Assembly: GCF_017304615.1 (NCBI RefSeq)
Contig: NZ_JAFKLZ010000002.1
Coordinates: 186,001 to 250,000 of the forward strand
Reading direction: 5' to 3'
DNA from: Sphingomonas sp.
Lineage (GTDB): Bacteria; Pseudomonadota; Alphaproteobacteria; Sphingomonadales; Sphingomonadaceae
DNA length: 64,000 nucleotides
Part shown: piece after piece, positions 1-64,000 of the stretch
Layout of the letters: every line of letters starts with the position of its first letter
Numbering within the stretch: the first letter of the stretch is position 1
Made by a program: the position numbers and the translations under genes
The notes under the pieces: model-generated
The model's input: only the letters and a program-made list of their open reading frames with translations
What the model was told of the DNA's origin: nothing
Database searches by the model: none

Positions 1-278
1 AGCCCGAACAGCCGGGCGCAGAGATGTTCGCGTTGCGCGTGATCCGCGAGGAATGGCGCCACGGCTTCAGCGCCAACCTGTCCTCGACCAAGCCGCATCT
101 GAAGATCGTCGATTGCTGGCGGCCGAGCTTTCGCGAGCGGCTGCGCAAGGTACCCGACACGCGGAGCTTCTACGAGGCGGGGTCGCGCGGGCAAGTCGCC
201 GCGCGCGCCGCCAGCCTGAGCCGCGCGCCCACGTCCGCGACGATCTGGACCATCGCCGAGGTCGCCGAAGCCGAATGA
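1..278 (+). CDS. C-terminal end of an unidentified protein (5' truncated by window edge)
   Basis: An open frame enters from the left edge and runs about 92 codons to a TGA. The visible tail is basic and aromatic in its first half (EEWRHGF, DCWRPSFRERLRK) and ends in an Ala/Thr-rich stretch with a final EVAEAE. I recognise no domain or motif. Its stop overlaps the start of the thioesterase gene in an ATGA arrangement, so the two are probably co-transcribed and translationally coupled. The missing upstream part would be needed to name it. Confidence 0.6.
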   Translation, partial: PEQPGAEMFALRVIREEWRHGFSANLSSTKPHLKIVDCWRPSFRERLRKVPDTRSFYEAGSRGQVAARAASLSRAPTSATIWTIAEVAEAE

Positions 279-664
279 CCTTTTCCTATCCCATCACCGC
301 GACGGAAGCCGACATCGACGAGCTCGGCCATGTCAACAATGCGGTGTGGGTGCGGTGGATTCAGGACATTGCCGTCGCACACTGGAACGCGATCGCGACG
401 CCGGAGCAGCGCGCGGCGATGATCTGGGTCGTGACGCGGCACGAGATCGACTATCGCGGCAACGTCGCAGCGGGCGAGACGGTCACCGCCGAAACCTGGG
501 TGAGCGACCCGCCGCAGGGCGCGCGGTTCGACCGGCATGTGAAATTCACCGGCAGCGATGGCAAGGTAAAGGTGCAAGCGGTGACGACCTGGGCCCTGAT
601 CGACCGCGCGACGGGGCGGTTGATGCGCGTGCGGCCGGAACTGGCCGCGCCGTTCATGGCCTAA
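275..664 (+). CDS. Acyl-CoA thioesterase, 4HBT / hotdog fold
   Basis: A 129-residue protein of the size of single hotdog-domain thioesterases of the YbgC/4-hydroxybenzoyl-CoA thioesterase type, which hydrolyse acyl-CoA thioesters in the cytoplasm. Near the N-terminus it has the family hallmark D-x-x-G-H-V-N-N (residues about 14-21), with the aspartate as catalytic candidate, followed by the YRGN and GETV strand motifs of the fold. The start is the ATG whose last bases form the stop of the upstream frame (ATGA). Its own TAA shares bases with the stop of the convergent glycosyltransferase gene. The substrate cannot be told from sequence. Confidence 0.85.
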   Translation: MTFSYPITATEADIDELGHVNNAVWVRWIQDIAVAHWNAIATPEQRAAMIWVVTRHEIDYRGNVAAGETVTAETWVSDPPQGARFDRHVKFTGSDGKVKVQAVTTWALIDRATGRLMRVRPELAAPFMA

Positions 665-2124
665 GCTTCGCCTTCCCGCTTCACTTCCGCGATCGCCGTG
701 CGGCTCTGCCGCGCCCATGTCTCGCGGCCGGTCAGGAACGCCTTCCACCCCAGGATCGCGCCCCAGTGGCGGAACAACTGGAAGCTGAACGGCTCGAGCA
801 CCGCGGCGGCCAGCGCCGGACCGAAACTCAGCCCCTTCACTTGCCCGGTCCAGCGTGAATAGAGTTTCAGCGAGGCGAGGTGGAATGTCAGGTCGATCAC
901 GATCTTGACGAGCATGATGATCAGGATCGGCAGCACGATCTGGAACTTGCCGCTGACCAGCACGGCGATCAGGATGGCGAATGCAGCCAGGCCGAACACC
1001 GGCTGCATCGTGTCGGCCGCCTTCACCGGCAGCATCGCGGTGCCGAGCTTCCCGAAATGCCGGTTGGCGACCATGTCGCGGTTCCAGTGCTGCGTCTGGA
1101 GGAACCCGCCGAACCAGCGCCGCCGCTGACGCAGGAAGGCGGGGAGCGTCGCAGGCGCATCGGTCGATGCCAGTGCGCCGCCGACCACGCGCACCTGCCA
1201 GTCGCGCCCGGTATCGTGCGCATGGCGATGCAGGCGGTGGATCAACTCGTAATCTTCGACCAGGCAATCGGGGTCGAACCCGCCGACCTCGATCACCGCG
1301 CGGGTCCGAAACGCCGCGAACGCGCCCGACACGAGCAGCAGGCCATTGAGACGCTCCCACGCATAGCGCGACAGGAAGTTGCGGACATATTCGTATGTCT
1401 GGAACCATTCGAACAGCCGCCCAGACAGGCTCGGTCCGCACATCGGCCGGATCACGCCGGTCGCGGCGACCAGTTCGGGCTCGGCAGCGAAGGCGGCACG
1501 CATCGCGGCGATGGCGCCGGGTTCGAGCAACGTGTCGGCATCGACGGTTATGACGATGTCTTCGGAGACATGCAGGATTGCGGCGTTGAGCGCGCGCGCC
1601 TTGCCACCATGGGTGAGCCGCAGCCAACGCAGGCTCGGCAAGTCGCGGGCGGGCGCGCCGATCTCGCCGACCGCCGGCTCGACAAGGCCATAGCGCGCCA
1701 GCGTCACCGCGGTCGCATCGTCCGATCCGTCATCGGCGATCAGAATCAGGTCAGGCGCGCCCTCCTGCGCCGCAAGCCGGTTGATCGTCACATCGAGCAC
1801 CGCCGCTTCGTTCCGCGCGGCGACGATCACCGCGAGGGTCGGCGCGGCGCCTTCGATCGCGGGCACCTTCGCGCCGTGCCGCAAGGGCCAGATTTGAACG
1901 GCGGTAAAGATCAGCAACGCTGTATCGTAGAGGATGTACGCGACCCCGACCGACCAGACGAGAACGCCCTGGCGCAGGAACGCCTGCACCACCAACGCGA
2001 CGAACGCCGCATAGACCAGGACGCTGACCGCCAGGCTCGGCCAGCCGATACGGCGCGGATTCAGCCGGGGCGATTGTGTCGCGAAGGTCTGGGCGAGCGC
2101 ATCGGCCGCCGTAAGCTGAAGCAT
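661..2124 (-). CDS. Membrane-bound glycosyltransferase family 2
   Basis: A 487-residue integral membrane GT2 enzyme of the processive poly-sugar synthase/N-glycosyltransferase type. Two membrane segments at about residues 30-80 precede the cytoplasmic GT-A domain. That domain shows DDGSDD near 131-136, the metal-binding DADT near 195-198, EDYEL near 285 and the acceptor motif QRRRW near 330. Further hydrophobic segments follow in the C-terminal third. It probably transfers sugar from a nucleotide-sugar donor to an exported polymer or lipid. It is monocistronic here and converges on the thioesterase gene with a 4-base overlap. The exact polymer is unknown. Confidence 0.88.
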   Translation of the reverse strand: MLQLTAADALAQTFATQSPRLNPRRIGWPSLAVSVLVYAAFVALVVQAFLRQGVLVWSVGVAYILYDTALLIFTAVQIWPLRHGAKVPAIEGAAPTLAVIVAARNEAAVLDVTINRLAAQEGAPDLILIADDGSDDATAVTLARYGLVEPAVGEIGAPARDLPSLRWLRLTHGGKARALNAAILHVSEDIVITVDADTLLEPGAIAAMRAAFAAEPELVAATGVIRPMCGPSLSGRLFEWFQTYEYVRNFLSRYAWERLNGLLLVSGAFAAFRTRAVIEVGGFDPDCLVEDYELIHRLHRHAHDTGRDWQVRVVGGALASTDAPATLPAFLRQRRRWFGGFLQTQHWNRDMVANRHFGKLGTAMLPVKAADTMQPVFGLAAFAILIAVLVSGKFQIVLPILIIMLVKIVIDLTFHLASLKLYSRWTGQVKGLSFGPALAAAVLEPFSFQLFRHWGAILGWKAFLTGRETWARQSRTAIAEVKREGEA

Positions 2125-2211
2125 TCAGGACACCTGGGGGAGCAGCGAAGAGCTACTAGCGTTCGTTTTCTGACCGCACTAGCCTGAACGGCGGATGACG
2201 AAGGAGTGATC

Positions 2212-2787
2212 GTGGAACTGCAACGCTACACAAAAGTCGCCATCTGGCTGCACTGGCTGATCGCGGTGGGGCTGATCGTGAATGTCGCGCTGGCGTGGAT
2301 CTGGCCGCTCGGCGATGCGCACCCCGCGATCGGCGACTATGTCCGCCCGATGATCAACAGCCACAAATCGATCGGCATCACGATCCTGGGACTCGGCGTG
2401 CTGCGCCTGCTGTGGCGGATCGGACATAAGCCGCCCCCTTATCCCGCGACCTACAAGCCCTGGGAGACCACTCTGTCGCACGTGGTGCATTGGGGGCTGT
2501 ATTTCGTGATCCTGGCGATGCCCATCACGGGCTGGGTGATGGATTCGGCGTGGGACAAGGCGGCCCACAATCCGAACCTTTATTTCGGCACGTTCGAATG
2601 GCCCAGGCTGGGCTTCATCATGAACATGCCGCCCGCGACCAGGGAGTGGGTTCATTCGACCTTCGGCGAAGCGCACGAACTGATCGCGAAACTGGTCTAT
2701 CTGCTGGTCGCGCTGCACCTCGCCGGGGCGATCAAGCATCAAGTCGAGGGCCACCGAGGATTGCGGCGCATGGGGATCGGACGCTGA
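2212..2787 (+). CDS. Cytochrome b561 family protein
   Basis: A 191-residue, four-helix inner-membrane dihaem cytochrome b of the bacterial CybB/YceJ type, which passes electrons within the membrane, often to quinone. Histidines expected to ligate haem occur in WLHWL near the N-terminus, HKSIG, HVVHWGLY and HLAGAIKHQ near the C-terminus. I chose the GTG at 2212 because AAGGAG lies five bases upstream. An in-frame GTG two codons earlier overlaps that ribosome-binding site and is less likely. It is transcribed away from the glycosyltransferase gene. Confidence 0.9.
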   Translation: MELQRYTKVAIWLHWLIAVGLIVNVALAWIWPLGDAHPAIGDYVRPMINSHKSIGITILGLGVLRLLWRIGHKPPPYPATYKPWETTLSHVVHWGLYFVILAMPITGWVMDSAWDKAAHNPNLYFGTFEWPRLGFIMNMPPATREWVHSTFGEAHELIAKLVYLLVALHLAGAIKHQVEGHRGLRRMGIGR

Positions 2788-2864
2788 CATTGGCGGCAAG
2801 CCACGGGAAGCATGCCAGAGGCGGCGCGCCTAGGTCGCTGATCACAGCGATAAAGGACCCCGCC

Positions 2865-3350
2865 ATGACCTATGCGTGCACGACCTATCCTTCGCCTGTC
2901 GGCCAGCTCAAGCTGGTCGCGAGCGAGGCCGGACTCGCCGCGATCCTGTGGGAGAACGACCGGGAGGATCGAGTGAAGCTGGGCACGATGACCGAGCAGC
3001 CCGGCCATCCAGTATTGGCCGAGACGATGCATCAGCTCGATCAATATTTCGCGAGCGAGCGCACCCGGTTCGACTTGCCGCTCGATTTCCGCGGCACCGA
3101 TTTCCAGAAAAGCGTGTGGGCGGCACTGTTGACGATCCCCTCGGGCGAAACGCGCAGCTATGCGGAGATCGCGGCGCAGATCGGGCGTCCGACCGCTACC
3201 CGCGCCGTGGGCGCGGCGAACGGCCGGAACCCGATCTCGATCGTCGCCCCCTGCCATCGCGTGATCGGCAGCGACGGATCGCTGACGGGATTTGCCGGTG
3301 GGTTGGAAGGAAAGAAATTTCTGCTCGCACTGGAGCAACAGGCAAACTGA
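2865..3350 (+). CDS. ogt: Methylated-DNA--protein-cysteine S-methyltransferase
   Basis: A 161-residue suicide DNA-repair protein that takes the alkyl group from O6-methylguanine onto its own cysteine. The active-site motif PCHRVIG is present, with the acceptor Cys at residue 130. The Arg-finger/HTH region (RSYAEIAAQIGRP, then AVGAANGRNP) precedes it. There is no Ada-type regulatory domain, so this is a constitutive Ogt form. It lies 77 bases after the cytochrome b561 gene in the same direction. A palindromic repeat follows it. Confidence 0.93.
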   Translation: MTYACTTYPSPVGQLKLVASEAGLAAILWENDREDRVKLGTMTEQPGHPVLAETMHQLDQYFASERTRFDLPLDFRGTDFQKSVWAALLTIPSGETRSYAEIAAQIGRPTATRAVGAANGRNPISIVAPCHRVIGSDGSLTGFAGGLEGKKFLLALEQQAN

Positions 3351-3357
3351 CCATCAC

Positions 3358-3430
3358 GCGCTCCGGCGCAGGTCGGAGCGTTGGCGACACCGGCATGGCC
3401 CCGCCAGCACTCCGGCCTGCGCCGGAGTAC
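3358..3430. repeat. Palindromic intergenic repeat (CTCCGGC type)
   Basis: Two hairpins in tandem: an imperfect one around GCTCCGGCGCAGGTCGGAGC and a perfect 8-bp stem ACTCCGGC/GCCGGAGT. It sits between the convergent ogt and hydrolase genes and may act as a two-way terminator. A copy with the same plan (CTCCGGCG..., TTGGCGA, ...CGCCGGAG) lies at 37556-37625. Confidence 0.7.
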
Positions 3431-3438
3431 GATTGTTT

Positions 3439-4431
3439 CTAGTCGATCGTCGCCTGGTCCGACAGGTCGTCGCCCGACGCGGCGCCGGTCGCCCCGCGAT
3501 AAACGCGCACGCCGCGCCCGCCGCCGACGCGGATGATCTTGGCGCTCGACGTGGGAGCGGGGCTGGCCTTGGCTACCGCGGCGGTGCTCGTGCCCGACGC
3601 CAGCGCCACGCTTTTTGGAGCCGACGCCACGGCGCCGCGATAGATCTGCACCGATCCGACGATCTCGACACCGGCGTACGTCATCTCACCGCCACCGCCG
3701 CCACCGGTACGCCCAGTTACGGCCGGCTCGACCCCCGAATAGGGCTGGCGGAACGCGAGAGCCGATTCCATGCCGCCGCGCCAGCGGTAGAAGATGTGTG
3801 CGCCGACCGTCGCGACCTTGTCCATGCTCGTCGCCCACCATGGTGAGACGTAATTCGCGTGATAGAAGGTCGCCGACCCGACCGGGCCATAGACCGCACC
3901 GGCGAGCGCCGCCGACGCTACTGCCCGGGCACGGACCCAGCCCGCCGCGGTCGGCGTGCGGTTGAGCGAACCATCGCAGGTGAAGGTGAACTGGCACCCG
4001 GTCGATCGCGTCGACCCCTGATAGACGACGCCGCATACGCTCGACGGAAACGCGCGGTCACGGACGCGGTTGAGCACGACTTGGGCGACGGCACGCTGGC
4101 CATCGTCCGATTGGTTGCCCGCCTCGTAATACACCGCTTGCGTCAGGCAATCGAGCGCGCGCGAGGCATCGTCGGGGCTTTGCGTGCCCGCCGGCGCATT
4201 GAACGCCGGAGCCGCATCCAGCGTCGGCTGGTCACCCGCGACGCCATCGGGAATAGACAGGTCGGTGGGCACGTTGAGGTCGAGCTTTTCGAGCATGACC
4301 TTCGGCGCCAGCTTGGGGATCGCCAACGTCGCGGTCGACCCGTCGTCGCCCTGCGCACATGCCGATGCCGCCAGCGCGGCCATCAGGCCGAGCGCTACAC
4401 GCGCCGCCAGGAAGATCCCGCCCCGTTTCAC
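3439..4431 (-). CDS. Cell wall hydrolase, SleB family, exported
   Basis: A 330-residue exported protein with a hydrophobic leader ending ALAASAC, so it is either a signal-peptidase I substrate or a poorly matched lipoprotein. The SleB/Hydrolase_2 domain at about residues 90-215 shows the hallmarks LTQAVYYEA (catalytic Glu), VAQVVLNRV and the Cys-containing CQFTFTCDG. This family cleaves peptidoglycan. A Ser/Ala/Gly-rich tail follows. The start is GTG. Sphingomonads commonly carry several such paralogues for wall turnover. It is separated from ppc by only 44 bases and is transcribed in the same direction. Confidence 0.87.
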   Translation of the reverse strand: MKRGGIFLAARVALGLMAALAASACAQGDDGSTATLAIPKLAPKVMLEKLDLNVPTDLSIPDGVAGDQPTLDAAPAFNAPAGTQSPDDASRALDCLTQAVYYEAGNQSDDGQRAVAQVVLNRVRDRAFPSSVCGVVYQGSTRSTGCQFTFTCDGSLNRTPTAAGWVRARAVASAALAGAVYGPVGSATFYHANYVSPWWATSMDKVATVGAHIFYRWRGGMESALAFRQPYSGVEPAVTGRTGGGGGGEMTYAGVEIVGSVQIYRGAVASAPKSVALASGTSTAAVAKASPAPTSSAKIIRVGGGRGVRVYRGATGAASGDDLSDQATID

Positions 4432-4475
4432 GCCCCGTGCGGTAACGGCGCAGGGTTAACATTTACCTCTCTGCG

Positions 4476-7184
4476 CTATCCCGAATTCCGCAGAGCCGTC
4501 GCGATGGCGTTGATCGACAGCAGGATACCCTCCGCCACGCGCGGGTCCTCCTCACCCGCGCGGTGGCGCTTGAGCAGTTCGATCTGGAGGAAGTTGAGCG
4601 GCTCGATATAGGGCAGGCGCAGCCGGATCGACGTATCGAGCGCGGGGTGCTTTTGCAGCAGCCGCGACTGGCCGGTGGCGTCGAGCAGTCCCGCCTTCGC
4701 CTGTTCCCACCCGTCGCGGATGCGCGGGAAGATTGCATCGGCCAGCGCGCGATCCTCGACCAGCGCGGCATAGCGTTCGGCGATGCCCATGTCGGACTTG
4801 GCGATGACCTGCTCCATATTGGCGAGCGTCGCGGCGAAGAGCGGCCAGCCCTCCGCCATTTCGCGGAGCAACCCCTTGTCGGCGAACGCGGCCAGCGCCT
4901 GGCCGACGCCGTACCAGCCGGGCAGCATCACGCGCGCCTGAGCCCAGCTGAACACCCAGGGGATCGCGCGCAAATCCTCGATCGCGTCCGATTTCTTGCG
5001 GCTCGCCGGGCGGCTGCCGATCTTCAGGTTGGCGATCTCCGCGATCGGGGTTATCTGGCGGAAGAAGGTGCGGAAACCATCGGTCTCATAGACCAGCCCG
5101 CGATAGGCCTTGAACGCGCTCGCGGAGAGTTCGTCCATCGCCGCACCGAAGCGCGTGCGATCGGCATCGGACAGCGCGGGCGGCTCCAGGCTGGCGAGCA
5201 ACGTCGCCGCCGCGATCGCCTCCAGATTGGTGGTTGCGGCTTCGCGGGTGCCGTATTTGGCGGCGATCACCTCGCCCTGTTCGGTGATGCGAATGCGGCC
5301 CTGCACCGTCCCCGGCGGCTGCGCACGGATCGCGGCGAAGGCGGAGCCGCCGCCGCGCCCGACCGCCCCGCCGCGCCCGTGGAACAATTGCATCCCCACC
5401 CCGGCCTTCGCGAAGACCGGCGCCAGCGCTTCCGACGCCCGGCTCAACTGCCAGGTCGACGTTAGGTAGCCGCCGTCCTTGTTCGAATCCGAATAGCCGA
5501 TCATCACCTCCTGAACGCCGCGCGCGGTCGCGATGGCGGCGACTTCGGGCAGCGCGAACCAATCGGTCATGATCTGGGGCGCGGCTTCCAAGTCGCTGAC
5601 CGTTTCGAAAAGCGGCACCGCCATGATCGCGGCGGTCGGCGTTTCGCCGGGGACATAGAGCCCCACTTCCTTCAGGAGCAGGTGAACCTCGAGCAAGTCG
5701 CTGACCGACATCGCCATCGACACGATATACTGGCGGATGCACCCCGGGCCGTATTTGGCGTGCGCGTCGGCGGCGGCACGCAGGATTGCGATTTCGCTCG
5801 CTGTTTCGTCCGAATAGCTCGCGAAGGGACTGACCAGCGGCCGCGCATTGGCGAGTTCGCGGCGGAGCAGCGCGACCCTTGCGCCTTCGTCGAGCGCCGC
5901 ATAGTCGGACTCCACGCCCGCCACCTTTAGCATCTCGGCGACGACGCTTTCGTGCACCGCGCTGTTCTGCCGCAGGTCGAGCGTCGCGAGGTGAAACCCG
6001 AACGTGTCGACCGCGCGGATCAAGCGCCCGAGCGCACCGCCCGTGGCGAGCGGCCCGTCGCCCTCCTCCGCCAGCGCATGCGCGATCGTCACCAGGTCGC
6101 GGCGCAGCGCCTGCGGGCTCGAACAGGGTTCGCCCTTTAGCGATCCCGGTCGCGGCGCGGGCTTCCCGGTCAACGCAAGGTGGGTCGCGGCGAGGCGGGC
6201 GTAGATACCCGACAACGCGCGACGATACGGCTCGTCGTCGCGGCTCGGCGCGGTATCACCGCTACGCGCTGCAAGCGCGAGCAGGTCGTCACCCACCGCG
6301 ACATGTTCGGTCGAAATCGACAGTTCGGCGCCGAGACCGTGCACCGCGTCGAGATAATAACCCAGCACCGCCTCACACGAACGCGCAAGCGCCGTGGTCA
6401 GCGATTCCGCGACGACATTTGGATTGCCGTCGCGGTCGCCGCCGATCCAGCTTCCCGGCCTGAGGAAGCTCGGTATGCGCTCACCCAAGGCACGGTCCCA
6501 GCGCTGGTAGAGCCCGGGCAACACCGGCAGGAATACGTCGCGCAGATACGACAGCGCCGTCTCCACCTCATCGGTGACGTAGAGCCGTTCCCGCCGCAGC
6601 ACGCGGGTCTGCCACAGGAGCGCGATCTGCCGCGTGATCGCCTGTTCGACATCGTCGCCATCGGGCGTGGTCGTCACGCCGGTATCGCGCAGCGCCATCA
6701 GAGCGGCGATGCGGTTGCGATGGTCGATCATCGACTTGCGCCGCACCTCGGTGGGGTGCGCCGTCAGCACCGGCGCGATCAACGCATGGTCGAGCAGCGC
6801 CGTGACCTGATCCTTGCCGATCCCTTCCTCCGCCAGCCGATCGATCGCCGCGGCGACATCCGCCCCCGGTTCGGCGGCGACGCCCTGTCGATCCTCCGCC
6901 AGATTGGCGAGCATCGAGAACAACATGAACCCGCGCACGAAATCGAGCGTCTCGTCGAGGCTCAGCCGGTCGAGCCCGAGGTCGACGTCGCCGCTGACCC
7001 CGCGATGCCGATCGACCGAGGCCGACCGGATATATTCGGTGCGCCGGAACAATTCCTCGCCGCCATAGGCGCGGATCACGTCGCCGAGCAGCTTGCCCAG
7101 GAAACGAATGTCGGGATTGTTGGTGATCGCGGGGAGGTCGGCCATGGTTTCTTGCTGCACTGCAGCGCGCTCCGGGTCAATCAT
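4476..7184 (-). CDS. ppc: Phosphoenolpyruvate carboxylase
   Basis: A full-length PEPC of about 900 residues, which carboxylates PEP to oxaloacetate to refill the TCA cycle. It contains the signature TAHPTEVRRKS, with the catalytic His near residue 160, the GGDRDGNP motif, the second signature GYSDSNKDGG and the FHGRGGAVGRGGG loop. Two ATGs are possible: 7184 (used here) and one 13 codons in at 7145 (MADLPAI). Neither has a clear ribosome-binding site, so the start is uncertain. A 190-base promoter-bearing gap separates it from the divergent PEPxxWA gene. Confidence 0.96.
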   Translation of the reverse strand: MIDPERAAVQQETMADLPAITNNPDIRFLGKLLGDVIRAYGGEELFRRTEYIRSASVDRHRGVSGDVDLGLDRLSLDETLDFVRGFMLFSMLANLAEDRQGVAAEPGADVAAAIDRLAEEGIGKDQVTALLDHALIAPVLTAHPTEVRRKSMIDHRNRIAALMALRDTGVTTTPDGDDVEQAITRQIALLWQTRVLRRERLYVTDEVETALSYLRDVFLPVLPGLYQRWDRALGERIPSFLRPGSWIGGDRDGNPNVVAESLTTALARSCEAVLGYYLDAVHGLGAELSISTEHVAVGDDLLALAARSGDTAPSRDDEPYRRALSGIYARLAATHLALTGKPAPRPGSLKGEPCSSPQALRRDLVTIAHALAEEGDGPLATGGALGRLIRAVDTFGFHLATLDLRQNSAVHESVVAEMLKVAGVESDYAALDEGARVALLRRELANARPLVSPFASYSDETASEIAILRAAADAHAKYGPGCIRQYIVSMAMSVSDLLEVHLLLKEVGLYVPGETPTAAIMAVPLFETVSDLEAAPQIMTDWFALPEVAAIATARGVQEVMIGYSDSNKDGGYLTSTWQLSRASEALAPVFAKAGVGMQLFHGRGGAVGRGGGSAFAAIRAQPPGTVQGRIRITEQGEVIAAKYGTREAATTNLEAIAAATLLASLEPPALSDADRTRFGAAMDELSASAFKAYRGLVYETDGFRTFFRQITPIAEIANLKIGSRPASRKKSDAIEDLRAIPWVFSWAQARVMLPGWYGVGQALAAFADKGLLREMAEGWPLFAATLANMEQVIAKSDMGIAERYAALVEDRALADAIFPRIRDGWEQAKAGLLDATGQSRLLQKHPALDTSIRLRLPYIEPLNFLQIELLKRHRAGEEDPRVAEGILLSINAIATALRNSG

Positions 7185-7374
7185 TGCGTGTCTCGATCAT
7201 GCGACAGAATTTTGTTACGCATGGCCCCGCAGCGCCATTTCGGGTCGGCATGGTTAACGGCGCTGTTGACTCTTCGGCGCACAGCGCGCCTATTTCATGA
7301 TGATCGCGGCAGAAATGCCGACAGATTCCATGAAAACATGGTCGCAAGGTATATGAACTTGAGGAGCGACCAGC

Positions 7375-8076
7375 ATGTTTCGACGCATCATCCTCCTGTC
7401 GGCCGTCATGATCGGCCTGCACGCCACCGCCGCAACGGCGCAGAACCTTGTCGTCAACGGCAGTTTCGAAACCAATACGCTTTCGCCGGGTAATTATCGC
7501 GACATGCTGGTCGGCAGTCCCGATTTGCCCGGCTGGACGATCATCGGCCCGGCGGGCACGCACATCTCGCAGGTCGACCAGGCCTATGCCGGCAATCCCG
7601 GCTACAGCTTTCCCGCACAGGACGGGAAATTATGGGTCGATCTGGCGGGCTATTCGGACAATGCCCCCGACGGCGTCCAGCAAACTGTCGCGACGACGAT
7701 CGGCGCAAGCTATGATTTCAGCTTCTGGCTGGGCAACGTGACGGGCGGCCAGTATTTCGGGACGCAGAGCCTGGTCAATGTCCTGCTCAACGGGTCGAGC
7801 TTTTCCTGCGTGAATACCGTCCAGACGCTGACGACGACATGGCAGCAATGCTCGCGATCGTTCGTGGCGACGAGCGCATTGACGACCTTCAGCATCTCCA
7901 ACGGCGACCCGTCGTCCGACTATTCGAACGCCATCGACAACGTCGTGCTGCAATTGTCGGCGCGTCAGCCGGGCGGCGTGCCCGAACCGGCGACCTGGGC
8001 GACGATCATCATGGGGTTCGGCGTGATCGGCGGCGCTCTGCGGCGGCGTCAGCGGGATATGCCGGCGCTGGCCTAG
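7375..8076 (+). CDS. Exported PEPxxWA-CTERM sorting domain protein
   Basis: A 233-residue exported protein. It has an N-terminal signal peptide (about residues 1-22, cleavage near ATAQ), a beta-rich body beginning NLVVNGSFE as in DUF642/carbohydrate-binding-like modules, and a C-terminal tripartite sorting tail: VPEPATWA, a hydrophobic helix, then RRRQR. That tail is the sphingomonad version of PEP-CTERM, processed by an exosortase-linked system. It is probably displayed at the surface or in exopolysaccharide. GAGGAG lies nine bases before the ATG. Upstream, 7328-7341 forms a small CCATG-aaaa-CATGG hairpin. The stop shares CTAG with the convergent HNH gene. Confidence 0.9.
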   Translation: MFRRIILLSAVMIGLHATAATAQNLVVNGSFETNTLSPGNYRDMLVGSPDLPGWTIIGPAGTHISQVDQAYAGNPGYSFPAQDGKLWVDLAGYSDNAPDGVQQTVATTIGASYDFSFWLGNVTGGQYFGTQSLVNVLLNGSSFSCVNTVQTLTTTWQQCSRSFVATSALTTFSISNGDPSSDYSNAIDNVVLQLSARQPGGVPEPATWATIIMGFGVIGGALRRRQRDMPALA

Positions 8077-8639
8077 GCTTCCAACTCCACGTCCCAATAC
8101 AGCCAGTCCCGCCACGTATCGTGAAGGTAGTTGGGCGGGAAGCTTTTGCCGTGGTCCTGCAACTGCCAACTCGTCGGGCGGATCGGCTCGACGTGGAGGG
8201 GCATCTTCGCCTCACGCGGGGTGCGGCCGCCCTTGCGCAGATTGCAGGGCGCGCAGGCGGTCGCGACGTTCTCCCATGTCGTGCGGCCGCCATACGCGCG
8301 CGGGATGACGTGATCGAACGTCAGGTCCTTGTGCGTCCCGCAATATTGGCAGCAGAATTTGTCGCGCAGGAACAGGTTGAACCGGGTGAAGGCGGGAAAC
8401 TGGCTGGGCCGGACATATTGCTTGAGCGCGATAACCGAGGGCAGTTTCAAGCTGGCGGTCGGGCTGCGCACTTCGCGTTCGTAGTGCGAAACGATGTCCA
8501 CCCGATCCAAAAAGACCGCCTTGACGGCGGTCTGCCACGGCCAGACGGAAAGCGGATAATAACTGAGCGGGGTGTAATCCGCGTTCAGCACCAGGGCCGG
8601 GCAACTGTCCGGATGCCGCATCAGGTCGGGATGGAACAC
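8073..8639 (-). CDS. HNH endonuclease domain protein
   Basis: A 188-residue protein whose C-terminal half is an HNH nuclease module: CQYCG zinc knuckle near residue 97, the core FDHVIPRAYGG, then N-V-A-T-A-C-x-x-C-N. The N-terminal half (ALVLNADYTPLSYYPLS) is typical of the stand-alone HNH proteins widespread in alphaproteobacteria, whose biological role is not settled. It starts with GTG preceded by GAGGGGG. No methylase or mobile element lies nearby, so it is not an obvious restriction or homing enzyme. Confidence 0.88.
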   Translation of the reverse strand: MFHPDLMRHPDSCPALVLNADYTPLSYYPLSVWPWQTAVKAVFLDRVDIVSHYEREVRSPTASLKLPSVIALKQYVRPSQFPAFTRFNLFLRDKFCCQYCGTHKDLTFDHVIPRAYGGRTTWENVATACAPCNLRKGGRTPREAKMPLHVEPIRPTSWQLQDHGKSFPPNYLHDTWRDWLYWDVELEA

Positions 8640-8733
8640 GCTAGATCCCCCTCTACTTCCTTATCGGCGCTGAACCCGATTAGGATGACGTGGTGATGAC
8701 AGCACAGCGCGCGACTCGTGGTCAAGGGCCGGT

Positions 8734-9603
8734 TTGTTGATAATCTCGCGGTTCGCGCCGAGCCCTACCGGGGCGTTGCATCTGGGCCACGCCTGGTCGG
8801 CGGTGCAGGCGCATGATCGCGCCCGGGAGGCGGGTGGCCGGTTTCTGCTGCGGATCGAGGACATTGACGGCACACGCTCGCGCCCTGAACATGTGCAAGG
8901 CATCCTGGACGACCTGACGTGGCTCGGGCTGGCGTGGGACGGGCCGGTCGTGTTTCAGTCCGAACGCGTGCCGCTCTACGCCGATGCGCTGGACACGCTG
9001 CACGCCAGCGGCCGCACCTATCGCTGCTTCTGCACGCGTGCGGAGATCGAGGCCGACATCGCCGCGGCCGGCCACGCCCCGCACGCCGGCGACAAGCCGC
9101 CACCGCATCCTGCCAAGTGCCGCTATCGCAAGCCGCAGGACATCGCCAAGCGGCTGGCGCGGGGCGAGCCGTTCGCGTGGCGGCTCGACATGGAAAACGC
9201 CTTCGCGCCCTATTTCGGGATCGGCTGGGCGGACGAGATTGCCGGCATGCAAGTCGCGTGGCCCTTCGCCGCGGGCGACATTGTGCTTTGGCGGAAGGAC
9301 GCGCCGGCCAGCTATCACTTGGCCGTCGTGGTGGATGACGCCGCGCAGGGCGTCACGCACATCGTGCGCGGGCGCGACCTGTTCGAAGCGACGCATGTCC
9401 ATCGCCTGCTGCAGGCGATGCTCGGGCTGCCGACGCCAGTCTATCACCACCATCCATTGCTGGTCGGAACGGACGGCGAGCGCCTCGCGAAGCGTCACGG
9501 CGCGCCGACGCTCGCCGATCTCCGCACGGCCTATCCCGACGGTCGTGTCCTCGCCGACCAGTTGCGCAGCGGCGCGCTTCCCAAGGGCTATGCAAGCGCC
9601 TAA
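8734..9603 (+). CDS. gluQ: Glutamyl-Q tRNA(Asp) synthetase
   Basis: A 289-residue truncated GluRS paralogue that lacks the anticodon-binding domain and glutamylates queuosine at position 34 of tRNA(Asp). It has the class I HIGH-type motif HLGH (residues about 16-19), CFC plus a later C for zinc in the acceptor region, and the KMSKS equivalent RLAKRHGA near 250. Start is TTG with AAGGG just upstream. No ATG or GTG precedes the first catalytic strand SRFAPSPTG. A separate full GluRS lies at 36228, and a queuosine-precursor transporter gene is also in this window. Confidence 0.92.
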   Translation: MLIISRFAPSPTGALHLGHAWSAVQAHDRAREAGGRFLLRIEDIDGTRSRPEHVQGILDDLTWLGLAWDGPVVFQSERVPLYADALDTLHASGRTYRCFCTRAEIEADIAAAGHAPHAGDKPPPHPAKCRYRKPQDIAKRLARGEPFAWRLDMENAFAPYFGIGWADEIAGMQVAWPFAAGDIVLWRKDAPASYHLAVVVDDAAQGVTHIVRGRDLFEATHVHRLLQAMLGLPTPVYHHHPLLVGTDGERLAKRHGAPTLADLRTAYPDGRVLADQLRSGALPKGYASA

Positions 9604-9612
9604 ATACACAGC

Positions 9613-9837
9613 ATGACCTTTCTCGCCATCCTGCTCCTCGCCGCGATGCTCGCGACGCTCGCCGCCCTCGTTTACGGCGTGGTGATGTTCCTGAAGAACT
9701 CGTCGGCCGAGGTCCACGGCGACGGCCCCAGCGAATATGCGCTCAAGTCGAACAAGGCGATGCAGTTCCGCATCTTCTTCCAGGCGGCCGCGATCCTGAT
9801 CGTCGTGCTGATCCTGTTCGTCGCCGGGCAGCGTTAA
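9613..9837 (+). CDS. Twin-transmembrane small protein, HIG1-like
   Basis: A 74-residue protein with two membrane helices (about residues 4-26 and 52-71) joined by a polar loop. The loop-to-helix sequence NKAMQFRIFFQAAAI matches the hypoxia-induced HIG1 domain, which in mitochondria associates with respiratory complexes. Alphaproteobacteria commonly keep such a gene beside the cobalamin adenosyltransferase gene, as here. A role with the respiratory chain is inferred only from the family. Confidence 0.78.
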   Translation: MTFLAILLLAAMLATLAALVYGVVMFLKNSSAEVHGDGPSEYALKSNKAMQFRIFFQAAAILIVVLILFVAGQR

Positions 9838-9878
9838 GTCGATGCGCTCATGCGCATGGCGGGCGCTGCGACGTTAAA

Positions 9879-10433
9879 ATGGTCAAACTCACCAAAATTT
9901 ATACGAAGACCGGCGACGCTGGCACGACCGGGCTTGTCGACGGTTCGCGCGTGTCGAAGGCTGATCCGATCATCGCCGCGATCGGCGATGTCGACGAAGC
10001 CAACAGCGCGATCGGGATCGCGGCGACGCTGGCGGAAGAAGAAACCCATGCGGCGCTTGCCCGTATCCAGAACGATCTCTTCGATCTCGGCGCGGACATC
10101 GCGACGCCCGATGGGATCGAGGGCGCTTTACGCATCACGCCCGCCCAGGTCGCGCGGCTGGAGCATGAGATCGACGCGATGAACTCGGCGCTCGAACCGT
10201 TGACCAGCTTCATCCTTCCGGGCGGCGCGCCGATCGCGGCGCACCTCCATCTTGCCCGCGCAATCGTCCGGCGCGCGGAACGCAGCGCCGTCGCGGCGGA
10301 TGCCGCCGCGCCGCTCAACCCCGACGCGCTGCGCTACATCAACCGCCTCAGTGACTGGCTGTTCGTCGCCGCGCGCGTGATGAACCAATCGGCGGGTGGC
10401 GACGTTCTATGGGTGCCCGGCGCATCCCGCTGA
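9879..10433 (+). CDS. Cob(I)alamin adenosyltransferase, PduO type
   Basis: A 184-residue enzyme that makes adenosylcobalamin from cob(I)alamin and ATP. The N-terminal ATP-binding signature KIYTKTGDAGTTGL is intact, and the conserved C-terminal RAERSAV and NPDALRYINRLSDWLFVAAR segments are present. It is the PduO/MMAB fold rather than CobA. The upstream HIG1-like gene is in the same direction and 41 bases away. I see no cobalamin riboswitch before either gene. Confidence 0.93.
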   Translation: MVKLTKIYTKTGDAGTTGLVDGSRVSKADPIIAAIGDVDEANSAIGIAATLAEEETHAALARIQNDLFDLGADIATPDGIEGALRITPAQVARLEHEIDAMNSALEPLTSFILPGGAPIAAHLHLARAIVRRAERSAVAADAAAPLNPDALRYINRLSDWLFVAARVMNQSAGGDVLWVPGASR

Positions 10434-10498
10434 TTCTTTTTCCGGGTTGATGATCTCGATCATTGCGGCGGCGTAATTTTGCGCCTACGGAGAACATA

Positions 10499-11758
10499 AT
10501 GCGAACGCGGCTGGGCCTTTCACCGACGCCGGGAGCGCTGGCCGAGCGCCTGGCGGTCGTACGCGCGCTGAGCGTGGCGCTGGTCGCGCCGCTGTCCGAC
10601 GCGGACGCGAGCGTGCAGTCGATGCCCGACGCGTCGCCCGCCAAATGGCACCTCGCGCACACGACATGGTTCTTCGAGACGTTCGTGCTGCGCGATTTCG
10701 TGCCCGGCTATGCGCTGCACGACGAACGCTTCCCGTTCCTGTTCAATTCCTATTACGAAGCAGAGGGGCGCCGCCATGCGCGCGACCGGCGCGGGATGAT
10801 CACGCGGCCGGGGCTCGACGAAGTGCTGGCCTATCGGGCCTATGTCGATAGCGCGCTGGGCGATGCGTTGCCCGATTTGCCGGAAGCGGCCCGCGAACTC
10901 GTCCGGCTCGGCTGTCATCATGAGGAGCAGCACCAGGAGCTGCTGCTTACCGATCTGCTCCATCTGATGTCGGAAAATCCGGTCGAGCCCGCAGTCTGGC
11001 CCGGCGGACGCAAGGTACCGGTCGCGATGCCAGAGCCTATCCGCTGGATCGAGCGGGACGGCGGGTTGGTCGAGATCGGGCATGACAGTCCCAATTTCGC
11101 GTTCGATTGCGAGGGACCGCGACACCAGGCGCTGCTGACGCCCCACGCCATCGCGAACCGCACCGTGACTAACGGCGAATGGGCGGCGTTCATCGCCGAT
11201 GGCGGCTATGCCGACCCACGCCACTGGCTGTCGGACGGCTGGGCCTGGGTAAGGGCGGAAGGGATCGACGCGCCGCTATATTGGGAAGAGCGCGACGAGG
11301 TCTGGACGCGGTTCGGGCTCGACGGCCGCCGCCCGATCGACCCCGCCGCGCCGGTCACGCATGTCAGTTTCTTCGAGGCGGACGCCTATGCGAGCTGGGC
11401 CGGCGCACGCCTACCGACCGAAATGGAATGGGAAGCCGCCGCGGCACGTCACGACCCCGATTCCGGCAACCAGCTCGACGCCGCCGGTCCGGTCGAACCA
11501 CGCCCCTCGCCCGGTGGTCCTGCCTTCTTCGGCGACGTGTGGGAATGGACCGGCAGCGCGTACCGTCCCTATCCCGGCTTCAAGCCCGCCGAGGGTGCGG
11601 TCGGCGAATATAACGGCAAGTTCATGAGCGGACAGTTCGTGTTGCGCGGCGGGTCGTGCGCGACCCCGCGCGGCCATGCCCGCGCGAGCTACCGCAACTT
11701 TTTCTATCCTCATCAACGCTGGCAATTCACCGGCGTGCGGCTCGCGAAAGACATCTGA
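10499..11758 (+). CDS. egtB: Ergothioneine biosynthesis protein EgtB
   Basis: A 419-residue non-haem iron sulfoxide synthase that joins trimethyl-histidine (hercynine) to a thiol donor using oxygen. The N-terminal DinB-like domain provides His at about residue 51 (KWHLAH) and the HHEEQHQEL motif at 137-144, which together supply the three iron ligands. The C-terminal half is the FGE-sulfatase fold, with [19 protein letters not shown] and [10 protein letters not shown] chose the ATG at 10499 because GGAG lies six bases before it; an upstream in-frame TTG has no such support. The stop overlaps the start of egtD (TGATG), so the two form one operon. Confidence 0.94.
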
Positions 11759-12735
11759 TGCTCAAGCAGGAAATCGAGGACGGTACGCGCAGCTTTGCGG
11801 ACCCTGCCTTTCGCGCCGATGTGATCGACGGGCTAACGCGCCGCCCGCGCGCGATTCCCGCGCGGTGGTTTTACGACCATCGCGGGTCGGAGCTGTTCGA
11901 GGCGATCACCGATTTGCCCGAATATTATCCGACGCGCACTGAAACCGCGCTGCTGCGGTCGGTCGCCGGCGAGGTCGCCGAGAAGGTCGGCGCGGGTCGT
12001 GCGGTGGTCGAGTTCGGGTCCGGCTCGTCGACCAAGACGCCGATCCTGCTCCAGGCGGTCGATCCCGCCGCTTATGTCCCGATCGACATTTCGGGCGACT
12101 TCCTGCGCGAATCGTCCAGGGCACTGGCCGAACGCTTTCCCGGCCTGCCGGTCTTCCCGGTTGAGGCCGATTTCCTCAAGCCGATTCCGTTCCCGCCGCA
12201 GGTCCGCGACTTGCCCAAGCTCGGCTTCTTCCCCGGCTCGACGATCGGCAACATGATCCCGCTGTCGTCGGCCGATCTGCTCCGCGCGATGCGGGCGTCG
12301 CTGGGGGAAGGCGCGATGCTGCTGATCGGGATGGACCGGATCAAGGATGTCGGCGTGCTCGAGGCCGCGTATGACGATGCGCAGGGCGTGACCGCGGCGT
12401 TCAACCTCAACCTGCTCGAACGGATCAACCGCGAGCTGGACGGCACGATCCCCATCGACGCGTTCCGCCATCGCGCGATCTGGAACGATGACCGCGCGCG
12501 GATCGAGATGCACCTGGAGGCGACGCGGGACGTGACCTTCACGGTCGAGGGCCGCCCCTTCTCGATCGCGGCAGGTGAGACGATCCACACCGAGAACAGC
12601 CACAAATACGGCCCGCGAGACGCCCGCATCCTGCTCCGCGCGGGCGGCTGGACCCCCATCGCCGAATGGACTGATCCCGCAGACCAGTTCGCCCTCTACC
12701 TCGCCGAAGCGCAGGCCCCGCGCCCCGCGCCCTAG
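11758..12735 (+). CDS. egtD: L-histidine N(alpha)-methyltransferase EgtD
   Basis: A 325-residue SAM-dependent enzyme that trimethylates histidine to hercynine, the first step of ergothioneine synthesis. It shows the family signatures RPRAIPARWFYDHRGSELFE, YYPTRTE, the SAM site EFGSGSSTKT and FFPGSTIGN. The start ATG overlaps the egtB stop. Gene order B-D without egtC or egtA is the usual alphaproteobacterial minimal arrangement, in which EgtB probably uses cysteine as sulfur donor (inference). Confidence 0.95.
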   Translation: MLKQEIEDGTRSFADPAFRADVIDGLTRRPRAIPARWFYDHRGSELFEAITDLPEYYPTRTETALLRSVAGEVAEKVGAGRAVVEFGSGSSTKTPILLQAVDPAAYVPIDISGDFLRESSRALAERFPGLPVFPVEADFLKPIPFPPQVRDLPKLGFFPGSTIGNMIPLSSADLLRAMRASLGEGAMLLIGMDRIKDVGVLEAAYDDAQGVTAAFNLNLLERINRELDGTIPIDAFRHRAIWNDDRARIEMHLEATRDVTFTVEGRPFSIAAGETIHTENSHKYGPRDARILLRAGGWTPIAEWTDPADQFALYLAEAQAPRPAP

Positions 12736-12786
12736 CAGTCTGGGCCAAACCAGCTATTGGCTGCTCGCAAATCGAAGGAGCGAGCA

Positions 12787-13656
12787 ATGCACACAGTCGG
12801 CGTGATCGGGGCGGGACAGATGGGCGCGGGGATCGCGCAAGTGACGGCGCAGGCCGGTTATCGCGTGCTGCTCGCCGATGTGAGCAAGGAGCGCGCCGAT
12901 GCGGGCAAGTCCGGCATCGCCCGTCAGCTCGCCCGGGCGGTCGAAAAGGGCAAGCTCGACGCCGCTGCGGCGGATCAGGCGCTCGCCAAGATCGAGACGA
13001 TCGACGGCCCTGCCGGCATGGCCAAGTGCGACCTGATCATCGAGGCCGCGACCGAGCGCGAGGAAATCAAGCGCGCGATCTTCGCCGAAGTCGGCAAGGT
13101 GATGACCACGTCCGCGATCCTGGCGTCGAACACCTCGTCTATTCCGATCACCCGCCTCGCCCAGGCCAGCCCCGATCCGGCGCGGTTCATCGGCGTGCAT
13201 TTCTTCAATCCCGTCCCGGTGATGGGCCTGATCGAGATCATCGTGGGCTTGGCCACCAGCAACGCGACCGTCGCCGCGATCGAAGCCTATGCCGCTGCGC
13301 TGGGCAAACAGGTAGTGCGCGCCAACGACGCACCGGGCTTCATCGTCAACCGCGTGCTGATGCCGATGCTCAACGAAGCGTGCTTCGCGCTTGGCGAGGG
13401 CGTCGCGACGATCAAGGACATCGACCTCGCCTGCCAACTCGGGCTCAACCATCCGATGGGGCCGCTGACGCTCGCCGATTTCATCGGCCTCGACACGTGC
13501 CTGGAGATCACGCGCGTGCTGTTTGAAGGGACCGGCGACCCCAAATTCCGCCCAGCGCCGGTGCTGGTCAAATATGTCGAGGCCGGCTGGTTCGGCCGCA
13601 AGACGGGCCGCGGCTTCTATGACTATTCGGGCGCCGAGCCGGTCCCGACGCGGTGA
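12787..13656 (+). CDS. 3-hydroxybutyryl-CoA dehydrogenase
   Basis: A 289-residue NAD(P)-dependent dehydrogenase that interconverts acetoacetyl-CoA and 3-hydroxybutyryl-CoA. It has the Rossmann motif [11 protein letters not shown] at residues 8-18, the family pattern [15 protein letters not shown], and the C-terminal helical domain with [15 protein letters not shown] and [16 protein letters not shown]. The start is the ATG preceded by AAGGAG. It is of the PaaH/Hbd type and could serve butyrate, PHB or phenylacetate metabolism; no pathway partner is adjacent. Confidence 0.93.
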
Positions 13657-13663
13657 CGGCAGC

Positions 13664-13903
13664 ATGACTATCTACGACGTTATCGGGTTGAGCGGCACGT
13701 TGGTAATGCTCGTCACTTACGGGTTGACCGTGCTCGGCAAGATCGATCCGCAGCGTGCGCCTGCGCTCGCCGGTAATTTCTTTGGCGCGGGCGCGGTGCT
13801 GATCAGCCTTTCCCACGACTTCAACCTGTCCGCTGCCGTGATCGAGAGCGCCTGGGCGCTGATCGCCGCGATCGGCCTGATTCGCCTAGCGCTGAAGCGC
13901 TAG
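13664..13903 (+). CDS. Small three-helix membrane protein, CBU_0592-like
   Basis: A 79-residue hydrophobic protein with three probable membrane helices (about residues 5-25, 33-50 and 58-76) and little loop. The pattern D-x-x-G-x-x-G at the start and N-x-x-G in helix 2 resembles the small CBU_0592-type family of unknown function. Seven bases separate it from the dehydrogenase gene. Its TAG shares CTAG with the stop of the convergent nucleoside transporter. Confidence 0.7.
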   Translation: MTIYDVIGLSGTLVMLVTYGLTVLGKIDPQRAPALAGNFFGAGAVLISLSHDFNLSAAVIESAWALIAAIGLIRLALKR

Positions 13904-15180
13904 GGAATCAGCATCCCCGCCAGCGCCGCCGACATCAGGTTGGCAAGACTCCCCGCCGCCAGCGCGCGCAAGCCCAGCTTCGCAATCATTGGCCGCTGGT
14001 TCGGCGCGAGGCTGCCGGTCGAGGCCATCTGGATCGCGATCGACGAGAAATTGGCGAACCCGCACAACGCGAACGTCACCACGGCGGTTGTGTGCGGCGA
14101 GAGGTTCTTCATCTGGCCGAGGTCGATGAACGCGACGAATTCGTTGAGCACGACCTTCGTCCCGAACAACTGGCCCGCCGCCCCGGTCTCCGCCCAAGGA
14201 ACGTTGAGTAGGTACATAACCGGCGCGAAGATATAACCGAGGATCAGCTGGAAGCTCAGCTCGGGATAGCCGAACCAGCCGCCGATGCCGCCAAGGATAC
14301 CGTTGGCCAGCGCCACCAGCGACACGAACGCCAGCACCATCGCCGCCACCGCGACCGCGATCTTGACGCCGGTCTGCGCGCCCGACGCCGCGGCCATGAT
14401 GATGTTGGCGGCGCGCTCCTCCTCGGGATGGCCGTCCGCCAGCCGCACCGCTTCGTCCTCCTGCGCCAGCACCGCCGCATGATCCTCCAGCGGAAGTTCG
14501 TCCTCGCGCGAAGACGGGATGTCGTCGGGCATGATCAGCTTGGCCATCAGCAATCCGCCCGGCGCCGACATGAACGACGCGGCGAGCAGGTACGGCAAAG
14601 CGGTCGGCCCGAGCAGGAGCGCGTAGGCCGCGAGGATGGTCCCCGCCACACCCGCCATCCCGACCGACATCACCGCGAACAGTTGCGACGGCGTCAGCGC
14701 CGCCAGGTACGGCCTGATCACCAGCGGCGCTTCCGACTGACCGACGAAGATGTTGGCCGCCGCGCACAACGATTCGACCTTGCTGACGCCGATGACCTTC
14801 TCGATCGCGCCGCCGACCCAGCGCACGATCAACTGCATCAGCCCGATATGGTAGAGCACCGCGACTAGCGCCGCGAAGAAGATGATCACCGGCAACGCGC
14901 CCATCGCGAACGAATTGCCGAACTTGGGGTCGGTCGCGAGCGCACCGAAGATCAGGTTCGTGCCTTCGTGCGCGTAGCCGAGCAGCGCGGTCACGCCCTC
15001 GGCCATCTTGCTGATCACCATTTTACCGGCCGGCACATAGAGCACCAGCACCGCCATTAACGCCTGCAACGCGAACGCCGCCCCGACGACGCGCAGGCGG
15101 ATCGCCTTGCGGTTGGACGACAGCAGCAGCGCAATCGACAGGATGACGACGATACCGGCCAGGCCGATCAGGATACGCAT
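13900..15180 (-). CDS. NupC-type concentrative nucleoside transporter
   Basis: A 426-residue polytopic inner-membrane symporter of the CNT family, importing nucleosides with H+ or Na+. It has the Nucleos_tra2 N-terminal region, the gate domain (GVSKVESLCAAANIFVGQSEAP) and the conserved GFANFSSIAIQ segment near the C-terminus. A charged cytoplasmic insert (EDELPLEDHAAVLAQEDEA) sits near residues 225-250. The start ATG at 15180 (MRILIGLAG) fits the first helix; longer upstream frames read through low-complexity sequence and are unlikely. Confidence 0.92.
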   Translation of the reverse strand: MRILIGLAGIVVILSIALLLSSNRKAIRLRVVGAAFALQALMAVLVLYVPAGKMVISKMAEGVTALLGYAHEGTNLIFGALATDPKFGNSFAMGALPVIIFFAALVAVLYHIGLMQLIVRWVGGAIEKVIGVSKVESLCAAANIFVGQSEAPLVIRPYLAALTPSQLFAVMSVGMAGVAGTILAAYALLLGPTALPYLLAASFMSAPGGLLMAKLIMPDDIPSSREDELPLEDHAAVLAQEDEAVRLADGHPEEERAANIIMAAASGAQTGVKIAVAVAAMVLAFVSLVALANGILGGIGGWFGYPELSFQLILGYIFAPVMYLLNVPWAETGAAGQLFGTKVVLNEFVAFIDLGQMKNLSPHTTAVVTFALCGFANFSSIAIQMASTGSLAPNQRPMIAKLGLRALAAGSLANLMSAALAGMLIP

Positions 15181-15358
15181 GAAATCTTGGCCCCCGGGCT
15201 TTCGTTCTTGATCATGGTTATGGCGGCAAAAAATCCGGCTGCCCAGCCCCGCCCGCGACGCTGATTGTAAGCTGAGGTTAATGTTCGGAGGATCAGCTTC
15301 TTGGATGCGGACGCCGCGCTTCCCCTGCGCGATCCACGCCCGCTTAGGGAGTGAAGCG

Positions 15359-15718
15359 ATGAACCACACGGCCAAGATGATGGCGATGGCGACAACCGTG
15401 CTGATCGGCGGAGCGTCAGCCAGCCCGGCGCTTGCGGCGGACAATGCGATGAAGGTGTGCGGCGCGAAATATCAGGCGGCGAAGGCGGCCAAGACGATTC
15501 CCGCCGGCGAAACCTGGAACCAGTATCTTGCGCAATGCCGGAGCACGCTGCCCAAGCCAGCCGCCAAGCCGGGCCAGCCGACCGCCGCGCAATCCGCGAT
15601 GTACGCCCGCGAACGCCAGTGCGGCGCGCAATGGCGAGCCGACAGCGCCGCCAAGAAAGTCCCCGCCGGCCAGACCTGGCCGCAATATTGGAGCGCCTGC
15701 AACAAACGGATGAAGTAG
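15359..15718 (+). CDS. Exported protein with two Cys-containing repeat modules
   Basis: A 119-residue exported protein. It has a signal peptide (about residues 1-25, cleavage near ALAA), then two similar modules separated by a Pro/Ala linker. Module 1 is CGAKYQAAKAAKTIPAGETW and module 2 is CGAQWRADSAAKKVPAGQTW, each ending Q-Y-x-x-x-C. The two cysteines of each module could form a disulfide in the periplasm. Comparable one- and two-module proteins are common but uncharacterised in alphaproteobacteria. AGGGAG lies upstream of the ATG. Confidence 0.75.
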   Translation: MNHTAKMMAMATTVLIGGASASPALAADNAMKVCGAKYQAAKAAKTIPAGETWNQYLAQCRSTLPKPAAKPGQPTAAQSAMYARERQCGAQWRADSAAKKVPAGQTWPQYWSACNKRMK

Positions 15719-15741
15719 GCACGCTCGACCTTCCCTCACCC

Positions 15742-15824
15742 CGTCACCCATGCCTTGATCCGGGATCCCGCTTTTTCGTCGGACGCAAGAGAGCGGGATG
15801 CCGGATAGAGTCCGGCACGACGGG
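15742..15824. repeat. Palindromic intergenic repeat (CCGGCATGACGG type)
   Basis: An 83-bp element with paired halves: TCCCGCT...AGCGGGA around a T-rich centre, flanked by CCGG-containing arms ending ...CCGGCACGACGG. It has the same outline as the repeats inside ribD (39446-39534) and before gor (52164-52261). It occupies most of the gap before the queuosine-precursor transporter gene. Confidence 0.65.
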
Positions 15825-15884
15825 TTGAGGTGACCAGAGCCTGTTCGTTTGACGCGCGCGCGTTTCCCGCTAGCGTCGGCTTCC

Positions 15885-16553
15885 ATGGAAACACCCGCCC
15901 CCGCGATCCCGCGTTCGCTTTTCGTCTTTTCGATCCTTTACGGCGGCATGGTCTGCATGGCGGGCGTGCTAGGGGTGAAGCAGGTCGCGCTGGGACCGCT
16001 CGCGGTCGAGGCGGGCATCTTCGGGTTCCTGATCCTCGTCGTGCTGTCGAGCGCGGTCGCCGAACTGCACGGGCAGAAAACCGCGACCGCGCTGGTCCGC
16101 TTCGGTTTCGTGCCTTTATTCACCTCCGCGGCCCTGATCCAGCTCGTGCTCGCGCTGCCGCACGATCCGGGCATGTACCCACCCGCGATCGACGCCTTCC
16201 CGATCGTCGTCGGGCAAAGCGTGCGGATGATGCTCGCGGGGTTCATCTCCTACGGCATTTCGCAGACGCTAAACGTCTTCATCTTCGGCAAGCTGAAGGG
16301 CAAGGAAGGCCAGGGCCGCCTCGTCTGGTTCCGCGGCATGGTGGCGAGCGTGATCAGCCAGATCGTCGACACCGTGCTGTTCATCTCCATCTCCTTCTAT
16401 GGCGAGCGCCCGATCCTGGGGCTGATGGAAGGACAAATGCTGACCAAGGTCGTGTTGTCGATTGTCCTCGTGCCGTTCCTGATCACCGGCTTCGTCGCAC
16501 TGGGCCGCTGGCTGGACGGAACCCGCGCACCGGCCGAGGGCCTAGCCCCCTGA
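15885..16553 (+). CDS. Queuosine precursor transporter, YhhQ/QPTR family
   Basis: A 222-residue membrane protein with about six helices, matching the ECF-like YhhQ (QPTR) family that imports preQ0/preQ1 for queuosine synthesis. Typical features are SAVAELHG in the third helix, FISYGISQTLNVFIFGKLK and VASVISQIVDTVLFISISF. The ATG at 15885 is the natural start. The last five codons and the stop lie inside the left arm of the large inverted-repeat element that follows, so the element supplies the C-terminus EGLAP. Confidence 0.88.
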   Translation: METPAPAIPRSLFVFSILYGGMVCMAGVLGVKQVALGPLAVEAGIFGFLILVVLSSAVAELHGQKTATALVRFGFVPLFTSAALIQLVLALPHDPGMYPPAIDAFPIVVGQSVRMMLAGFISYGISQTLNVFIFGKLKGKEGQGRLVWFRGMVASVISQIVDTVLFISISFYGERPILGLMEGQMLTKVVLSIVLVPFLITGFVALGRWLDGTRAPAEGLAP

Positions 16554-16808
16554 CTGGCAATGGTCGTGATCGCCTGGAGAAGCCCGCTGGCAAGAAACGC
16601 AGCGCAGTCGCGTAGCCGAAGCTACACGCAAGCAAGTGACGTCGTCCAGCGGGCTTCTCCGGGCGACCGCGAAGCGGCGGGCCGATTTTGGCGCTGGGCG
16701 GCGTCGCTCGTCGGTCACGATGCACTACGGCATCGCTCTCTCCTCGCTTCTTGCCCAACACCAAAATCGGCTCCGTCACGGCCGTTGCCAGTCAGGGGGC
16801 TAGGCCCT
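16537..16808. repeat. 272-bp multi-stem inverted-repeat element (cloverleaf-like)
   Basis: Perfect 24-bp inverted repeats at 16537-16560 and 16785-16808 bound the element. As RNA the outer stem extends to 34 pairs (16537-16570 with 16775-16784 and beyond) through three U-G pairs. Inside are a 21-pair stem (16570-16590 with 16646-16666, one U-G, 15 contiguous perfect pairs) capped by GTAGC-cgaa-GCTAC at 16612-16625. A small CCGC-gaa-GCGG hairpin follows at 16667-16677. A third stem (16681-16701 with 16751-16771, two mismatches) is capped by CGATGC...GCATCG at 16718-16735. There is no coding sequence of its own. It is either a MITE-like mobile element or a structured RNA between yhhQ and argB. 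Confidence 0.85.
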
Positions 16809-16819
16809 AACGGGCGCGC

Positions 16820-17719
16820 ATGACCGACCACAGCCCCTCGCCGGCGCTCCTCGCCAAGGCCGAAACGCTCGTCGAGGCCTTGCCCTACCTGCAGCGCTAC
16901 GCCGGGCAGACCTTCGTCGTGAAATATGGCGGCCACGCGATGGGCGACCCGGAGGCGCAGCGTGACTTCGCCGAGGACGTGGTGCTGCTCAAGGCGGTCG
17001 GCATCAACCCGGTGGTCGTGCACGGCGGCGGGCCGCAGATCGGATCGATGCTCAAGCGGCTGGGGGTCGAATCGAGCTTCGTCGGCGGCCTGCGCGTCAC
17101 CGACGCCGCCACCGCCGAGGTCGCGGAAATGGTGCTGGCGGGCAAGATCAACAAGGAAATCGTCGGCTGGATCGCCGCGCTCGGCGGCCGCGCGGTCGGT
17201 ATTTCGGGCAAGGACGCCAATCTGGTGCTCGCCGAAAAGGTCACCGGCCGCGAACCCGATCCCAATTCGGGGATCGAGCGCCATGTCGATCTGGGCTTTG
17301 TCGGCGAACCGGTGAAGGTCGACCCGACGATCCTGACCAACCTGGCGAAGGACGGGTTCATCCCGGTCGTCGCGCCCGTCGCGTTGGGTGCGGACGGCGC
17401 GACCTACAACATCAACGCCGACACGATGGCCGGCGCGATCGCCGGCGCATTGGGCGCGACGCGCTTCTTCCTGCTGACCGACGTCGCGGGCGTGCTGAAC
17501 AAGGCGGGCGACCTCCAGACCGATCTCGATCGCGCCAGCATCGAGGCGCTTAAGGCCGACGGCACGATTTCGGGGGGCATGATCCCCAAGGTCGACACTT
17601 GCGTCACCGCGGTTGAGGCCGGGGTCGAAGCCGCCGTCATCCTCGACGGGCGGGTGCCGCACGCGATGCTGCTGGAAATATTCACCCGGCGCGGCGCAGG
17701 CACGCTGGTAAGGGCGTAA
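16820..17719 (+). CDS. argB: Acetylglutamate kinase
   Basis: A 299-residue amino acid kinase that phosphorylates N-acetyl-L-glutamate, the second step of arginine synthesis. Motifs are [10 protein letters not shown] near residue 35, [10 protein letters not shown] near 72-81, the acidic [17 protein letters not shown] region near 195-210, and [11 protein letters not shown] near 252. The length is normal. It begins 11 bases after the right arm of the structured element, so its leader contains part or all of that element if the promoter lies upstream. Confidence 0.97.
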
Positions 17720-17763
17720 CGACCGCCCTATATGACTAATACACCGGTCGCACGGAGAGTCCC

Positions 17764-18069
17764 TTGATTACGATATTGCAGATCCTTCAGCTTATTCTCG
17801 ACATCGTGTGGTGGATCATCGTCGTCCAGGCGGTGATGTCCTGGCTGATCGCGTTCAACGTCATCAACACCTATAACGACACGGTCCGCGCCATCTGGGT
17901 GGCGCTGCAGCGCATGACCGAGCCGCTCTATCGCCCAATCCGCCGTATCATGCCCGATTTCGGCGCGCTGGACCTGTCGCCTCTGGTCGTGCTGCTCGTC
18001 ATCGGCATCCTGTCGCGGATCGTCATCCCCAACATCGCCTCGTGGTATCTCAGCCAGGGCGCGCTCTGA
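17764..18069 (+). CDS. YggT family membrane protein
   Basis: A 101-residue inner-membrane protein with two YggT-type hydrophobic segments. The conserved PLYRPIRRIMPDFGALDLSPLVVLL sits between and at the start of the second helix (about residues 55-80). The family is linked to osmotic stress and, in other bacteria, to division or membrane-protein biogenesis. The start is TTG at 17764 with a GGAG in the region before it. It belongs to an argB-yggT-DUF167-folD row, an arrangement typical of alphaproteobacteria. Confidence 0.88.
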   Translation: MITILQILQLILDIVWWIIVVQAVMSWLIAFNVINTYNDTVRAIWVALQRMTEPLYRPIRRIMPDFGALDLSPLVVLLVIGILSRIVIPNIASWYLSQGAL

Positions 18070-18371
18070 CCGGCTGGCGGACGACCGCCGACGGCATCGA
18101 GATCGCGGTGCGCGTGACGCCGCGATCGTCGCGCGAGGCGCTGGAGCCCGGCCCCGGCCACGCGATCGCGCGGCTCAACGCGCCGCCCGTCGATGGCGCC
18201 GCCAACGCCGCCTTGATCGCCCTCGTCGCGGGTCACTTCGGCGTAGCGAGGCGCGCGGTAAGGCTGATCGCCGGGGATCGCGCCCGTTTGAAGCGCGTGT
18301 CGATCGCGGGCGATGCCGAAGCGCTGGCGCGGATCGCCGCCACGCTCTATCAGCCGGGGCATGACGGCTAG
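18042..18371 (+). CDS. DUF167 / YggU family protein
   Basis: A small cytoplasmic DUF167 protein, 109 residues from a GTG at 18042 or 101 residues from a CTG at 18066. The core [27 protein letters not shown] and [11 protein letters not shown] is clear. The GTG start would bury 28 bases inside yggT. The CTG start (CTGACC) would overlap the yggT stop by three bases, and the following [11 protein letters not shown] matches how family members usually begin. The true start is unresolved. Function is unknown; the gene commonly accompanies yggT. Confidence 0.82.
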
Positions 18372-19236
18372 GATCATCGACGGCAAGGCATTCGCGCTGG
18401 GCTTGCGCGAACGGATCGCGGCACAGGTCGCGCAGTTTCGTGAGGCGGCAGGGCGCACGCCGGGCCTCGCGGTCGTACTGGTGGGCGAAGACCCTGCCTC
18501 CGCCGTCTATGTCCGTTCCAAGCACAAGGCGACCATCGCCGCGGGGATGGAGAGTTTCGAGCATAAGCTCCCTGCCGACACCGCGCAGGATGACCTGCTG
18601 GCGCTGATCGACACGCTCAACGCCGATCCGGCGGTCGACGGCATCCTCGTCCAGCTTCCGCTCCCCGATCATATCGATGAGCGCGTCGTCACCACGCGGA
18701 TCGATCCCGACAAGGACGTGGACGGCTTCCATCCGGTCAATGCCGGACGGCTGGCGACCGGTTTGTACGGCTTCGTGCCCTGCACCCCGCTCGGCTGCCT
18801 GATGCTCTTGAAGGACCAGATCGGCGACCTGGCGGGGCTCGACGCGGTCGTGATCGGGCGGTCGAACATCGTCGGCAAGCCGATGGCGGCGCTGCTGACG
18901 AAGGAAAGCTGCACCGTCACCGTCGCCCACTCGAAGACCCATGACCTGTCGAGCGTGGTCAAGCGCGCCGACATCGTCGTGGCGGCGGTCGGACGGCCGG
19001 AAATGGTCAAGGGCGACTGGATCAAGCCCGGCGCGACCGTGATCGACGTCGGCATCAACCGGACGGATAGCGGCCTGGTCGGCGACGTTGATTTCGCCGG
19101 CGCGATGCAAGTGGCGGGCGCGGTGACGCCGGTGCCGGGCGGGGTCGGGCCGATGACGATCGCGGTGCTGCTCCGGAATACATTAGTGTCAGCGCACCGG
19201 CGCGAGGGCGTGGCGTACGACAAGGACGCGCTGTGA
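18361..19236 (+). CDS. folD: Bifunctional methylenetetrahydrofolate dehydrogenase / cyclohydrolase
   Basis: A 291-residue enzyme converting 5,10-methylene-THF to 10-formyl-THF in two steps. The folate/catalytic segment [17 protein letters not shown] has the active-site Lys. QLPLPDHI, the dinucleotide site [11 protein letters not shown] and the C-terminal [11 protein letters not shown] are all intact. The ATG at 18361 overlaps the DUF167 stop by 11 bases. Its own TGA overlaps the ATG of the next gene by one base, so the operon continues. Confidence 0.97.
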
Positions 19237-19937
19237 TGCGCTCAACGATCGCGCTCGTTGCGATCCTCCTCATCGTTCGTGCTGAGTCCGTCGAAGCACG
19301 TGATCAAAGCGGTTCGCCTACCACACGCCCTTCGACAAGCTCAGGGCGAACGGGTGAGCCGACACCCATCGACGCCGAGCGCGCCTTCGCCGCCGACGCG
19401 AAGACGCTGGGGCAATGGACCGCCTTCCGCAAATGGTCGACCGACGACGCGGTGATGTTCGTGCCGCAGCCGGTCAACGCGCACGGCTTCCTGAAGGACC
19501 GCAAGGACCCGCCCAAGGCGATCGATTGGTGGCCGACCGCGAGCTACATTTCGTGTGACGGCAAAGTGGCCGTCAACACCGGCGGCTGGAAACGACCTGA
19601 CGGCGCCGTCGGATACTTTTCGACCGTGTGGGTGCGGCAGCCGGATGGCGGCTGGAAATGGGTCGTCGATGGCGGCGACGGGTTGAAAGACGCACGTCCG
19701 ATTCCATCGCGAATCAAAGTGCAAGTTGCTTCCTGTAAGAATACCAAAAAAGCCTATTACGAAGGGCTGTTCTTTGAGGGCGAGGATGGCGGCGGCGCAT
19801 CGCCAGATCATACGATATCGTGGTATTGGAGAGTGTCGCCGGATGGCTCGCGCGTTTTCGAAGCGAGACTCTGGAACGGGAAGAAGCGGAACTCTGTCAT
19901 CGGTGACGCTATAACCGGATCGCCAGCTAACAAATGA
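19236..19937 (+). CDS. Exported hypothetical protein with an in-frame repeat insertion
   Basis: A 233-residue protein of unknown function. A hydrophobic leader (STIALVAILLIV) is followed at about residues 14-40 by sequence that is entirely a palindromic repeat (19274-19353). The conserved-looking body then begins at DAERAFAADAKTLGQWTAF. That body, with MFVPQPVNAH and a tryptophan-rich sheet, resembles NTF2-like exported proteins of the DUF4440 type, but I am not certain. The leader probably was an ordinary signal peptide before the insertion. The 3' third (about 19690-19930) is noticeably AT-richer than its neighbours. A GTG one codon upstream is also possible. Confidence 0.7.
   Translation: MRSTIALVAILLIVRAESVEARDQSGSPTTRPSTSSGRTGEPTPIDAERAFAADAKTLGQWTAFRKWSTDDAVMFVPQPVNAHGFLKDRKDPPKAIDWWPTASYISCDGKVAVNTGGWKRPDGAVGYFSTVWVRQPDGGWKWVVDGGDGLKDARPIPSRIKVQVASCKNTKKAYYEGLFFEGEDGGGASPDHTISWYWRVSPDGSRVFEARLWNGKKRNSVIGDAITGSPANK
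19274..19353. repeat. Palindromic repeat (CTTCGACAAGCTCAGG type) inside a coding region
   Basis: An 80-bp double hairpin: CGTGCT...AGCACG in the first half and CGCCCTTCGACAAGCTCAGGGCG in the second. Repeats of this wording are familiar in sphingomonad genomes between genes. Here the element keeps the reading frame of the exported protein open across its whole length. Confidence 0.75.
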
Positions 19938-20560
19938 TCGAACTCTACCTCTCCGCCTTCGTCACGTTCTTTGTCGTGATCGATCCGCCGGGCTGCGCGC
20001 CGATCTATGCGGGGCTGACCAACGGTGCGACGCCGGCCGCGCGGCGGGCGATGGCGATCCGCGCCACGGTCGTCGCGGCTATCATCCTGTTCGTGTTCGC
20101 CGCGGTCGGCGAAGCGATCCTGCATGCGCTCGGCGTCAGCCTCCCCGCGTTCAGCATCGCGGGCGGGATCATGCTGTTCCTGATCGCGCTGGAAATGGTG
20201 TTCGAGCGCCGCACCGAACGCCGCGAGGACCGCGCCGCCAAGGTCGCCTCGACGCCGGAGGTCGAGGACGTGTCGATCTTCCCGATGGCGATGCCGATGA
20301 TCGCCGGACCCGGCTCGATCGCCAGCGTCATGCTCACGATGAGCCGCAATCACGGGTTGGAGCGCGTCGCGATCGTGCTCGCCGCGCTGGCGACGATTCT
20401 AGCACTGACGTTGGTCGCCCTGCTCGCCGCCGGGCCGCTGATGAAGCTGCTCGGCGCGCGCGTGGAATCGGTCATCACGCGCATCCTCGGCGTGCTGCTC
20501 GGCGCACTGGCGGTTCAGTTCGTGATCGACGGCCTCAGCAAGGCGTTCCACGTCACCTGA
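19934..20560 (+). CDS. MarC family integral membrane protein
   Basis: A 208-residue, six-helix inner-membrane protein of the MarC/UPF0056 family. Motifs are FFVVIDPPGCAPIY at the first helix, the central GGIMLFLIALEM, FPMAMPMIAGPGSIA, and the last helix VITRILGVLLGALAVQFVIDGL. The transport function of the family is unproven. The start overlaps the upstream stop (ATGA). It converges on the 598-residue membrane protein gene with an 8-base overlap. Confidence 0.9.
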   Translation: MIELYLSAFVTFFVVIDPPGCAPIYAGLTNGATPAARRAMAIRATVVAAIILFVFAAVGEAILHALGVSLPAFSIAGGIMLFLIALEMVFERRTERREDRAAKVASTPEVEDVSIFPMAMPMIAGPGSIASVMLTMSRNHGLERVAIVLAALATILALTLVALLAAGPLMKLLGARVESVITRILGVLLGALAVQFVIDGLSKAFHVT

Positions 20561-22349
20561 TGCGGAACAGCCGGAGCGGCGAGTTCTTCGGCAACGGCAA
20601 CGGCTCCAGGAACGCGAACTGCTCGCCCTTCGCCAGCCGGTCGTAGAACCCGCCCGGATTGCGCGCGCGATAGATGGTCGATTCGGGCATGTTCGGGCAA
20701 ACCAGCAGGTAATTCGCGCCGTGCCGTGCGGCGGTCGCTCGAAACTCGTCGGGCGATCGGCCGAACGCATGCTGGACGTCGAGGATCGCTTCGCCGTTTC
20801 GATGATACGGCCCCGCCACCGCCTTGTGGTGCGAGATGGTGATGATCCGCGGCCCCAGATCGACGAAGCTGAACATCACGCCCGGCGGATAGCGGTTGAG
20901 CGCGATCATCGCGTTGTAGGACGGGCAGCGCGCAGCGGCGCTGTTGATCGTCTGGCTGCGCTTGTCGGGCTTGTCGATCGGCAGGAACTGGATCGACCAG
21001 GCGGCGAACGCGCCCGACGCGGCGATCACCACCGCGACGGTCCCGAACACGCGGACCAGCATGTTGCCACTGCCCAGCGTCAGCGGCACCGCGATCCAGA
21101 TCAACGCCGCCGCGCCCGGCACCGCCAGCATCTGCGCCGCCGGCCCGGCGCGCGTCTGCCACAGCAGCATCAGGCACGCGAACAGCGTGAACAGCGCGAC
21201 CGCCACCCAGCCGACCATGTTCGGCGCGCGATTGTCGAACGCGCGCTTCGCCGCGACGAACGCGCCGAGCAGGCCGATCAGCGGCAAGGTCACGATGGGG
21301 AACGCCGTGCGGAACGGATGGGTATACACCGGCTTCGCCTCGCGCACGTTGTTCAGCCAGTTCTTGGCGAGTTCGTCCGAAACTTGTTCGGGCCGGCCCA
21401 GGCATTGCGGGAACAGCAGGACGAACCCCGCGACGATCACCGCTCCCGCCGCGACGGCCAGCCCCAGCCGCACCCAGCGGTTCGCCGCATTGAGCCGCGC
21501 CAGCGCGAACAGCAGCGCGCCCGCAACGACCATCACGCAGAGATATACCGGCGTCAGCGCGTCGCAGCGCATCACGCTATTGGCGTAGGACGCGAACGCC
21601 GCGTAGCCGAGCGCGGTCCCGCCGCCGAGCGCGAGCGCATAACCCTGCACCCGCGGCGACTCCGCCCGATCCCAGATCCATTGCAGGGTGATGATCGCCC
21701 CCGCCATCGCTGCGTACGGCATCATCTCGAGCCCGATCGACAGGCTAACCGCGCTCGCCGCACCGACGATCGCGCCGCCCCGCGCGCCTTTCGGGTCGGA
21801 CAGGCCCGCCACGGTCAGGCTCAGCATCGCGAGCTGCCAGCCGTGATGGTCGATCCGCTCCGGCGCGAACATCAGGATCGTCGAGGTACAGGCGAACGCC
21901 AGCAGTGCGATCGCCAGCGGCCAGGCATGCCGGTCGATCAGCAGCCGCGCGGTCGTGCCCAGCCCCAGGAACGCGATCGACAGCGGGAGAAGCGGCGCGA
22001 TCCCGCACGCTATCCGCTCCGCCTCGGGCGTGCCGACGAACGGTCGCAGCAACAGGATCAGCCCGGCGATCGGCAAGTCGACCAGCCGTGTCCAGTGGAT
22101 GTCGAACCCGCCCGGCGGATTGAGCTGGTAATCGCGCAGGTCGTACCAGCCCTGCCCCGCGAGGAAAGCGCGCACCTGCATCAGCCGCATATTGTCGTCG
22201 GTATCGCCCAGCCCGAGCGACTGGATGCGCGGCCAGTCGGTCGCGACGGACCAGACCGCAAACAGAAACCACGCGAGCAAGGCGTAGCGCATCCAGTGAC
22301 GGTCGACATCCTCGGCCAGGGCCGCCATGCGCTTTTCAAAACTCGTCAA
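20553..22349 (-). CDS. Large polytopic membrane protein, GT-C-like
   Basis: A 598-residue protein with about ten to twelve hydrophobic helices. An N-terminal acidic GDTDDNMRLMQVRAFL follows helix 1, in the place where GT-C glycosyltransferases carry their catalytic D/E residues, and GGFDIHWTRLVDLP lies in the next loop. A soluble C-terminal domain of about 120 residues (FVDLGPRIITIS, LVCPNMPESTIYRARNPGGFY) follows. It probably uses a polyprenyl-linked sugar, in keeping with the GtrA and GT2 genes beside it. The start is TTG with GAGGG upstream. The specific product is unknown. Confidence 0.72.
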   Translation of the reverse strand: MTSFEKRMAALAEDVDRHWMRYALLAWFLFAVWSVATDWPRIQSLGLGDTDDNMRLMQVRAFLAGQGWYDLRDYQLNPPGGFDIHWTRLVDLPIAGLILLLRPFVGTPEAERIACGIAPLLPLSIAFLGLGTTARLLIDRHAWPLAIALLAFACTSTILMFAPERIDHHGWQLAMLSLTVAGLSDPKGARGGAIVGAASAVSLSIGLEMMPYAAMAGAIITLQWIWDRAESPRVQGYALALGGGTALGYAAFASYANSVMRCDALTPVYLCVMVVAGALLFALARLNAANRWVRLGLAVAAGAVIVAGFVLLFPQCLGRPEQVSDELAKNWLNNVREAKPVYTHPFRTAFPIVTLPLIGLLGAFVAAKRAFDNRAPNMVGWVAVALFTLFACLMLLWQTRAGPAAQMLAVPGAAALIWIAVPLTLGSGNMLVRVFGTVAVVIAASGAFAAWSIQFLPIDKPDKRSQTINSAAARCPSYNAMIALNRYPPGVMFSFVDLGPRIITISHHKAVAGPYHRNGEAILDVQHAFGRSPDEFRATAARHGANYLLVCPNMPESTIYRARNPGGFYDRLAKGEQFAFLEPLPLPKNSPLRLFRIR

Positions 22350-22407
22350 AATGCTTCCCTCGCGACCCTCGCCGCATTAGTGCGGCGCACGGTTTCTAGG
22401 CAAGCGT

Positions 22408-22839
22408 GTGACGGCAATCCTCAAACAATTCGACGCAATGCGAGCGAGCGGCGTGCTCGGCCAGCTTATCCGCTTCGGCATCGCGGGCGTGATCTCGACC
22501 GTGATCTATTCGGCGGTCTACCTGCCGCTAGCCTGGTGGGTGTTCACCGGCAACAAGGCAGTGATCGCGGTGCCGCCGGCGTTTCTGGTCGCGGTGACTG
22601 CGGGATTCTTCCTCCACTCGGCGTGGAGCTTCAAGGGGCACGGAACGCGCGACAATAGCGGGAAGCAGCACGGCAAGTTCCTGCTCGTCCAGGGCTTCGG
22701 GCTGGTGCTCAACGCACTGTTCACCTGGATCATCACCGGGCCGCTGTTCCACGGACCGGCATGGCTGCCGCTGATCCCGATCGTGACGATCACGCCGCTC
22801 GCGACCTTCGCGCTCAACCGCCAGTGGGTATTCGGATAA
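22408..22839 (+). CDS. GtrA family protein
   Basis: A 143-residue four-helix membrane protein of the GtrA/DPMS3 family, thought to flip or present polyprenyl-phosphate sugars. The conserved first helix LIRFGIAGVISTVIYSAVYLPL and the last-helix signature TITPLATFALNRQWVFG are intact. The start is GTG. It is transcribed divergently from the 598-residue membrane protein and is followed one base after its stop by a methyltransferase gene. Confidence 0.9.
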   Translation: MTAILKQFDAMRASGVLGQLIRFGIAGVISTVIYSAVYLPLAWWVFTGNKAVIAVPPAFLVAVTAGFFLHSAWSFKGHGTRDNSGKQHGKFLLVQGFGLVLNALFTWIITGPLFHGPAWLPLIPIVTITPLATFALNRQWVFG

Positions 22840-22840
22840 G

Positions 22841-23572
22841 ATGGACCGTATCGTTTACGACCGCATGGCGGAGCATGATTCGACGCATTGGTGGTACACC
22901 GCGCGCCGCGACATCCTGCACGATTACGTCGCACGCTATGCGGACTTGCCGAAGGATGCGCGCATTCTCGAAATCGGTTGCGGCACCGGGCACAACATCC
23001 CGATGCTCCAGCAATTCGGTACGGTCGATGCGATCGAGATCGACGCGGCGGCGCGCGATATCGCCGCGAAACGCCTCGGCAAACCGGTCAGCGATGCGCC
23101 GTTGCCGTCGCTGCCGGGGATCGAGCGTGGCGCCTACGACATGATCGCTGTGCTCGACGTGGTCGAGCATATCGAGGACGACGTCGCTGCACTGAAGGCG
23201 ATGAAGGAATGCCTGAAGCCCGGCGGCAAGATCCTGATCGCGGTGCCGGCGCATCAATGGATGTGGTCGGCGCACGATGTCGTGAACCATCATCATCGCC
23301 GCTATTCGAAGGCGAGCCTGAAGGCGGCGATCGACGCAGCGGGGCTGGCGCCGAAAAAGTTGGGCTATTTCAACTCGCTGCTGTTCCCCGTCGCCGCCGC
23401 GGCGCGCGTCGCAGGCCGGCTGACCGGTCGCGACGACAGCGACGATTCGCCGCCGGCCAAGCCGCTCAACAAGGCGTTCGAGGCGATCTTCCGGTTGGAG
23501 CGCCACATGGTCGGCCGTATGCCGATGACGCCGGGCGTGTCGATCCTGACGCTGGCGATACCAAAGGGCTGA
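22841..23572 (+). CDS. Class I SAM-dependent methyltransferase
   Basis: A 243-residue methyltransferase with the SAM motif ILEIGCGTGHNIPML near residue 42, the acidic end of strand 2 (IEIDAAA), and strand 4 DMIAVLDVVEHIEDD near 103. The post-core segment (HQWMWSAHDVVNHHHRRYS) and hydrophobic C-terminal helix are typical of methyltransferases next to polyprenol-sugar glycosyltransferases. The substrate may be a lipid-linked glycan or its carrier (inference from context). It sits one base from the gtrA-like stop. Confidence 0.87.
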   Translation: MDRIVYDRMAEHDSTHWWYTARRDILHDYVARYADLPKDARILEIGCGTGHNIPMLQQFGTVDAIEIDAAARDIAAKRLGKPVSDAPLPSLPGIERGAYDMIAVLDVVEHIEDDVAALKAMKECLKPGGKILIAVPAHQWMWSAHDVVNHHHRRYSKASLKAAIDAAGLAPKKLGYFNSLLFPVAAAARVAGRLTGRDDSDDSPPAKPLNKAFEAIFRLERHMVGRMPMTPGVSILTLAIPKG

Positions 23573-23576
23573 GCGC

Positions 23577-24614
23577 CTATTCCGCTGCCTTCGGCTGCTC
23601 GACGGGATCGGGCGCAGTCGGCGCGACGGTGATGTTGTGCCCGTCACCCGCGCGATAGCCGAGCTTGGCCGTGCCCTTCACCGGTCCGGCCACGTCCGAC
23701 ACCAGATAAAGCGGCCGACGCTTCGCCTCGACATAGAGCCGCCCGAGATATTCCCCGATCAGGCCGAGCACGAACATCTGCACCGATCCCAGCAGCACGA
23801 CGACGAACATGGTCGACGTCCAGCCCGGCACCGTGCTGCCCCGCAGGAAACCATAACCGATATAGAGCAGCAGCAGCACCGACGCTCCGCCTAGCGCCAC
23901 GCCGAAATGGCTCGCGAGCGTCAGCGGCTTGGTCGAAAACCCCGTCATCGCGTCGAACGCGAGCCGCAGCATCTTCGACAACGGATAATTGGTCTCGCCC
24001 GCGAACCGCTCCGCGCGGTCATAGGGGAACGGCACCTGGCGGAACCCGACCCATGCCACCATCCCGCGAATGAAGCGCGCCTGTTCGGGCAAGCTCAGGA
24101 ACGCGTCGAGCGCACGCCTGCTCATCAGCCGGAAATCGCCGGTGTCGAGGGGGATCGGCGTGTCGGTAACGCGGTCGAGCAACCGGTAGAACATCGCGGC
24201 GGTCGCCTTCTTGAAGAAGGTCTCGCCCTCGCGCTTGCGGCGCACGGCATAGACGACGTCGGCCTGTTCGCGCGCCATCATGCCACGCATCTCGCCGAGC
24301 AATTCGGGCGGATCCTGCAGGTCGGCATCGATGATCAGGATCTGCTCGCCCGCGCATAGATCGAGTCCGGCCGTCAGCGCGAGTTGATGCCCGTGGTTGC
24401 GCGACAGGTTGATCGCCACCAGCCGGGGGTCTTCTGCCGACAGCCGCTGCATGATCGGCCAGCTGTCATCCTTCGATCCGTCATTGATCAGCACGAGTTC
24501 GTAATCCTCGCCGACCTCGGCCCTGGCGGCGGCGCTGACACGCGCGTGGAGCTGCGGCAGCGACAAAGCTTCGTTGTAGCAGGGAACGACGATCGAGAGT
24601 TGCGGTCGGTGCAT
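23577..24614 (-). CDS. Polyprenyl-phosphate glycosyltransferase, GT2 (GtrB/DPM1-like)
   Basis: A 345-residue GT2 enzyme that likely makes a polyprenyl-phosphate sugar from a nucleotide sugar. It starts with SIVVPCYNEALSLPQL, followed by the metal site DADLQDPPEL near residue 96-105 and RGMVAWVGFRQ near 185. Two C-terminal membrane helices (about 235-260 and 270-295) end in YLGRLYVEAKRRPLY, as in GtrB/YkcC. It supplies the donor that GtrA and the GT-C proteins would use. TAAGGAG, formed partly by the stop of the tiny upstream gene, is its ribosome-binding site, which implies coupling. Confidence 0.92.
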   Translation of the reverse strand: MHRPQLSIVVPCYNEALSLPQLHARVSAAARAEVGEDYELVLINDGSKDDSWPIMQRLSAEDPRLVAINLSRNHGHQLALTAGLDLCAGEQILIIDADLQDPPELLGEMRGMMAREQADVVYAVRRKREGETFFKKATAAMFYRLLDRVTDTPIPLDTGDFRLMSRRALDAFLSLPEQARFIRGMVAWVGFRQVPFPYDRAERFAGETNYPLSKMLRLAFDAMTGFSTKPLTLASHFGVALGGASVLLLLYIGYGFLRGSTVPGWTSTMFVVVLLGSVQMFVLGLIGEYLGRLYVEAKRRPLYLVSDVAGPVKGTAKLGYRAGDGHNITVAPTAPDPVEQPKAAE

Positions 24615-24625
24615 GGCGGCGCTCC

Positions 24626-24763
24626 TTAGGCGTCTCGGTCGCCCGCGTCATCGGGTTTCGTCATCGGCGCGGCGGCGCCCCCGCGCGCCTGTTCCTTGCG
24701 GCGCCGGAGGTTGGCGCGAAGCTGCGCGGCGAGGCGAGCGGCTTTCTCGTCGGTTGCTGGCAT
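24626..24763 (-). CDS. 45-residue basic small protein upstream of the glycosyltransferase
   Basis: A short frame of 45 codons from an ATG at 24763 to TAA at 24626. It encodes a helix-prone, strongly basic middle (ARLAAQLRANLRRRKEQARG) followed by an Ala/Asp-rich tail ending GDRDA. Its TAA is part of TAAGGAG, the ribosome-binding site of the GT2 gene 11 bases downstream, a typical coupled arrangement. Small proteins of the form xxLRANLRRRKxQAR are, as far as I know, frequent but uncharacterised in sphingomonads. Its own ribosome-binding site is not obvious. Confidence 0.6.
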   Translation of the reverse strand: MPATDEKAARLAAQLRANLRRRKEQARGGAAAPMTKPDDAGDRDA

Positions 24764-24819
24764 GGGGTGAGCCTAAAGCGTTTTACCGACAGGCGGAAGC
24801 TCGGCTATCGCCACGGGCG

Positions 24820-26430
24820 ATGACCGCGCCGACCCTTCGTTCGTTCGCCTGGCGCGCCGCCGTGATCGTCGCCGCCGTCGCGTCGGTCGCGTGGTTCTTC
24901 CGCTTCCACATCGCATCAGGATTCACGCGTTTTTCGGGCGACAGTTATGACGGCATGATCGAGGTTTCGATCCTGCAGCATTGGGACAATGTCTTCCACG
25001 GGGTCGAGCCGTGGAACCGCATGGCCTATTTCCAGCCCGCCGCGAACTCGCTTGGCTATAATGATGGCTACCTGCTTTATGGCCTGATTTACAGCATCGC
25101 ACGCACCGCCGGTTTACCGCTGGTGGCGGCGGCGGAGATCGTCAACGTGACGATGAAGCTGATCGGGTTCGCCGGCATGTATGCGTTCCTGCGCCGCCGG
25201 GCAGAGGTTCGCAGAGGCTGGGCGTTGTTCGGCGCGGTGCTGTTCACGATCGCCGACCTCACGCTCATCCACGTCAACCACGCCCAGTTGCTGACGATCG
25301 CGCTGGCGCCGATCGCGGGCTATTGGGCATGGGGCGCGATCGAGGCGCTCGATCGCGGCGACCGACCCGGCCTGCTGCGCAACGGGCTGGCGTTCGTCGC
25401 TATCTTCGCAGTCTGGATCAGCACGGCCTATTACACCGCGTGGTTCTTCGCCTTCTTCCTGCTGGTGATGCTGATGCTGCGCCTGGCGTCCGGGCGCGAC
25501 GCGCGGCGACAGGTCTTCGCGGCGGCGCACCACCTGCGCGGCGGTCTGGCGATCATCGGTGTAGCCGCGCTGATCCTGCTCGCTCCCTTCCTGGCCGTCT
25601 ATGTCAGTAAGGCGCTCGAGACCGGATCACGCGGTTTTACCGGCGTGTCGCGCACGACCCTCACGCTACCGGCCATGGTCGACCCCGGCGCGAACAACGC
25701 GATCTGGTCGTGGCTGCTGCATGGCGGCGCGGGGCAGGACATGGTGTTCGGCGTGTTGCCGATTCTGCTCATCGTCGCTCTGATCGCAATCGTTCGCGCG
25801 ATGCGCCTGAAGACGCCGTTGACCGCCTGGCGGCTGGTCGCGCTGGCGCTCGGGGTGAGCTGGCTGCTGGTGCTGCGGATCGGCCCCGTGACGCCGTGGT
25901 ATGCCATGCATTTGATCCCCGGCGCGTCTGCGCTGCGCGTGATCGGGCGGTTCCAACTCGTGTTGCTGGTGCCGTGCATCGCGCTGGCGGCACGCTTCCT
26001 GGACCGGATGAAGGGGCGATGGTCCGCTTCCCTGCTCGCCACGGCGCTGATCGCCGAGCAAGCCGCCGGAACCGACGCGCCCGTGCGGCTCGACCAGTCG
26101 CAGCAACTGGCGATGATCGCGACCATGCCAGCACCGCCACCGCTCTGCCGCTATTTCGTCATCCGCTCGGGCCGCCCCTATCCCTATCCGGTGCAGGACC
26201 CGAAGAACGACGCGATCTACGCGCACAATGTCGATGCGATGGTGCTGGCGGAGGTTTACCGCCTGCCGATGCTCAACGGCTTTTCCAGCTTCAACCCGCC
26301 CGGCTGGGACTTCACCGATCCCGCGCGTGCCGATTTCCCCGATCGCGCCCGCGCCTATGCCGCGCGCTACGGCCTGGGCGACGTGTGCATGCTCGATCGC
26401 CAGCATGGGAACATCTGGACACAGCTATAA
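24820..26430 (+). CDS. Polytopic membrane protein, probable GT-C glycosyltransferase
   Basis: A 536-residue protein with about ten hydrophobic helices. After helix 1 comes a loop with SGDSYDGMIEVSILQHWDNV, where GT-C enzymes place an acidic catalytic pair. A short soluble C-terminal part ends in a Cys/Asp-rich CMLDRQHGNIW. The upstream open frame is low-complexity Arg-rich and unlikely to be coding, so I start at the ATG before TAPTLRSF. It probably belongs to the lipid-linked glycosylation locus. Its substrate is unknown. Confidence 0.72.
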   Translation: MTAPTLRSFAWRAAVIVAAVASVAWFFRFHIASGFTRFSGDSYDGMIEVSILQHWDNVFHGVEPWNRMAYFQPAANSLGYNDGYLLYGLIYSIARTAGLPLVAAAEIVNVTMKLIGFAGMYAFLRRRAEVRRGWALFGAVLFTIADLTLIHVNHAQLLTIALAPIAGYWAWGAIEALDRGDRPGLLRNGLAFVAIFAVWISTAYYTAWFFAFFLLVMLMLRLASGRDARRQVFAAAHHLRGGLAIIGVAALILLAPFLAVYVSKALETGSRGFTGVSRTTLTLPAMVDPGANNAIWSWLLHGGAGQDMVFGVLPILLIVALIAIVRAMRLKTPLTAWRLVALALGVSWLLVLRIGPVTPWYAMHLIPGASALRVIGRFQLVLLVPCIALAARFLDRMKGRWSASLLATALIAEQAAGTDAPVRLDQSQQLAMIATMPAPPPLCRYFVIRSGRPYPYPVQDPKNDAIYAHNVDAMVLAEVYRLPMLNGFSSFNPPGWDFTDPARADFPDRARAYAARYGLGDVCMLDRQHGNIWTQL

Positions 26431-26475
26431 CCGGGCTTTGTCATGGCCCGCGGCTGGGCTATCTCCACCCACACG

Positions 26476-29262
26476 ATGCCTCATCTCTACCTTGTCGATG
26501 GCTCCGGCTACATCTTCCGCGCCTATCACCAGCTGCCGCCGCTGACCAACCGACACGGAGTCCCGGCGGGGGCCGTCTATGGCTATACGGCGATGCTGTG
26601 GAAGCTCGCCGACGCGCTCGACAAGGCAGAGGGGCCGACTCACCTCGCAGTGGTGCTCGACAAGGGGTCGCATACGTTCCGCAACGACCTCTACGACAAA
26701 TACAAGGCGCAGCGCCCGCCGCCGCCAGAGGACCTGATCCCGCAATTCCCCCTGATCCGCGAAGCCACGCGCGCGTTCAGCCTGCCGTGCATCGAGCAGG
26801 AGGGGTTCGAGGCCGACGACATAATCGCCACCTACACCATGCGCGCAGTGGCGGCGGGGTGGGACGTCACCATCGTCAGTTCCGACAAGGACCTGATGCA
26901 GCTCATCGCCCTGCCCGGTGTCGACATGCTCGACACGATGAAGAACGAACGGCGCGGCGCGCCCTACGTGCACGAAAAGTTCGGCGTGCGGCCCGACCAG
27001 CTCGGCGACGTGCTCGCGCTGATGGGCGATGCGGTCGACAACGTGCCGGGCGTGCCGGGCATCGGGGCGAAGACCGCCGCCAAGCTGATCGGCGAATATG
27101 GCGATCTCGACGCCGTTCTCGCCGCCGTGCCCGGCATGAAGCCATCGAAGATGCGCGACAATCTGATCGAGCATGAGGAAATGGCGCGGTTGTCGCGTCA
27201 GCTCGTGGCGCTGCACACCGAGACCGACGTGCCGCTGACGCTCGACGAACTGAAGCTGGAGGGCATCCCGCCTGAACCCCTGCGCGCCTTTCTGGAGGAC
27301 CAGGGGTTCAAGACCATGCTGTCGCGCATGGCCGCGCATGCGCCGGGCCGCGAGACCGCCGATCCCGTCGCCGCGGCGGTCGGCGAGGTCGCGGCGGCGA
27401 CCCCGGACTTCGTCGACCTGCCCCCGATCGACTGCCACGCGTACGAGACGGTCACGACGATCGAACGGCTCGAGGCGTGGGTCGCGGAGAGCCGTGCCAG
27501 CGGCACGATCGCGATCGATACCGAAACCGACTCGCTCGACGCGATCGCCGCCAATTTGGTCGGCATCTGCCTGGCGACGAAGCCGGGGCGTGCCTGCTAC
27601 ATTCCGATCGCACACCGGTCGAGCGACGACATGTTCGGCGAAGTGCCGCCGCAACTGCCGCTTGCCGACGTGGTGCGGCTTCTTAAGCCGCTGCTGGTCG
27701 ATCCCGGCGTGCTCAAGATCGGGCACAACATCAAATACGACCTGAACGTACTGATCCGCCACGGTCTCGACGTGTCGCCGATCGACGACACGATGGTAAT
27801 GAGCTTCGACCTCGACGCCGGCCAGAGCCTTGCAGGGCACGGCATGGACGAGGCCGCCCACGCCGTCCTCGAACACACCTGCATAAGCTTCAAGGACGTG
27901 ACCGGCACCGGCAAGAAGGCGATCAGCTTCGCCCAGGTGCCGCTCGACCAGGCGACCCGGTATGGCGGCGAGGACGCCGACGTGACGTGGCGGCTGTGGA
28001 CGCGATTCAAGCCGCGGCTCGCCTATGAAGGCGCGACGCGCGTGTACGAGATGGTCGACCGACCGCTGATCCGGGTCGTCGCGGGCATGGAGCGCGCCGG
28101 GATCAAGGTCGATCGCGACCAACTCTCACGCCTCTCCGGCCAGTTCGCGCAGGAGATGGCGCGGCTGGAGGAAGCGATCCAGGCCGAGGCGGGCCAGCCC
28201 TTCCAGATCGGATCGACGCAGCAATTGGGCGCGATCCTGTTTGACAAGATGGGGCTGAAGGGCGGCAAGAAGGGCAAGTCCGGCGCCTATTCAACCGACG
28301 TCACCGTGCTCGAAAAGATGAAGGCGGAGGGCGTCGCGATCGCAGGGCTGGTGCTCGACTGGCGTCAGCTGTCGAAGCTCAAGTCGACCTACACCGACGC
28401 ACTACAGGCGCAGATCGACCGCGACACCGGCCGCGTCCACACCAGCTACAGCCTGACCGGCGCGCAGACCGGGCGCCTGTCCTCGACAGACCCGAATTTG
28501 CAGAACATCCCGATCCGCACTGAGACCGGCCGACAGATCCGCGACGCCTTCATCGCCGAACCCGGCCATGTGATCCTGGCCGCAGACTATTCGCAGATCG
28601 AGCTGCGCCTCGCCGCGCACATGGCCGACGTGCCGCCATTGCGCGACGCTTTCCTGCGTGGCGAGGACATCCACGCCGCAACCGCCAACGAACTGTTCGG
28701 CGAGGTCAATCGCGACACGCGCGGCCGCGCCAAGACGATCAACTTCGCGATCCTCTACGGCATTTCTCGCTGGGGTCTGGCGTCGCGGCTGGAGATCGAC
28801 CCGGACGAGGCGCAGGCGATGATCTCCCGCTATTTCGAGCGGTTTCCCGGCATCTCGGCGTACATCAATGAAACGCTCGAGGGCGTGCGGCGTCTGGGCT
28901 ACACTCAGACCCTGTTCGGGCGGAAGACGTGGTTCCCGCAGATCAAGGCCTCGATCCAGCATATCCGCCAAGGCGCCGAGCGCGCCGCGATCAACGCGCC
29001 GATCCAGGGCACGTCGGCCGACATCATCAAACGCGCGATGGCGCGGATGGGCCCAGCACTGAGCGAAGCGGGAGTGACGGGCACGAAGATGCTGCTCCAG
29101 GTCCATGACGAACTGGTGTTCGAAGTCCCGGACGACGAGGTCGAGGCTGCCAAGCCGGTGATCGAACACGTCATGGCGACCGCCGCCGAACCGGCCGTGA
29201 AGCTCAACGTCCCGCTTGGGATCGAGATTGGCACCGGGCCGAGCTGGGGTGCGGCGCACTAG
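26476..29262 (+). CDS. polA: DNA polymerase I
   Basis: A full-length three-domain Pol I of 928 residues. It has the N-terminal 5'-nuclease (VDGSGYIFRAYH, EADDIIATY, SSDKDLMQL, GDAVDNVPGVPGIG). The 3'-5' exonuclease domain has intact DTETDSLDA near residue 347, NIKYDLNVL and YGGEDADVTWRL. The polymerase has QTGRLSSTDPNLQNIPIRT, DYSQIELRL, KTINFAILYG and QVHDELVFE. It serves Okazaki-fragment and repair synthesis. A longer start at 26443 would add 11 residues (MARGWAISTHT) that do not fit the family, so I prefer the ATG of MPHLYLVDG. Confidence 0.97.
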   Translation: MPHLYLVDGSGYIFRAYHQLPPLTNRHGVPAGAVYGYTAMLWKLADALDKAEGPTHLAVVLDKGSHTFRNDLYDKYKAQRPPPPEDLIPQFPLIREATRAFSLPCIEQEGFEADDIIATYTMRAVAAGWDVTIVSSDKDLMQLIALPGVDMLDTMKNERRGAPYVHEKFGVRPDQLGDVLALMGDAVDNVPGVPGIGAKTAAKLIGEYGDLDAVLAAVPGMKPSKMRDNLIEHEEMARLSRQLVALHTETDVPLTLDELKLEGIPPEPLRAFLEDQGFKTMLSRMAAHAPGRETADPVAAAVGEVAAATPDFVDLPPIDCHAYETVTTIERLEAWVAESRASGTIAIDTETDSLDAIAANLVGICLATKPGRACYIPIAHRSSDDMFGEVPPQLPLADVVRLLKPLLVDPGVLKIGHNIKYDLNVLIRHGLDVSPIDDTMVMSFDLDAGQSLAGHGMDEAAHAVLEHTCISFKDVTGTGKKAISFAQVPLDQATRYGGEDADVTWRLWTRFKPRLAYEGATRVYEMVDRPLIRVVAGMERAGIKVDRDQLSRLSGQFAQEMARLEEAIQAEAGQPFQIGSTQQLGAILFDKMGLKGGKKGKSGAYSTDVTVLEKMKAEGVAIAGLVLDWRQLSKLKSTYTDALQAQIDRDTGRVHTSYSLTGAQTGRLSSTDPNLQNIPIRTETGRQIRDAFIAEPGHVILAADYSQIELRLAAHMADVPPLRDAFLRGEDIHAATANELFGEVNRDTRGRAKTINFAILYGISRWGLASRLEIDPDEAQAMISRYFERFPGISAYINETLEGVRRLGYTQTLFGRKTWFPQIKASIQHIRQGAERAAINAPIQGTSADIIKRAMARMGPALSEAGVTGTKMLLQVHDELVFEVPDDEVEAAKPVIEHVMATAAEPAVKLNVPLGIEIGTGPSWGAAH

Positions 29263-29288
29263 ATGACGGGCGTTGGAATTTTTCTCGC

Positions 29289-29355
29289 CACCCCGGCGAA
29301 TGCCGGCGTCCGGCGACCAGCCACACGCGACGCTACCCTAGCCTTCGCCGGGGTC
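29289..29355. repeat. Palindromic intergenic repeat (CCCCGGCGAATGCCGG type)
   Basis: CACCCCGGCGAATGCCGGCG at the left and CCTTCGCCGGGGTCG at the right pair in reverse, and smaller GGCG/CGCC arms lie inside. It is located between polA and the flippase gene and may work as a terminator or processing site. It belongs to the same loose class as the elements at 3358 and 37556. Confidence 0.6.
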
Positions 29356-29374
29356 GCGCTCACGAAAGTGCGTC

Positions 29375-30877
29375 GTGGCTGAAACCCCTTCCGACATCGG
29401 CACGCTCGCTAAGGGCGGCCGCACCAATATCGGCGGGTTCGCCATCCGGCTGATCGCGCGGATGCCGTTCCTGTTCATCGCGGGGCGGATGTACGGCCCG
29501 GACGCGGTGGGGCGCTACGCGCTCGCGGTGGTGGTGATCGAACTCGGCGCACTGATCGCGACATTGGGGCTAAAGCGCGGGCTGGCGCTCGCGCTGGCTG
29601 AAGGACCAGAAGGGCGCGGTGATGCCGGGACGGTGTGGGATGCGCTGCTCCTCGCGCTGATCGCCGCGCTGGCGATCGGTGGGCTGCTGTTCGCTTTCCC
29701 GCAAGCCATGTTCCCCGACGGCGTCACCGACGGCTTCGATCGCTGGTTCGCGCTGACGATCATTCCGATCGCGCTGTCCGACGTATCGCTTGCCGCGCTA
29801 GCCTATCGCCGCAACATCGCGGCGTCGGTGACGGCGCGCGCGATCGTCGAGCCTTGGACGATTTCGGTCGCGGTCCTGGTCTATTATTACATCGCGCGCG
29901 GCGACGGTTTGATGCTCGCTTATATGACCGCGCTGACCGCGGCGATGGTCGCGTCGCTGATCCCGATGATCCGCAGCTATGGCCGCCCGCACGGCTGGCG
30001 CCCGCATCTGGGACGCGTCGCGGCGATGGCGCGGCGCAACGCGCCGCTGGCCGGAGCCGAGACGATCGAATGGGGCACGCGCAACGTCGACCGCTTCATC
30101 CTGGGCGTGATGTTCGAGCCCAAATATGTCGGCATCTACTACATGGCGCAGCAGATCAGCTCGATACCGCAGAAACTGAAATCGAGCTTCGACCCGATCC
30201 TCGGCCCCGTCATTACTCAGAGCCTGGCGAAGGACGACCGCGCCGCAATCGCGCAGCAAGTCCGCCAGGTCGGGTTCTGGATCATGTCGGCGCAGGCGAT
30301 CGTCGCACTGATGGGGTCGATTCCGGGCCAAGCGGTGATGGGGCTGATCGGCCCGCAATTCGTCGCGGGCACCGCCGCGCTCGGCTTCCTGTTGTGGGGA
30401 GAGGTGCTGGCGACGCAAGGCGCGGTCAGCGAAGCCGCGCTCGTCTATATGGCGCGGCACCGCAACCTGATGATCTCGATCTTCATGCTTGCGTTCCAGA
30501 TCGGCCTCAGCTTCGCGCTGATCCTCGTGATGCGCCGCATGGGCTGGCCGACCAACTACCAGGCGGCAGGCCCCGCACTGGCGCTGTTGCTGTCACTGAC
30601 ACTCACCTCGCTGATCAAGGCGAGCGTGCTGCGCCGGATGCTCGGCGCGCCGGTAATGGCGTGGCGCTGGTCGTTCCTGGCGGCGATCGGCGCGTCGGTC
30701 GTGGTCGGGACCTTGTTCACGCTGCTGCCGAAGCGGTTCGAATGGGCGGAACTGGTGTTCGGCGAACCTGCTTTGGTGGCGGCGTTCCTGTTTGTCGTGT
30801 GGCGCTACGCGTTCAAGGCCGAGGACCGGACCCTGTTCCAGAAACTGCCCGGCGCTGGGCGACCCGACACGGTCTAG
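29375..30877 (+). CDS. Polysaccharide / lipid-linked oligosaccharide flippase (Wzx-like)
   Basis: A 500-residue MOP-superfamily exporter with about 12-14 helices. The N-terminal GGRTNIGGFAIRLIARMPFLFIAGRMYGPDAVGRYAL resembles the first helices of polysaccharide_synt proteins. EWGTRNVDRFILGVMFEPKYVGIYY matches the conserved helix 7-8 region. It would flip polyprenyl-linked glycans across the inner membrane. The start is GTG. No polymerase is adjacent, but the lipid-linked sugar genes at 20.5-26.4 kb lie on the other side of polA. It abuts the convergent ankyrin gene. Confidence 0.82.
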   Translation: MAETPSDIGTLAKGGRTNIGGFAIRLIARMPFLFIAGRMYGPDAVGRYALAVVVIELGALIATLGLKRGLALALAEGPEGRGDAGTVWDALLLALIAALAIGGLLFAFPQAMFPDGVTDGFDRWFALTIIPIALSDVSLAALAYRRNIAASVTARAIVEPWTISVAVLVYYYIARGDGLMLAYMTALTAAMVASLIPMIRSYGRPHGWRPHLGRVAAMARRNAPLAGAETIEWGTRNVDRFILGVMFEPKYVGIYYMAQQISSIPQKLKSSFDPILGPVITQSLAKDDRAAIAQQVRQVGFWIMSAQAIVALMGSIPGQAVMGLIGPQFVAGTAALGFLLWGEVLATQGAVSEAALVYMARHRNLMISIFMLAFQIGLSFALILVMRRMGWPTNYQAAGPALALLLSLTLTSLIKASVLRRMLGAPVMAWRWSFLAAIGASVVVGTLFTLLPKRFEWAELVFGEPALVAAFLFVVWRYAFKAEDRTLFQKLPGAGRPDTV

Positions 30878-31483
30878 CTAGAGCGTCGGCCCCGACACCG
30901 CGCGGCGAGTCTTGACCGGCACATCCTTGAACAGTTTGGCGAGCGTTGCGCTGCGTGCGTCCTCATTGGCGTAATCGCGCGCCGACTTGCCGGCCAGATA
31001 GTCCTTGCGATCAGGATCGGCGCCGCCGTCGAGCAGCGTGCGGACCATTTCCTCGTCGCGACGCAGCACCGCCTTGATCAGCGGGGTCTGTCCACCTTCG
31101 CCGACGAAGTTGGGGTTGGCCTTGCCCTTCAGCAGGATCGGGATCAGGCCGGCGAAGCCGCGATCAACCGCGACGATCAGCGGCGTGTTGCCTGCATTGT
31201 CCTTGATGTTGGGATTGGCGCCCTTGGCGAGCAGATAGCTGATGTAGCGCGAGTCGTTGCGCTTTGCGACGATGTGCAAAGCGGTTTCGCCGGTCGTCAC
31301 ATCCTGCGTGTCGATGATCCGCGACCCGGGTTTGGCGAGTATCTTATCGACATCGGCCCCCTTGTCCTCGCGAACCGCATTGAGGAATTCATAACCCGGG
31401 GAGCCCTTCAGCTGCGCGACGGCTGGAACCGAGGCAACGATCAGGACGCCGGCGAGGGCGAGGCGGAGAAACGAAGGGGCCAT
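30878..31483 (-). CDS. Exported ankyrin-repeat protein
   Basis: A 201-residue protein with a signal peptide (about residues 1-23, cleavage near AVAQ) and four ankyrin repeats. Examples are GETALHIVAKRNDSRYISYLLAKGANPN, then GNTPLIVAVDRG and GQTPLIKAVLRRDEEMVRTLLDGGADPD. It is probably a periplasmic protein-interaction module. AAGG lies upstream of the ATG at 31483. A much longer upstream frame runs antisense to the SCO gene and is rejected. It is divergent from the SCO gene, with 69 bases between. Confidence 0.9.
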   Translation of the reverse strand: MAPSFLRLALAGVLIVASVPAVAQLKGSPGYEFLNAVREDKGADVDKILAKPGSRIIDTQDVTTGETALHIVAKRNDSRYISYLLAKGANPNIKDNAGNTPLIVAVDRGFAGLIPILLKGKANPNFVGEGGQTPLIKAVLRRDEEMVRTLLDGGADPDRKDYLAGKSARDYANEDARSATLAKLFKDVPVKTRRAVSGPTL

Positions 31484-31552
31484 GAGCGAATACCTTGGAA
31501 GGGAGCGGCTAACTTGCGTCTCCGCCCCTAAAGGATCAAGGCTGGCGCCGCG

Positions 31553-32125
31553 ATGAATTTTTCCCGAATGTCGATCGTTGTGGCGCTGGCGCTGGCGAGT
31601 TGCACGTCGCCGCCGCCCCCGCTGGCCGGTGCGAAGATCGGCGGTCCCTTCGCGCTGACCGACCAGAACGGCAAGACGGCCACCGACAAGAGCTTCGCCG
31701 GCAAATACCGGATCATGTATTTCGGCTATACTTTCTGCCCGGACGTGTGCCCAACCACGGCGCAGACGATCGGCGCGGCGATGCGCAGTCTCGACAAGAG
31801 CGACCCCGCTTTGTCGGCCAAGGTCGTGCCGGTATTCGTGACGATCGACCCGGAACGCGACACGCCCAAGGTGGTCGGCCAGTTCGTCCGCGCTTTTTAC
31901 CCGCGCTTCGTCGGGCTCACCGGCAGCCCCGCGGTGATCAAGGCGGTAGCGCGCGAATATGGCGTGTTCGCCACCAAGGGGAAAACCACCCCGGGCGGCG
32001 GCTATCTGGTCGATCACAGCAACGCCGCCTATCTGATGGATCCCGACAACAAGCCGATCGCATTGCTCCCGACCGACGAAGGAGCCGAAGCGACCGCCGA
32101 CGAGATCAAGCGCTGGGTCAAATGA
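31553..32125 (+). CDS. SCO family protein (copper chaperone / thiol-disulfide)
   Basis: A 190-residue SCO1/SenC protein that loads copper or reduces the CuA site of cytochrome oxidase. A lipoprotein-type leader ends VALALASC (Cys at about 17), so it is likely anchored in the membrane facing the periplasm. The copper motif CPDVC lies near residue 64, and the third ligand His occurs in YLVDHSNAAYL near 158. The thioredoxin fold segments (FGYTFCPDVCPT, VPVFVTIDPERDTP) are intact. The stop overlaps the next start (ATGA). Confidence 0.95.
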   Translation: MNFSRMSIVVALALASCTSPPPPLAGAKIGGPFALTDQNGKTATDKSFAGKYRIMYFGYTFCPDVCPTTAQTIGAAMRSLDKSDPALSAKVVPVFVTIDPERDTPKVVGQFVRAFYPRFVGLTGSPAVIKAVAREYGVFATKGKTTPGGGYLVDHSNAAYLMDPDNKPIALLPTDEGAEATADEIKRWVK

Positions 32126-32559
32126 CCACGGACAGGTTCTGGGAAACGAAGGCGCTGGCCGAACTCGACCGCGGCCAATGGGAGGCTTTGTGCGACGGCT
32201 GCGGCAAATGCTGCCTGCACAAGCTGGAGGACGATGAGTCCGGCGAGCTCTATCCGACCAACGTCGCGTGCAAGTTGCTCGATCGCCGCACGGCGCAGTG
32301 CAAGGATTACAAGAACCGCCGCAAATTCGTGCCCGATTGCGTGCGGCTCGACATTGACAACGTCTTCACGACCGAATGGCTGCCATCGACTTGCGCGTAT
32401 CGGCTACGCTCGAACGGCGAGAAGCTGCCCGACTGGCATTATCTGGTATGTGGCGACCGCGAAGCGGTGCATCGCGCGGGCGAATCGACGCGCGGCTGGA
32501 CGGTCAGCGAGGACGATGCCGGCGACCTCGAATTCCACATGGTCGATCGTAAGTTGTGA
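32122..32559 (+). CDS. YcgN family cysteine-cluster protein
   Basis: A 145-residue protein of the YcgN/UPF0260 type with the cysteine pattern CDGCGKCCLHKLED near residues 24-37, then C-K-D-Y and PDCVRLD further on. The arrangement suits binding of a metal or iron-sulfur cluster, as in the zinc/iron-chelating CxxCxxCC family. The catalytic role is unknown. It is translationally coupled to SCO upstream (ATGA) and to the YgjP-type protease downstream (GTGA). Confidence 0.92.
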   Translation: MTTDRFWETKALAELDRGQWEALCDGCGKCCLHKLEDDESGELYPTNVACKLLDRRTAQCKDYKNRRKFVPDCVRLDIDNVFTTEWLPSTCAYRLRSNGEKLPDWHYLVCGDREAVHRAGESTRGWTVSEDDAGDLEFHMVDRKL

Positions 32560-33242
32560 ACCCGCTTACCGACAGCGAGATCGAGATCGTGCGCCATGCC
32601 CGGGCGCGGCGGATGCGGCTGTCGGTCGATCCGGCGAGCGGGCGCGTGCGCCTGACGCTGCCGCCCCGTGCCTCGCTCAAGCGCGCGATGACATGGGTGG
32701 AGGAACATCGCGGCTGGATCGACGCGCAACGTGTCAAGCTGCCCGAGGCGCGACCCTTCGAACCCGGCGCGATAATGCCGGTCGAGGGCGAGGATGTCGT
32801 GATCGACTGGTCGCCGGAACGGCCGCGAACGATCCGCATCGAGGACGGACGACTGGCATGCGGCGGCCCGATCGAGGGCCTTTCCCGCCGCATCGAGACT
32901 TGGCTCAAGCGCCGCGCCCTTTCCGTCCTGTCCGACGAGACTGCTTATTACGCCGCCAAGGTTGGGGTCGGCATCACGCGCGTGTCAGTCGCCGATCCCA
33001 AGGCGCGCTGGGGCAGTTGCGCGTCGACCGGCGCGATCCGCTATAGCTGGCGACTGATCTTCGCCCCGCCGCATGTCCGCCGCGCTACCGTCGCGCACGA
33101 AGTCGCGCACCGGCTGCACATGAACCATTCGCCCGCTTTCTACGCGGCCTTGCGCGATTTGTACGGCGCGGACCCGGCCCCGGCGCGCGCTTGGCTCAAG
33201 CGCCACGGCGCGGGGCTTCACTGGCTGGGGCGGCGATCCTGA
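32556..33242 (+). CDS. YgjP-like (DUF45) zinc metallopeptidase
   Basis: A 228-residue SprT/WLM-like protein. The hallmarks are RWGSCASTGAIRYSWRLIFAP near residue 150 and the zinc motif HEVAHRLHMNHSPAFY near 180, with two His, the Glu and a third His. The N-terminal strand-rich part (RARRMRLSVDPASGRVRLTLP) is typical of the family. Starts at GTG overlapping the previous TGA. Its last 25 bases overlap the convergent PBP gene. Confidence 0.92.
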   Translation: MNPLTDSEIEIVRHARARRMRLSVDPASGRVRLTLPPRASLKRAMTWVEEHRGWIDAQRVKLPEARPFEPGAIMPVEGEDVVIDWSPERPRTIRIEDGRLACGGPIEGLSRRIETWLKRRALSVLSDETAYYAAKVGVGITRVSVADPKARWGSCASTGAIRYSWRLIFAPPHVRRATVAHEVAHRLHMNHSPAFYAALRDLYGADPAPARAWLKRHGAGLHWLGRRS

Positions 33243-35359
33243 ACGTCGCGGGGGCGGTCGGCCGGTTGTGAATGGTCGCGCGGCGGGGTGCGCGGCTTGC
33301 CCCCGCTCGAATCGTCGCCGGTCACGCGGTCGAGCCATTTCTTGTCCAGCCGTTCGGGCTGTTTCGCGGCTCCGGCTCCGTCGGGCGCGGTCTGGGGCGT
33401 ATCGCCCTCGGACTGCGGCGGCAGGCCGGCGTCGCCGCCGCCCATGCCGTCGTCTGGCGCGATCCGGTCAGGCTGGATCGGGTTGCCGTCAGGGTCGACC
33501 AGCGGGCCGTCGTCCGGCATGCCGAAATCGCTTTCATTCTCCAACTGCCATTCGGGCAGCGTGACCGCGGTGTCGAACTGCTCGATTGGCCGCCCGGCGG
33601 TCGCGACTTTCATGAACGCCGCAAAGGCGCGAGCGGGCGCGGTGCCGCCCTGCAGGCCCGGCACGACCTTGGCGTCGTCGCGGCCCATCCAAACGCCCGT
33701 CGTCAGCCCGGAGGAAAAGCCGATGAACCAGCCGTCCTTGTTCGACGTGGTCGTCCCCGTCTTGCCCGCGACCGGCCGCCCGATCTGCGCCGCGCGGCCG
33801 GTGCCGGTGTTGACCGCGGTCTGGAGCAGGTCGGTCATCTCCTGTGCGACATAGGGCGCTACCAAAACATGGCTGCGGTCGACCTCATGCGCGTAGATCG
33901 TCTCGCCCATCGATGTGACCTTGGTGATGCCATAGGGCGTCACCGCCACGCCCTTGTTGGCGACGCTGGCGAAGGCGCGAGTCATGTCGATCACGCGGAC
34001 GTCGTTCGACCCCAGCACCATCGACGGATAGGTCGAGATCGGAGTCGAGATGCCGAACCGCCGCGCCATGTCGGCGATCGTCGAAAAGCCGACCTCCTCG
34101 CCCAGTTGCGCAGCGACGGTATTGACCGAATAGGCGAACGCCGTCCGCAGATCCATTTCGCCCGAATTGTGCCCCGACGAGTTGCGCGGGCTCCAGCCGT
34201 TGATCGTCACCGGCTGGTCGACGACGCGATCGGTCGGTCGCTTCCCGGCCTCCAGCGCGGCGAGATAGACGAACAATTTGAACGACGACCCTGGCTGGCG
34301 CAGCGCGGTGACCGACCGGTTATAGTTCGACGTCACATAGTCCTTGCCGCCGACCATCGCGCGCACCGCGCCGTCCCGGTCCAGGCTGATCAACGCCCCT
34401 TGCGCATTGGATGGCGCGTTGGCGGCGATCGCTGCGTCGGCGGCCTTCTGCATCTTGATGTCGATCGTCGTCCACACTTCCAGCGGACGGTTGGGTTCGT
34501 CGATCAGGTTTTCGAGCTGCGGCAGCGCCCAGTCGGTGAAATAGCGCACGCTGTTCTGGTTGGGTTCGGGCGCCAGCTTGACCAGTTTCGGGTTCGCGGC
34601 TGCCGCTTCCGCGGCGGTTATCTTGCCGGTTTCCTTCATCAGCCCGATCACCACGCCCGCGCGACCGACGGCGGCCTCCGCGTCGGCGGTCGGCGAATAA
34701 TGCGACGGCGCCTTGACCAGCCCGGCGATGATCGCCGCCTCGTTCAACGTCAGGTGATCGGCGCCATGGCCGAAGAATTTGCGGCTCGCTGCGTCGATGC
34801 CGTACGCCCCACCCCCGAAATAAACCTTGTTGAGGTATAGTTCGAGCACTTGGTCCTTCGTGAACTTGCGCTCCATCGCGAGCGCCAGGATGCCCTCGCG
34901 GAACTTGCGGCCGAACTGCTTGGCCGACGACAGGAAGATGTTGCGCGCCAGCTGCTGCGTGATCGTCGATCCGCCCTGTTTCCATCGGCCTTCGGTGACG
35001 CGGACCTGCACCGATCGGATCATGCCGATCGGATCGACGCCGGGATGCTCGCGGAAGCGGCGATCCTCGACCGCGACCATCGCGTCCTTCATCACTTGCG
35101 GGATCTGGTCGTAGGTCAGCCATTCGCCGTAACTCGGCCCCAGGCTGACGATCGGCGTCCCGTCCGCGGCGAGAACGCGGATCATCTGGCCGTTGGGTGA
35201 GGATTTGAGCTCATCGAAGCTCGGCAGCTGCCCCCGCGTCACATAGACCGCGATGACCAGCGCCAGCAGCGCGAGGATGAAGCCGATGCCGGTAATCTTC
35301 AGCGCCAGCATCAGCCAGCGCCGCCACTTCGGCACGATACGAACGGATTTACTCGCCAC
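33218..35359 (-). CDS. Penicillin-binding protein, class A (PBP1 family)
   Basis: A 713-residue bifunctional murein synthase anchored by one N-terminal helix (about residues 14-36). The glycosyltransferase-51 domain has VEDRRFREHPGVD, GGSTITQQLARN and YLNKVYFGGGAYGI. The transpeptidase domain has PGSSFKLF with the catalytic Ser, SVN and AGKTGTTTSNKDGWFIG. A Pro/Asp-rich tail of about 90 residues extends past the catalytic domains and is likely disordered in the periplasm. It polymerises and cross-links peptidoglycan. Its end overlaps the YgjP-like gene. Confidence 0.95.
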   Translation of the reverse strand: MASKSVRIVPKWRRWLMLALKITGIGFILALLALVIAVYVTRGQLPSFDELKSSPNGQMIRVLAADGTPIVSLGPSYGEWLTYDQIPQVMKDAMVAVEDRRFREHPGVDPIGMIRSVQVRVTEGRWKQGGSTITQQLARNIFLSSAKQFGRKFREGILALAMERKFTKDQVLELYLNKVYFGGGAYGIDAASRKFFGHGADHLTLNEAAIIAGLVKAPSHYSPTADAEAAVGRAGVVIGLMKETGKITAAEAAAANPKLVKLAPEPNQNSVRYFTDWALPQLENLIDEPNRPLEVWTTIDIKMQKAADAAIAANAPSNAQGALISLDRDGAVRAMVGGKDYVTSNYNRSVTALRQPGSSFKLFVYLAALEAGKRPTDRVVDQPVTINGWSPRNSSGHNSGEMDLRTAFAYSVNTVAAQLGEEVGFSTIADMARRFGISTPISTYPSMVLGSNDVRVIDMTRAFASVANKGVAVTPYGITKVTSMGETIYAHEVDRSHVLVAPYVAQEMTDLLQTAVNTGTGRAAQIGRPVAGKTGTTTSNKDGWFIGFSSGLTTGVWMGRDDAKVVPGLQGGTAPARAFAAFMKVATAGRPIEQFDTAVTLPEWQLENESDFGMPDDGPLVDPDGNPIQPDRIAPDDGMGGGDAGLPPQSEGDTPQTAPDGAGAAKQPERLDKKWLDRVTGDDSSGGKPRTPPRDHSQPADRPRDVQDRRPSQ

Positions 35360-35401
35360 GGACGCGAGATACCGGAGAGGAGTCGCGCCTACAAGCGGCC
35401 G

Positions 35402-35839
35402 TTAATCATCGCCTCGCGGCCGAAAATCGAGGCTCACCGAATTCATGCAATAACGCAGCCCGGTCGGCGGCGGGCCGTCGGGGAAGACATGGCCCAGATG
35501 GCTGTCGCACCGCGCGCAGCGAGTCTCGGTCCGCGTCATGCCATGGCTGATGTCGCTATGGTTGGTGACATGATCCTCGGCGATCGGCTGGGTGAAGCTC
35601 GGCCAGCCCGACCCCGAATCATATTTGTCGGCGCTGTCGAACAGATCGAGCTCGCACGCGGCGCAGGCGTAGATGCCGTCCGCCTTGTTGTCGTTGTACA
35701 ATCCGGTGAAGGCACGTTCGGTGCCCGCCTCGCGCAGTACGTGATACTGTTCGGGCGTCAGGCGCTTGCGCCATTCGGACTCGGGGAGCGAAATGTGTTC
35801 CATGCGAAACGAGATCGGATCGCGCGGGTCTTGCGTCAA
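35402..35839 (-). CDS. msrB: Peptide-methionine (R)-S-oxide reductase
   Basis: A 145-residue MsrB reducing methionine-R-sulfoxide in proteins. It has two zinc-binding CxxC pairs (CAAC near 58-61, CARC near 107-110), [20 protein letters not shown] and the catalytic Cys in [11 protein letters not shown]. The start at 35839 gives a short extension; an internal ATG at 35803 ([11 protein letters not shown]) would also make a complete domain. It lies 42 bases upstream of the PBP gene on the same strand. Confidence 0.95.
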
Positions 35840-35860
35840 GCGGAACGTCGCTGATCCGGG

Positions 35861-36145
35861 TTATTTCCAGTCGGGCACGAGCAGGATCACCGACAGAAAG
35901 AACAGCCCGGTCAGCGTCGCCGGAATCGCGACCAGCGCGAGAACAACCGACGCCGCGATCCGCTGCCCCGCCGCCGCCAGCCGATCGCCAAGGAACAGCA
36001 CCGCAGCCGGCACGCCGAGCATCACCAGCCATAGCCCGATATTGTCGCCCGACACCGTCGCGTCGCTCAGGCCCCAAACGAAGAAGAAGGCAAAGATCGC
36101 GGCCGTGGCAGCGACGACGCCGAACAGGATGCGATAGGCCAGCAT
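35861..36145 (-). CDS. Small membrane protein of unknown function
   Basis: A 94-residue hydrophobic protein with three probable helices (about residues 3-25, 35-52 and 60-86) and an aromatic C-terminus VPDWK. I recognise no family. A TTG two codons upstream is in frame, but the ATG is the simpler start. The gene is 21 bases before msrB on the same strand and is divergent from gltX. Confidence 0.7.
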   Translation of the reverse strand: MLAYRILFGVVAATAAIFAFFFVWGLSDATVSGDNIGLWLVMLGVPAAVLFLGDRLAAAGQRIAASVVLALVAIPATLTGLFFLSVILLVPDWK

Positions 36146-36227
36146 GGGCAAAGTCTATCGCATCGTTCCGCCAGCGCAACATCCGCCGCCCGTTGCCGCT
36201 GATGCTCCCGATCCCTAAAGCGCCGCG

Positions 36228-37547
36228 ATGACCGTTACCCGCTTCGCCCCCAGCCCGACCGGCAACCTCCATATCGGTAATATCCGCACGGCGATCCTCA
36301 ACTGGATGCGCGCGCGGCATGGCGGGGGGCAGTTCGTGCTCAGGATCGACGATACCGACCGGGAGCGGAGCGAGGAGCGCTATGTCGATTCGATTCGCGC
36401 CGATCTGGACTGGCTGGGCCTGACGCCGGACGTGACGGTGCGGCAGTCGGAGCGGTTCGATCTTTATGAGGCGCGGTTCGAGGAATTGCGGACCGCCGGT
36501 CGCGTCTATCCGGCGTACGAGAGCGCGCAGGAACTCGACCTCAAGCGCAAGGTGCAGTTGGGCCGTGGCCTGCCCCCGATCTACGACCGCGCCGCGCTCA
36601 GGCTGAGCGACGCCGAGCGCGCCAAGCTGGAAGCCGACGGCGTCCGCCCGCACTGGCGCTTCAGGCTCGAGCCGGGCGCGATCGAATGGGGCGATCTGAT
36701 CCGCGGCCACCAGCATTTCGACGCGACAACGATGAGCGACCCCGTCATCCGCCGCGCGGACGGCTCGTGGCTCTACATGCTGCCCTCGGCGATCGATGAC
36801 ATCGACTTGGGCGTAACCCACGTCGTGCGCGGCGAGGACCATGTTTCCAACACCGCGCTCCAGATCCAGATGTTCGAGGCGTTAGGCGCGCCGATCCCGC
36901 TGTTCGCGCACGCCGCTTTGCTGACCGGCAGCGAGGGCAAATTGTCGAAGCGGCTCGGCTCGCTCGGCGCCGAGCATTTCCGTGATGAAGGCATCGAGCC
37001 GCAGGCGATCATGTCGTTGCTCGCCCGCATCGGCACCAGCGACCCGGTCGAGCCGTTCGTCGATCCCGCCCCGCTGATCGCCGCGTTCGATTTCGCGCGA
37101 TTCGGTCGCGCGCCGGCGCGATTCGATGAAGCGGAGCTGGCACAGTTGAACGCGCGGATCGTGCACCAACTCGATTACGAGACAGTCGCCGATCGCCTGC
37201 CCGCCGGGATCGACCGCAACGGGTGGGAAGCGATCCGGCCCAACCTGACCAAGGTCGCCGACGCCGCCGACTGGTGGCGCGTGGTGGAAGGGCCGATCGA
37301 CGCGACGGTCGATCCCGAGGATCGTGACTTCCTCGCCGCCGCGCATCGCGTCGTGGGCGAGATGGCGTGGGACCGTGACCCTTGGCATACCCTAACCGCC
37401 ACGCTGAAGGACGAAACCGGCCGCAAGGGCAAAGCGCTCTTTCTCCCCCTGCGCCGCGCGCTGACCGGCCGCGATCACGGCCCGGACATGGCGGCGTTGC
37501 TCCCGCTGATCGGGCGGATGCGGACATTGGAAAGACTGTCCCAATAG
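36228..37547 (+). CDS. gltX: Glutamate--tRNA ligase
   Basis: A 439-residue class I synthetase with the HIGH-type motif HIGN at residues 15-18 and KLSKRLG near 245. A complete C-terminal anticodon-binding region is present, unlike GluQ at 8.7 kb. It is shorter than E. coli GltX but normal for one of the alphaproteobacterial forms. It charges tRNA(Glu), and possibly tRNA(Gln) when GatCAB is present. A palindromic repeat follows within nine bases. Confidence 0.95.
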   Translation: MTVTRFAPSPTGNLHIGNIRTAILNWMRARHGGGQFVLRIDDTDRERSEERYVDSIRADLDWLGLTPDVTVRQSERFDLYEARFEELRTAGRVYPAYESAQELDLKRKVQLGRGLPPIYDRAALRLSDAERAKLEADGVRPHWRFRLEPGAIEWGDLIRGHQHFDATTMSDPVIRRADGSWLYMLPSAIDDIDLGVTHVVRGEDHVSNTALQIQMFEALGAPIPLFAHAALLTGSEGKLSKRLGSLGAEHFRDEGIEPQAIMSLLARIGTSDPVEPFVDPAPLIAAFDFARFGRAPARFDEAELAQLNARIVHQLDYETVADRLPAGIDRNGWEAIRPNLTKVADAADWWRVVEGPIDATVDPEDRDFLAAAHRVVGEMAWDRDPWHTLTATLKDETGRKGKALFLPLRRALTGRDHGPDMAALLPLIGRMRTLERLSQ

Positions 37548-37555
37548 CCGTCAGA

Positions 37556-37625
37556 ACTCCGGCGAAGGCCGGAGCATTGGCGATCGAAGCGCTCCCTCTC
37601 CAACGCTCCGGCATTCGCCGGAGCG
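37556..37625. repeat. Palindromic intergenic repeat (CTCCGGCG type)
   Basis: Two hairpins: ACTCCGGCGAAGGCCGGAGC at the left and GCTCCGGCATTCGCCGGAGC at the right, with ATTGGCGA and CTCCAACG between. It has the same plan as 3358-3430. It stands just after gltX and before the tonB promoter. Confidence 0.7.
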
Positions 37626-37642
37626 CGGAATATGACACATTC

Positions 37643-37671
37643 TTGTGCAACATTTTGTAACGTTGTATCAT
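37643..37671 (+). promoter_or_regulatory. Promoter-like sequence for the TonB gene
   Basis: TTGTGC and TATCAT are separated by 17 bases inside an AT-rich patch, 49 bases before the ATG of the TonB-like gene. An imperfect palindrome CAACATT-ttgt-AACGTTG covers the spacer and could be an operator. The assignment is by inspection only. Confidence 0.5.
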
Positions 37672-37719
37672 AACACGACTCGGCGACCAAAGTCGGGACG
37701 ATGAGAGAGGATACGGCAT

Positions 37720-38376
37720 ATGTATGCGAACCAATTCGCTGCCAGCCGCGGGTTCAAGCCCGGCAGCATGGCGTTGGCGCTCGCGACGACGGCGCTGCCG
37801 ATCGCGGGATTGATCCTGTCCACCCAGGCGGAGAAGATCGCGCGGATCATCCATCCGCCGATCACCATCGTCGACATCACTCCGCCCAAGGATCCCCCGC
37901 CCGATCCCAAGCCGCAGCCCAAGTCGAACCCGATCGACCAGAAGGTCTATACTCCACCAATCGCGACGAAGGTGGACACCGACAACAAGGTCATCACCGC
38001 CCCCACTTTCCCGGAAACGCCGCCCCCGCCTATCCCGCCGGGTACGGGTGAGGTCCTGAAGCCACCGGTGACGCCGCCCGCGCCGGTCATCGTGGGCGCA
38101 GCCTACGACCCAAGCTACGCCAGCGCGCTTCAGCCTCCCTATCCGGCGGCGGAAATCCGGTCCGGCAACAGCGGCCGCGTCGTGCTGCGCGTGCTGATCG
38201 GCGCCGACGGACGCGTGAAACAGGTCGAGCGCATCTCCGCCGCCAGTGACGCCTTCTTCGCCGCGGCGGAGAAACAGGCGCTGACCAAGTGGCGCTTCAA
38301 GCCCGCGACCAGCGACGGTACGCCCATCGAGCAATGGAAGACGATGAGCCTGCGCTTCGAACTGCAGGATCAGTGA
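37720..38376 (+). CDS. Energy transducer TonB
   Basis: A 218-residue TonB-type protein. It has an N-terminal anchor helix (about residues 17-36), a proline-rich periplasmic spacer (ITPPKDPPPDPKPQPKS, PETPPPPIPPGTG) and a C-terminal TonB domain (GRVVLRVLIGADGRVKQVERISA to WRFKPAT). It transmits proton-motive force from ExbBD to outer-membrane receptors. ExbB/ExbD are not in the window, as is common in sphingomonads with many TonB paralogues. GAGAGAGG precedes the ATG. Confidence 0.93.
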   Translation: MYANQFAASRGFKPGSMALALATTALPIAGLILSTQAEKIARIIHPPITIVDITPPKDPPPDPKPQPKSNPIDQKVYTPPIATKVDTDNKVITAPTFPETPPPPIPPGTGEVLKPPVTPPAPVIVGAAYDPSYASALQPPYPAAEIRSGNSGRVVLRVLIGADGRVKQVERISAASDAFFAAAEKQALTKWRFKPATSDGTPIEQWKTMSLRFELQDQ

Positions 38377-38426
38377 ACGCCGCGCGGGGCTGGCGGTTCG
38401 CCGGCCCGGCGCCTATCTTGGGCGGT

Positions 38427-38777
38427 ATGGGTACTATCGCTCGCTTCAATCCCTTGCGCGCCTTCGCTGACTTGCGCCGCTTCCTGGCGTCGCGCGGCCG
38501 GCACGAGATCATCTTCCTGTTCGCCGCCCTCTTTATTAGCGGGGGAATCGTCGTGGGCTTCGCGGTCGCGTCCAAGGTCGACAAGCCCTATGTCGCGCCG
38601 GACATCATCTACGTCCAGTCGTGGCGTGCCGACCGCACCGACGCGGAGATCATCGCGCAGCAGAAGATCGACATGGAAAAGAAGAAGATCCAGGACGCCA
38701 AGGAGGCCGAGTTCGAGGCCAAGAAGCGCGCCGAGTTCAAGCGCGTGGGCGACCAGTTGAGGAAGTGGGGCATCTGA
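38427..38777 (+). CDS. Single-pass membrane protein with charged coiled-coil tail
   Basis: A 116-residue protein of unknown function. A basic N-terminus is followed by one membrane helix (about residues 27-48) and then a YVQSW segment. The highly charged, probably coiled-coil tail is rich in Lys, Glu and Ala (AQQKIDMEKKKIQDAKEAEF...). The C-terminus KRVGDQLRKWGI is distinctive. It is the first gene of the riboflavin operon and its TGA overlaps the apparent CTG start of ribD. Confidence 0.75.
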   Translation: MGTIARFNPLRAFADLRRFLASRGRHEIIFLFAALFISGGIVVGFAVASKVDKPYVAPDIIYVQSWRADRTDAEIIAQQKIDMEKKKIQDAKEAEFEAKKRAEFKRVGDQLRKWGI

Positions 38778-39811
38778 CCGCCGATCCGCGATGGATGGGG
38801 GCCGCTCTGGCGCTCGCCGAACGCGGGCGAGGCGAAACCGCGCCCAATCCCAATGTCGGCTGCGTGATCGTCAAGGACGGTAAAGTCGTCGGGCGCGGCT
38901 GGACTCAGCCCGGCGGGCGGCCGCATGCCGAGGCGATGGCGCTGGCGGAGGCGGGCGACGCCGCGCGCGGGAGCACGGTCTACACGACTCTGGAGCCGTG
39001 CGCGCATGTCTCGCCCCGCGGGCCGGCGTGCAGCGACTTGCTGATCGCGGCGGGCGTGGCGGCAATTGTCGTCGCGCTCAGCGATCCCGATCCGCGCACC
39101 GATGGACGCGGGCACGACCGGTTGCGCGCGGCGGGGATCGCGGTCGAAACTGGCCTGCGGGCTGACGATGCGCGGCGGTCGATGGCAGGATTCCTGACGC
39201 GGCGGGCCTTGGGTCGACCCCATGTGACGCTCAAGCTCGCGACCTCGCTCGACGGTTGCATCGCGCTGGCGAACGGCGAGAGCAAATGGATCACCGGCGC
39301 CCCGGCGCGTGCGCACGCCCATGTCGAGCGATCGCGGCATGAGGCGATCCTGGTGGGACGTGGGACGTTTGAGACGGACAGCCCGGCCCTCGATGTGCGC
39401 CTGGCCGGGCTGGAGGATCGCAGCCCGCGCCGGGTTCTCCTTAGTCGTCATGCCGGCCTAGTGCCGGCATCCGCCGAGCCGCAGGCTATATCGCCCGAGG
39501 CGGCGCGGACCCCGGCACGAGGCCGGGGTGACGGTTGGGAGATGATCGATGCACCGGGCCAAATCACCGATCTCGAAAACGTCGACCACCTCCTCGTCGA
39601 AGGCGGGGCGCAGACCGCATCGGCATTCCTCGCCGCCGATCTGGTCGATCGCCTCCTGCTCTACCGCGCGCCGATCCTGATCGGCGGCGGCAAGTCCGCG
39701 ATCAGTGACATCGGCCTGACCGATCTTGCCGACGCGCATGGCCGCTGGCGGTTGCGCGACCGGCGGATGTTGGGCATCGATACTTTCGAAGAATTTGAAC
39801 GGGTGCGATAA
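38774..39811 (+). CDS. ribD: Bifunctional pyrimidine deaminase/reductase RibD, with in-frame repeat insertion
   Basis: A 345-residue two-domain enzyme for two early steps of riboflavin synthesis. The deaminase has NPNVGCVIVKDG, HAEAMAL and the zinc site TLEPCAHVSPRGPAC. The reductase has VTLKLATSLDG, NGESKWITG and VEGGAQTASAFL. Between RRVLLSRH and WEMIDAPG about 29 residues come from a palindromic repeat (39446-39534). The best start is CTG at 38774 (LTADPRW), which overlaps the previous stop by four bases. The first in-frame ATG (38795) would remove seven family-like residues. The gene overlaps ribE by one base. Confidence 0.93.
   Translation: MTADPRWMGAALALAERGRGETAPNPNVGCVIVKDGKVVGRGWTQPGGRPHAEAMALAEAGDAARGSTVYTTLEPCAHVSPRGPACSDLLIAAGVAAIVVALSDPDPRTDGRGHDRLRAAGIAVETGLRADDARRSMAGFLTRRALGRPHVTLKLATSLDGCIALANGESKWITGAPARAHAHVERSRHEAILVGRGTFETDSPALDVRLAGLEDRSPRRVLLSRHAGLVPASAEPQAISPEAARTPARGRGDGWEMIDAPGQITDLENVDHLLVEGGAQTASAFLAADLVDRLLLYRAPILIGGGKSAISDIGLTDLADAHGRWRLRDRRMLGIDTFEEFERVR
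39446..39534. repeat. Palindromic repeat inserted within ribD
   Basis: An 89-bp element beginning CGTCATGCCGG and ending CCGGGGTGACGG. Inner arms are CCGG-ccta-gtgCCGG, CCGCCGAG/CTCGGGCG-like and CCCCGGCacgaGGCCGGGG. It has the same outline as the intergenic copies at 15742 and 52164. Here it is translated as about residues 224-254 of RibD without breaking the frame. Confidence 0.8.
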
Positions 39812-40434
39812 TGTTCACCGGCATCATCACCGACATCGGCACGATCGAGAGCGTCGAGCAACGCGGCGACCTGCGCGTGCGGATCGCGACCGCGTACGAC
39901 ACCGCGACGATCGATCTCGGCGCGTCTATCTCGTGCTCGGGCGTGTGCCTGACTGTCATCGACAAATCCGGTCCGGAGGGGCCAGGCTGGTTCACCGTCG
40001 ACGTCTCCGGCGAAACCGTTTCGCGCAGCGCGCCGAGCCAGTGGAGCCAGGGCCGCAAGCTCAACCTCGAACGCGCGATGAAGCTGGGCGACGAACTCGG
40101 CGGCCATATCGTGACCGGCCATGTCGACGGCGTCGCGGAAGTACTCGGCATATGCGCGGACGGCGATTCGAAGCGGATCGGCTTTCGCTTGCCACCGGCC
40201 CTTGCGCCGTTCGTCGCCGCCAAGGGGTCGGTGACCGTCGATGGCGTGTCGCTGACCGTCAACCAGGTTCGCGATGCCGAGGATGGGACGCATTTCGCGG
40301 TCAACATCATCCCGCACACCCAGGCGGTGACGACGCTCGGCGCGATCGAGGCGGGCCAGGCGGTGAATATCGAGATCGACGTCCTCGCGCGCTATCTCCA
40401 GCGGATGCAGAGCCTGCTGCAAAAGCCAGCCTGA
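39811..40434 (+). CDS. ribE: Riboflavin synthase, alpha subunit
   Basis: A 207-residue enzyme that dismutates two lumazines to riboflavin. It contains the duplicated lumazine-binding domains beginning MFTGIITDIG and, in the second half, HIVTGHVDGVAEV. The conserved catalytic-site Cys pattern ISCSGVCLTV and VDGVSLTVN are present. The ATG overlaps the ribD stop by one base. It ends 50 bases before the HTH-RibB fusion gene. Confidence 0.96.
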   Translation: MFTGIITDIGTIESVEQRGDLRVRIATAYDTATIDLGASISCSGVCLTVIDKSGPEGPGWFTVDVSGETVSRSAPSQWSQGRKLNLERAMKLGDELGGHIVTGHVDGVAEVLGICADGDSKRIGFRLPPALAPFVAAKGSVTVDGVSLTVNQVRDAEDGTHFAVNIIPHTQAVTTLGAIEAGQAVNIEIDVLARYLQRMQSLLQKPA

Positions 40435-40447
40435 TGTGAAAATCATC

Positions 40448-40475
40448 TTGGCATATCACATTGTGATGTGATATT
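40448..40475 (+). promoter_or_regulatory. Candidate promoter of the HTH-RibB gene
   Basis: TTGGCA at 40448-40453 and GATATT at 40470-40475 are separated by 16 bases. A transcript would then begin about at the ATG at 40485, which would fit the absence of a ribosome-binding site, that is, a leaderless message. The call is by eye and moderate. Confidence 0.5.
40453..40474. promoter_or_regulatory. 22-bp inverted repeat, candidate operator
   Basis: Perfect 9-bp arms ATATCACAT and ATGTGATAT surround a TGTG spacer. The site covers the spacer and -10 of the candidate promoter and ends 10 bases before the start codon of a protein with an N-terminal Cro/C1-type DNA-binding domain. Autorepression is the obvious inference. 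Confidence 0.75.
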
Positions 40476-40484
40476 CGCCCGCTC

Positions 40485-41765
40485 ATGAGCACGATGCTGA
40501 TCGATCGCGTTCGCGATCTCGTCGCCTCGGGCGGGATTTCCCGCTCCGGGCTTGCCCGCGCCGCCGGGCTCCACGCCAATTCGCTGCGCAGCCTCGACGA
40601 GCAGGAATGGAATCCCACCGCCGACACGCTGAAGAAGCTCGAAAGCTACCTCACCCAGCGCGAGAAACGCCCCGCGCTCGTGCCCATCGAGGAGATCATC
40701 GAGGAAGCTCGGAACGGCCGCATGTTCATCCTGGTCGACGACGAGGATCGCGAGAACGAGGGCGACCTGATCGTCCCCGCGCAGATGGCAACTCCCGACG
40801 CGATCAACTTCATGGCGAAGCACGGCCGCGGCCTCATCTGCCTCGCCTTGACCAAGGATCGCGTCGATCAGCTCGGCCTCGAACTGATGAGCCGCAACAA
40901 CGGCACGCGCCACGAAACCGCCTTCACCGTCTCGATCGAGGCGCGCGAAGGCGTTACCACCGGTATCTCCGCGCACGACCGCGCGCGCACCGTGTCGGTC
41001 GCGATCGACGCCTCCAAGCACAAGCAGGACATCGTCACGCCAGGCCATGTCTTCCCGCTGGTCGCGCGCGACGGCGGCGTGCTGGTCCGCGCCGGGCATA
41101 CCGAGGCGGCGGTCGACGTCTCGCGGCTGGCCGGCCTCAACCCCTCTGGCGTGATCTGCGAGATCATGAAGGACGACGGCACGATGGCGCGGATGGACGA
41201 TTTGATTGCCTTCGCCGAAACGCACCGGCTGAAGATCGGCACGATCCGCGACCTGATCGCCTATCGCCGCCAGCACGACCACCTCGTGGAGCGCCGTGCC
41301 GAGGCGCGCTTCACCAGCCGCTGGGGCGGCGAGTGGCTGGCCCGCACCTATTATAACAAGGCGACCGGCACCGAGCAGGTCGCGTTGATCAAGGGCCGCA
41401 TCGATCCCGACAAGCCGACTTTGGTCCGCATGCACGCCATGAACCTGTTCGCCGACACGTTCGGCGAACAGGGCGATCGTGGACGAATACTCGAGCGGTC
41501 GATGGAATTGATCGGGGCCGCCGGGTCCGGCGTCGTGGTACTGCTGTCGACCGGCGGCGGCACGGGGGCGTTCAGCCAGGCGCTCCAGCAAAAGGCTGGT
41601 GGCCCGGCGAGTGAGGAGATACGCGATTATGGCGTCGGCGCTCAGATCCTGACCGAACTCGGGATCGACGACATGATCCTGCTGACCAACACCCACCACA
41701 CGCTGGTCGCGCTCGACGGTTACGGCCTGTCGATCGTCGGCGAGCGCGCGATCACGGCGGGATGA
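40485..41765 (+). CDS. ribB: HTH - 3,4-dihydroxy-2-butanone 4-phosphate synthase - degenerate GTP cyclohydrolase II fusion
   Basis: A 426-residue protein in three parts. Residues 5-57 form a Cro/C1-like helix-turn-helix ([21 protein letters not shown], then [14 protein letters not shown]). Residues 66-265 are a complete DHBP synthase with [21 protein letters not shown] and [11 protein letters not shown]. Residues from about 275 resemble GTP cyclohydrolase II but lack its zinc cysteines: the HSECLTGD-like segment reads HAMNLFADT, and no CDC pair follows. The protein should thus make the four-carbon precursor of lumazine but not open GTP. It may also bind the palindrome before its own gene. Confidence 0.92.
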
Positions 41766-42709
41766 GCATGCGCTCCGCCGCCACCGAGGCGGCAGATCCC
41801 AAATATGCGTTCGTGGAGCGCGAGCGGCGCTGGCGGATCGATCCTGCCCGCCGCCCGTCGCTCGACGGCCTGCGCGCGGTCCTGATCGAGGACCGCTATC
41901 TGACCGGGACGCGCTGCCGGCTGCGGCGGGTGACCGAGGCCGGGACCGGCGAGACCGTGGTCAAGCTGACGCGCAAGTACGACGCGCCGGATCCGCTCGC
42001 CCGCCCGATCGTCACCGCCTATCTGGACGAGGTGGAATACGCGCTGTTCGCGACGCTGCCGGCGCTGCCGCTGACGAAGCGCCGCTACGCCGTGGTGCAG
42101 GACGGCGCGACGTGGAGCGTCGATCGCTACGAAGGCGCATTGGCGGGGCTGGAGACGGCCGAGATCGAATGGCCCGACGATGCTGGCCTCCGTACGCTCG
42201 TGGCGCCCGCCTGGTTCGGCCGCGACGTCAGCACCGATCCACGCTATCAGGGCGCCTCGCTCGCCCGACACGGCAACCCGAGGAGTAACATGGCCCATAT
42301 CCTGATCGTCGAAGCGCGGTTCTACGACCATCTCAACGACATGCTGCTCGCCGGCGCGCGCGCGGCGATTGAGGCGGCCGGGCACAGCCACGAGACGATG
42401 ACCGTGCCCGGCGCGCTCGAAGCTCCCGGCGCGATCGCGCTCGCGGTCGAGACCGGGCGCTACGACGCGTTCGTCGCGCTCGGCGTGGTGATCCGCGGCG
42501 AGACCTATCATTTCGAGATCGTAAGCAACGAAAGCGCGCGCGGCATCATGGCGCTGACGATGGACGGCATCGCGATCGGCAACGGGATCCTGACCACCGA
42601 GGACGAAGCCCAGGCGATCGTCCGCGCCGATCCGGTGCAGCTCGACAAGGGCGGCGGCGCGGCCAAGGCGGCGCTTGCAATGCTGGCGCTGAAAGAACGC
42701 TTCGGCTGA
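41762..42709 (+). CDS. CYTH domain - lumazine synthase (RibH) in-frame fusion
   Basis: A 315-residue open frame beginning at an ATG that overlaps the ribB stop (ATGA). Residues 15-165 form a CYTH triphosphate-tunnel domain ([46 protein letters not shown]). The usual ExExK motif reads E-R-E-R-R, so Lys is Arg. With no stop codon in between, residues 177-315 are complete lumazine synthase. An AGGAG and ATG lie exactly at the junction, so RibH may be made alone, as the fusion, or both. A lost stop codon or a one-base assembly error is the alternative. Confidence 0.8.
42290..42709 (+). CDS. ribH: 6,7-dimethyl-8-ribityllumazine synthase (internal start)
   Basis: A 139-residue enzyme condensing the RibB product with aminoribityl-uracil to lumazine. 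It has [46 protein letters not shown] with the catalytic His, and [17 protein letters not shown] lies four bases before this ATG. The length equals a normal RibH, so independent initiation inside the longer CYTH frame is likely. It completes the ribD-ribE-ribB-ribH set; no ribA with zinc ligands is in the window. Confidence 0.9.
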
Positions 42710-43372
42710 TCAGACTCGCTGGATCACGCCACGCCGGTGCAGCGCATCGAGCGCCTTGCGCCACACCGGCATCGACAGCAGCCCCGGCTGCCCGAGCCAC
42801 GGATTGACGAAGCACAGCAGCAACGCGGTCAGCGTGCCGAGCAGCACCGCCCATCCCCGCCGCCGGATCATCGCGGCATATTCGGGCTCCAGGTCGTCGG
42901 CGGCGACCGGCGGCGAAATCGCCATGCTGTTGTTCCACAGGTTGCATACCGCGACGAACATCAGCCACGCGCAATACGCCGCCGACGGAACCAGCTTGCC
43001 GTAATAGTCACTGACCAAAGCCGTGAAAAACGGCATCCCCGCGACCGACAGCAGCAGGAACAGATTGGGCATCAGCAGCCCGGGCGACCAGTGGCGCGCG
43101 CAATCGAACGCGCGGTGGTGCCCGCTCCAGAACGCGCCGACGACAAAGAACGATATGATGAAGCCGACGAATTGCGGCGTCATGTCGACCAGCGCCTGAA
43201 GGAACGCTTCGTTGCTCGCGCCGCGCGGCAAATGTGGAAACTTCAGTTCGATCACCAGCAACGTGATCGAGATCGCAAACACCGCGTCGGAAAAGAACAC
43301 CAGCCGTTCCAGCGCATGCGCCGGCGCGCCATGGTGCAGCGGTTGGTCGTTTCTCTGCTCGCTCACCATCAC
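42710..43372 (-). CDS. TMEM175-like potassium channel family protein
   Basis: A 220-residue, six-helix membrane protein of the TMEM175/DUF1211 family. The signature first helix [24 protein letters not shown] contains the F-S-D motif of the channel pore region. [20 protein letters not shown] and [21 protein letters not shown] follow in helices 3-4. Bacterial members conduct K+ as tetramers. Its stop abuts the ribH stop with no bases between. Confidence 0.88.
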
Positions 43373-43465
43373 CCCCTAAAGTTCCGCTTCATGCTGCCCA
43401 CATCGCCGCCGCTTGCCAAGCGCCCTTGCCTTTGGCCACAAGGGGATTGTCTAGGGGAGAGCCGA

Positions 43466-45403
<1,938 letters not shown>

Positions 45404-45526
45404 CGTTTCTCAAGGACCAAACGCCGCCGCGGCGATGACAATGAAATGGAGGTGCGGGCGATTGCGCGGCTGGGGCCGTGGCGATATGGCGTCGTAATAC
45501 ACTCAAACGGGCGGAGTAGAGTCTCG

Positions 45527-47557
45527 ATGAAAAAGGTTATGGTGCGGGCGATGCTGGGCGTCGCGGCGGCGGCGATCGCGATCCCGACGATCGCGCAGGT
45601 GACCAAGGCGCGGTATGGCGCGTTCGGCATTGATCTCACCACGCAGGACAAGGCGGTCAAGCCCGGCGACGATTTCTGGACCTATGCCAACGGCGCGTGG
45701 GACAAGCGCACGCAGATTCCCGCCGACAAGGGATCGGTCGGGTACGGCAACGTCCTGACCGACGAGGCCGAGGCGAACGTCCGCAAGATCCTGGACGACA
45801 TGTCGGCCAACCCCGCCGCTTATGGCGCGACCGGCAAGCAGGTCGGTGACTTCTACGCGAGCTGGATGGACGAGGCCGGGATCGAGGCGAAGGGCGCCGC
45901 ACCGCTCAAGCCCTATCTCGACCGTATCGCAGCGGTCGGCGACCTTTCGGGCCTGCAGACACTGTTCGCGACCACGGGCTATGCCTCGCCGATCGAAGTG
46001 GGAACGATCCCCAGCCTGAGCGACCCGACGCATTATACCGCGGTGGTCGGCCAGGGCGGGCTCGGCATGCCGCGCGATTACTACCTGTTGAAGGGCGAGA
46101 AATACGACGCGTTCCGGGCAGCGTACAAGGCGTACATCAAGCAGATGCAGGAACTGGCCGGCATCCCCGACGCCGCTGCCAAGGCCGATGCGATCTTCGC
46201 GCTCGAAACCGCGCTCGCCGAAAAGCAATGGTCGCCCGAACAGAGCCGCGACATCGCCAAGCTCAACGATCCGCAGACGATCGCCGGGCTGAAGGCGAAG
46301 GCGCCCGAGGTCGACTGGGCGCTGATCCTCAAGACCGCCGGCCTCGACTCGTCGCCGCAGGTGCTGATGACGAACAACACCGCGCTGACCGAGACGGGCA
46401 AGATCCTGGTCGCGACGCCGTTGCAGACATGGAAGGACTATCTCGCCTTCCACTTCGTCAGCGATCACGCCCAATTCCTGCCCAAGGCGTTCGACGACGC
46501 GCAGTTCAATTTCTACGCGAAGACGCTGTCGGGCGTCGAAGTGAAGCGCGACCGATGGAAGCGCGGCGTACAATTGACCAACGGCGCGCTCGGCGAGGCG
46601 GTCGGCAAGCTTTACGTCGACAAATATTTCCCGGCGTCGAGCCAGGCCAAGATGGCCGAGCTGATCGAAAACCTGCGCGCCGCCTATCACGACCGCATCT
46701 CCGGCTCGACGTGGATGGACGCCGACACCAAGGCGAAGGCGCTGGCCAAGCTTGCCGCATTCGAGCCGCGGATCGGCCATCCGGTGAAATATATCGATTA
46801 TTCGAACTTCAAGGTCGAACGCGGCGACCTGCTCGGCAACGTGATGCGCTCGGGCGAATTCCAGCATCAACTCGAGCTTGAGCGTTTTCCCAAGCCGGTC
46901 GACCGGACGCTGTGGGGCATGACGCCCCAGACGGTGAACGCCTATTACAGCCCGCTGGCGAACCAGATCACCTTCCCGGCCGCGATCCTGCAGCCGCCCT
47001 ATTTCGATCCAAACGCCGACCCGGCGGTCAATTACGGCGCGATCGGCGCGATCATCGGTCACGAAATGGGCCATGGCTTCGACGATCAGGGCAGCCAGTT
47101 CGGCCCGACCGGCAAGTTCGAGAATTGGTGGACGCCAGCGTCGAAGAAAGCCTTCACCGAACGCACCGCCGCGCTCGGCGCGCAATACGACACCTACGAA
47201 CCGATCCCGGGCACCAAGGTCAACGGCAAGCTGACGATGGGCGAGAATATCGGCGATCTCGGCGGCGTCGAGGCGGCCTATGCCGCGTATCAGAAGTATC
47301 AGGCGAAGCATGGCAAGGCGAAGGTGATCGACGGGCTCACCGGCGACCAGCGCTTCTTCCTGTCCTATGCGCAGGCATGGCAGAACAAGCGGCGCGAAGG
47401 GGTGGCGCGGCAATTGCTGCTGACCGATCCGCATTCGCCAGCCAAGTATCGCGTCAACGGCATCGTCCGCAACGTCGACGCCTGGTACAAGGCATTCAAC
47501 ATCCAGCCGACCGACGCGCTGTACCTGTCGCCCGAAAAGCGCGTGCATATTTGGTAA
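45527..47557 (+). CDS. M13 family metallopeptidase, exported
   Basis: A 676-residue neprilysin/PepO-like zinc protease with a signal peptide (about residues 1-24, cleavage near TIAQ). It has the N-terminal KPGDDFWTYANGAW and the catalytic IIGHEMGHGFDDQGSQF (HExxH) near residue 510. GENIGDLGGVEAAY supplies the third zinc ligand, and the C-terminal segment is SPAKYRVNGIVRN. It is likely periplasmic and degrades peptides. The start is the ATG preceded by GGAG; upstream codons are not conserved-looking. Confidence 0.95.
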   Translation: MKKVMVRAMLGVAAAAIAIPTIAQVTKARYGAFGIDLTTQDKAVKPGDDFWTYANGAWDKRTQIPADKGSVGYGNVLTDEAEANVRKILDDMSANPAAYGATGKQVGDFYASWMDEAGIEAKGAAPLKPYLDRIAAVGDLSGLQTLFATTGYASPIEVGTIPSLSDPTHYTAVVGQGGLGMPRDYYLLKGEKYDAFRAAYKAYIKQMQELAGIPDAAAKADAIFALETALAEKQWSPEQSRDIAKLNDPQTIAGLKAKAPEVDWALILKTAGLDSSPQVLMTNNTALTETGKILVATPLQTWKDYLAFHFVSDHAQFLPKAFDDAQFNFYAKTLSGVEVKRDRWKRGVQLTNGALGEAVGKLYVDKYFPASSQAKMAELIENLRAAYHDRISGSTWMDADTKAKALAKLAAFEPRIGHPVKYIDYSNFKVERGDLLGNVMRSGEFQHQLELERFPKPVDRTLWGMTPQTVNAYYSPLANQITFPAAILQPPYFDPNADPAVNYGAIGAIIGHEMGHGFDDQGSQFGPTGKFENWWTPASKKAFTERTAALGAQYDTYEPIPGTKVNGKLTMGENIGDLGGVEAAYAAYQKYQAKHGKAKVIDGLTGDQRFFLSYAQAWQNKRREGVARQLLLTDPHSPAKYRVNGIVRNVDAWYKAFNIQPTDALYLSPEKRVHIW

Positions 47558-47566
47558 GGTGCGGAT

Positions 47567-47647
47567 GGCCTGGATTTGCTGCGCAAATCCAGGACTCGTC
47601 ACGTCGGGCAGCGGGCCGGCGCAGCCGGCTCGTCTGACGGCGTGACG
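47567..47647 (+). repeat. Two-hairpin repeat, copy A
   Basis: An 81-bp element. A perfect 11-bp hairpin CCTGGATTTGC-TGC-GCAAATCCAGG is followed by a compound hairpin whose outer stem is CGTCAC.../...GTGACG and whose inner stem is CCGGC-gca-GCCGG. Near-identical second domains occur at 50195-50276 (same strand) and 50709-50783 (opposite strand). It lies between the M13 protease and quinone oxidoreductase genes. Confidence 0.85.
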
Positions 47648-47664
47648 CCCGCTAGGGTGGAGCG

Positions 47665-48633
47665 ATGAAAGCGCTCGTCATCTCCAGCCTTGCACCGGAC
47701 TTCGCCGGCTGTGCGCTGGCGGACGTCCCCGACCCCGTACGTGCGCCCGGCCAGATCCTGATCCGCGTCCGCGCGGCATCGCTCAACTTCCCCGATCTCT
47801 TGATGACCGAGGGCAAGTATCAGCTCAAACCCGATTTGCCGTTCGTGCCCGGCATGGAGGTGGCGGGCGAGGTCGTTGCGACGGAAGCCGATAGCGGCTT
47901 CGCCGTTGGCGATGCGGTGGTCGCGGCGACTCGTCTCGGCGGGTTCGCCGAATTCGTCGCGGTCGATGCGCGGAGCGTCCGCGCCAAGCCCGCCAACCTC
48001 GACTTCGCGCATGCTGCGAGCATCGGGGCGGCCTACAATACCGCCTATGTATCGCTAGTGCGGCTGGCCAACGTGCAGCCGGGCGAGTGGGTCGTCGTTC
48101 ACGGCGCGACCGGCGGCGTCGGGCTGGCGGCAGTCGATCTTGCCAAGGCGCTCGGCGCGCGCGTCATCGCCACATCACGATCGGCGGAAAAGCTGGCGGT
48201 GGTCGCGGAGGAATACGCGCCCGACGCCACGCTTCCCGTCCCCGGCTTCCGCGAGGCGGTCAAGGACCTGACCGGCGGCGGTGCCGACGTGATCTACGAT
48301 CCGGTCGGCGGCGACGTGTTCGACGAAAGTACGCGCTGCATTGCGTTCGGCGGGCGATTGTTGGTCGTCGGCTTCACCTCGGGCCGGATCGCGAGCGTCG
48401 TGACCAACATTCCGCTGATCAAGGGCTTCTCGGTGATCGGTGTGCGTGCGGGTGAATATGGCCGGCAGTTCCCCGCCAAGGGTCGCGAGAACCAGGACGC
48501 GATCTGGCAGCTCGCCGCCGCTGGCAAAATCCGTCCGCGCGTCGATTCGCGCTACCCGCTGGCCGACTGGCGCGCGGCGTTCGAGGCGATGCGCGACAGC
48601 CGGATGGTCGGCAAGATCGTCATCGAGCCCTAG
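47665..48633 (+). CDS. NADPH:quinone oxidoreductase, zinc-type MDR family
   Basis: A 322-residue medium-chain dehydrogenase/reductase of the quinone-oxidoreductase type. It has the GroES-like N-terminal part (AASLNFPDLLMTEGKYQ, VPGMEVAGEVVA), the NADPH site VHGATGGVGLAAVDLAKALGA near residue 145 and FGGRLLVVGFTSG. It lacks the catalytic and structural zinc cysteines, as usual for this subgroup. The substrate may be a quinone or enone. GGTGGAG precedes the ATG. The stop shares CTAG with the convergent regulator gene. Confidence 0.92.
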   Translation: MKALVISSLAPDFAGCALADVPDPVRAPGQILIRVRAASLNFPDLLMTEGKYQLKPDLPFVPGMEVAGEVVATEADSGFAVGDAVVAATRLGGFAEFVAVDARSVRAKPANLDFAHAASIGAAYNTAYVSLVRLANVQPGEWVVVHGATGGVGLAAVDLAKALGARVIATSRSAEKLAVVAEEYAPDATLPVPGFREAVKDLTGGGADVIYDPVGGDVFDESTRCIAFGGRLLVVGFTSGRIASVVTNIPLIKGFSVIGVRAGEYGRQFPAKGRENQDAIWQLAAAGKIRPRVDSRYPLADWRAAFEAMRDSRMVGKIVIEP

Positions 48634-49286
48634 ATGCCTGCAAACGAGCGCAGCGCCGCGATGTTCGTCACCAGCACCGAGCGGTAGAGCGGCACCACCC
48701 ATTCGCGCTCCGCCAGCGCCAGAATATGTCCGCTCGCCGACTTGCGGCTGAGTCCGCACATCTCCGCCACATCCGCCTGCGTCGCCGCCACCACGCCCTC
48801 GCTATCCGCCAGTTGCGCCAGCCGCGCCGCGATCCGCTGGCGCGGGGTCAGGCACAGGTTGAGCGCCGCCGCATGCACCGCCGCGTCGAGCTGGTCATAC
48901 AGCAACGCGATCACCGCCGCCCACGCGCCCGGCGCTTGGTCGGCGATCCGGGGCAGTGCCGAATCGGGCACCAGCATCACTTGGCTCGCGCGCTGCGCCG
49001 ACGCGGTGACGATCCGCCGCCCGCCGCCGAACCGCCGCGACTGGCCGATCGCCTGGCCCGGCCCGACCAGCGCGAGCAGCACGCCGCGATCCGCCCCCGC
49101 GCTCGCCTCCAGCCGCAGCACGCCGTCGATGACGAGGCACAGGCCCGGTTCTTCGTCGCCCTCACTATAGATCCACTGTCCCTCGTCGAGCGCGCGAACG
49201 CGGCCCGCCGCGACCAGTGCCTCAGCGAGCTTCGGGTCCAACCCGGCGAACCAGCGTCCGCGCTTCAGGGCGGCCATCACGTCCAT
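48630..49286 (-). CDS. Crp/Fnr family transcriptional regulator
   Basis: A 218-residue regulator with an N-terminal cyclic-nucleotide-binding-like barrel (DEGQWIYSEGDEEPGLCLVIDGVLRL near residues 36-62), a dimer helix and a C-terminal winged HTH (TPRQRIAARLAQL, ATQADVAEMCGLSRKSASGHILAL). The phosphate-binding-cassette residues of true cAMP receptors are not evident, and there is no N-terminal Cys cluster as in Fnr, so its signal is unknown. It is divergent from a TauD-type dioxygenase gene. A palindrome lies between them. Confidence 0.88.
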   Translation of the reverse strand: MDVMAALKRGRWFAGLDPKLAEALVAAGRVRALDEGQWIYSEGDEEPGLCLVIDGVLRLEASAGADRGVLLALVGPGQAIGQSRRFGGGRRIVTASAQRASQVMLVPDSALPRIADQAPGAWAAVIALLYDQLDAAVHAAALNLCLTPRQRIAARLAQLADSEGVVAATQADVAEMCGLSRKSASGHILALAEREWVVPLYRSVLVTNIAALRSFAGI

Positions 49287-49298
49287 CGCAGCAATTGT

Positions 49299-49308
49299 TA
49301 CGATCGTA
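49299..49308. promoter_or_regulatory. Palindromic candidate Crp/Fnr-type site
   Basis: TACGATCGTA is a perfect 10-bp palindrome, extended to TGnTACGATCGTAnCA. A -10-like TATGAT at 49333-49338 in front of the dioxygenase gene would place the transcription start near 49345 and the palindrome centre at about -41.5, the usual class II activator position. It is also 13 bases from the regulator's own ATG. Confidence 0.5.
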
Positions 49309-49361
49309 GCATTCGTATCGCAAGCGACTCGCTATGATCCCCGCAACAAAGGAGAGGCAAA

Positions 49362-50186
49362 ATGCACATCCAGCCGATCGCCGATCATTGCGGCGCCGAA
49401 GCGTCGGGCATCGATCTCAAAACGCTCGACGATGCGGAACTCAGCGCGCTGAAGGCCGCCGTCGCCGACCGCGGCGTGCTGTTCGTCCGCGACCAGGAAT
49501 TGAGCCCGGAGGATCACATCGCCTTCGCGCGGCGCTGGGGCGAGATCGACATCAACAATTATTTCCCCGCGAACGGCGGCCATCCCGAAATCGCCGAGGT
49601 GCGCAAGGCGGAGGCGCAGACCACCAATATCGGCGGCGGCTGGCACACCGATCATTCGTACGACCAAGTGCCCGCAATGGGATCGATCCTGCTCGCGCGC
49701 GAGACCCCGCCGACCGGCGGCGATACGCTGTTTTCCAGCCTCGGCGCGGCCTACGATTCGCTATCCGACGGCCTCAAGGCGACACTCGAAACGCTGCGCG
49801 CGGTGCACTCGGCGGACCATATCTACGGCAGCGATGGCGTCTATGCGAAGACCGATCAAGCCGCCGATCTGAAGGGCCATGAGATCCACGCCGCGGCGAT
49901 CCACCCCGCGGTGATCCGCCACCCCGTGACCGGCCGCAAGATCCTCTACGTCAACCCGGCCTTCACGCTGCATTTCGAAGGTTGGACGCGCGAAGAAAGC
50001 ATGCCACTCCTCGCCTACCTCTATTCGGTCGCAATGCGCTCCGAATTCCATTGCCGCCTGCAATGGGCGCCGGGCAGCCTCGCGGTGTGGGACAATAGAT
50101 CGACCTGGCACCTCGCGATGAACGACTATCACGGGCACCGGCGGCTGATGCACCGGATCACGATTTCGGGGGTGGCATTGAGTTAG
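49362..50186 (+). CDS. TauD/TfdA family Fe(II)/2-oxoglutarate dioxygenase
   Basis: A 274-residue non-haem iron dioxygenase. Iron ligands are in WHTDHSYDQVP (HxD near residue 101) and in HRRLMHRITISG near the C-terminus, which also gives the 2-oxoglutarate-binding Arg. The length is that of taurine or 2,4-D dioxygenases, but no transporter or sulfonate gene is near, so the substrate is open. AAAGGAGAGG is just upstream. It is probably controlled by the divergent Crp/Fnr-type regulator. Confidence 0.9.
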   Translation: MHIQPIADHCGAEASGIDLKTLDDAELSALKAAVADRGVLFVRDQELSPEDHIAFARRWGEIDINNYFPANGGHPEIAEVRKAEAQTTNIGGGWHTDHSYDQVPAMGSILLARETPPTGGDTLFSSLGAAYDSLSDGLKATLETLRAVHSADHIYGSDGVYAKTDQAADLKGHEIHAAAIHPAVIRHPVTGRKILYVNPAFTLHFEGWTREESMPLLAYLYSVAMRSEFHCRLQWAPGSLAVWDNRSTWHLAMNDYHGHRRLMHRITISGVALS

Positions 50187-50194
50187 TAGCGGAC

Positions 50195-50276
50195 GGCCTG
50201 GATTTGCCCAAGCAAATCCAAGACTCGTCACGTCGGGCAGCGGGCCGGCGCAGCCGGTCAGTCTGACGGCGTGACG
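50195..50276 (+). repeat. Two-hairpin repeat, copy B
   Basis: Same plan as copy A. The first hairpin is TGGATTTGC-ccaa-GCAAATCCA. The second domain CTCGTCACGTCGGGCAGCGG...GTCTGACGGCGTGACG is almost identical to copy A. It is the left boundary of the block containing the 128-residue hypothetical gene. Confidence 0.85.
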
Positions 50277-50314
50277 GCGGCGATTGGCGAGCTCGGGCTT
50301 TATCCAACGAAGAG

Positions 50315-50701
50315 TTATGGTTTTAGATTGAGATAATGCTGCTCACGCCGAATGGGCGATTTTCGATCTAGCGCGAGTATATCACCAATCCATTTGACCA
50401 AGGCTGGAAGGGTCACATCCTCAATCTGTCGGCGTGCTTCGGTAGCCTCGGCGATCGGCACAGATCCAGCGCGCACGTAAAGCCGCTCATACGCCACATT
50501 CTCATTTGGGGGCCAGAAATGAGCATCAAACAAATTGCCGGGGCTGCGAATTAGGCTTGTATCAATCGCTATGCCGGCAGCGGACAACGCCGCCTCCAAC
50601 GCTGTCGGCCTTAAGGGATAACTGTGACCCTTCGGCAGTTTGGCTTTCTCCGACTTCATCGGCAGATATTGCCTGTCGCGGGTCCAGGTCGCAACGGCCA
50701 C
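50315..50701 (-). CDS. Hypothetical protein bracketed by inverted repeats
   Basis: A 128-residue protein from a GTG at 50701, or 114 residues from an ATG at 50659 (MKSEKAKLPKGHSYPL). I recognise no domain. It has a mixed alpha/beta look, with LRPTALEAALSAAGI, FDAHFWPPNENVAYERLYVRAG and a helical C-terminal half ending REQHYLNLKP. The codon and base use is visibly AT-richer than flanking genes. Copies B and C of the two-hairpin repeat lie in inverted orientation on either side, and the GTG start is only about eight bases from copy C. It may be a transferred gene, possibly 5'-truncated by the repeat. Confidence 0.6.
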   Translation of the reverse strand: MAVATWTRDRQYLPMKSEKAKLPKGHSYPLRPTALEAALSAAGIAIDTSLIRSPGNLFDAHFWPPNENVAYERLYVRAGSVPIAEATEARRQIEDVTLPALVKWIGDILALDRKSPIRREQHYLNLKP

Positions 50702-50708
50702 TAACGGC

Positions 50709-50783
50709 CACGCCGTCAGACGAGCCGGCTGCGCCGCCTCGCTGCCCGACGTGACGAGTCCCGGAATAGCTGCGCTATTCCGG
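50709..50783 (-). repeat. Two-hairpin repeat, copy C (inverted)
   Basis: On the minus strand it reads CCGGAATAGC-gca-GCTATTCCGG, a perfect 10-bp hairpin different in sequence from that of copies A and B. The shared domain ACTCGTCACGTCGGGCAGCG...CTCGTCTGACGGCGTG follows. It is the right boundary of the hypothetical-gene block and ends 12 bases before the gor stop. Confidence 0.85.
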
Positions 50784-50795
50784 ACCGCCCGCGAC

Positions 50796-52145
50796 CTACT
50801 TCATCAGCACCAATTCCTCCGCCATCGTCGGATGCAGCGCCACGGTCTGGTCGAACGCGTCCTTGGTAAGGCCGGCCTTCACCGCGACTGCCGCCGCCTG
50901 CAGGATTTCCGCCGCCTCCGGCCCGATCATGTGGATGCCGAGGATTTTCCCCGAATTCTCCTCACAGATCATCTTGTACAAGGCGCGCTCGTTGCGGTTC
51001 GCCAGGACGTTCTTCATCGGGCGGAAATCGCTGACATAGACCTTCACCGATCCGTATTTCTGCTTGGCCTGGCTCTCGGTCAGGCCGACGCCGGCCATTT
51101 GCGGGTGACTGAACACAGCGGCGGGGATGCAATTGTAATCGACCCGCGTCGGCTTGCCCCCGAACACGGTATCGGCGAACGCCTGCCCCTCGCGGATCGC
51201 GACCGGAGTCAGTTGCACGCGGTTGGTCACGTCGCCAACCGCATAGATGCTCGGCACGTTGGTGCGGTTGTCCTCGTCGACCTTGACCGCACCCATTTCG
51301 GTCAGCGCGATCCCGGCCGCCTCCAGCCCCAGATTCTCGGTATTGGGCACGCGCCCGGTCGCAAACATCACGCAATCGACCTCGATCGGTTCGTGGTTCG
51401 ACATGCTGACCTGCAGGCTGCCGTCCGCCAGCTGCTCGATCCCCTGGAATTTCGCGTTGAAGCGGAAATCGATGCCCTTCATCATGCTGATCTGGAGGAG
51501 CCGGTCGCGGATCTGCTCGTCATAGCCGCGCAGGATCTGGTCGCTGCGGTTGATCAGCGTCACCTTCGCGCCGAATTCGTGGAAGATGCCGGCGAATTCG
51601 TTGGCAATATAGCCCGCGCCCGCGATCAGGATGCGCTTCGGCACGCCCTCCAGGTGGAACGCCTCGTTCGACGTGATGCCATATTCGTGCCCCGGACAGG
51701 TCGGGACGTGCGGCCGCGCGCCGGTCGCGATCAGGATGTATTTCGCCGTGACATCGCGCCCGCTGGCCAGCTTCAGGCTGTTGGGTCCTGTAATCTCGGC
51801 ATGTTCGTTGATGATCTCGACGCCGTGGCTGTCGAGCGTCGTGGTATAGGCCTTGTTGATCCGGTCGACTTCCTCGAACACGTTGGCGGTCAGCGTCTTC
51901 CAGTCGAACGCGCACGGTTGCGGCACGTCCCAGCCGAACCGCTTGGCGTCCTGCAAATCCTCCGCGAAATGCGCGCCATAGACGAGCAGCTTCTTGGGCA
52001 CGCAGCCGCGGATCACGCAGGTGCCGCCAACGCGATATTCCTCCGCCACCGCCACTTTCGCGCCGTGGGCCGCCGCGACGCGAGAGGCGCGCGTACCCCC
52101 CGATCCCGCGCCGATGACGAACAGGTCGTAGTCGTAGTCGCTCAT
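50796..52145 (-). CDS. gor: Glutathione-disulfide reductase
   Basis: A 449-residue FAD/NADPH flavoenzyme that keeps glutathione reduced. The FAD site FVIGAGSGGTRASR lies at residues 9-22, and the redox disulfide GGTCVIRGCVPKK has Cys43 and Cys48. The NADPH domain is GAGYIANEFAGIF, the second FAD site is YAVGDVTNR, and the C-terminal HPTMAEE carries the catalytic His. Start is the ATG of MSDYDYDLF; the longer upstream frame is translated repeat. It is the alphaproteobacterial/plant-like Gor group. Confidence 0.95.
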   Translation of the reverse strand: MSDYDYDLFVIGAGSGGTRASRVAAAHGAKVAVAEEYRVGGTCVIRGCVPKKLLVYGAHFAEDLQDAKRFGWDVPQPCAFDWKTLTANVFEEVDRINKAYTTTLDSHGVEIINEHAEITGPNSLKLASGRDVTAKYILIATGARPHVPTCPGHEYGITSNEAFHLEGVPKRILIAGAGYIANEFAGIFHEFGAKVTLINRSDQILRGYDEQIRDRLLQISMMKGIDFRFNAKFQGIEQLADGSLQVSMSNHEPIEVDCVMFATGRVPNTENLGLEAAGIALTEMGAVKVDEDNRTNVPSIYAVGDVTNRVQLTPVAIREGQAFADTVFGGKPTRVDYNCIPAAVFSHPQMAGVGLTESQAKQKYGSVKVYVSDFRPMKNVLANRNERALYKMICEENSGKILGIHMIGPEAAEILQAAAVAVKAGLTKDAFDQTVALHPTMAEELVLMK

Positions 52146-52163
52146 TTTCGCCTTACTTTCCTT

Positions 52164-52261
52164 CGTCACCCCGGCCTTGTGCCGGGGTCCACCGTGCCGC
52201 GCCGTCCGAACCGTGCGGGTCTTGCTGCACGGTGGATGCCGGGACAAGCCCGGCATGACGG
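52164..52261. repeat. Palindromic intergenic repeat (CCGGCATGACGG type)
   Basis: CGTCACCCCGGCcttgtGCCGGGGTCCACCG on the left is answered by CGGTGGATGCCGGgacaaGCCCGGCATGACGG on the right. GTGC.../...GCAC arms lie in the middle. It lies between gor and pgi, both on the minus strand, so it sits in the 5' leader of gor if they share a transcript. Confidence 0.75.
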
Positions 52262-52271
52262 TCGAGGCAGT

Positions 52272-53762
52272 TTACCCGAACGCCCGCTTCAACAAATCAT
52301 TGGTGGACACGTCGAAATCGCCACCGCCCTTACCCGCCGCCTTGGCCATTTCCTTGCCCAGCTCGACCCCGAACTGGTCGAACGAATTGATGCCGAGCAG
52401 CACGCCGTTCACGAACACGCGGTGCTCGTGATACGCGATCAGCGCGCCCAGCGTGCGCGCGTCGAGATCGTCGAGCAGCAGCGTGGTCGATGGCCGGTCA
52501 CCCGGATAGTGGCGCGCAGGATCGCCGGGATTGTCCTTGCCCGCCATCAGCGCCGCCCCTTGCGCGAACATGTTGTTGAGCAGGTTGCGGTGATGGTCCT
52601 CGTTCAGCGAGTCGCCCGGCTCGATCACCCCGATCAGTTCGAGCGGGACGAGGTGCGTGCCCTGATGCAGCAACTGGAACACCGCATGCTGCGCGTCGGT
52701 GCCGACCCCGCCCCAGGTGATCGCCGCGGTCGGGCGGCCGACGGGCTTGCCGTCGATCGTGACGCCCTTGCCGTTCGATTCCATTTCGAGCTGCTGGAGA
52801 TAGGAGGGCAACAGCCGCAGCCGCTCGTCGTAGCAGAACACCCCGCGCGTCTCGCAGCCGAACACTTGCGTGTAGAGCAGGTCGGTGAACGCCCCGAGCG
52901 CGGGCGCGTTCTCATGCAGCGCGGCGAGCCGGAAATGGCGGTCCATCTCGGCTGCGCCCTCGAGCAACTCGCTGAACGCGTCCCAACCGAGCGCGATCGC
53001 TGCCGGGAAGCCGATCGACGACCACAGTGAATAGCGCCCGCCGACCGTGTCCGCGAACGGCAGCACGCGGGTTTCGTCGACGCCCCATTCGATCGCCTTG
53101 TCGGGACTCGCGGTCAGCGCGACGACGCGGCCGTACGGGTCCTCGACGCCACCCGCCTGCATCCACTCGATCACGCTTTCGGCGTTGAGCATCGTCTCGG
53201 TGGTGGTGAATGTCTTCGACGCGACGGCGAGCAACGTCGCGGTCGGATCGAACCGCTTGAACGCATCCTCCAGCGCGACGCCGTCGACGTTGCTGACGAT
53301 CGCGACCTCGTACCGCGTCTCGTCGCGCCCCAGCGCGTCGACCAGCAGGTCGGGTCCCAGCGCCGATCCTCCGATCCCGACGTGCAGGATATTGCGGATC
53401 GGTCCCAGCGCACCCTGCTCGATCGCGTCGATCAGCGCGCGCATCCGCGCATGAAACCCCTGCGCGACCGCCACGTCCTCCTTGTTCCCCTCCCCGCGCT
53501 CCATCGTGTGCGTGACGGCGCGGTCCTCGGTCGTGTTGATGACGTCGCCCGCGAACAACGCCTCGCGCTTGCCCGCCAGGTCGCATGCCTTGGCCAGCCG
53601 CTCGAACGCCTTGATTCCGTCATCGGTCAGGTGCGTCTTCGACCAGTCGAAATGGATGCCGGCGATGTCGGCGCTGTATTTTGACAGCCGGTCGGGATCG
53701 TCGGCGAAAAGCTCGGTCAGCGGGGTCCGCTTCAGTGCCTCGATCTCGCTCCAGTCGGCCAT
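52272..53762 (-). CDS. pgi: Glucose-6-phosphate isomerase
   Basis: A 496-residue enzyme interconverting glucose-6-P and fructose-6-P. It shows VGIGGSALGPDLLVDAL, VASKTFTTTETMLNA, GGRYSLWSSIGFPAAIALG and GINSFDQFGVELGK, with catalytic Glu and Lys regions in place. The start ATG (MADWSEIEA) has AAGGAG upstream; an earlier in-frame start is not supported. It is shorter than the 549-residue E. coli protein, as is usual in this group. It is divergent from the lepB operon. Confidence 0.96.
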   Translation of the reverse strand: MADWSEIEALKRTPLTELFADDPDRLSKYSADIAGIHFDWSKTHLTDDGIKAFERLAKACDLAGKREALFAGDVINTTEDRAVTHTMERGEGNKEDVAVAQGFHARMRALIDAIEQGALGPIRNILHVGIGGSALGPDLLVDALGRDETRYEVAIVSNVDGVALEDAFKRFDPTATLLAVASKTFTTTETMLNAESVIEWMQAGGVEDPYGRVVALTASPDKAIEWGVDETRVLPFADTVGGRYSLWSSIGFPAAIALGWDAFSELLEGAAEMDRHFRLAALHENAPALGAFTDLLYTQVFGCETRGVFCYDERLRLLPSYLQQLEMESNGKGVTIDGKPVGRPTAAITWGGVGTDAQHAVFQLLHQGTHLVPLELIGVIEPGDSLNEDHHRNLLNNMFAQGAALMAGKDNPGDPARHYPGDRPSTTLLLDDLDARTLGALIAYHEHRVFVNGVLLGINSFDQFGVELGKEMAKAAGKGGGDFDVSTNDLLKRAFG

Positions 53763-53871
53763 CGACACGCTCCTTTGTGACTCGCGCAGCCTCAATGGGC
53801 GCTCCGGCCGTCCCGTTCAAGGAAGAGGGAGTGCCTTGACGTCACGACACACCATGCGCAAACCGCGCGCC

Positions 53872-54759
53872 ATGACCGATACGCCAGAGGCGCCCGCCAT
53901 CGCGCCGGATCCGATCCCGATTGCGGCGAAGCCCGTTAAGGAAAAGAAGAAGGAAGATTGGCGCGACACGCTGAGCTTCCTCGTGAAGCTCGCGATCGTC
54001 GTGTTCATTTTCAGGAGCTTCCTCTTCTCGCCCTTTTCGATCCCGTCGCAGTCGATGCTGCCGCGGCTATACATCGGCGACTATCTGTTCATCTCGAAAT
54101 GGAATTACGGCTATTCGCGGCATTCGCTGCCGTGGAGCATGCCGCTGATCCCGGGGCGCATCCTGGCGAAGAACCCGACGCACGGCGACGTCGCCGTGTT
54201 CAAGACCCCCGCGGGCAATGGCGAGGACATCATCAAGCGCGTCATTGGCCTGCCCGGCGACACGATCCAGATGCGCGGCGGGCAACTGATCCTGAACGGC
54301 GTCGCGGTGCCCAAGGTCCGCGTCGCCGACTTCGTCATCCCGCTGACGCCGAATTACAACGACAAGCCCAAGGCCAACCCGCTCGAGGAATCGGATTGCC
54401 CCGCTCCCTACATCACCCAGGCGAACGGCGCGCCTGCGTGCAAATACGAACAGTATAGGGAAACGCTACCCGGCGGCCCCAGCTACCTGGTGCTCGATCG
54501 CGGTCCGCGCCCCGGCGCCGACGACACCGAATTGTTCACCGTGCCCCCTGGCCATGTGTTCATGATGGGCGACAATCGCGACGATTCGGGCGACAGCCGA
54601 TTTCCGGTCAGCGCGGGCGGACTCGGCATGGTCCCGATGGAGAATCTTGAGGGCAAGGCGGTCATTACCTTCTGGTCGACCGACGGCAGCGCGCAATGGC
54701 TGCTGCCCTGGACTTGGTTCACCGCGGCGCGCTGGGGCAGGATGGGGCAAGGCTTCTGA
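53872..54759 (+). CDS. lepB: Signal peptidase I
   Basis: A 295-residue inner-membrane protease that removes signal peptides of exported proteins. One anchor helix (about residues 34-53) is followed by IPSQSMLPRL with catalytic Ser near 61 and by EDIIKRVIGLPGDTI with catalytic Lys near 122. GDNRDDSGDSR lies near 231. An unusually long insert (about residues 150-210, containing two Cys) lies between the boxes. The start is uncertain: TTG at 53836 after GAGGGAG and ATG at 53854 are in frame too. The gene overlaps rnc by one base. Confidence 0.94.
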   Translation: MTDTPEAPAIAPDPIPIAAKPVKEKKKEDWRDTLSFLVKLAIVVFIFRSFLFSPFSIPSQSMLPRLYIGDYLFISKWNYGYSRHSLPWSMPLIPGRILAKNPTHGDVAVFKTPAGNGEDIIKRVIGLPGDTIQMRGGQLILNGVAVPKVRVADFVIPLTPNYNDKPKANPLEESDCPAPYITQANGAPACKYEQYRETLPGGPSYLVLDRGPRPGADDTELFTVPPGHVFMMGDNRDDSGDSRFPVSAGGLGMVPMENLEGKAVITFWSTDGSAQWLLPWTWFTAARWGRMGQGF

Positions 54760-55427
54760 TGGCATCCGACCTCGCCGCATGGGTCGGCGAGACCTTCGAC
54801 TACCGGCCCAAGGACCTCGCCAGCTTTGCCCGCGCGCTGACGCACGGCAGCCAGGCGGCGGAAAATTACGAGCGGCTGGAATTTCTCGGGGACCGCGTGC
54901 TTGGGCTGGCGATGGCCGAGTGGCTGTACGAGCTTTTCCGCGACGAACCTGAAGGCGGGTTGTCGAAGCGGCTCAACGCGCTGGTGACCGGCCATGTCTG
55001 CGCCGATGTCGCGCGGGCGATCGGCGTGCAGCCCTGGCTCCGCTTGGGCAAGCAAGCGCGTGACGACGGCGCGAGCGACAGCGATAACGTGCTGGGCGAT
55101 GTGATGGAGGCGCTGATCGGGGCGCTCTATCTCGATGGCGGCTACAGCCCGGCGCGCAACTTCGTCCGCCGCGCGTGGGGCGGCCGCGTGCACGCCGACG
55201 CCCGTGCACCGCAACACCCCAAGTCCGCGCTTCAGGAATGGGCGGCCGCGCACAACCGCAAGACACCACTTTACGAAGTTACTGACCGCTCCGGCCCGCA
55301 GCATGCCCCCCGCTTCACGGTGCGCGTGAGCTTGGGCGGGTTCGCCGAGGCGGAGGCGACGGGCACGAGCAAGCAGGAAGCGGAAACCGCCGCGGCCGCC
55401 GCGTTACTGGCGCAGGTCGCGGCATGA
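54759..55427 (+). CDS. rnc: Ribonuclease III
   Basis: A 222-residue dsRNA endonuclease that processes rRNA precursors and some mRNAs. The signature ERLEFLGDRVLGLAMAEWL near residue 38-56 and the second acidic site DVMEALIGALYLDGG near 113 are intact. A C-terminal dsRNA-binding domain (HPKSALQEWAAAHNRKTPLYEV to SKQEAETAAAAALL) follows. It overlaps lepB by one base and era by four, giving the classical lepB-rnc-era operon. Confidence 0.97.
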   Translation: MASDLAAWVGETFDYRPKDLASFARALTHGSQAAENYERLEFLGDRVLGLAMAEWLYELFRDEPEGGLSKRLNALVTGHVCADVARAIGVQPWLRLGKQARDDGASDSDNVLGDVMEALIGALYLDGGYSPARNFVRRAWGGRVHADARAPQHPKSALQEWAAAHNRKTPLYEVTDRSGPQHAPRFTVRVSLGGFAEAEATGTSKQEAETAAAAALLAQVAA

Positions 55428-56317
55428 CCCAGCATTGCGGCCTCGTCGCTGTGCTCGGCGCGCCCAACGCCGGCAAGTCCACGTTAGTCAACGCGCTGGT
55501 CGGCCAGAAGGTGGCGATCGTCAGCCCCAAGGCCCAGACCACGCGTACCCGCCTGCTCGGCGTCGCGATCGAGGGCGAGACGCAGCTGTTGCTGATCGAC
55601 ACCCCCGGCATCTTCGCGCCGCAGCGCCGGCTCGACCGGGCGATGGTGGCGGCGGCGTGGGGCGGGACCGAGGGCGCGGACGTGATCGCGCTGGTGGTCG
55701 ACGCCAAGGGCGGGCTCGGCCCCAAGGTGATGCCGATCGCGGAGAGCATCGCGGGGCGGCCGGAGCGCAAGTTCCTGGTCCTCAACAAGGTCGACCTCGC
55801 CGACAAGGCCAAATTGCTCGTCCATGCCGAGCGGCTCAACGCGGCGGTCGCGTTCGACGAGACCTTCTTCGTGTCGGCGGAGACCGGGGACGGCCTGCCA
55901 GAGCTCAAGAAGTCGCTCGCCTACAACATGCCCGAGGGGCCCTGGCATTTCCCCGAGGACCAGGTGTCCGACGCGACCGAGCGCGCGCTGGCCGCCGAGG
56001 TGACGCGCGAACAGCTCTACCTCCAGCTCCACGCCGAACTGCCCTACGCCTCGACGATCGAGACCGAGAAGTTCGAGGAGCGCGCCGACGGATCGGTCGA
56101 GATCCATCAGCAGATCCTCGTCGCGCGGCCCACGCAGCGCGCGATCGTGCTGGGCAAGGGCGGCGCGCGGATCAAGGAAATCGGCGCGCGGGCGCGGGCG
56201 CAGCTCAAGGAACTGCTCGACCGGCCGGTGCACCTCTACCTCCACGTCAAGGTGAAGGCCGATTGGGACGAGGACCGCGAGGTGTTTCGCGACATAGGTC
56301 TCGACTGGGTCGACTAG
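55424..56317 (+). CDS. era: GTPase Era
   Basis: A 297-residue essential GTPase in 30S ribosome assembly. G motifs are GAPNAGKST (residues 11-19), the effector T-R-T-R region, DTPG near 59-62 and NKVD near 120. The KH domain carries VLGKGGARIKEIGARAR near 240. It starts within the rnc stop (ATGA). A hairpin-rich gap follows it before the convergent sirtuin gene. Confidence 0.97.
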   Translation: MTQHCGLVAVLGAPNAGKSTLVNALVGQKVAIVSPKAQTTRTRLLGVAIEGETQLLLIDTPGIFAPQRRLDRAMVAAAWGGTEGADVIALVVDAKGGLGPKVMPIAESIAGRPERKFLVLNKVDLADKAKLLVHAERLNAAVAFDETFFVSAETGDGLPELKKSLAYNMPEGPWHFPEDQVSDATERALAAEVTREQLYLQLHAELPYASTIETEKFEERADGSVEIHQQILVARPTQRAIVLGKGGARIKEIGARARAQLKELLDRPVHLYLHVKVKADWDEDREVFRDIGLDWVD

Positions 56318-56320
56318 GCT

Positions 56321-56390
56321 CACCGCAGCGAAATAGCCGCGCTATTTCGCGATAAGCGGTGCGCCCGGCCGGCGCCGCGATAGCGGCGCC
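56321..56390. repeat. Compound hairpin between era and the sirtuin gene
   Basis: Nested stems CACCGC...GCGGTG around a perfect 10-bp GCGAAATAGC-cgc-GCTATTTCGC, then an 8-bp GGCGCCGC-GATA-GCGGCGCC hairpin. It could serve as a bidirectional terminator for the convergent genes. The first hairpin resembles the variable hairpin of repeat copy C; the second domain is different. Confidence 0.75.
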
Positions 56391-56403
56391 CGACGGCGCG
56401 AAT

Positions 56404-57114
56404 TCACTTCGCGCCGGAACCCAACAGGCTATCCACCCACGCCGGCACCAATTCCCCCGCCGGCCCGCGCCGGCTCTCGGCGAACCAGCCGCTGCCTTCG
56501 GAGCGATCGAGGTTCATCTCCAGCGTATCCGCGCCATGATAGCGCGCCGTCTGGACAAACCCGGCGGCGGGATAGACCGCGCCCGACGTGCCGATCGACA
56601 CGAACAGGTCGGCGCGGGACAACGCGCGCTCGATCGTGTCCATGTGATAGGGCATCTCGCCGAAGAACACGATGTCGGGGCGCAGCGCCGGGGCGCCGCA
56701 CGCCCCGCACACCTCGCCAGGCGGCATGTCGCCCGGCCACGCAGCGCGCTCCCCGCAATCCGCGCACAAGGCCGAAAGCAATTCGCCGTGCATGTGCAAC
56801 ATCCGCGCCGCCCCCGCGCGCTCGTGCAAATCATCGACATTCTGCGTCACGATCAGCAATTCGCCCGGCCACTCGGCGTCGAGCCTCGCCAGCGCCCGGT
56901 GCGCTGCGTTGGGCTCGACCCCCGCCAGCGCCGCGCGACGCAGATCGTAAAAGCGATGCACCAGTTCCGGGTCGTGCGCCAAGGCCTGCGGCGTGCAGAC
57001 ATCCTCGACCCGATGCCCCTCCCACAGCCCGCCCGGCCCGCGAAACGTCGCGATCCCGCTCTCCGCCGAAATGCCCGCGCCGGTCAGGATGACGATGTTG
57101 CGGATGCCGGTCAT
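56404..57114 (-). CDS. cobB: NAD-dependent protein deacylase, sirtuin
   Basis: A 236-residue class III sirtuin. It has GAGISAESGIATFRG at the NAD site, TQNVDDLHERAG, the catalytic His in LHMHGELL and two CxxC zinc pairs (CADC, CGAC). YDLR after helix 3 gives the Tyr/Arg pair typical of desuccinylating/deacylating members. It can reactivate acetylated acetyl-CoA synthetase; acs is in this window but not adjacent. ATG at 57114 is chosen over a TTG two codons upstream. Confidence 0.95.
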   Translation of the reverse strand: MTGIRNIVILTGAGISAESGIATFRGPGGLWEGHRVEDVCTPQALAHDPELVHRFYDLRRAALAGVEPNAAHRALARLDAEWPGELLIVTQNVDDLHERAGAARMLHMHGELLSALCADCGERAAWPGDMPPGEVCGACGAPALRPDIVFFGEMPYHMDTIERALSRADLFVSIGTSGAVYPAAGFVQTARYHGADTLEMNLDRSEGSGWFAESRRGPAGELVPAWVDSLLGSGAK

Positions 57115-57202
57115 GGACAACGCGATAGCTCAGCACGCGCCGGTCCGCCATCGGCGCCGGCCGCCGTTGCATGACTCCGATGCGGGTCATAATGCTCGCG
57201 GC

Positions 57203-57463
57203 ATGACCGAGCCGTTGTTCTGCTTCATGCCGCGCTGGAAAGAGGAACTGGTGGTGACGGGCTCGGGCGGCACGTTCGTACTGGAGCTGCCGATGGGCAT
57301 CCTGTCCGCTTATCTGCCGACCGAGGACGAGTGGCAGCGCCGTGCGCCTGCCTGGGCGCGGTCGCTCTGGCCGGCGCTCAAGACCGAACTTGAAGAATGG
57401 TGCCGCGCCAACGACGCGCAATTCTACATCGACGCGTCGGCATCCGTGTATCCCGACCGATGA
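57203..57463 (+). CDS. Small hypothetical protein upstream of kynU
   Basis: An 86-residue acidic, tryptophan-rich protein (PRWKEELVVTGSGGTFVLELPMGILSAYLPTEDEW, then SLWPALKTELEEWCRAN). I recognise no family. It overlaps the kynU start in an ATGA, so it is probably the first gene of the kynurenine operon and translated in step with it. The role is unknown; a partner or regulator of tryptophan breakdown is one possibility. Confidence 0.72.
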   Translation: MTEPLFCFMPRWKEELVVTGSGGTFVLELPMGILSAYLPTEDEWQRRAPAWARSLWPALKTELEEWCRANDAQFYIDASASVYPDR

Positions 57464-58653
57464 CCGACTTCGCCGCCACCCGCGCGCTGTTCCACTTGCC
57501 CGAGGGCATGATCTATCTCGACGGCAATTCGCTCGGGCCGCTGCCGCTCGCGGCGGAAACGCGCGTGGCGGAGGTCATGCGCGGCGAATGGGGCGGCGAG
57601 TTGATCAAGGCGTGGAACAGCGCCGGCTGGATCACGCTGCCCGCCCGCATCGGCGACCGCATCGGGCGGCTGATCGGCGCGCCGGCGGGGAGCGTCGCGA
57701 CCGGCGACACGCTGTCGATCAAGGTGTTCCAGGCGCTGTCGGCGGCGCTCGCGCTGCGGCCGGATCGCACGGTCGTGCTGTCCGACACCGGCAATTTCCC
57801 GTCGGACTTGTACATCGCGCAGGGGCTGCTCAAGGCGCTCGGGCGCGGACTCGAACTGCGGTTGGTGCCGCCCGAAAAGGTAGCCAACGCGATCGACGAG
57901 AGCGTCGCGGTAACGCTCATCACGGAGGTCGATTACCGCACCGGGCGACTGCACGATATGGCGGCGCTGACCGCGAAGGCCCACGCAGCGGGGGCATTGA
58001 CGGTCTGGGACTTGGCGCATTCGGCAGGCGCGATCCCGGTCGACCTGACCGCCGCCGACGCCGATTTCGCGGTCGGCTGCACCTACAAATATCTCAACGG
58101 AGGGCCGGGCGCACCAGCCTTCATCTATGTCGCGCCGCGCTTTGCCGACAGCGCGCAGCCGATTCTGTCGGGCTGGATGGGCCACGAAGCGCCGTTCGCG
58201 TTCGACCTCGATTATCGCCCGCACGCCAGCGTCGAGCGGATGCGCGTCGGCACGCCGCCGGTTTTGGCGCTCTCGGTGCTCGATACCGCGCTCGATGCGT
58301 GGGATGCGGTCGATATGACGGACGTCCGCGCCCAATCGATCCGCTTGAGCGAACGCTTCATAGCCGAGGTCGAGGCGCGGTGTCCGGAGCTCGAACTAGC
58401 CTCCCCGCGCGATCCGCTGGCGCGCGGTAGCCAGGTCTCGTTCCGCCACCCTCAGGGCTATGCGATCATGCAGGCGCTGATCGCGAACAATGTGATCGGC
58501 GATTTCCGCGCGCCCGACCTAATCCGCTTCGGCTTCACCCCCCTCTATCTGAGCGAGGACGAGGTGGTCGAAGCCGCGCGCATCATCGAACGCGTCATGA
58601 CCGAACGCTTGTGGGATAACCCCGCTTATGCGACGCGCTCTGCGGTAACATGA
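57460..58653 (+). CDS. kynU: Kynureninase
   Basis: A 397-residue PLP enzyme that splits kynurenine to anthranilate and alanine. N-terminal [11 protein letters not shown] is typical. The cofactor region includes [25 protein letters not shown] and the PLP Lys in [15 protein letters not shown] near residue 211. The C-terminal domain has [11 protein letters not shown] and [15 protein letters not shown]. The gene overlaps both neighbours by four bases, forming an operon with kynA. No formamidase gene is in the cluster. Confidence 0.96.
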
Positions 58654-59459
58654 CCGATACGCCCGAAACCGATTTCGACGGTAAGATGGCCTATGGCGAC
58701 TATTTGCGCCTCGACCTGATCCTCGGCGCGCAGCAGACGCGATCGGCGGCGCACGACGAACTGCTGTTCATCATCCAGCACCAGACGTCGGAACTCTGGA
58801 TGAAACTCGCCGTCCACGAACTCGAATCGGCGCGCGACGCGATCGCGGAGGACCGATTGCCGCATGCGTTCAAGATGCTCGCCCGCGTGTCGCGCATTCT
58901 CGAACAGCTCAACGGCGCGTGGGATGTGCTGCGCACGTTGACGCCGAGCGAATATACCGAGTTTCGCGAGGATCTGGGCCAGTCGTCGGGGTTCCAGAGC
59001 CATCAATACCGCGCGATCGAATTCCTGTGTGGGAACCGCAACGCCGCGATGCTGAAACCCCATGCACACCGGCCTGCAATTATCGGCGAATTACGGGCGA
59101 TCCTCGCGCGGCCGAGCCTGTATGACGAAGCGATCCGCCTGCTCGCGCGATCGGGCTTCGATGTCGGCGGCGAACGTCCCAGCCTCGCCGAACCGCGCGC
59201 CGAAAACGCCAGCGTACAGGCTGCATGGAAAGCCGTTTACGAAGCACCCGAACGGTACTGGCCGCTCTACGAACTCGCGGAAAAACTAGTCGATCTCGAA
59301 GATTATTTCCGTCGATGGCGGTTCAACCACGTTACCACGGTCGAGCGCGTCATCGGCCTGAAGCGCGGCACCGGCGGCACGCAGGGCGTCGCCTATCTGC
59401 GCCGGATGCTCGAAGTCGAACTGTTCCCCGAACTGTGGCATGTGCGGACCGAGCTTTAG
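58650..59459 (+). CDS. kynA: Tryptophan 2,3-dioxygenase
   Basis: A 269-residue haem dioxygenase opening the tryptophan indole ring to N-formylkynurenine. It has [51 protein letters not shown] and, near the C-terminus, [30 protein letters not shown], which includes the haem-ligand His and the Thr-rich loop. It is coupled to kynU by ATGA overlap. Confidence 0.97.
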
Positions 59460-59675
59460 GCCTTGACGATACCATACCCGATGCTCCTCTCCGGGCCGAG
59501 GCAGTCGTGACCGCCAGGCGCGGTGTAGAGAGAGCCGCAGGACAATAAGGTCTATATCGCTGGCGCGTTCGAACACCCAACACGGTGCTCCTGCTCATTT
59601 TTTGGGTCCGGGAGCCTCGCCAGCGCCACGTCGCGCCGGTATCGGACAGCGAACTCCCAACCCCGAAAGCACAGC

Positions 59676-60680
59676 ATGACCCTCCCCGTCCGCCAGATCG
59701 GCCCGTTCAGCGTTTCCGCGATCGGCCTCGGCTGCATGAACATTTGCCACGCCTACGGCACGCCGCCGTCGGAGGAGGAAGCGGGCAAGCTCCTCAACCG
59801 CGCGCTCGACCTCGGCGTGACGTTCCTCGACACCGCCGCGATCTATGGCGGTGGCCAGAGCGAACGCCTGATCCAGCGCTACGTCATGCATCGCAAGGCC
59901 GAGTTTACGCTCGCGTCGAAATGCGTGCTCGAGGTCGTCGACGGCAAGCGCACGCTCGACGGCCGGCCGGAAGCCATAACGGCGACGCTAGAGCGAGCGC
60001 TCGGACGGCTCAAGACCGACCATATCGACCTCTATTACCTCCACCGTCTCGACAAGAAGGTGCCGATCGAGGAGTCGGTCGGCGCTCTCAAGCGCGCGGT
60101 CGAGGCGGGCAAGATCGGCGCGATTGGCCTGTCGGAAATGGGCGCGGCGACGATTCGCCGCGCGCATGCCGTCCACCCCGTCGCCGCGGTGCAGAGCGAA
60201 TACTCGCCAGTGGTGCGCAACCCCGAAGTCGCCGTGCTCGACACCTGCCGCGACATCGGTGCGGCGTTGGTCGCCTTTTCGCCGGTCGCGCGCGGCATGC
60301 TGGCGCGCGGGGTGAAGGCGGACGATTACGTCGAGGGCGACATCCGTCGTTCGATGCCGCGCTTCAACGGCGAGAACCTCGCGCACAATCTGGCCGTCGT
60401 CGCCCGGTTCGAGGCCCTGGCGGCGGAGGCGGCCATCACGCCGGCGCAACTGGCGATCGGCTGGGTGCTGGCGCAGGGCGACCATATCGTCCCGATCCCC
60501 GGCACGCGCAGCCTAGCGCATCTGGAGGAGGATGTCGCCGCCGCCCACGTCACGCTCACGCCCGCGCTGATCGCCGCCGTGGACCAGATCTTCGAGGGAA
60601 CGATCCGCGGCGCGCGCTATGCCGCACCGATGCAGGCGCAGATCGACACCGAAACGCTCCCCGATGAGGAGCTTGCCTGA
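59676..60680 (+). CDS. Aldo/keto reductase
   Basis: A 334-residue NADPH-dependent oxidoreductase of the AKR superfamily (YajO/Tas-like group). The catalytic tetrad is visible as D and Y in FLDTAAIYGGG, K in LASKCVLE and H in LYYLHRLDK. The cofactor loop FSPVARGML and the C-terminal IPIPGTRSLAHLEED are present. The substrate is undefined. The 216-base gap before it holds a nested hairpin (59559-59623) and no clear promoter. Confidence 0.93.
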   Translation: MTLPVRQIGPFSVSAIGLGCMNICHAYGTPPSEEEAGKLLNRALDLGVTFLDTAAIYGGGQSERLIQRYVMHRKAEFTLASKCVLEVVDGKRTLDGRPEAITATLERALGRLKTDHIDLYYLHRLDKKVPIEESVGALKRAVEAGKIGAIGLSEMGAATIRRAHAVHPVAAVQSEYSPVVRNPEVAVLDTCRDIGAALVAFSPVARGMLARGVKADDYVEGDIRRSMPRFNGENLAHNLAVVARFEALAAEAAITPAQLAIGWVLAQGDHIVPIPGTRSLAHLEEDVAAAHVTLTPALIAAVDQIFEGTIRGARYAAPMQAQIDTETLPDEELA

Positions 60681-60687
60681 GATCGCG

Positions 60688-60798
60688 TCAGGCGATCAAC
60701 CAGGCGACCGTGAACAGCGCACTGGCCAGCCCGAAACTGACCACGAACATGGTCAGGCCGTAGCTGCACTTGCACTCGCTGGCGTGGAAGCCGTGCAT
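60688..60798 (-). CDS. 36-residue single-pass membrane protein with paired cysteines
   Basis: A 36-codon frame beginning ATG (MHGFHASECKCSYG) after a good ribosome-binding site, CGGGAGAGG. A single membrane helix (LTMFVVSFGLASALFTVAWLIA) follows. The CxC motif and His residues sit on the N-terminal side and could bind a metal. Ending seven bases from the aldo-keto reductase stop, it appears to be a real small gene; function unknown. Confidence 0.65.
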   Translation of the reverse strand: MHGFHASECKCSYGLTMFVVSFGLASALFTVAWLIA

Positions 60799-60891
60799 CA
60801 TCCTCTCCCGGACGCGCCATCGGCTTATCTTTTCGGTCGCGTCTCGAGAGAAATTACACCTGTCGACCTCGAGTCGCAAGCGGTACGCGTA

Positions 60892-61176
60892 TCAGCCTTC
60901 GTCCCGAAACTGTTCGTGGTGACGGATCACTTCGTCGATGATGAAGCGCAGGAATTTCTCGCTGAATTCGGGATCGAGCCGGGCGTCCTCGGCTAGTTTG
61001 CGCAGCCGAGCGATCTGACGTTCCTCGCGACCCGGGTCGGCGGGGGGCAGCCCTGCCTTCGCCTTGTAGCGGCCGACCGCCTGCGTCACCTTGAATCGTT
61101 CGGCGAGGATATGGACCAGCGCCGCGTCGATATTGTCGATGCTGCTGCGATACGCATCCAGGATTTCGTCGCTCAT
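60892..61176 (-). CDS. Chorismate mutase, AroQ type
   Basis: A 94-residue all-helical chorismate mutase, which converts chorismate to prephenate for Phe/Tyr synthesis. The pattern ILDAYRSSIDNIDAALVHILAERFKVTQAVGRYKAKAGLPPADPGREERQ gives the three helices, with the catalytic Arg and Lys of the AroQ fold. I start at the ATG after GGGAGGGATC; the longer upstream frame is Arg-rich and overlaps nothing conserved. It is divergent from the polyprenyl synthase gene. Confidence 0.92.
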   Translation of the reverse strand: MSDEILDAYRSSIDNIDAALVHILAERFKVTQAVGRYKAKAGLPPADPGREERQIARLRKLAEDARLDPEFSEKFLRFIIDEVIRHHEQFRDEG

Positions 61177-61271
61177 GATCCCTCCCGAGTCGACCGCCTT
61201 GTGGCGCATGCACGCCAGCATGCGCAACCGGCGCTTGCCTTCGTTGCGCGCGTCCGCCACATCGCGCTCAG

Positions 61272-62288
61272 ATGAGCGCCACGATCCACCGCCTCGATCC
61301 CAGCCGCCCGGCCCCGAGCCTCGAGCCGATGATGAGCCTGGTCGCCGCCAACATGAACGCGGTCAACGCCGTGATCCTCGACCGCATGCAGTCGGAAATC
61401 CCGCTGATCCCCGAACTCGCCGGCCATCTGATCGCGGGCGGCGGCAAGCGGATGCGGCCGATGCTGACGCTCGCGAGCGCGAAGCTGTTGGGGTACACCG
61501 GCAACCGCCACTATCGCCTAGCCGCCGCAGTCGAGTTCATCCACACCGCGACCTTGCTCCACGACGACGTGGTGGACGGCAGCGATTTGCGCCGCGGCAA
61601 GCGCACCGCGAATCTGATCTGGGGTAACCCGGCATCGATCCTGGTCGGCGATTTCCTGTTTTCCCGCAGCTTCGAACTGATGGTCGAGGACGGCAGCCTG
61701 AAGGTCTTGAAGATCCTGTCGAACGCGTCGGCCGTGATCGCGGAAGGCGAAGTCAACCAGCTCACCGCCGCCCGCCGCGTCGACCTGGGCGAGGAACGCT
61801 ATCTCGACATTATCGGCGCGAAGACCGCCGCCTTGTTTGCCGCGGCCTGCAAGATCGCCGCAGTGGTCGCCGAACGACCCGAGGCCGAGGAAGCGGCGCT
61901 TGACGCATTCGGCCGCAATTTGGGCATCGCGTTCCAGCTCGTCGACGACGCGATCGATTACGTTTCCGACGCGGGGACGATGGGCAAGGACTCGGGTGAC
62001 GATTTCCGCGAGGGCAAGGTCACGCTGCCAGTAATCCTGGCCTATGCGCGCGGGAATGACGAGGACCGCAAGTTCTGGAAGGACGCCATCCTCGGCTTCC
62101 GCTCGTCAGACGAAGACTTCACGCGCGCTGTCGATCTTGTCCGCGCAACCCGCGCGATCGACGATACCCTCGCCCGCGCCCGTCACTATGGCCAACGAGC
62201 GATCGACGCGATCGCGGGCTTCGCTCCCGGCAAGGCCCGCGACGCTATGACCGAAGCAGTCGAGTTCGCGGTGGCGCGGGCGTACTGA
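61272..62288 (+). CDS. ispB: Polyprenyl diphosphate synthase (octaprenyl-type)
   Basis: A 338-residue trans-isoprenyl diphosphate synthase making the ubiquinone side chain. GGGKRMRP, the first aspartate-rich motif LLHDDVVDGSDLRRGKR near residue 96 and the second FQLVDDAIDY near 221 are intact. The chain length (8-10 units) cannot be fixed from sequence here. It lies 95 bases from the divergent chorismate mutase gene. Confidence 0.93.
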   Translation: MSATIHRLDPSRPAPSLEPMMSLVAANMNAVNAVILDRMQSEIPLIPELAGHLIAGGGKRMRPMLTLASAKLLGYTGNRHYRLAAAVEFIHTATLLHDDVVDGSDLRRGKRTANLIWGNPASILVGDFLFSRSFELMVEDGSLKVLKILSNASAVIAEGEVNQLTAARRVDLGEERYLDIIGAKTAALFAAACKIAAVVAERPEAEEAALDAFGRNLGIAFQLVDDAIDYVSDAGTMGKDSGDDFREGKVTLPVILAYARGNDEDRKFWKDAILGFRSSDEDFTRAVDLVRATRAIDDTLARARHYGQRAIDAIAGFAPGKARDAMTEAVEFAVARAY

Positions 62289-62294
62289 CCCGCG

Positions 62295-62726
62295 TCAGAA
62301 CCAAGTGGGTATCTGGTCGTTGAAGCCGAAATACCCGATCTGCCAACCGGTCGCGGTGCGCGCGAAGTCGAATTCCCAGCGCGTGATGACGTCGTGATAT
62401 TGCACCAGGTAATATTCGCGGAACGCCATGGTTCCGACCGCGTCACCGCACACGGCTTCCCATTTGGTCGGCTTGCCATAGGCCTTGGTGGCGGCGTCGA
62501 TCTGGCCGATCATCTGCTCCTTCGCACCGATTTTTGCAGACCAAATCGGGTTGGCGTCAAGGACGCCGGACACCGCTTCCGCACCCTTGTTTGCGACGAG
62601 CAGGTCTAGGAAGGCCTTTGCCTTCGCCGCAGCCTCTGGCGGAATCGTCGCCGCGCAGGAATCGACGGCGTGGGCCGGCGCGGCATATGCAACCACGGCG
62701 AGAATGATCGGTGATAATCGCAGCAT
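62295..62726 (-). CDS. Exported hypothetical protein
   Basis: A 143-residue exported protein with a signal peptide (about residues 1-20, cleavage near AHAV). Two cysteines (DSCAATIPPEA and AVCGDAVG) could form a disulfide. The body (KAFLDLLVANKGAEAV, FREYYLVQYHDVITRWEFDFARTATGWQIGYFGFND) resembles a small NTF2/SnoaL-like fold, which is a guess from pattern. It converges on ispB with six bases between. Confidence 0.78.
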   Translation of the reverse strand: MLRLSPIILAVVAYAAPAHAVDSCAATIPPEAAAKAKAFLDLLVANKGAEAVSGVLDANPIWSAKIGAKEQMIGQIDAATKAYGKPTKWEAVCGDAVGTMAFREYYLVQYHDVITRWEFDFARTATGWQIGYFGFNDQIPTWF

Positions 62727-62828
62727 GCTGTTCTCCCTTTCCGGAGATTATGTAGCACCCACCATTCTGCCGCTAGCCACTTCCATCTCCCCGCGATCAC
62801 GATAAGTTTTAACAATAAGGGACACACC

Positions 62829-63815
62829 ATGGATCGACGCGATTTCCTCATGTCGGGTGCGGCGCTGACGCTTGCTGGCACGGCGTCGGCACCCGGATTT
62901 GCCACCCCTTCCGCCGACCCGCTCAACCCGCCCGGCATCAAGACGGCGGGAATCAAGATGCTCCCGGTGCGCGGCGGCAAGTATAAGGTGTGGACCAAGA
63001 CGATCGGCGACGGACCGATCAAGGTGCTGTTACTCCATGGCGGGCCGGCCGCGACGCACGATTACCTCGAAGCGTTCGAAAGCTTCCTGCCGCCCGCCGG
63101 TATCCAGATGATCTATTACGACCAGCTCGGTTGCGGCAATTCGGACATACCCGACGATCCCGCGCTATGGACGCTGCCCGGCTTTGTCAGCGAGCTGGAG
63201 GAGGTGCGCCAGGGCCTGGGGCTCGACCAGTTCGTCCTGCTCGGCCACAGCTGGGGCAGCATCCTCGGCATCGACTATGCGCTGCAATATCAACGCCATC
63301 TGCGCGGGCTGGTCATCTCCAACATGACGGCGGGAATGAAAGCCTATCTGCGGCGCACCGCGGCGATCAAGGACTGGCTGTCGCCCGCCGATCGCAAACG
63401 GCTCGCCGAGCTCGAAGCGGCGCAGGACTACGACAATGCCGATTATCACCGCATCGTCGAAGGCACGCTCTACCCGCAGATGCTGTGCCGCACCGTGCCT
63501 TGGCCCGAGCCCGTCACGCGGTCGTTCGCGCGGTTCAACGCGAAGATCTACGAGGAGATGCAGGGCAAGAGCGAGTTCCTTGTCACCGGCAACCTGAAGG
63601 ACTGGGAACGCTGGGACCGGTTGCACGAAATCAAGACCCGCGCGCTGACGATCGGGGCGCGTTATGACGAAATGGACCCGGCGGACATGCTGAAGATGGC
63701 GACGCTGATGCCCAACGCGCAGGGGTTCGTCTGTCCCAACGGCAGCCATATGGCAATGTGGGACGACCAGGCCTATTATTTCGACCACCTGCTCGCCTGG
63801 CTGAAGAAGGTCTAA
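62829..63815 (+). CDS. Proline iminopeptidase-family alpha/beta hydrolase, Tat-exported
   Basis: A 328-residue hydrolase with a twin-arginine signal (MDRRDFLMSGAALTLAG). The oxyanion HGGPAATHDYLE near residue 72, the nucleophile elbow GHSWGSILG near 139, the acid in GARYDEMDP and the catalytic His in NGSHMAMWDD complete the triad. The HGGP motif and cap domain place it with proline iminopeptidases (S33). It is expected in the periplasm after folding. Confidence 0.92.
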   Translation: MDRRDFLMSGAALTLAGTASAPGFATPSADPLNPPGIKTAGIKMLPVRGGKYKVWTKTIGDGPIKVLLLHGGPAATHDYLEAFESFLPPAGIQMIYYDQLGCGNSDIPDDPALWTLPGFVSELEEVRQGLGLDQFVLLGHSWGSILGIDYALQYQRHLRGLVISNMTAGMKAYLRRTAAIKDWLSPADRKRLAELEAAQDYDNADYHRIVEGTLYPQMLCRTVPWPEPVTRSFARFNAKIYEEMQGKSEFLVTGNLKDWERWDRLHEIKTRALTIGARYDEMDPADMLKMATLMPNAQGFVCPNGSHMAMWDDQAYYFDHLLAWLKKV

Positions 63816-63816
63816 C

Positions 63817-64000
63817 CTGACCAAAGCGCTCGACATCGCGATCGCCGGATGCGGGCCGTGCGGGCTGGCGGCGGCGTTGTTGCTGCACCGCGACGGGCAT
63901 CGCGTGACCCTGTTCGAACGGTTCGAGACGCCGCGGCCGATCGGTTCGGGGCTGATGATCCAGCCGACCGGGCGCGCGGTGTTGCGGCAGCTTGGGCTGG
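63817..64000 (+). CDS. FAD-dependent monooxygenase, N-terminal fragment (3' truncated by window edge)
   Basis: The first 61 codons of a flavoprotein hydroxylase of the PHBH/UbiH kind. It has a Rossmann strand with GCGPCGLAAALLLHRDGH, then TLFERFETPRPIGSGLMIQPTGRAVLRQLG. The second motif (GSGLMIQP) marks salicylate/kynurenine-monooxygenase relatives. The nearest possible start is CTG at 63817, one base after the hydrolase stop; no ATG or GTG precedes the nucleotide-binding strand in frame. The rest lies outside the window. Confidence 0.85.
   Translation, partial: MTKALDIAIAGCGPCGLAAALLLHRDGHRVTLFERFETPRPIGSGLMIQPTGRAVLRQLGL

Follow-up and report, generated by a model that had tools for sequence, protein, structure and literature searches.

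A probable autorepressor in sphingomonad flavin synthesis: DHBP synthase joined to a Cro-like DNA-binding domain and its operator

The DHBP synthase (RibB) encoded in a 64,000-nucleotide stretch of a Sphingomonas genome (the window) begins with a Cro/C1-like helix-turn-helix (HTH) domain, and a perfect palindrome lies in the promoter-like site of its gene. This arrangement is probably best explained by the fusion of a phage Cro module, comprising promoter, operator and HTH domain, to ribB, which would have made RibB an autorepressor. On the best reading, the fusion dates to early in the window's family, the sphingomonads, an identification of the sampled family that rests on named relatives among the search matches. 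The phage module appears to have been acquired entire, with promoter, operator, recognition helix and distance to the start codon, and to persist in 239 of the 298 species sampled; in the window's genome it sits before the sole DHBP synthase found by protein search and with the Pfam profile PF00926. Since the enzyme gene is still preceded by the DNA switch of what looks like a captured repressor, its product probably represses it.

The locus is composed of the following features, given in window coordinates.

39811 to 40434, plus strand: riboflavin synthase gene (ribE) with two Lum_binding stretches (Pfam), directly upstream of HTH-ribB
40423 to 40440, no strand: distal operator position, 32 bp upstream (direct repeat, spacing 32), overlapping the ribE stop codon
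40448 to 40475, plus strand: promoter-like site TTGGCA-16-GATATT with TG before the second hexamer (promoter scan)
40453 to 40474, no strand: proximal operator, perfect palindrome ATATCACAT-TGTG-ATGTGATAT (9+4+9; repeat search)
40485 to 41765, plus strand: HTH-RibB(X) gene, ATG start, 426-aa ORF
40485 to 40652, plus strand: Cro/C1-like HTH domain, residues 1-56 (PHROG 8, NCBIfam aMBF1, alignment, Foldseek)
40569 to 40592, plus strand: presumed recognition helix LHANSLRS, residues 29-36 (alignment of 47 relatives)
40689 to 41264, plus strand: DHBP synthase (RibB) domain, residues 69-260, motifs intact (Pfam and alignment to solved chains)
41292 to 41744, plus strand: GTP cyclohydrolase II (GCHII)-like domain, residues 270-420, lacking the zinc cysteines (Pfam and alignment)
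42292 to 42709, plus strand: ribH (DMRL synthase), within the ORF 41762-42709 (Pfam)

The initial annotation had placed a complete catalytic domain behind the HTH, which is borne out by the match of residues 69-260 to PF00926 (E 3e-85, 285 bits against a curated cut-off of 26.4) and by intact motifs; the same ORF also lies above the cut-off of TIGR00506 (241.5 against 177.45 bits). The RibB motifs, including GHTEA, align with those of solved RibB chains, and DHBP synthase activity is predicted. The nearest solved chain is PDB 6mnz, which is matched by residues 66-418 from its residue 4 onward. The C-terminal domain is recognised by PF00925 with E 3.2e-34, but its 58 bits fall far short of the 205.85 required by the ribA equivalog model, and the cysteines of ECLTGD..CDCG in the RibBA chain 4i14 are lost at the aligned place, which makes the protein RibBX-type. 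The zinc motif C-x(8,14)-CxC was found in none of the 86 fetched relatives with the HTH and none of the nine without it, and is present in the separate RibA of the window's genome. This RibA (L193, 1426-2493, minus strand) occupies a 355-aa frame including an additional N-terminal part. Upstream, a ribD gene was recognised by eye. The ORF 41762-42709 starts with a 176-aa part that resembles CYTH proteins by eye, for which Pfam gave no match at E ≤ 1, and continues into ribH; as ribH has its own ATG at 42292 preceded by GAGGAG, the ORF may represent a fusion or an overlap.

The HTH, which the initial annotation had located at residues 5-57, was confirmed at about residues 1-56 by PHROG 8 'transcriptional regulator' (E 4.4e-6 against residues 1-56), by NCBIfam aMBF1 (E 4.4e-4 against residues 8-56) and by matches to HTH_3 at E ≤ 0.01 in 13 of 47 aligned relatives. 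Within the presumed recognition helix, L29, H30, N32, L34 and R35 are invariant across these 47 sequences. Single-sequence Pfam scores stayed below the cut-offs (HTH_3 15.3 of 23 bits, HTH_26 15.4 of 22, E 0.02), and the window's own 66-aa piece alone gave no Pfam match at E ≤ 0.01. When the AlphaFold2 model of residues 1-66 was searched with Foldseek, the first 26 ranks went to HTH proteins, mostly of the XRE type, with probabilities of 0.96-0.99 and a lowest E-value of 0.16; in the AlphaFold2 models, built from shallow alignments, residues 28-45, the expected recognition-helix region, received no H assignment. The HTH profile matched no PDB sequence at E ≤ 0.01, and a single-sequence PDB search returned an XRE regulator at 0.04 among chance matches to T4 lysozyme (best 0.019).

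The proximal palindrome ends 10 nt before the ATG of HTH-ribB, and its core ATCACATTGTGATGTGAT (40455-40472) starts 30 nt before it. It occupies the spacer of the predicted promoter-like site, of which one was found against 0.1 expected, and overlaps the -10 hexamer. The window follows the arrangement of Cro-like systems, with one palindrome in the promoter of the gene itself and another about 31 bp further up; its distal copy has one good half-site, the right one (ATGTGA), and matches 9 of 14 positions by eye. Across the 3.34-Mb genome of the window, the 20-mer operator occurs once perfectly and once at three mismatches, and the reversed pattern not at all. The sole extra site (C8:105014, three mismatches), in or beside genes resembling an alanine racemase and an MFS transporter by eye, was considered for a wider regulon and treated as chance.

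These positions suggest how the circuit may work. The N-terminal HTH would derive from a phage Cro-like repressor, whose promoter-operator the gene would retain. A RibB dimer would contact ATCACATnnnnATGTGAT, which takes up the promoter spacer and runs into the -10 box, with both recognition helices, and a second dimer could bind the site 31-32 bp, or three helical turns, upstream. Bound RibB would block RNA polymerase at its own promoter, and enough RibB protein would therefore switch off ribB and the co-transcribed downstream genes, perhaps up to ribH. The simplest such circuit would be concentration-dependent negative autoregulation replacing the FMN riboswitch. More speculatively, a ligand bound to the RibB site or to the dead GCHII-like domain may tune repression.

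The operator is conserved across the family. The sample consisted of 80 ribB loci hand-picked from the best-scoring places listed, among them the five listed ones that lack the HTH, and leans to near relatives because of this choice; with 15 named loci and the window added, it comprised 87 loci with the HTH (86 distinct) and nine without. Within 150 nt upstream, ATCACATnnnnATGTGAT was matched at 11 or more of its 14 positions in 84 of the 87 HTH-bearing loci (84 of 86 distinct), the three misses scoring 10/14, and at none of the nine HTH-less ribB genes. As the start codons of the latter are unsure, the search of their regions was widened to begin 400 nt ahead of the enzyme domain, and gave a best score of 9/14. 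Among controls, at least 11/14 was reached by 2 of 2887 150-nt segments elsewhere in the HTH-bearing loci and the window; of 4350 upstream regions with shuffled bases, 18 did so. The operator starts 27-33 nt before the chosen start in 57 of the 87. Of 55 loci that have a proximal site, 31 show a second one of at least 9/14 at 31-32 bp upstream, a score reached in 6 of 770 cases when other offsets are taken; this distal site is often degenerate among HTH-bearing loci. Measured between alignment ends and chosen starts rather than proven gene ends, ribE lies within 400 nt upstream of 37 of the 86 fetched HTH-bearing genes (46-316 nt past the end of the ribE alignment) and upstream of seven of the nine HTH-less genes (at -50 to +7).

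The same association holds on the level of genomes. The enzyme was matched in 294 of 298 family genomes, and a family-wide profile search of the kind suggested in the initial annotation placed the HTH (66 positions, E ≤ 3.9e-22) in the 239 mentioned above, a count of 241 matches minus G027 and G230 (about 1e-4); among the HTH matches listed, every one lies within an open frame of at least 417 aa, a recurrence beyond chance. The strict operator (at most one mismatch) occurs in 161 of the 298 genomes, against 10 for the reversed pattern by hand count. It is present in 156 of 239 genomes with the HTH and 5 of 59 without it, the 59 including four without an enzyme match (Fisher p 3.7e-16, with genomes that are not independent and lists copied by hand). 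In 83 of the 239, a site at this stringency is absent, and to some of these genomes the looser local criterion was applied. For 67 of 75 sites listed, the position of the gene is known, and 63 of the 67 fall within 150 bp upstream of it. One genome without an enzyme match (G067) has one operator-like site. Across 385 genomes sampled from the class, strong HTH matches (E ≤ 1.3e-32) numbered four, all in the window's family; nine weaker ones have E ≥ 7.5e-10 in open frames of 78-749 aa, of which L199 and L200 and, briefly, L201 were inspected. A wider profile (A4) hit 56 of the 385, mainly general XRE proteins judging by E-value and frame length.

In a tree built from 105 RibB domains (12 outgroup sequences included), the HTH-less family members fall among the HTH-bearing ones, and the distribution of the HTH needs six changes, which are read as one gain followed by repeated losses. 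Operator and HTH disagree in three of the 105 rows (L157, L011 and L169, the first two from one species). In four well-supported independent pairs, the operator follows the HTH in 3.8 on average and never runs opposite, four pairs being a number with which a sign test is out of reach of significance.

Counterparts of the module are found in phages. A search of viral contigs with the HTH alignment gave four relatives, the closest on L208, where a stand-alone HTH protein of 68 aa (start 1501, helix GLHPNTLRDV) is encoded opposite a repressor-like gene and is preceded by ATCCCATcttgATGTGAT and ATCACATtcagATGTGTT, 31 bp apart. Taken alone, such an operator pair at three mismatches is not rare, appearing in 42 of 200 shuffles of L208. 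Scanning IMG/VR for the double operator, at the DNA level alone, returned 18 contigs, among which the L208 phage is not independent because the pattern was designed with L208 in view. Five of the 18 encode an HTH relative (L236, which is the L208 phage; L232; L237; and the near-identical L233 and L235), with profile E-values from 9e-24 to 7e-16 and LHPN[ST]L helices. The remaining 13 (L228-L231, L234, L238-L245), with no HTH relative in the contig stretch searched, may be chance matches or belong to other regulators. The reversed double-operator pattern returned five contigs with one weak profile match (E 0.0037).

All five HTH-encoding contigs carry one operator pair directly upstream of the HTH gene and a second pair 0.7-2.8 kb off. 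Their promoters have a TTG in common between the two sites, and the operators start 30 and 61 nt before the ATG; the window's operator core stands at -30. The gene enclosed by the operator pairs contains a Peptidase_S24 domain (Pfam) in L232 and L237, and in L237 YqaJ and AAA genes continue after the switch region. Small HTH protein, paired upstream operators and a second pair elsewhere (L236, L232, L233, L235, L237) recall Cro of lambda-type phages, as does the S24-type repressor opposite the HTH gene in L232 and L237. Unlike phage Cro, the Cro-like part in ribB is the N-terminal domain of an enzyme, and HTH-ribB in the window is flanked by rib genes on both sides, with no CI-like neighbour. 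A nucleotide search of the phage region against named phages gave two partial matches, each covering 3% of the query.

Where the recognition helix of a relative differs, the palindrome upstream mostly differs too. Ten genomes were re-searched for free HTH copies, of which L222 and L223 were useful and the rest weak. Helices of the form [LI]H[RH]NTL (L222, L223 and the phage Pan3, L251) go with the operator GCATATnnnnATATGC, the 18-mer starting at -30 to -33, while [KNS]DTTL helices (L210, L211, L199) go with ATGCGAT half-sites that are less regularly placed. L288, found only after the helix and operator groups had been defined, fits the covariation, with the helix LHHNTL and two copies of AGCATATtccgATATGCT, at -30 and at -61; L285 has a different helix and a different palindrome. 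No convincing operator palindrome was found in the upstream regions of L200 and L209. This natural series of helices and operators, which spans class I (LHAN) and class II (LHRN) helices and palindromes of the ATCACAT and GCATAT types, could be used for studies of specificity. In Pseudanabaena phage Pan3 (ON968454.1), the Cro-like gene with its own palindrome (L251, 4001-4180) is unannotated and lies on the strand opposite to the annotated CDS.

Covariation also bears on whether the palindrome belongs to RibB at all. It might serve another regulator, of the CRP/FNR type or an unlinked XRE protein, with the RibB HTH as a relic or an oligomerisation module, and the TGTGA/TCACA half-sites do resemble the half-site of E. 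coli CRP; their order, TCACA-N6-TGTGA, is the inverse of a CRP site. A foreign regulator is further hard to reconcile with an operator that tracks the HTH across loci and genomes, is nearly unique in the window's genome, precedes a related HTH gene in phages and differs with the recognition helix, or with helix residues 29, 30, 32, 34 and 35 staying invariant in 47 relatives, and we regard this reading as very unlikely. Somewhat less improbable, and still unlikely, is that HTH and operator arose at ribB and were acquired by phages, or that the two converged. In the HTH tree (66 columns), free proteins of classes I and II stand among the ribB HTHs with two changes, a topology that agrees with such a transfer and leaves its direction unsettled. 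Capture from phage to host is favoured by relatives with other helices, which also occur in phages and, elsewhere in the class, as short proteins on their own, most of them with their own upstream palindrome (not L200 and L209), by the S24-type repressor opposite in the two phages checked by Pfam, which is the ordinary state of a phage switch, and by the confinement of strong HTH matches in the 385 class-wide genomes to one family. Convergence would need sequence, ATG distance and spacing to be reproduced together.

A further alternative, in line with the sensing of substrate or flavin level proposed in the initial annotation, concerns what RibB responds to: ribulose 5-phosphate, GTP, FMN or riboflavin, bound to the RibB site or the dead GCHII domain, might switch DNA binding, with sensing as the main function. 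The GCHII-like domain has been kept in spite of its lost zinc cysteines, a separate RibA with the cysteines exists in the window's genome, and PutA offers a precedent among other enzymes (PMC8249747). As the zinc motif is equally absent from HTH-less relatives, the degenerate domain was not acquired for gating, and gating as the main function seems doubtful, though the best placed of these alternatives. Concentration-dependent autorepression by a captured phage Cro module remains the preferred reading. It has a possible corollary: recognising the same operators as class I phages (L208/L236, L232, L233/L235, L237), RibB could bind at the two operator pairs when a phage of this class enters and act as a built-in immunity repressor, and the CI or Cro of a resident phage could in turn repress host ribB. 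We hold this to be quite improbable; phage switches and host metabolism would then be open to cross-talk.

Enzymes with a second role as repressor have been described before; what HTH-RibB would add is a phage regulatory module that was apparently captured. PutA, BirA and NadR are described as trigger enzymes, and PutA bound only the putA-putP spacer in one screen (both PMC8249747). The single spacer bound by PutA is paralleled by the nearly single operator site in the window's genome. With an enzyme domain and a predicted DNA-binding domain on one chain, HTH-RibB would likewise count as a trigger enzyme; the enzymes differ, and so do the DNA-binding folds, PutA having a ribbon-helix-helix and BirA a winged helix. 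We know of no trigger enzyme with a phage Cro-type domain plus its operator, and HTH-RibB may be a worked example of how an enzyme could turn repressor in one step. The nearest flavin example is the archaeal RbkR, in which a winged HTH is joined to a CTP-dependent riboflavin kinase and which regulates riboflavin genes; it shares with HTH-RibB the union of a flavin-pathway enzyme and an HTH, and differs in enzyme, domain of life and operator, which is unrelated. RibBX proteins, RibBA with a non-functional RibA-type domain, share the DHBP synthase and the GCHII-like domain without zinc cysteines and, to our knowledge, lack an HTH. In the titles and abstract openings of the open-access papers covered by the literature searches, no HTH-RibB fusion, no Cro-type domain in a vitamin enzyme and no such operator was found; the available part of PMC5343134 has no occurrence of riboflavin or ribB, and that of PMC12542839 none of helix-turn-helix, RbkR, autoregul or Sphingomonas.

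FMN riboswitches (RF00050) likewise exert feedback control of rib genes, which here would be protein- and DNA-based instead. The initial annotation had proposed control of the gene by its own DNA-binding product rather than by an FMN riboswitch; no RF00050 match was found in the window or its genome, and the conserved operator, its co-occurrence with the HTH and the helix-operator covariation lend strong comparative support to own-gene control, which is predicted on these grounds. That annotation had recognised the HTH and had noticed neither the operator and the pseudo-GCHII domain nor the family-wide norm and the connection to phage cro. If correct, autorepression would explain how flavin synthesis is controlled in a family almost without FMN riboswitches. 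Among the 298 family genomes, one carries such an element above the cut-off (G164, C1:1158050-1158199, L289; 121.7 bits), placed before ribD by eye; this genome lacks the HTH, its enzyme match is distant (6.6e-91), and it represents a single case of possible replacement between riboswitch and HTH.
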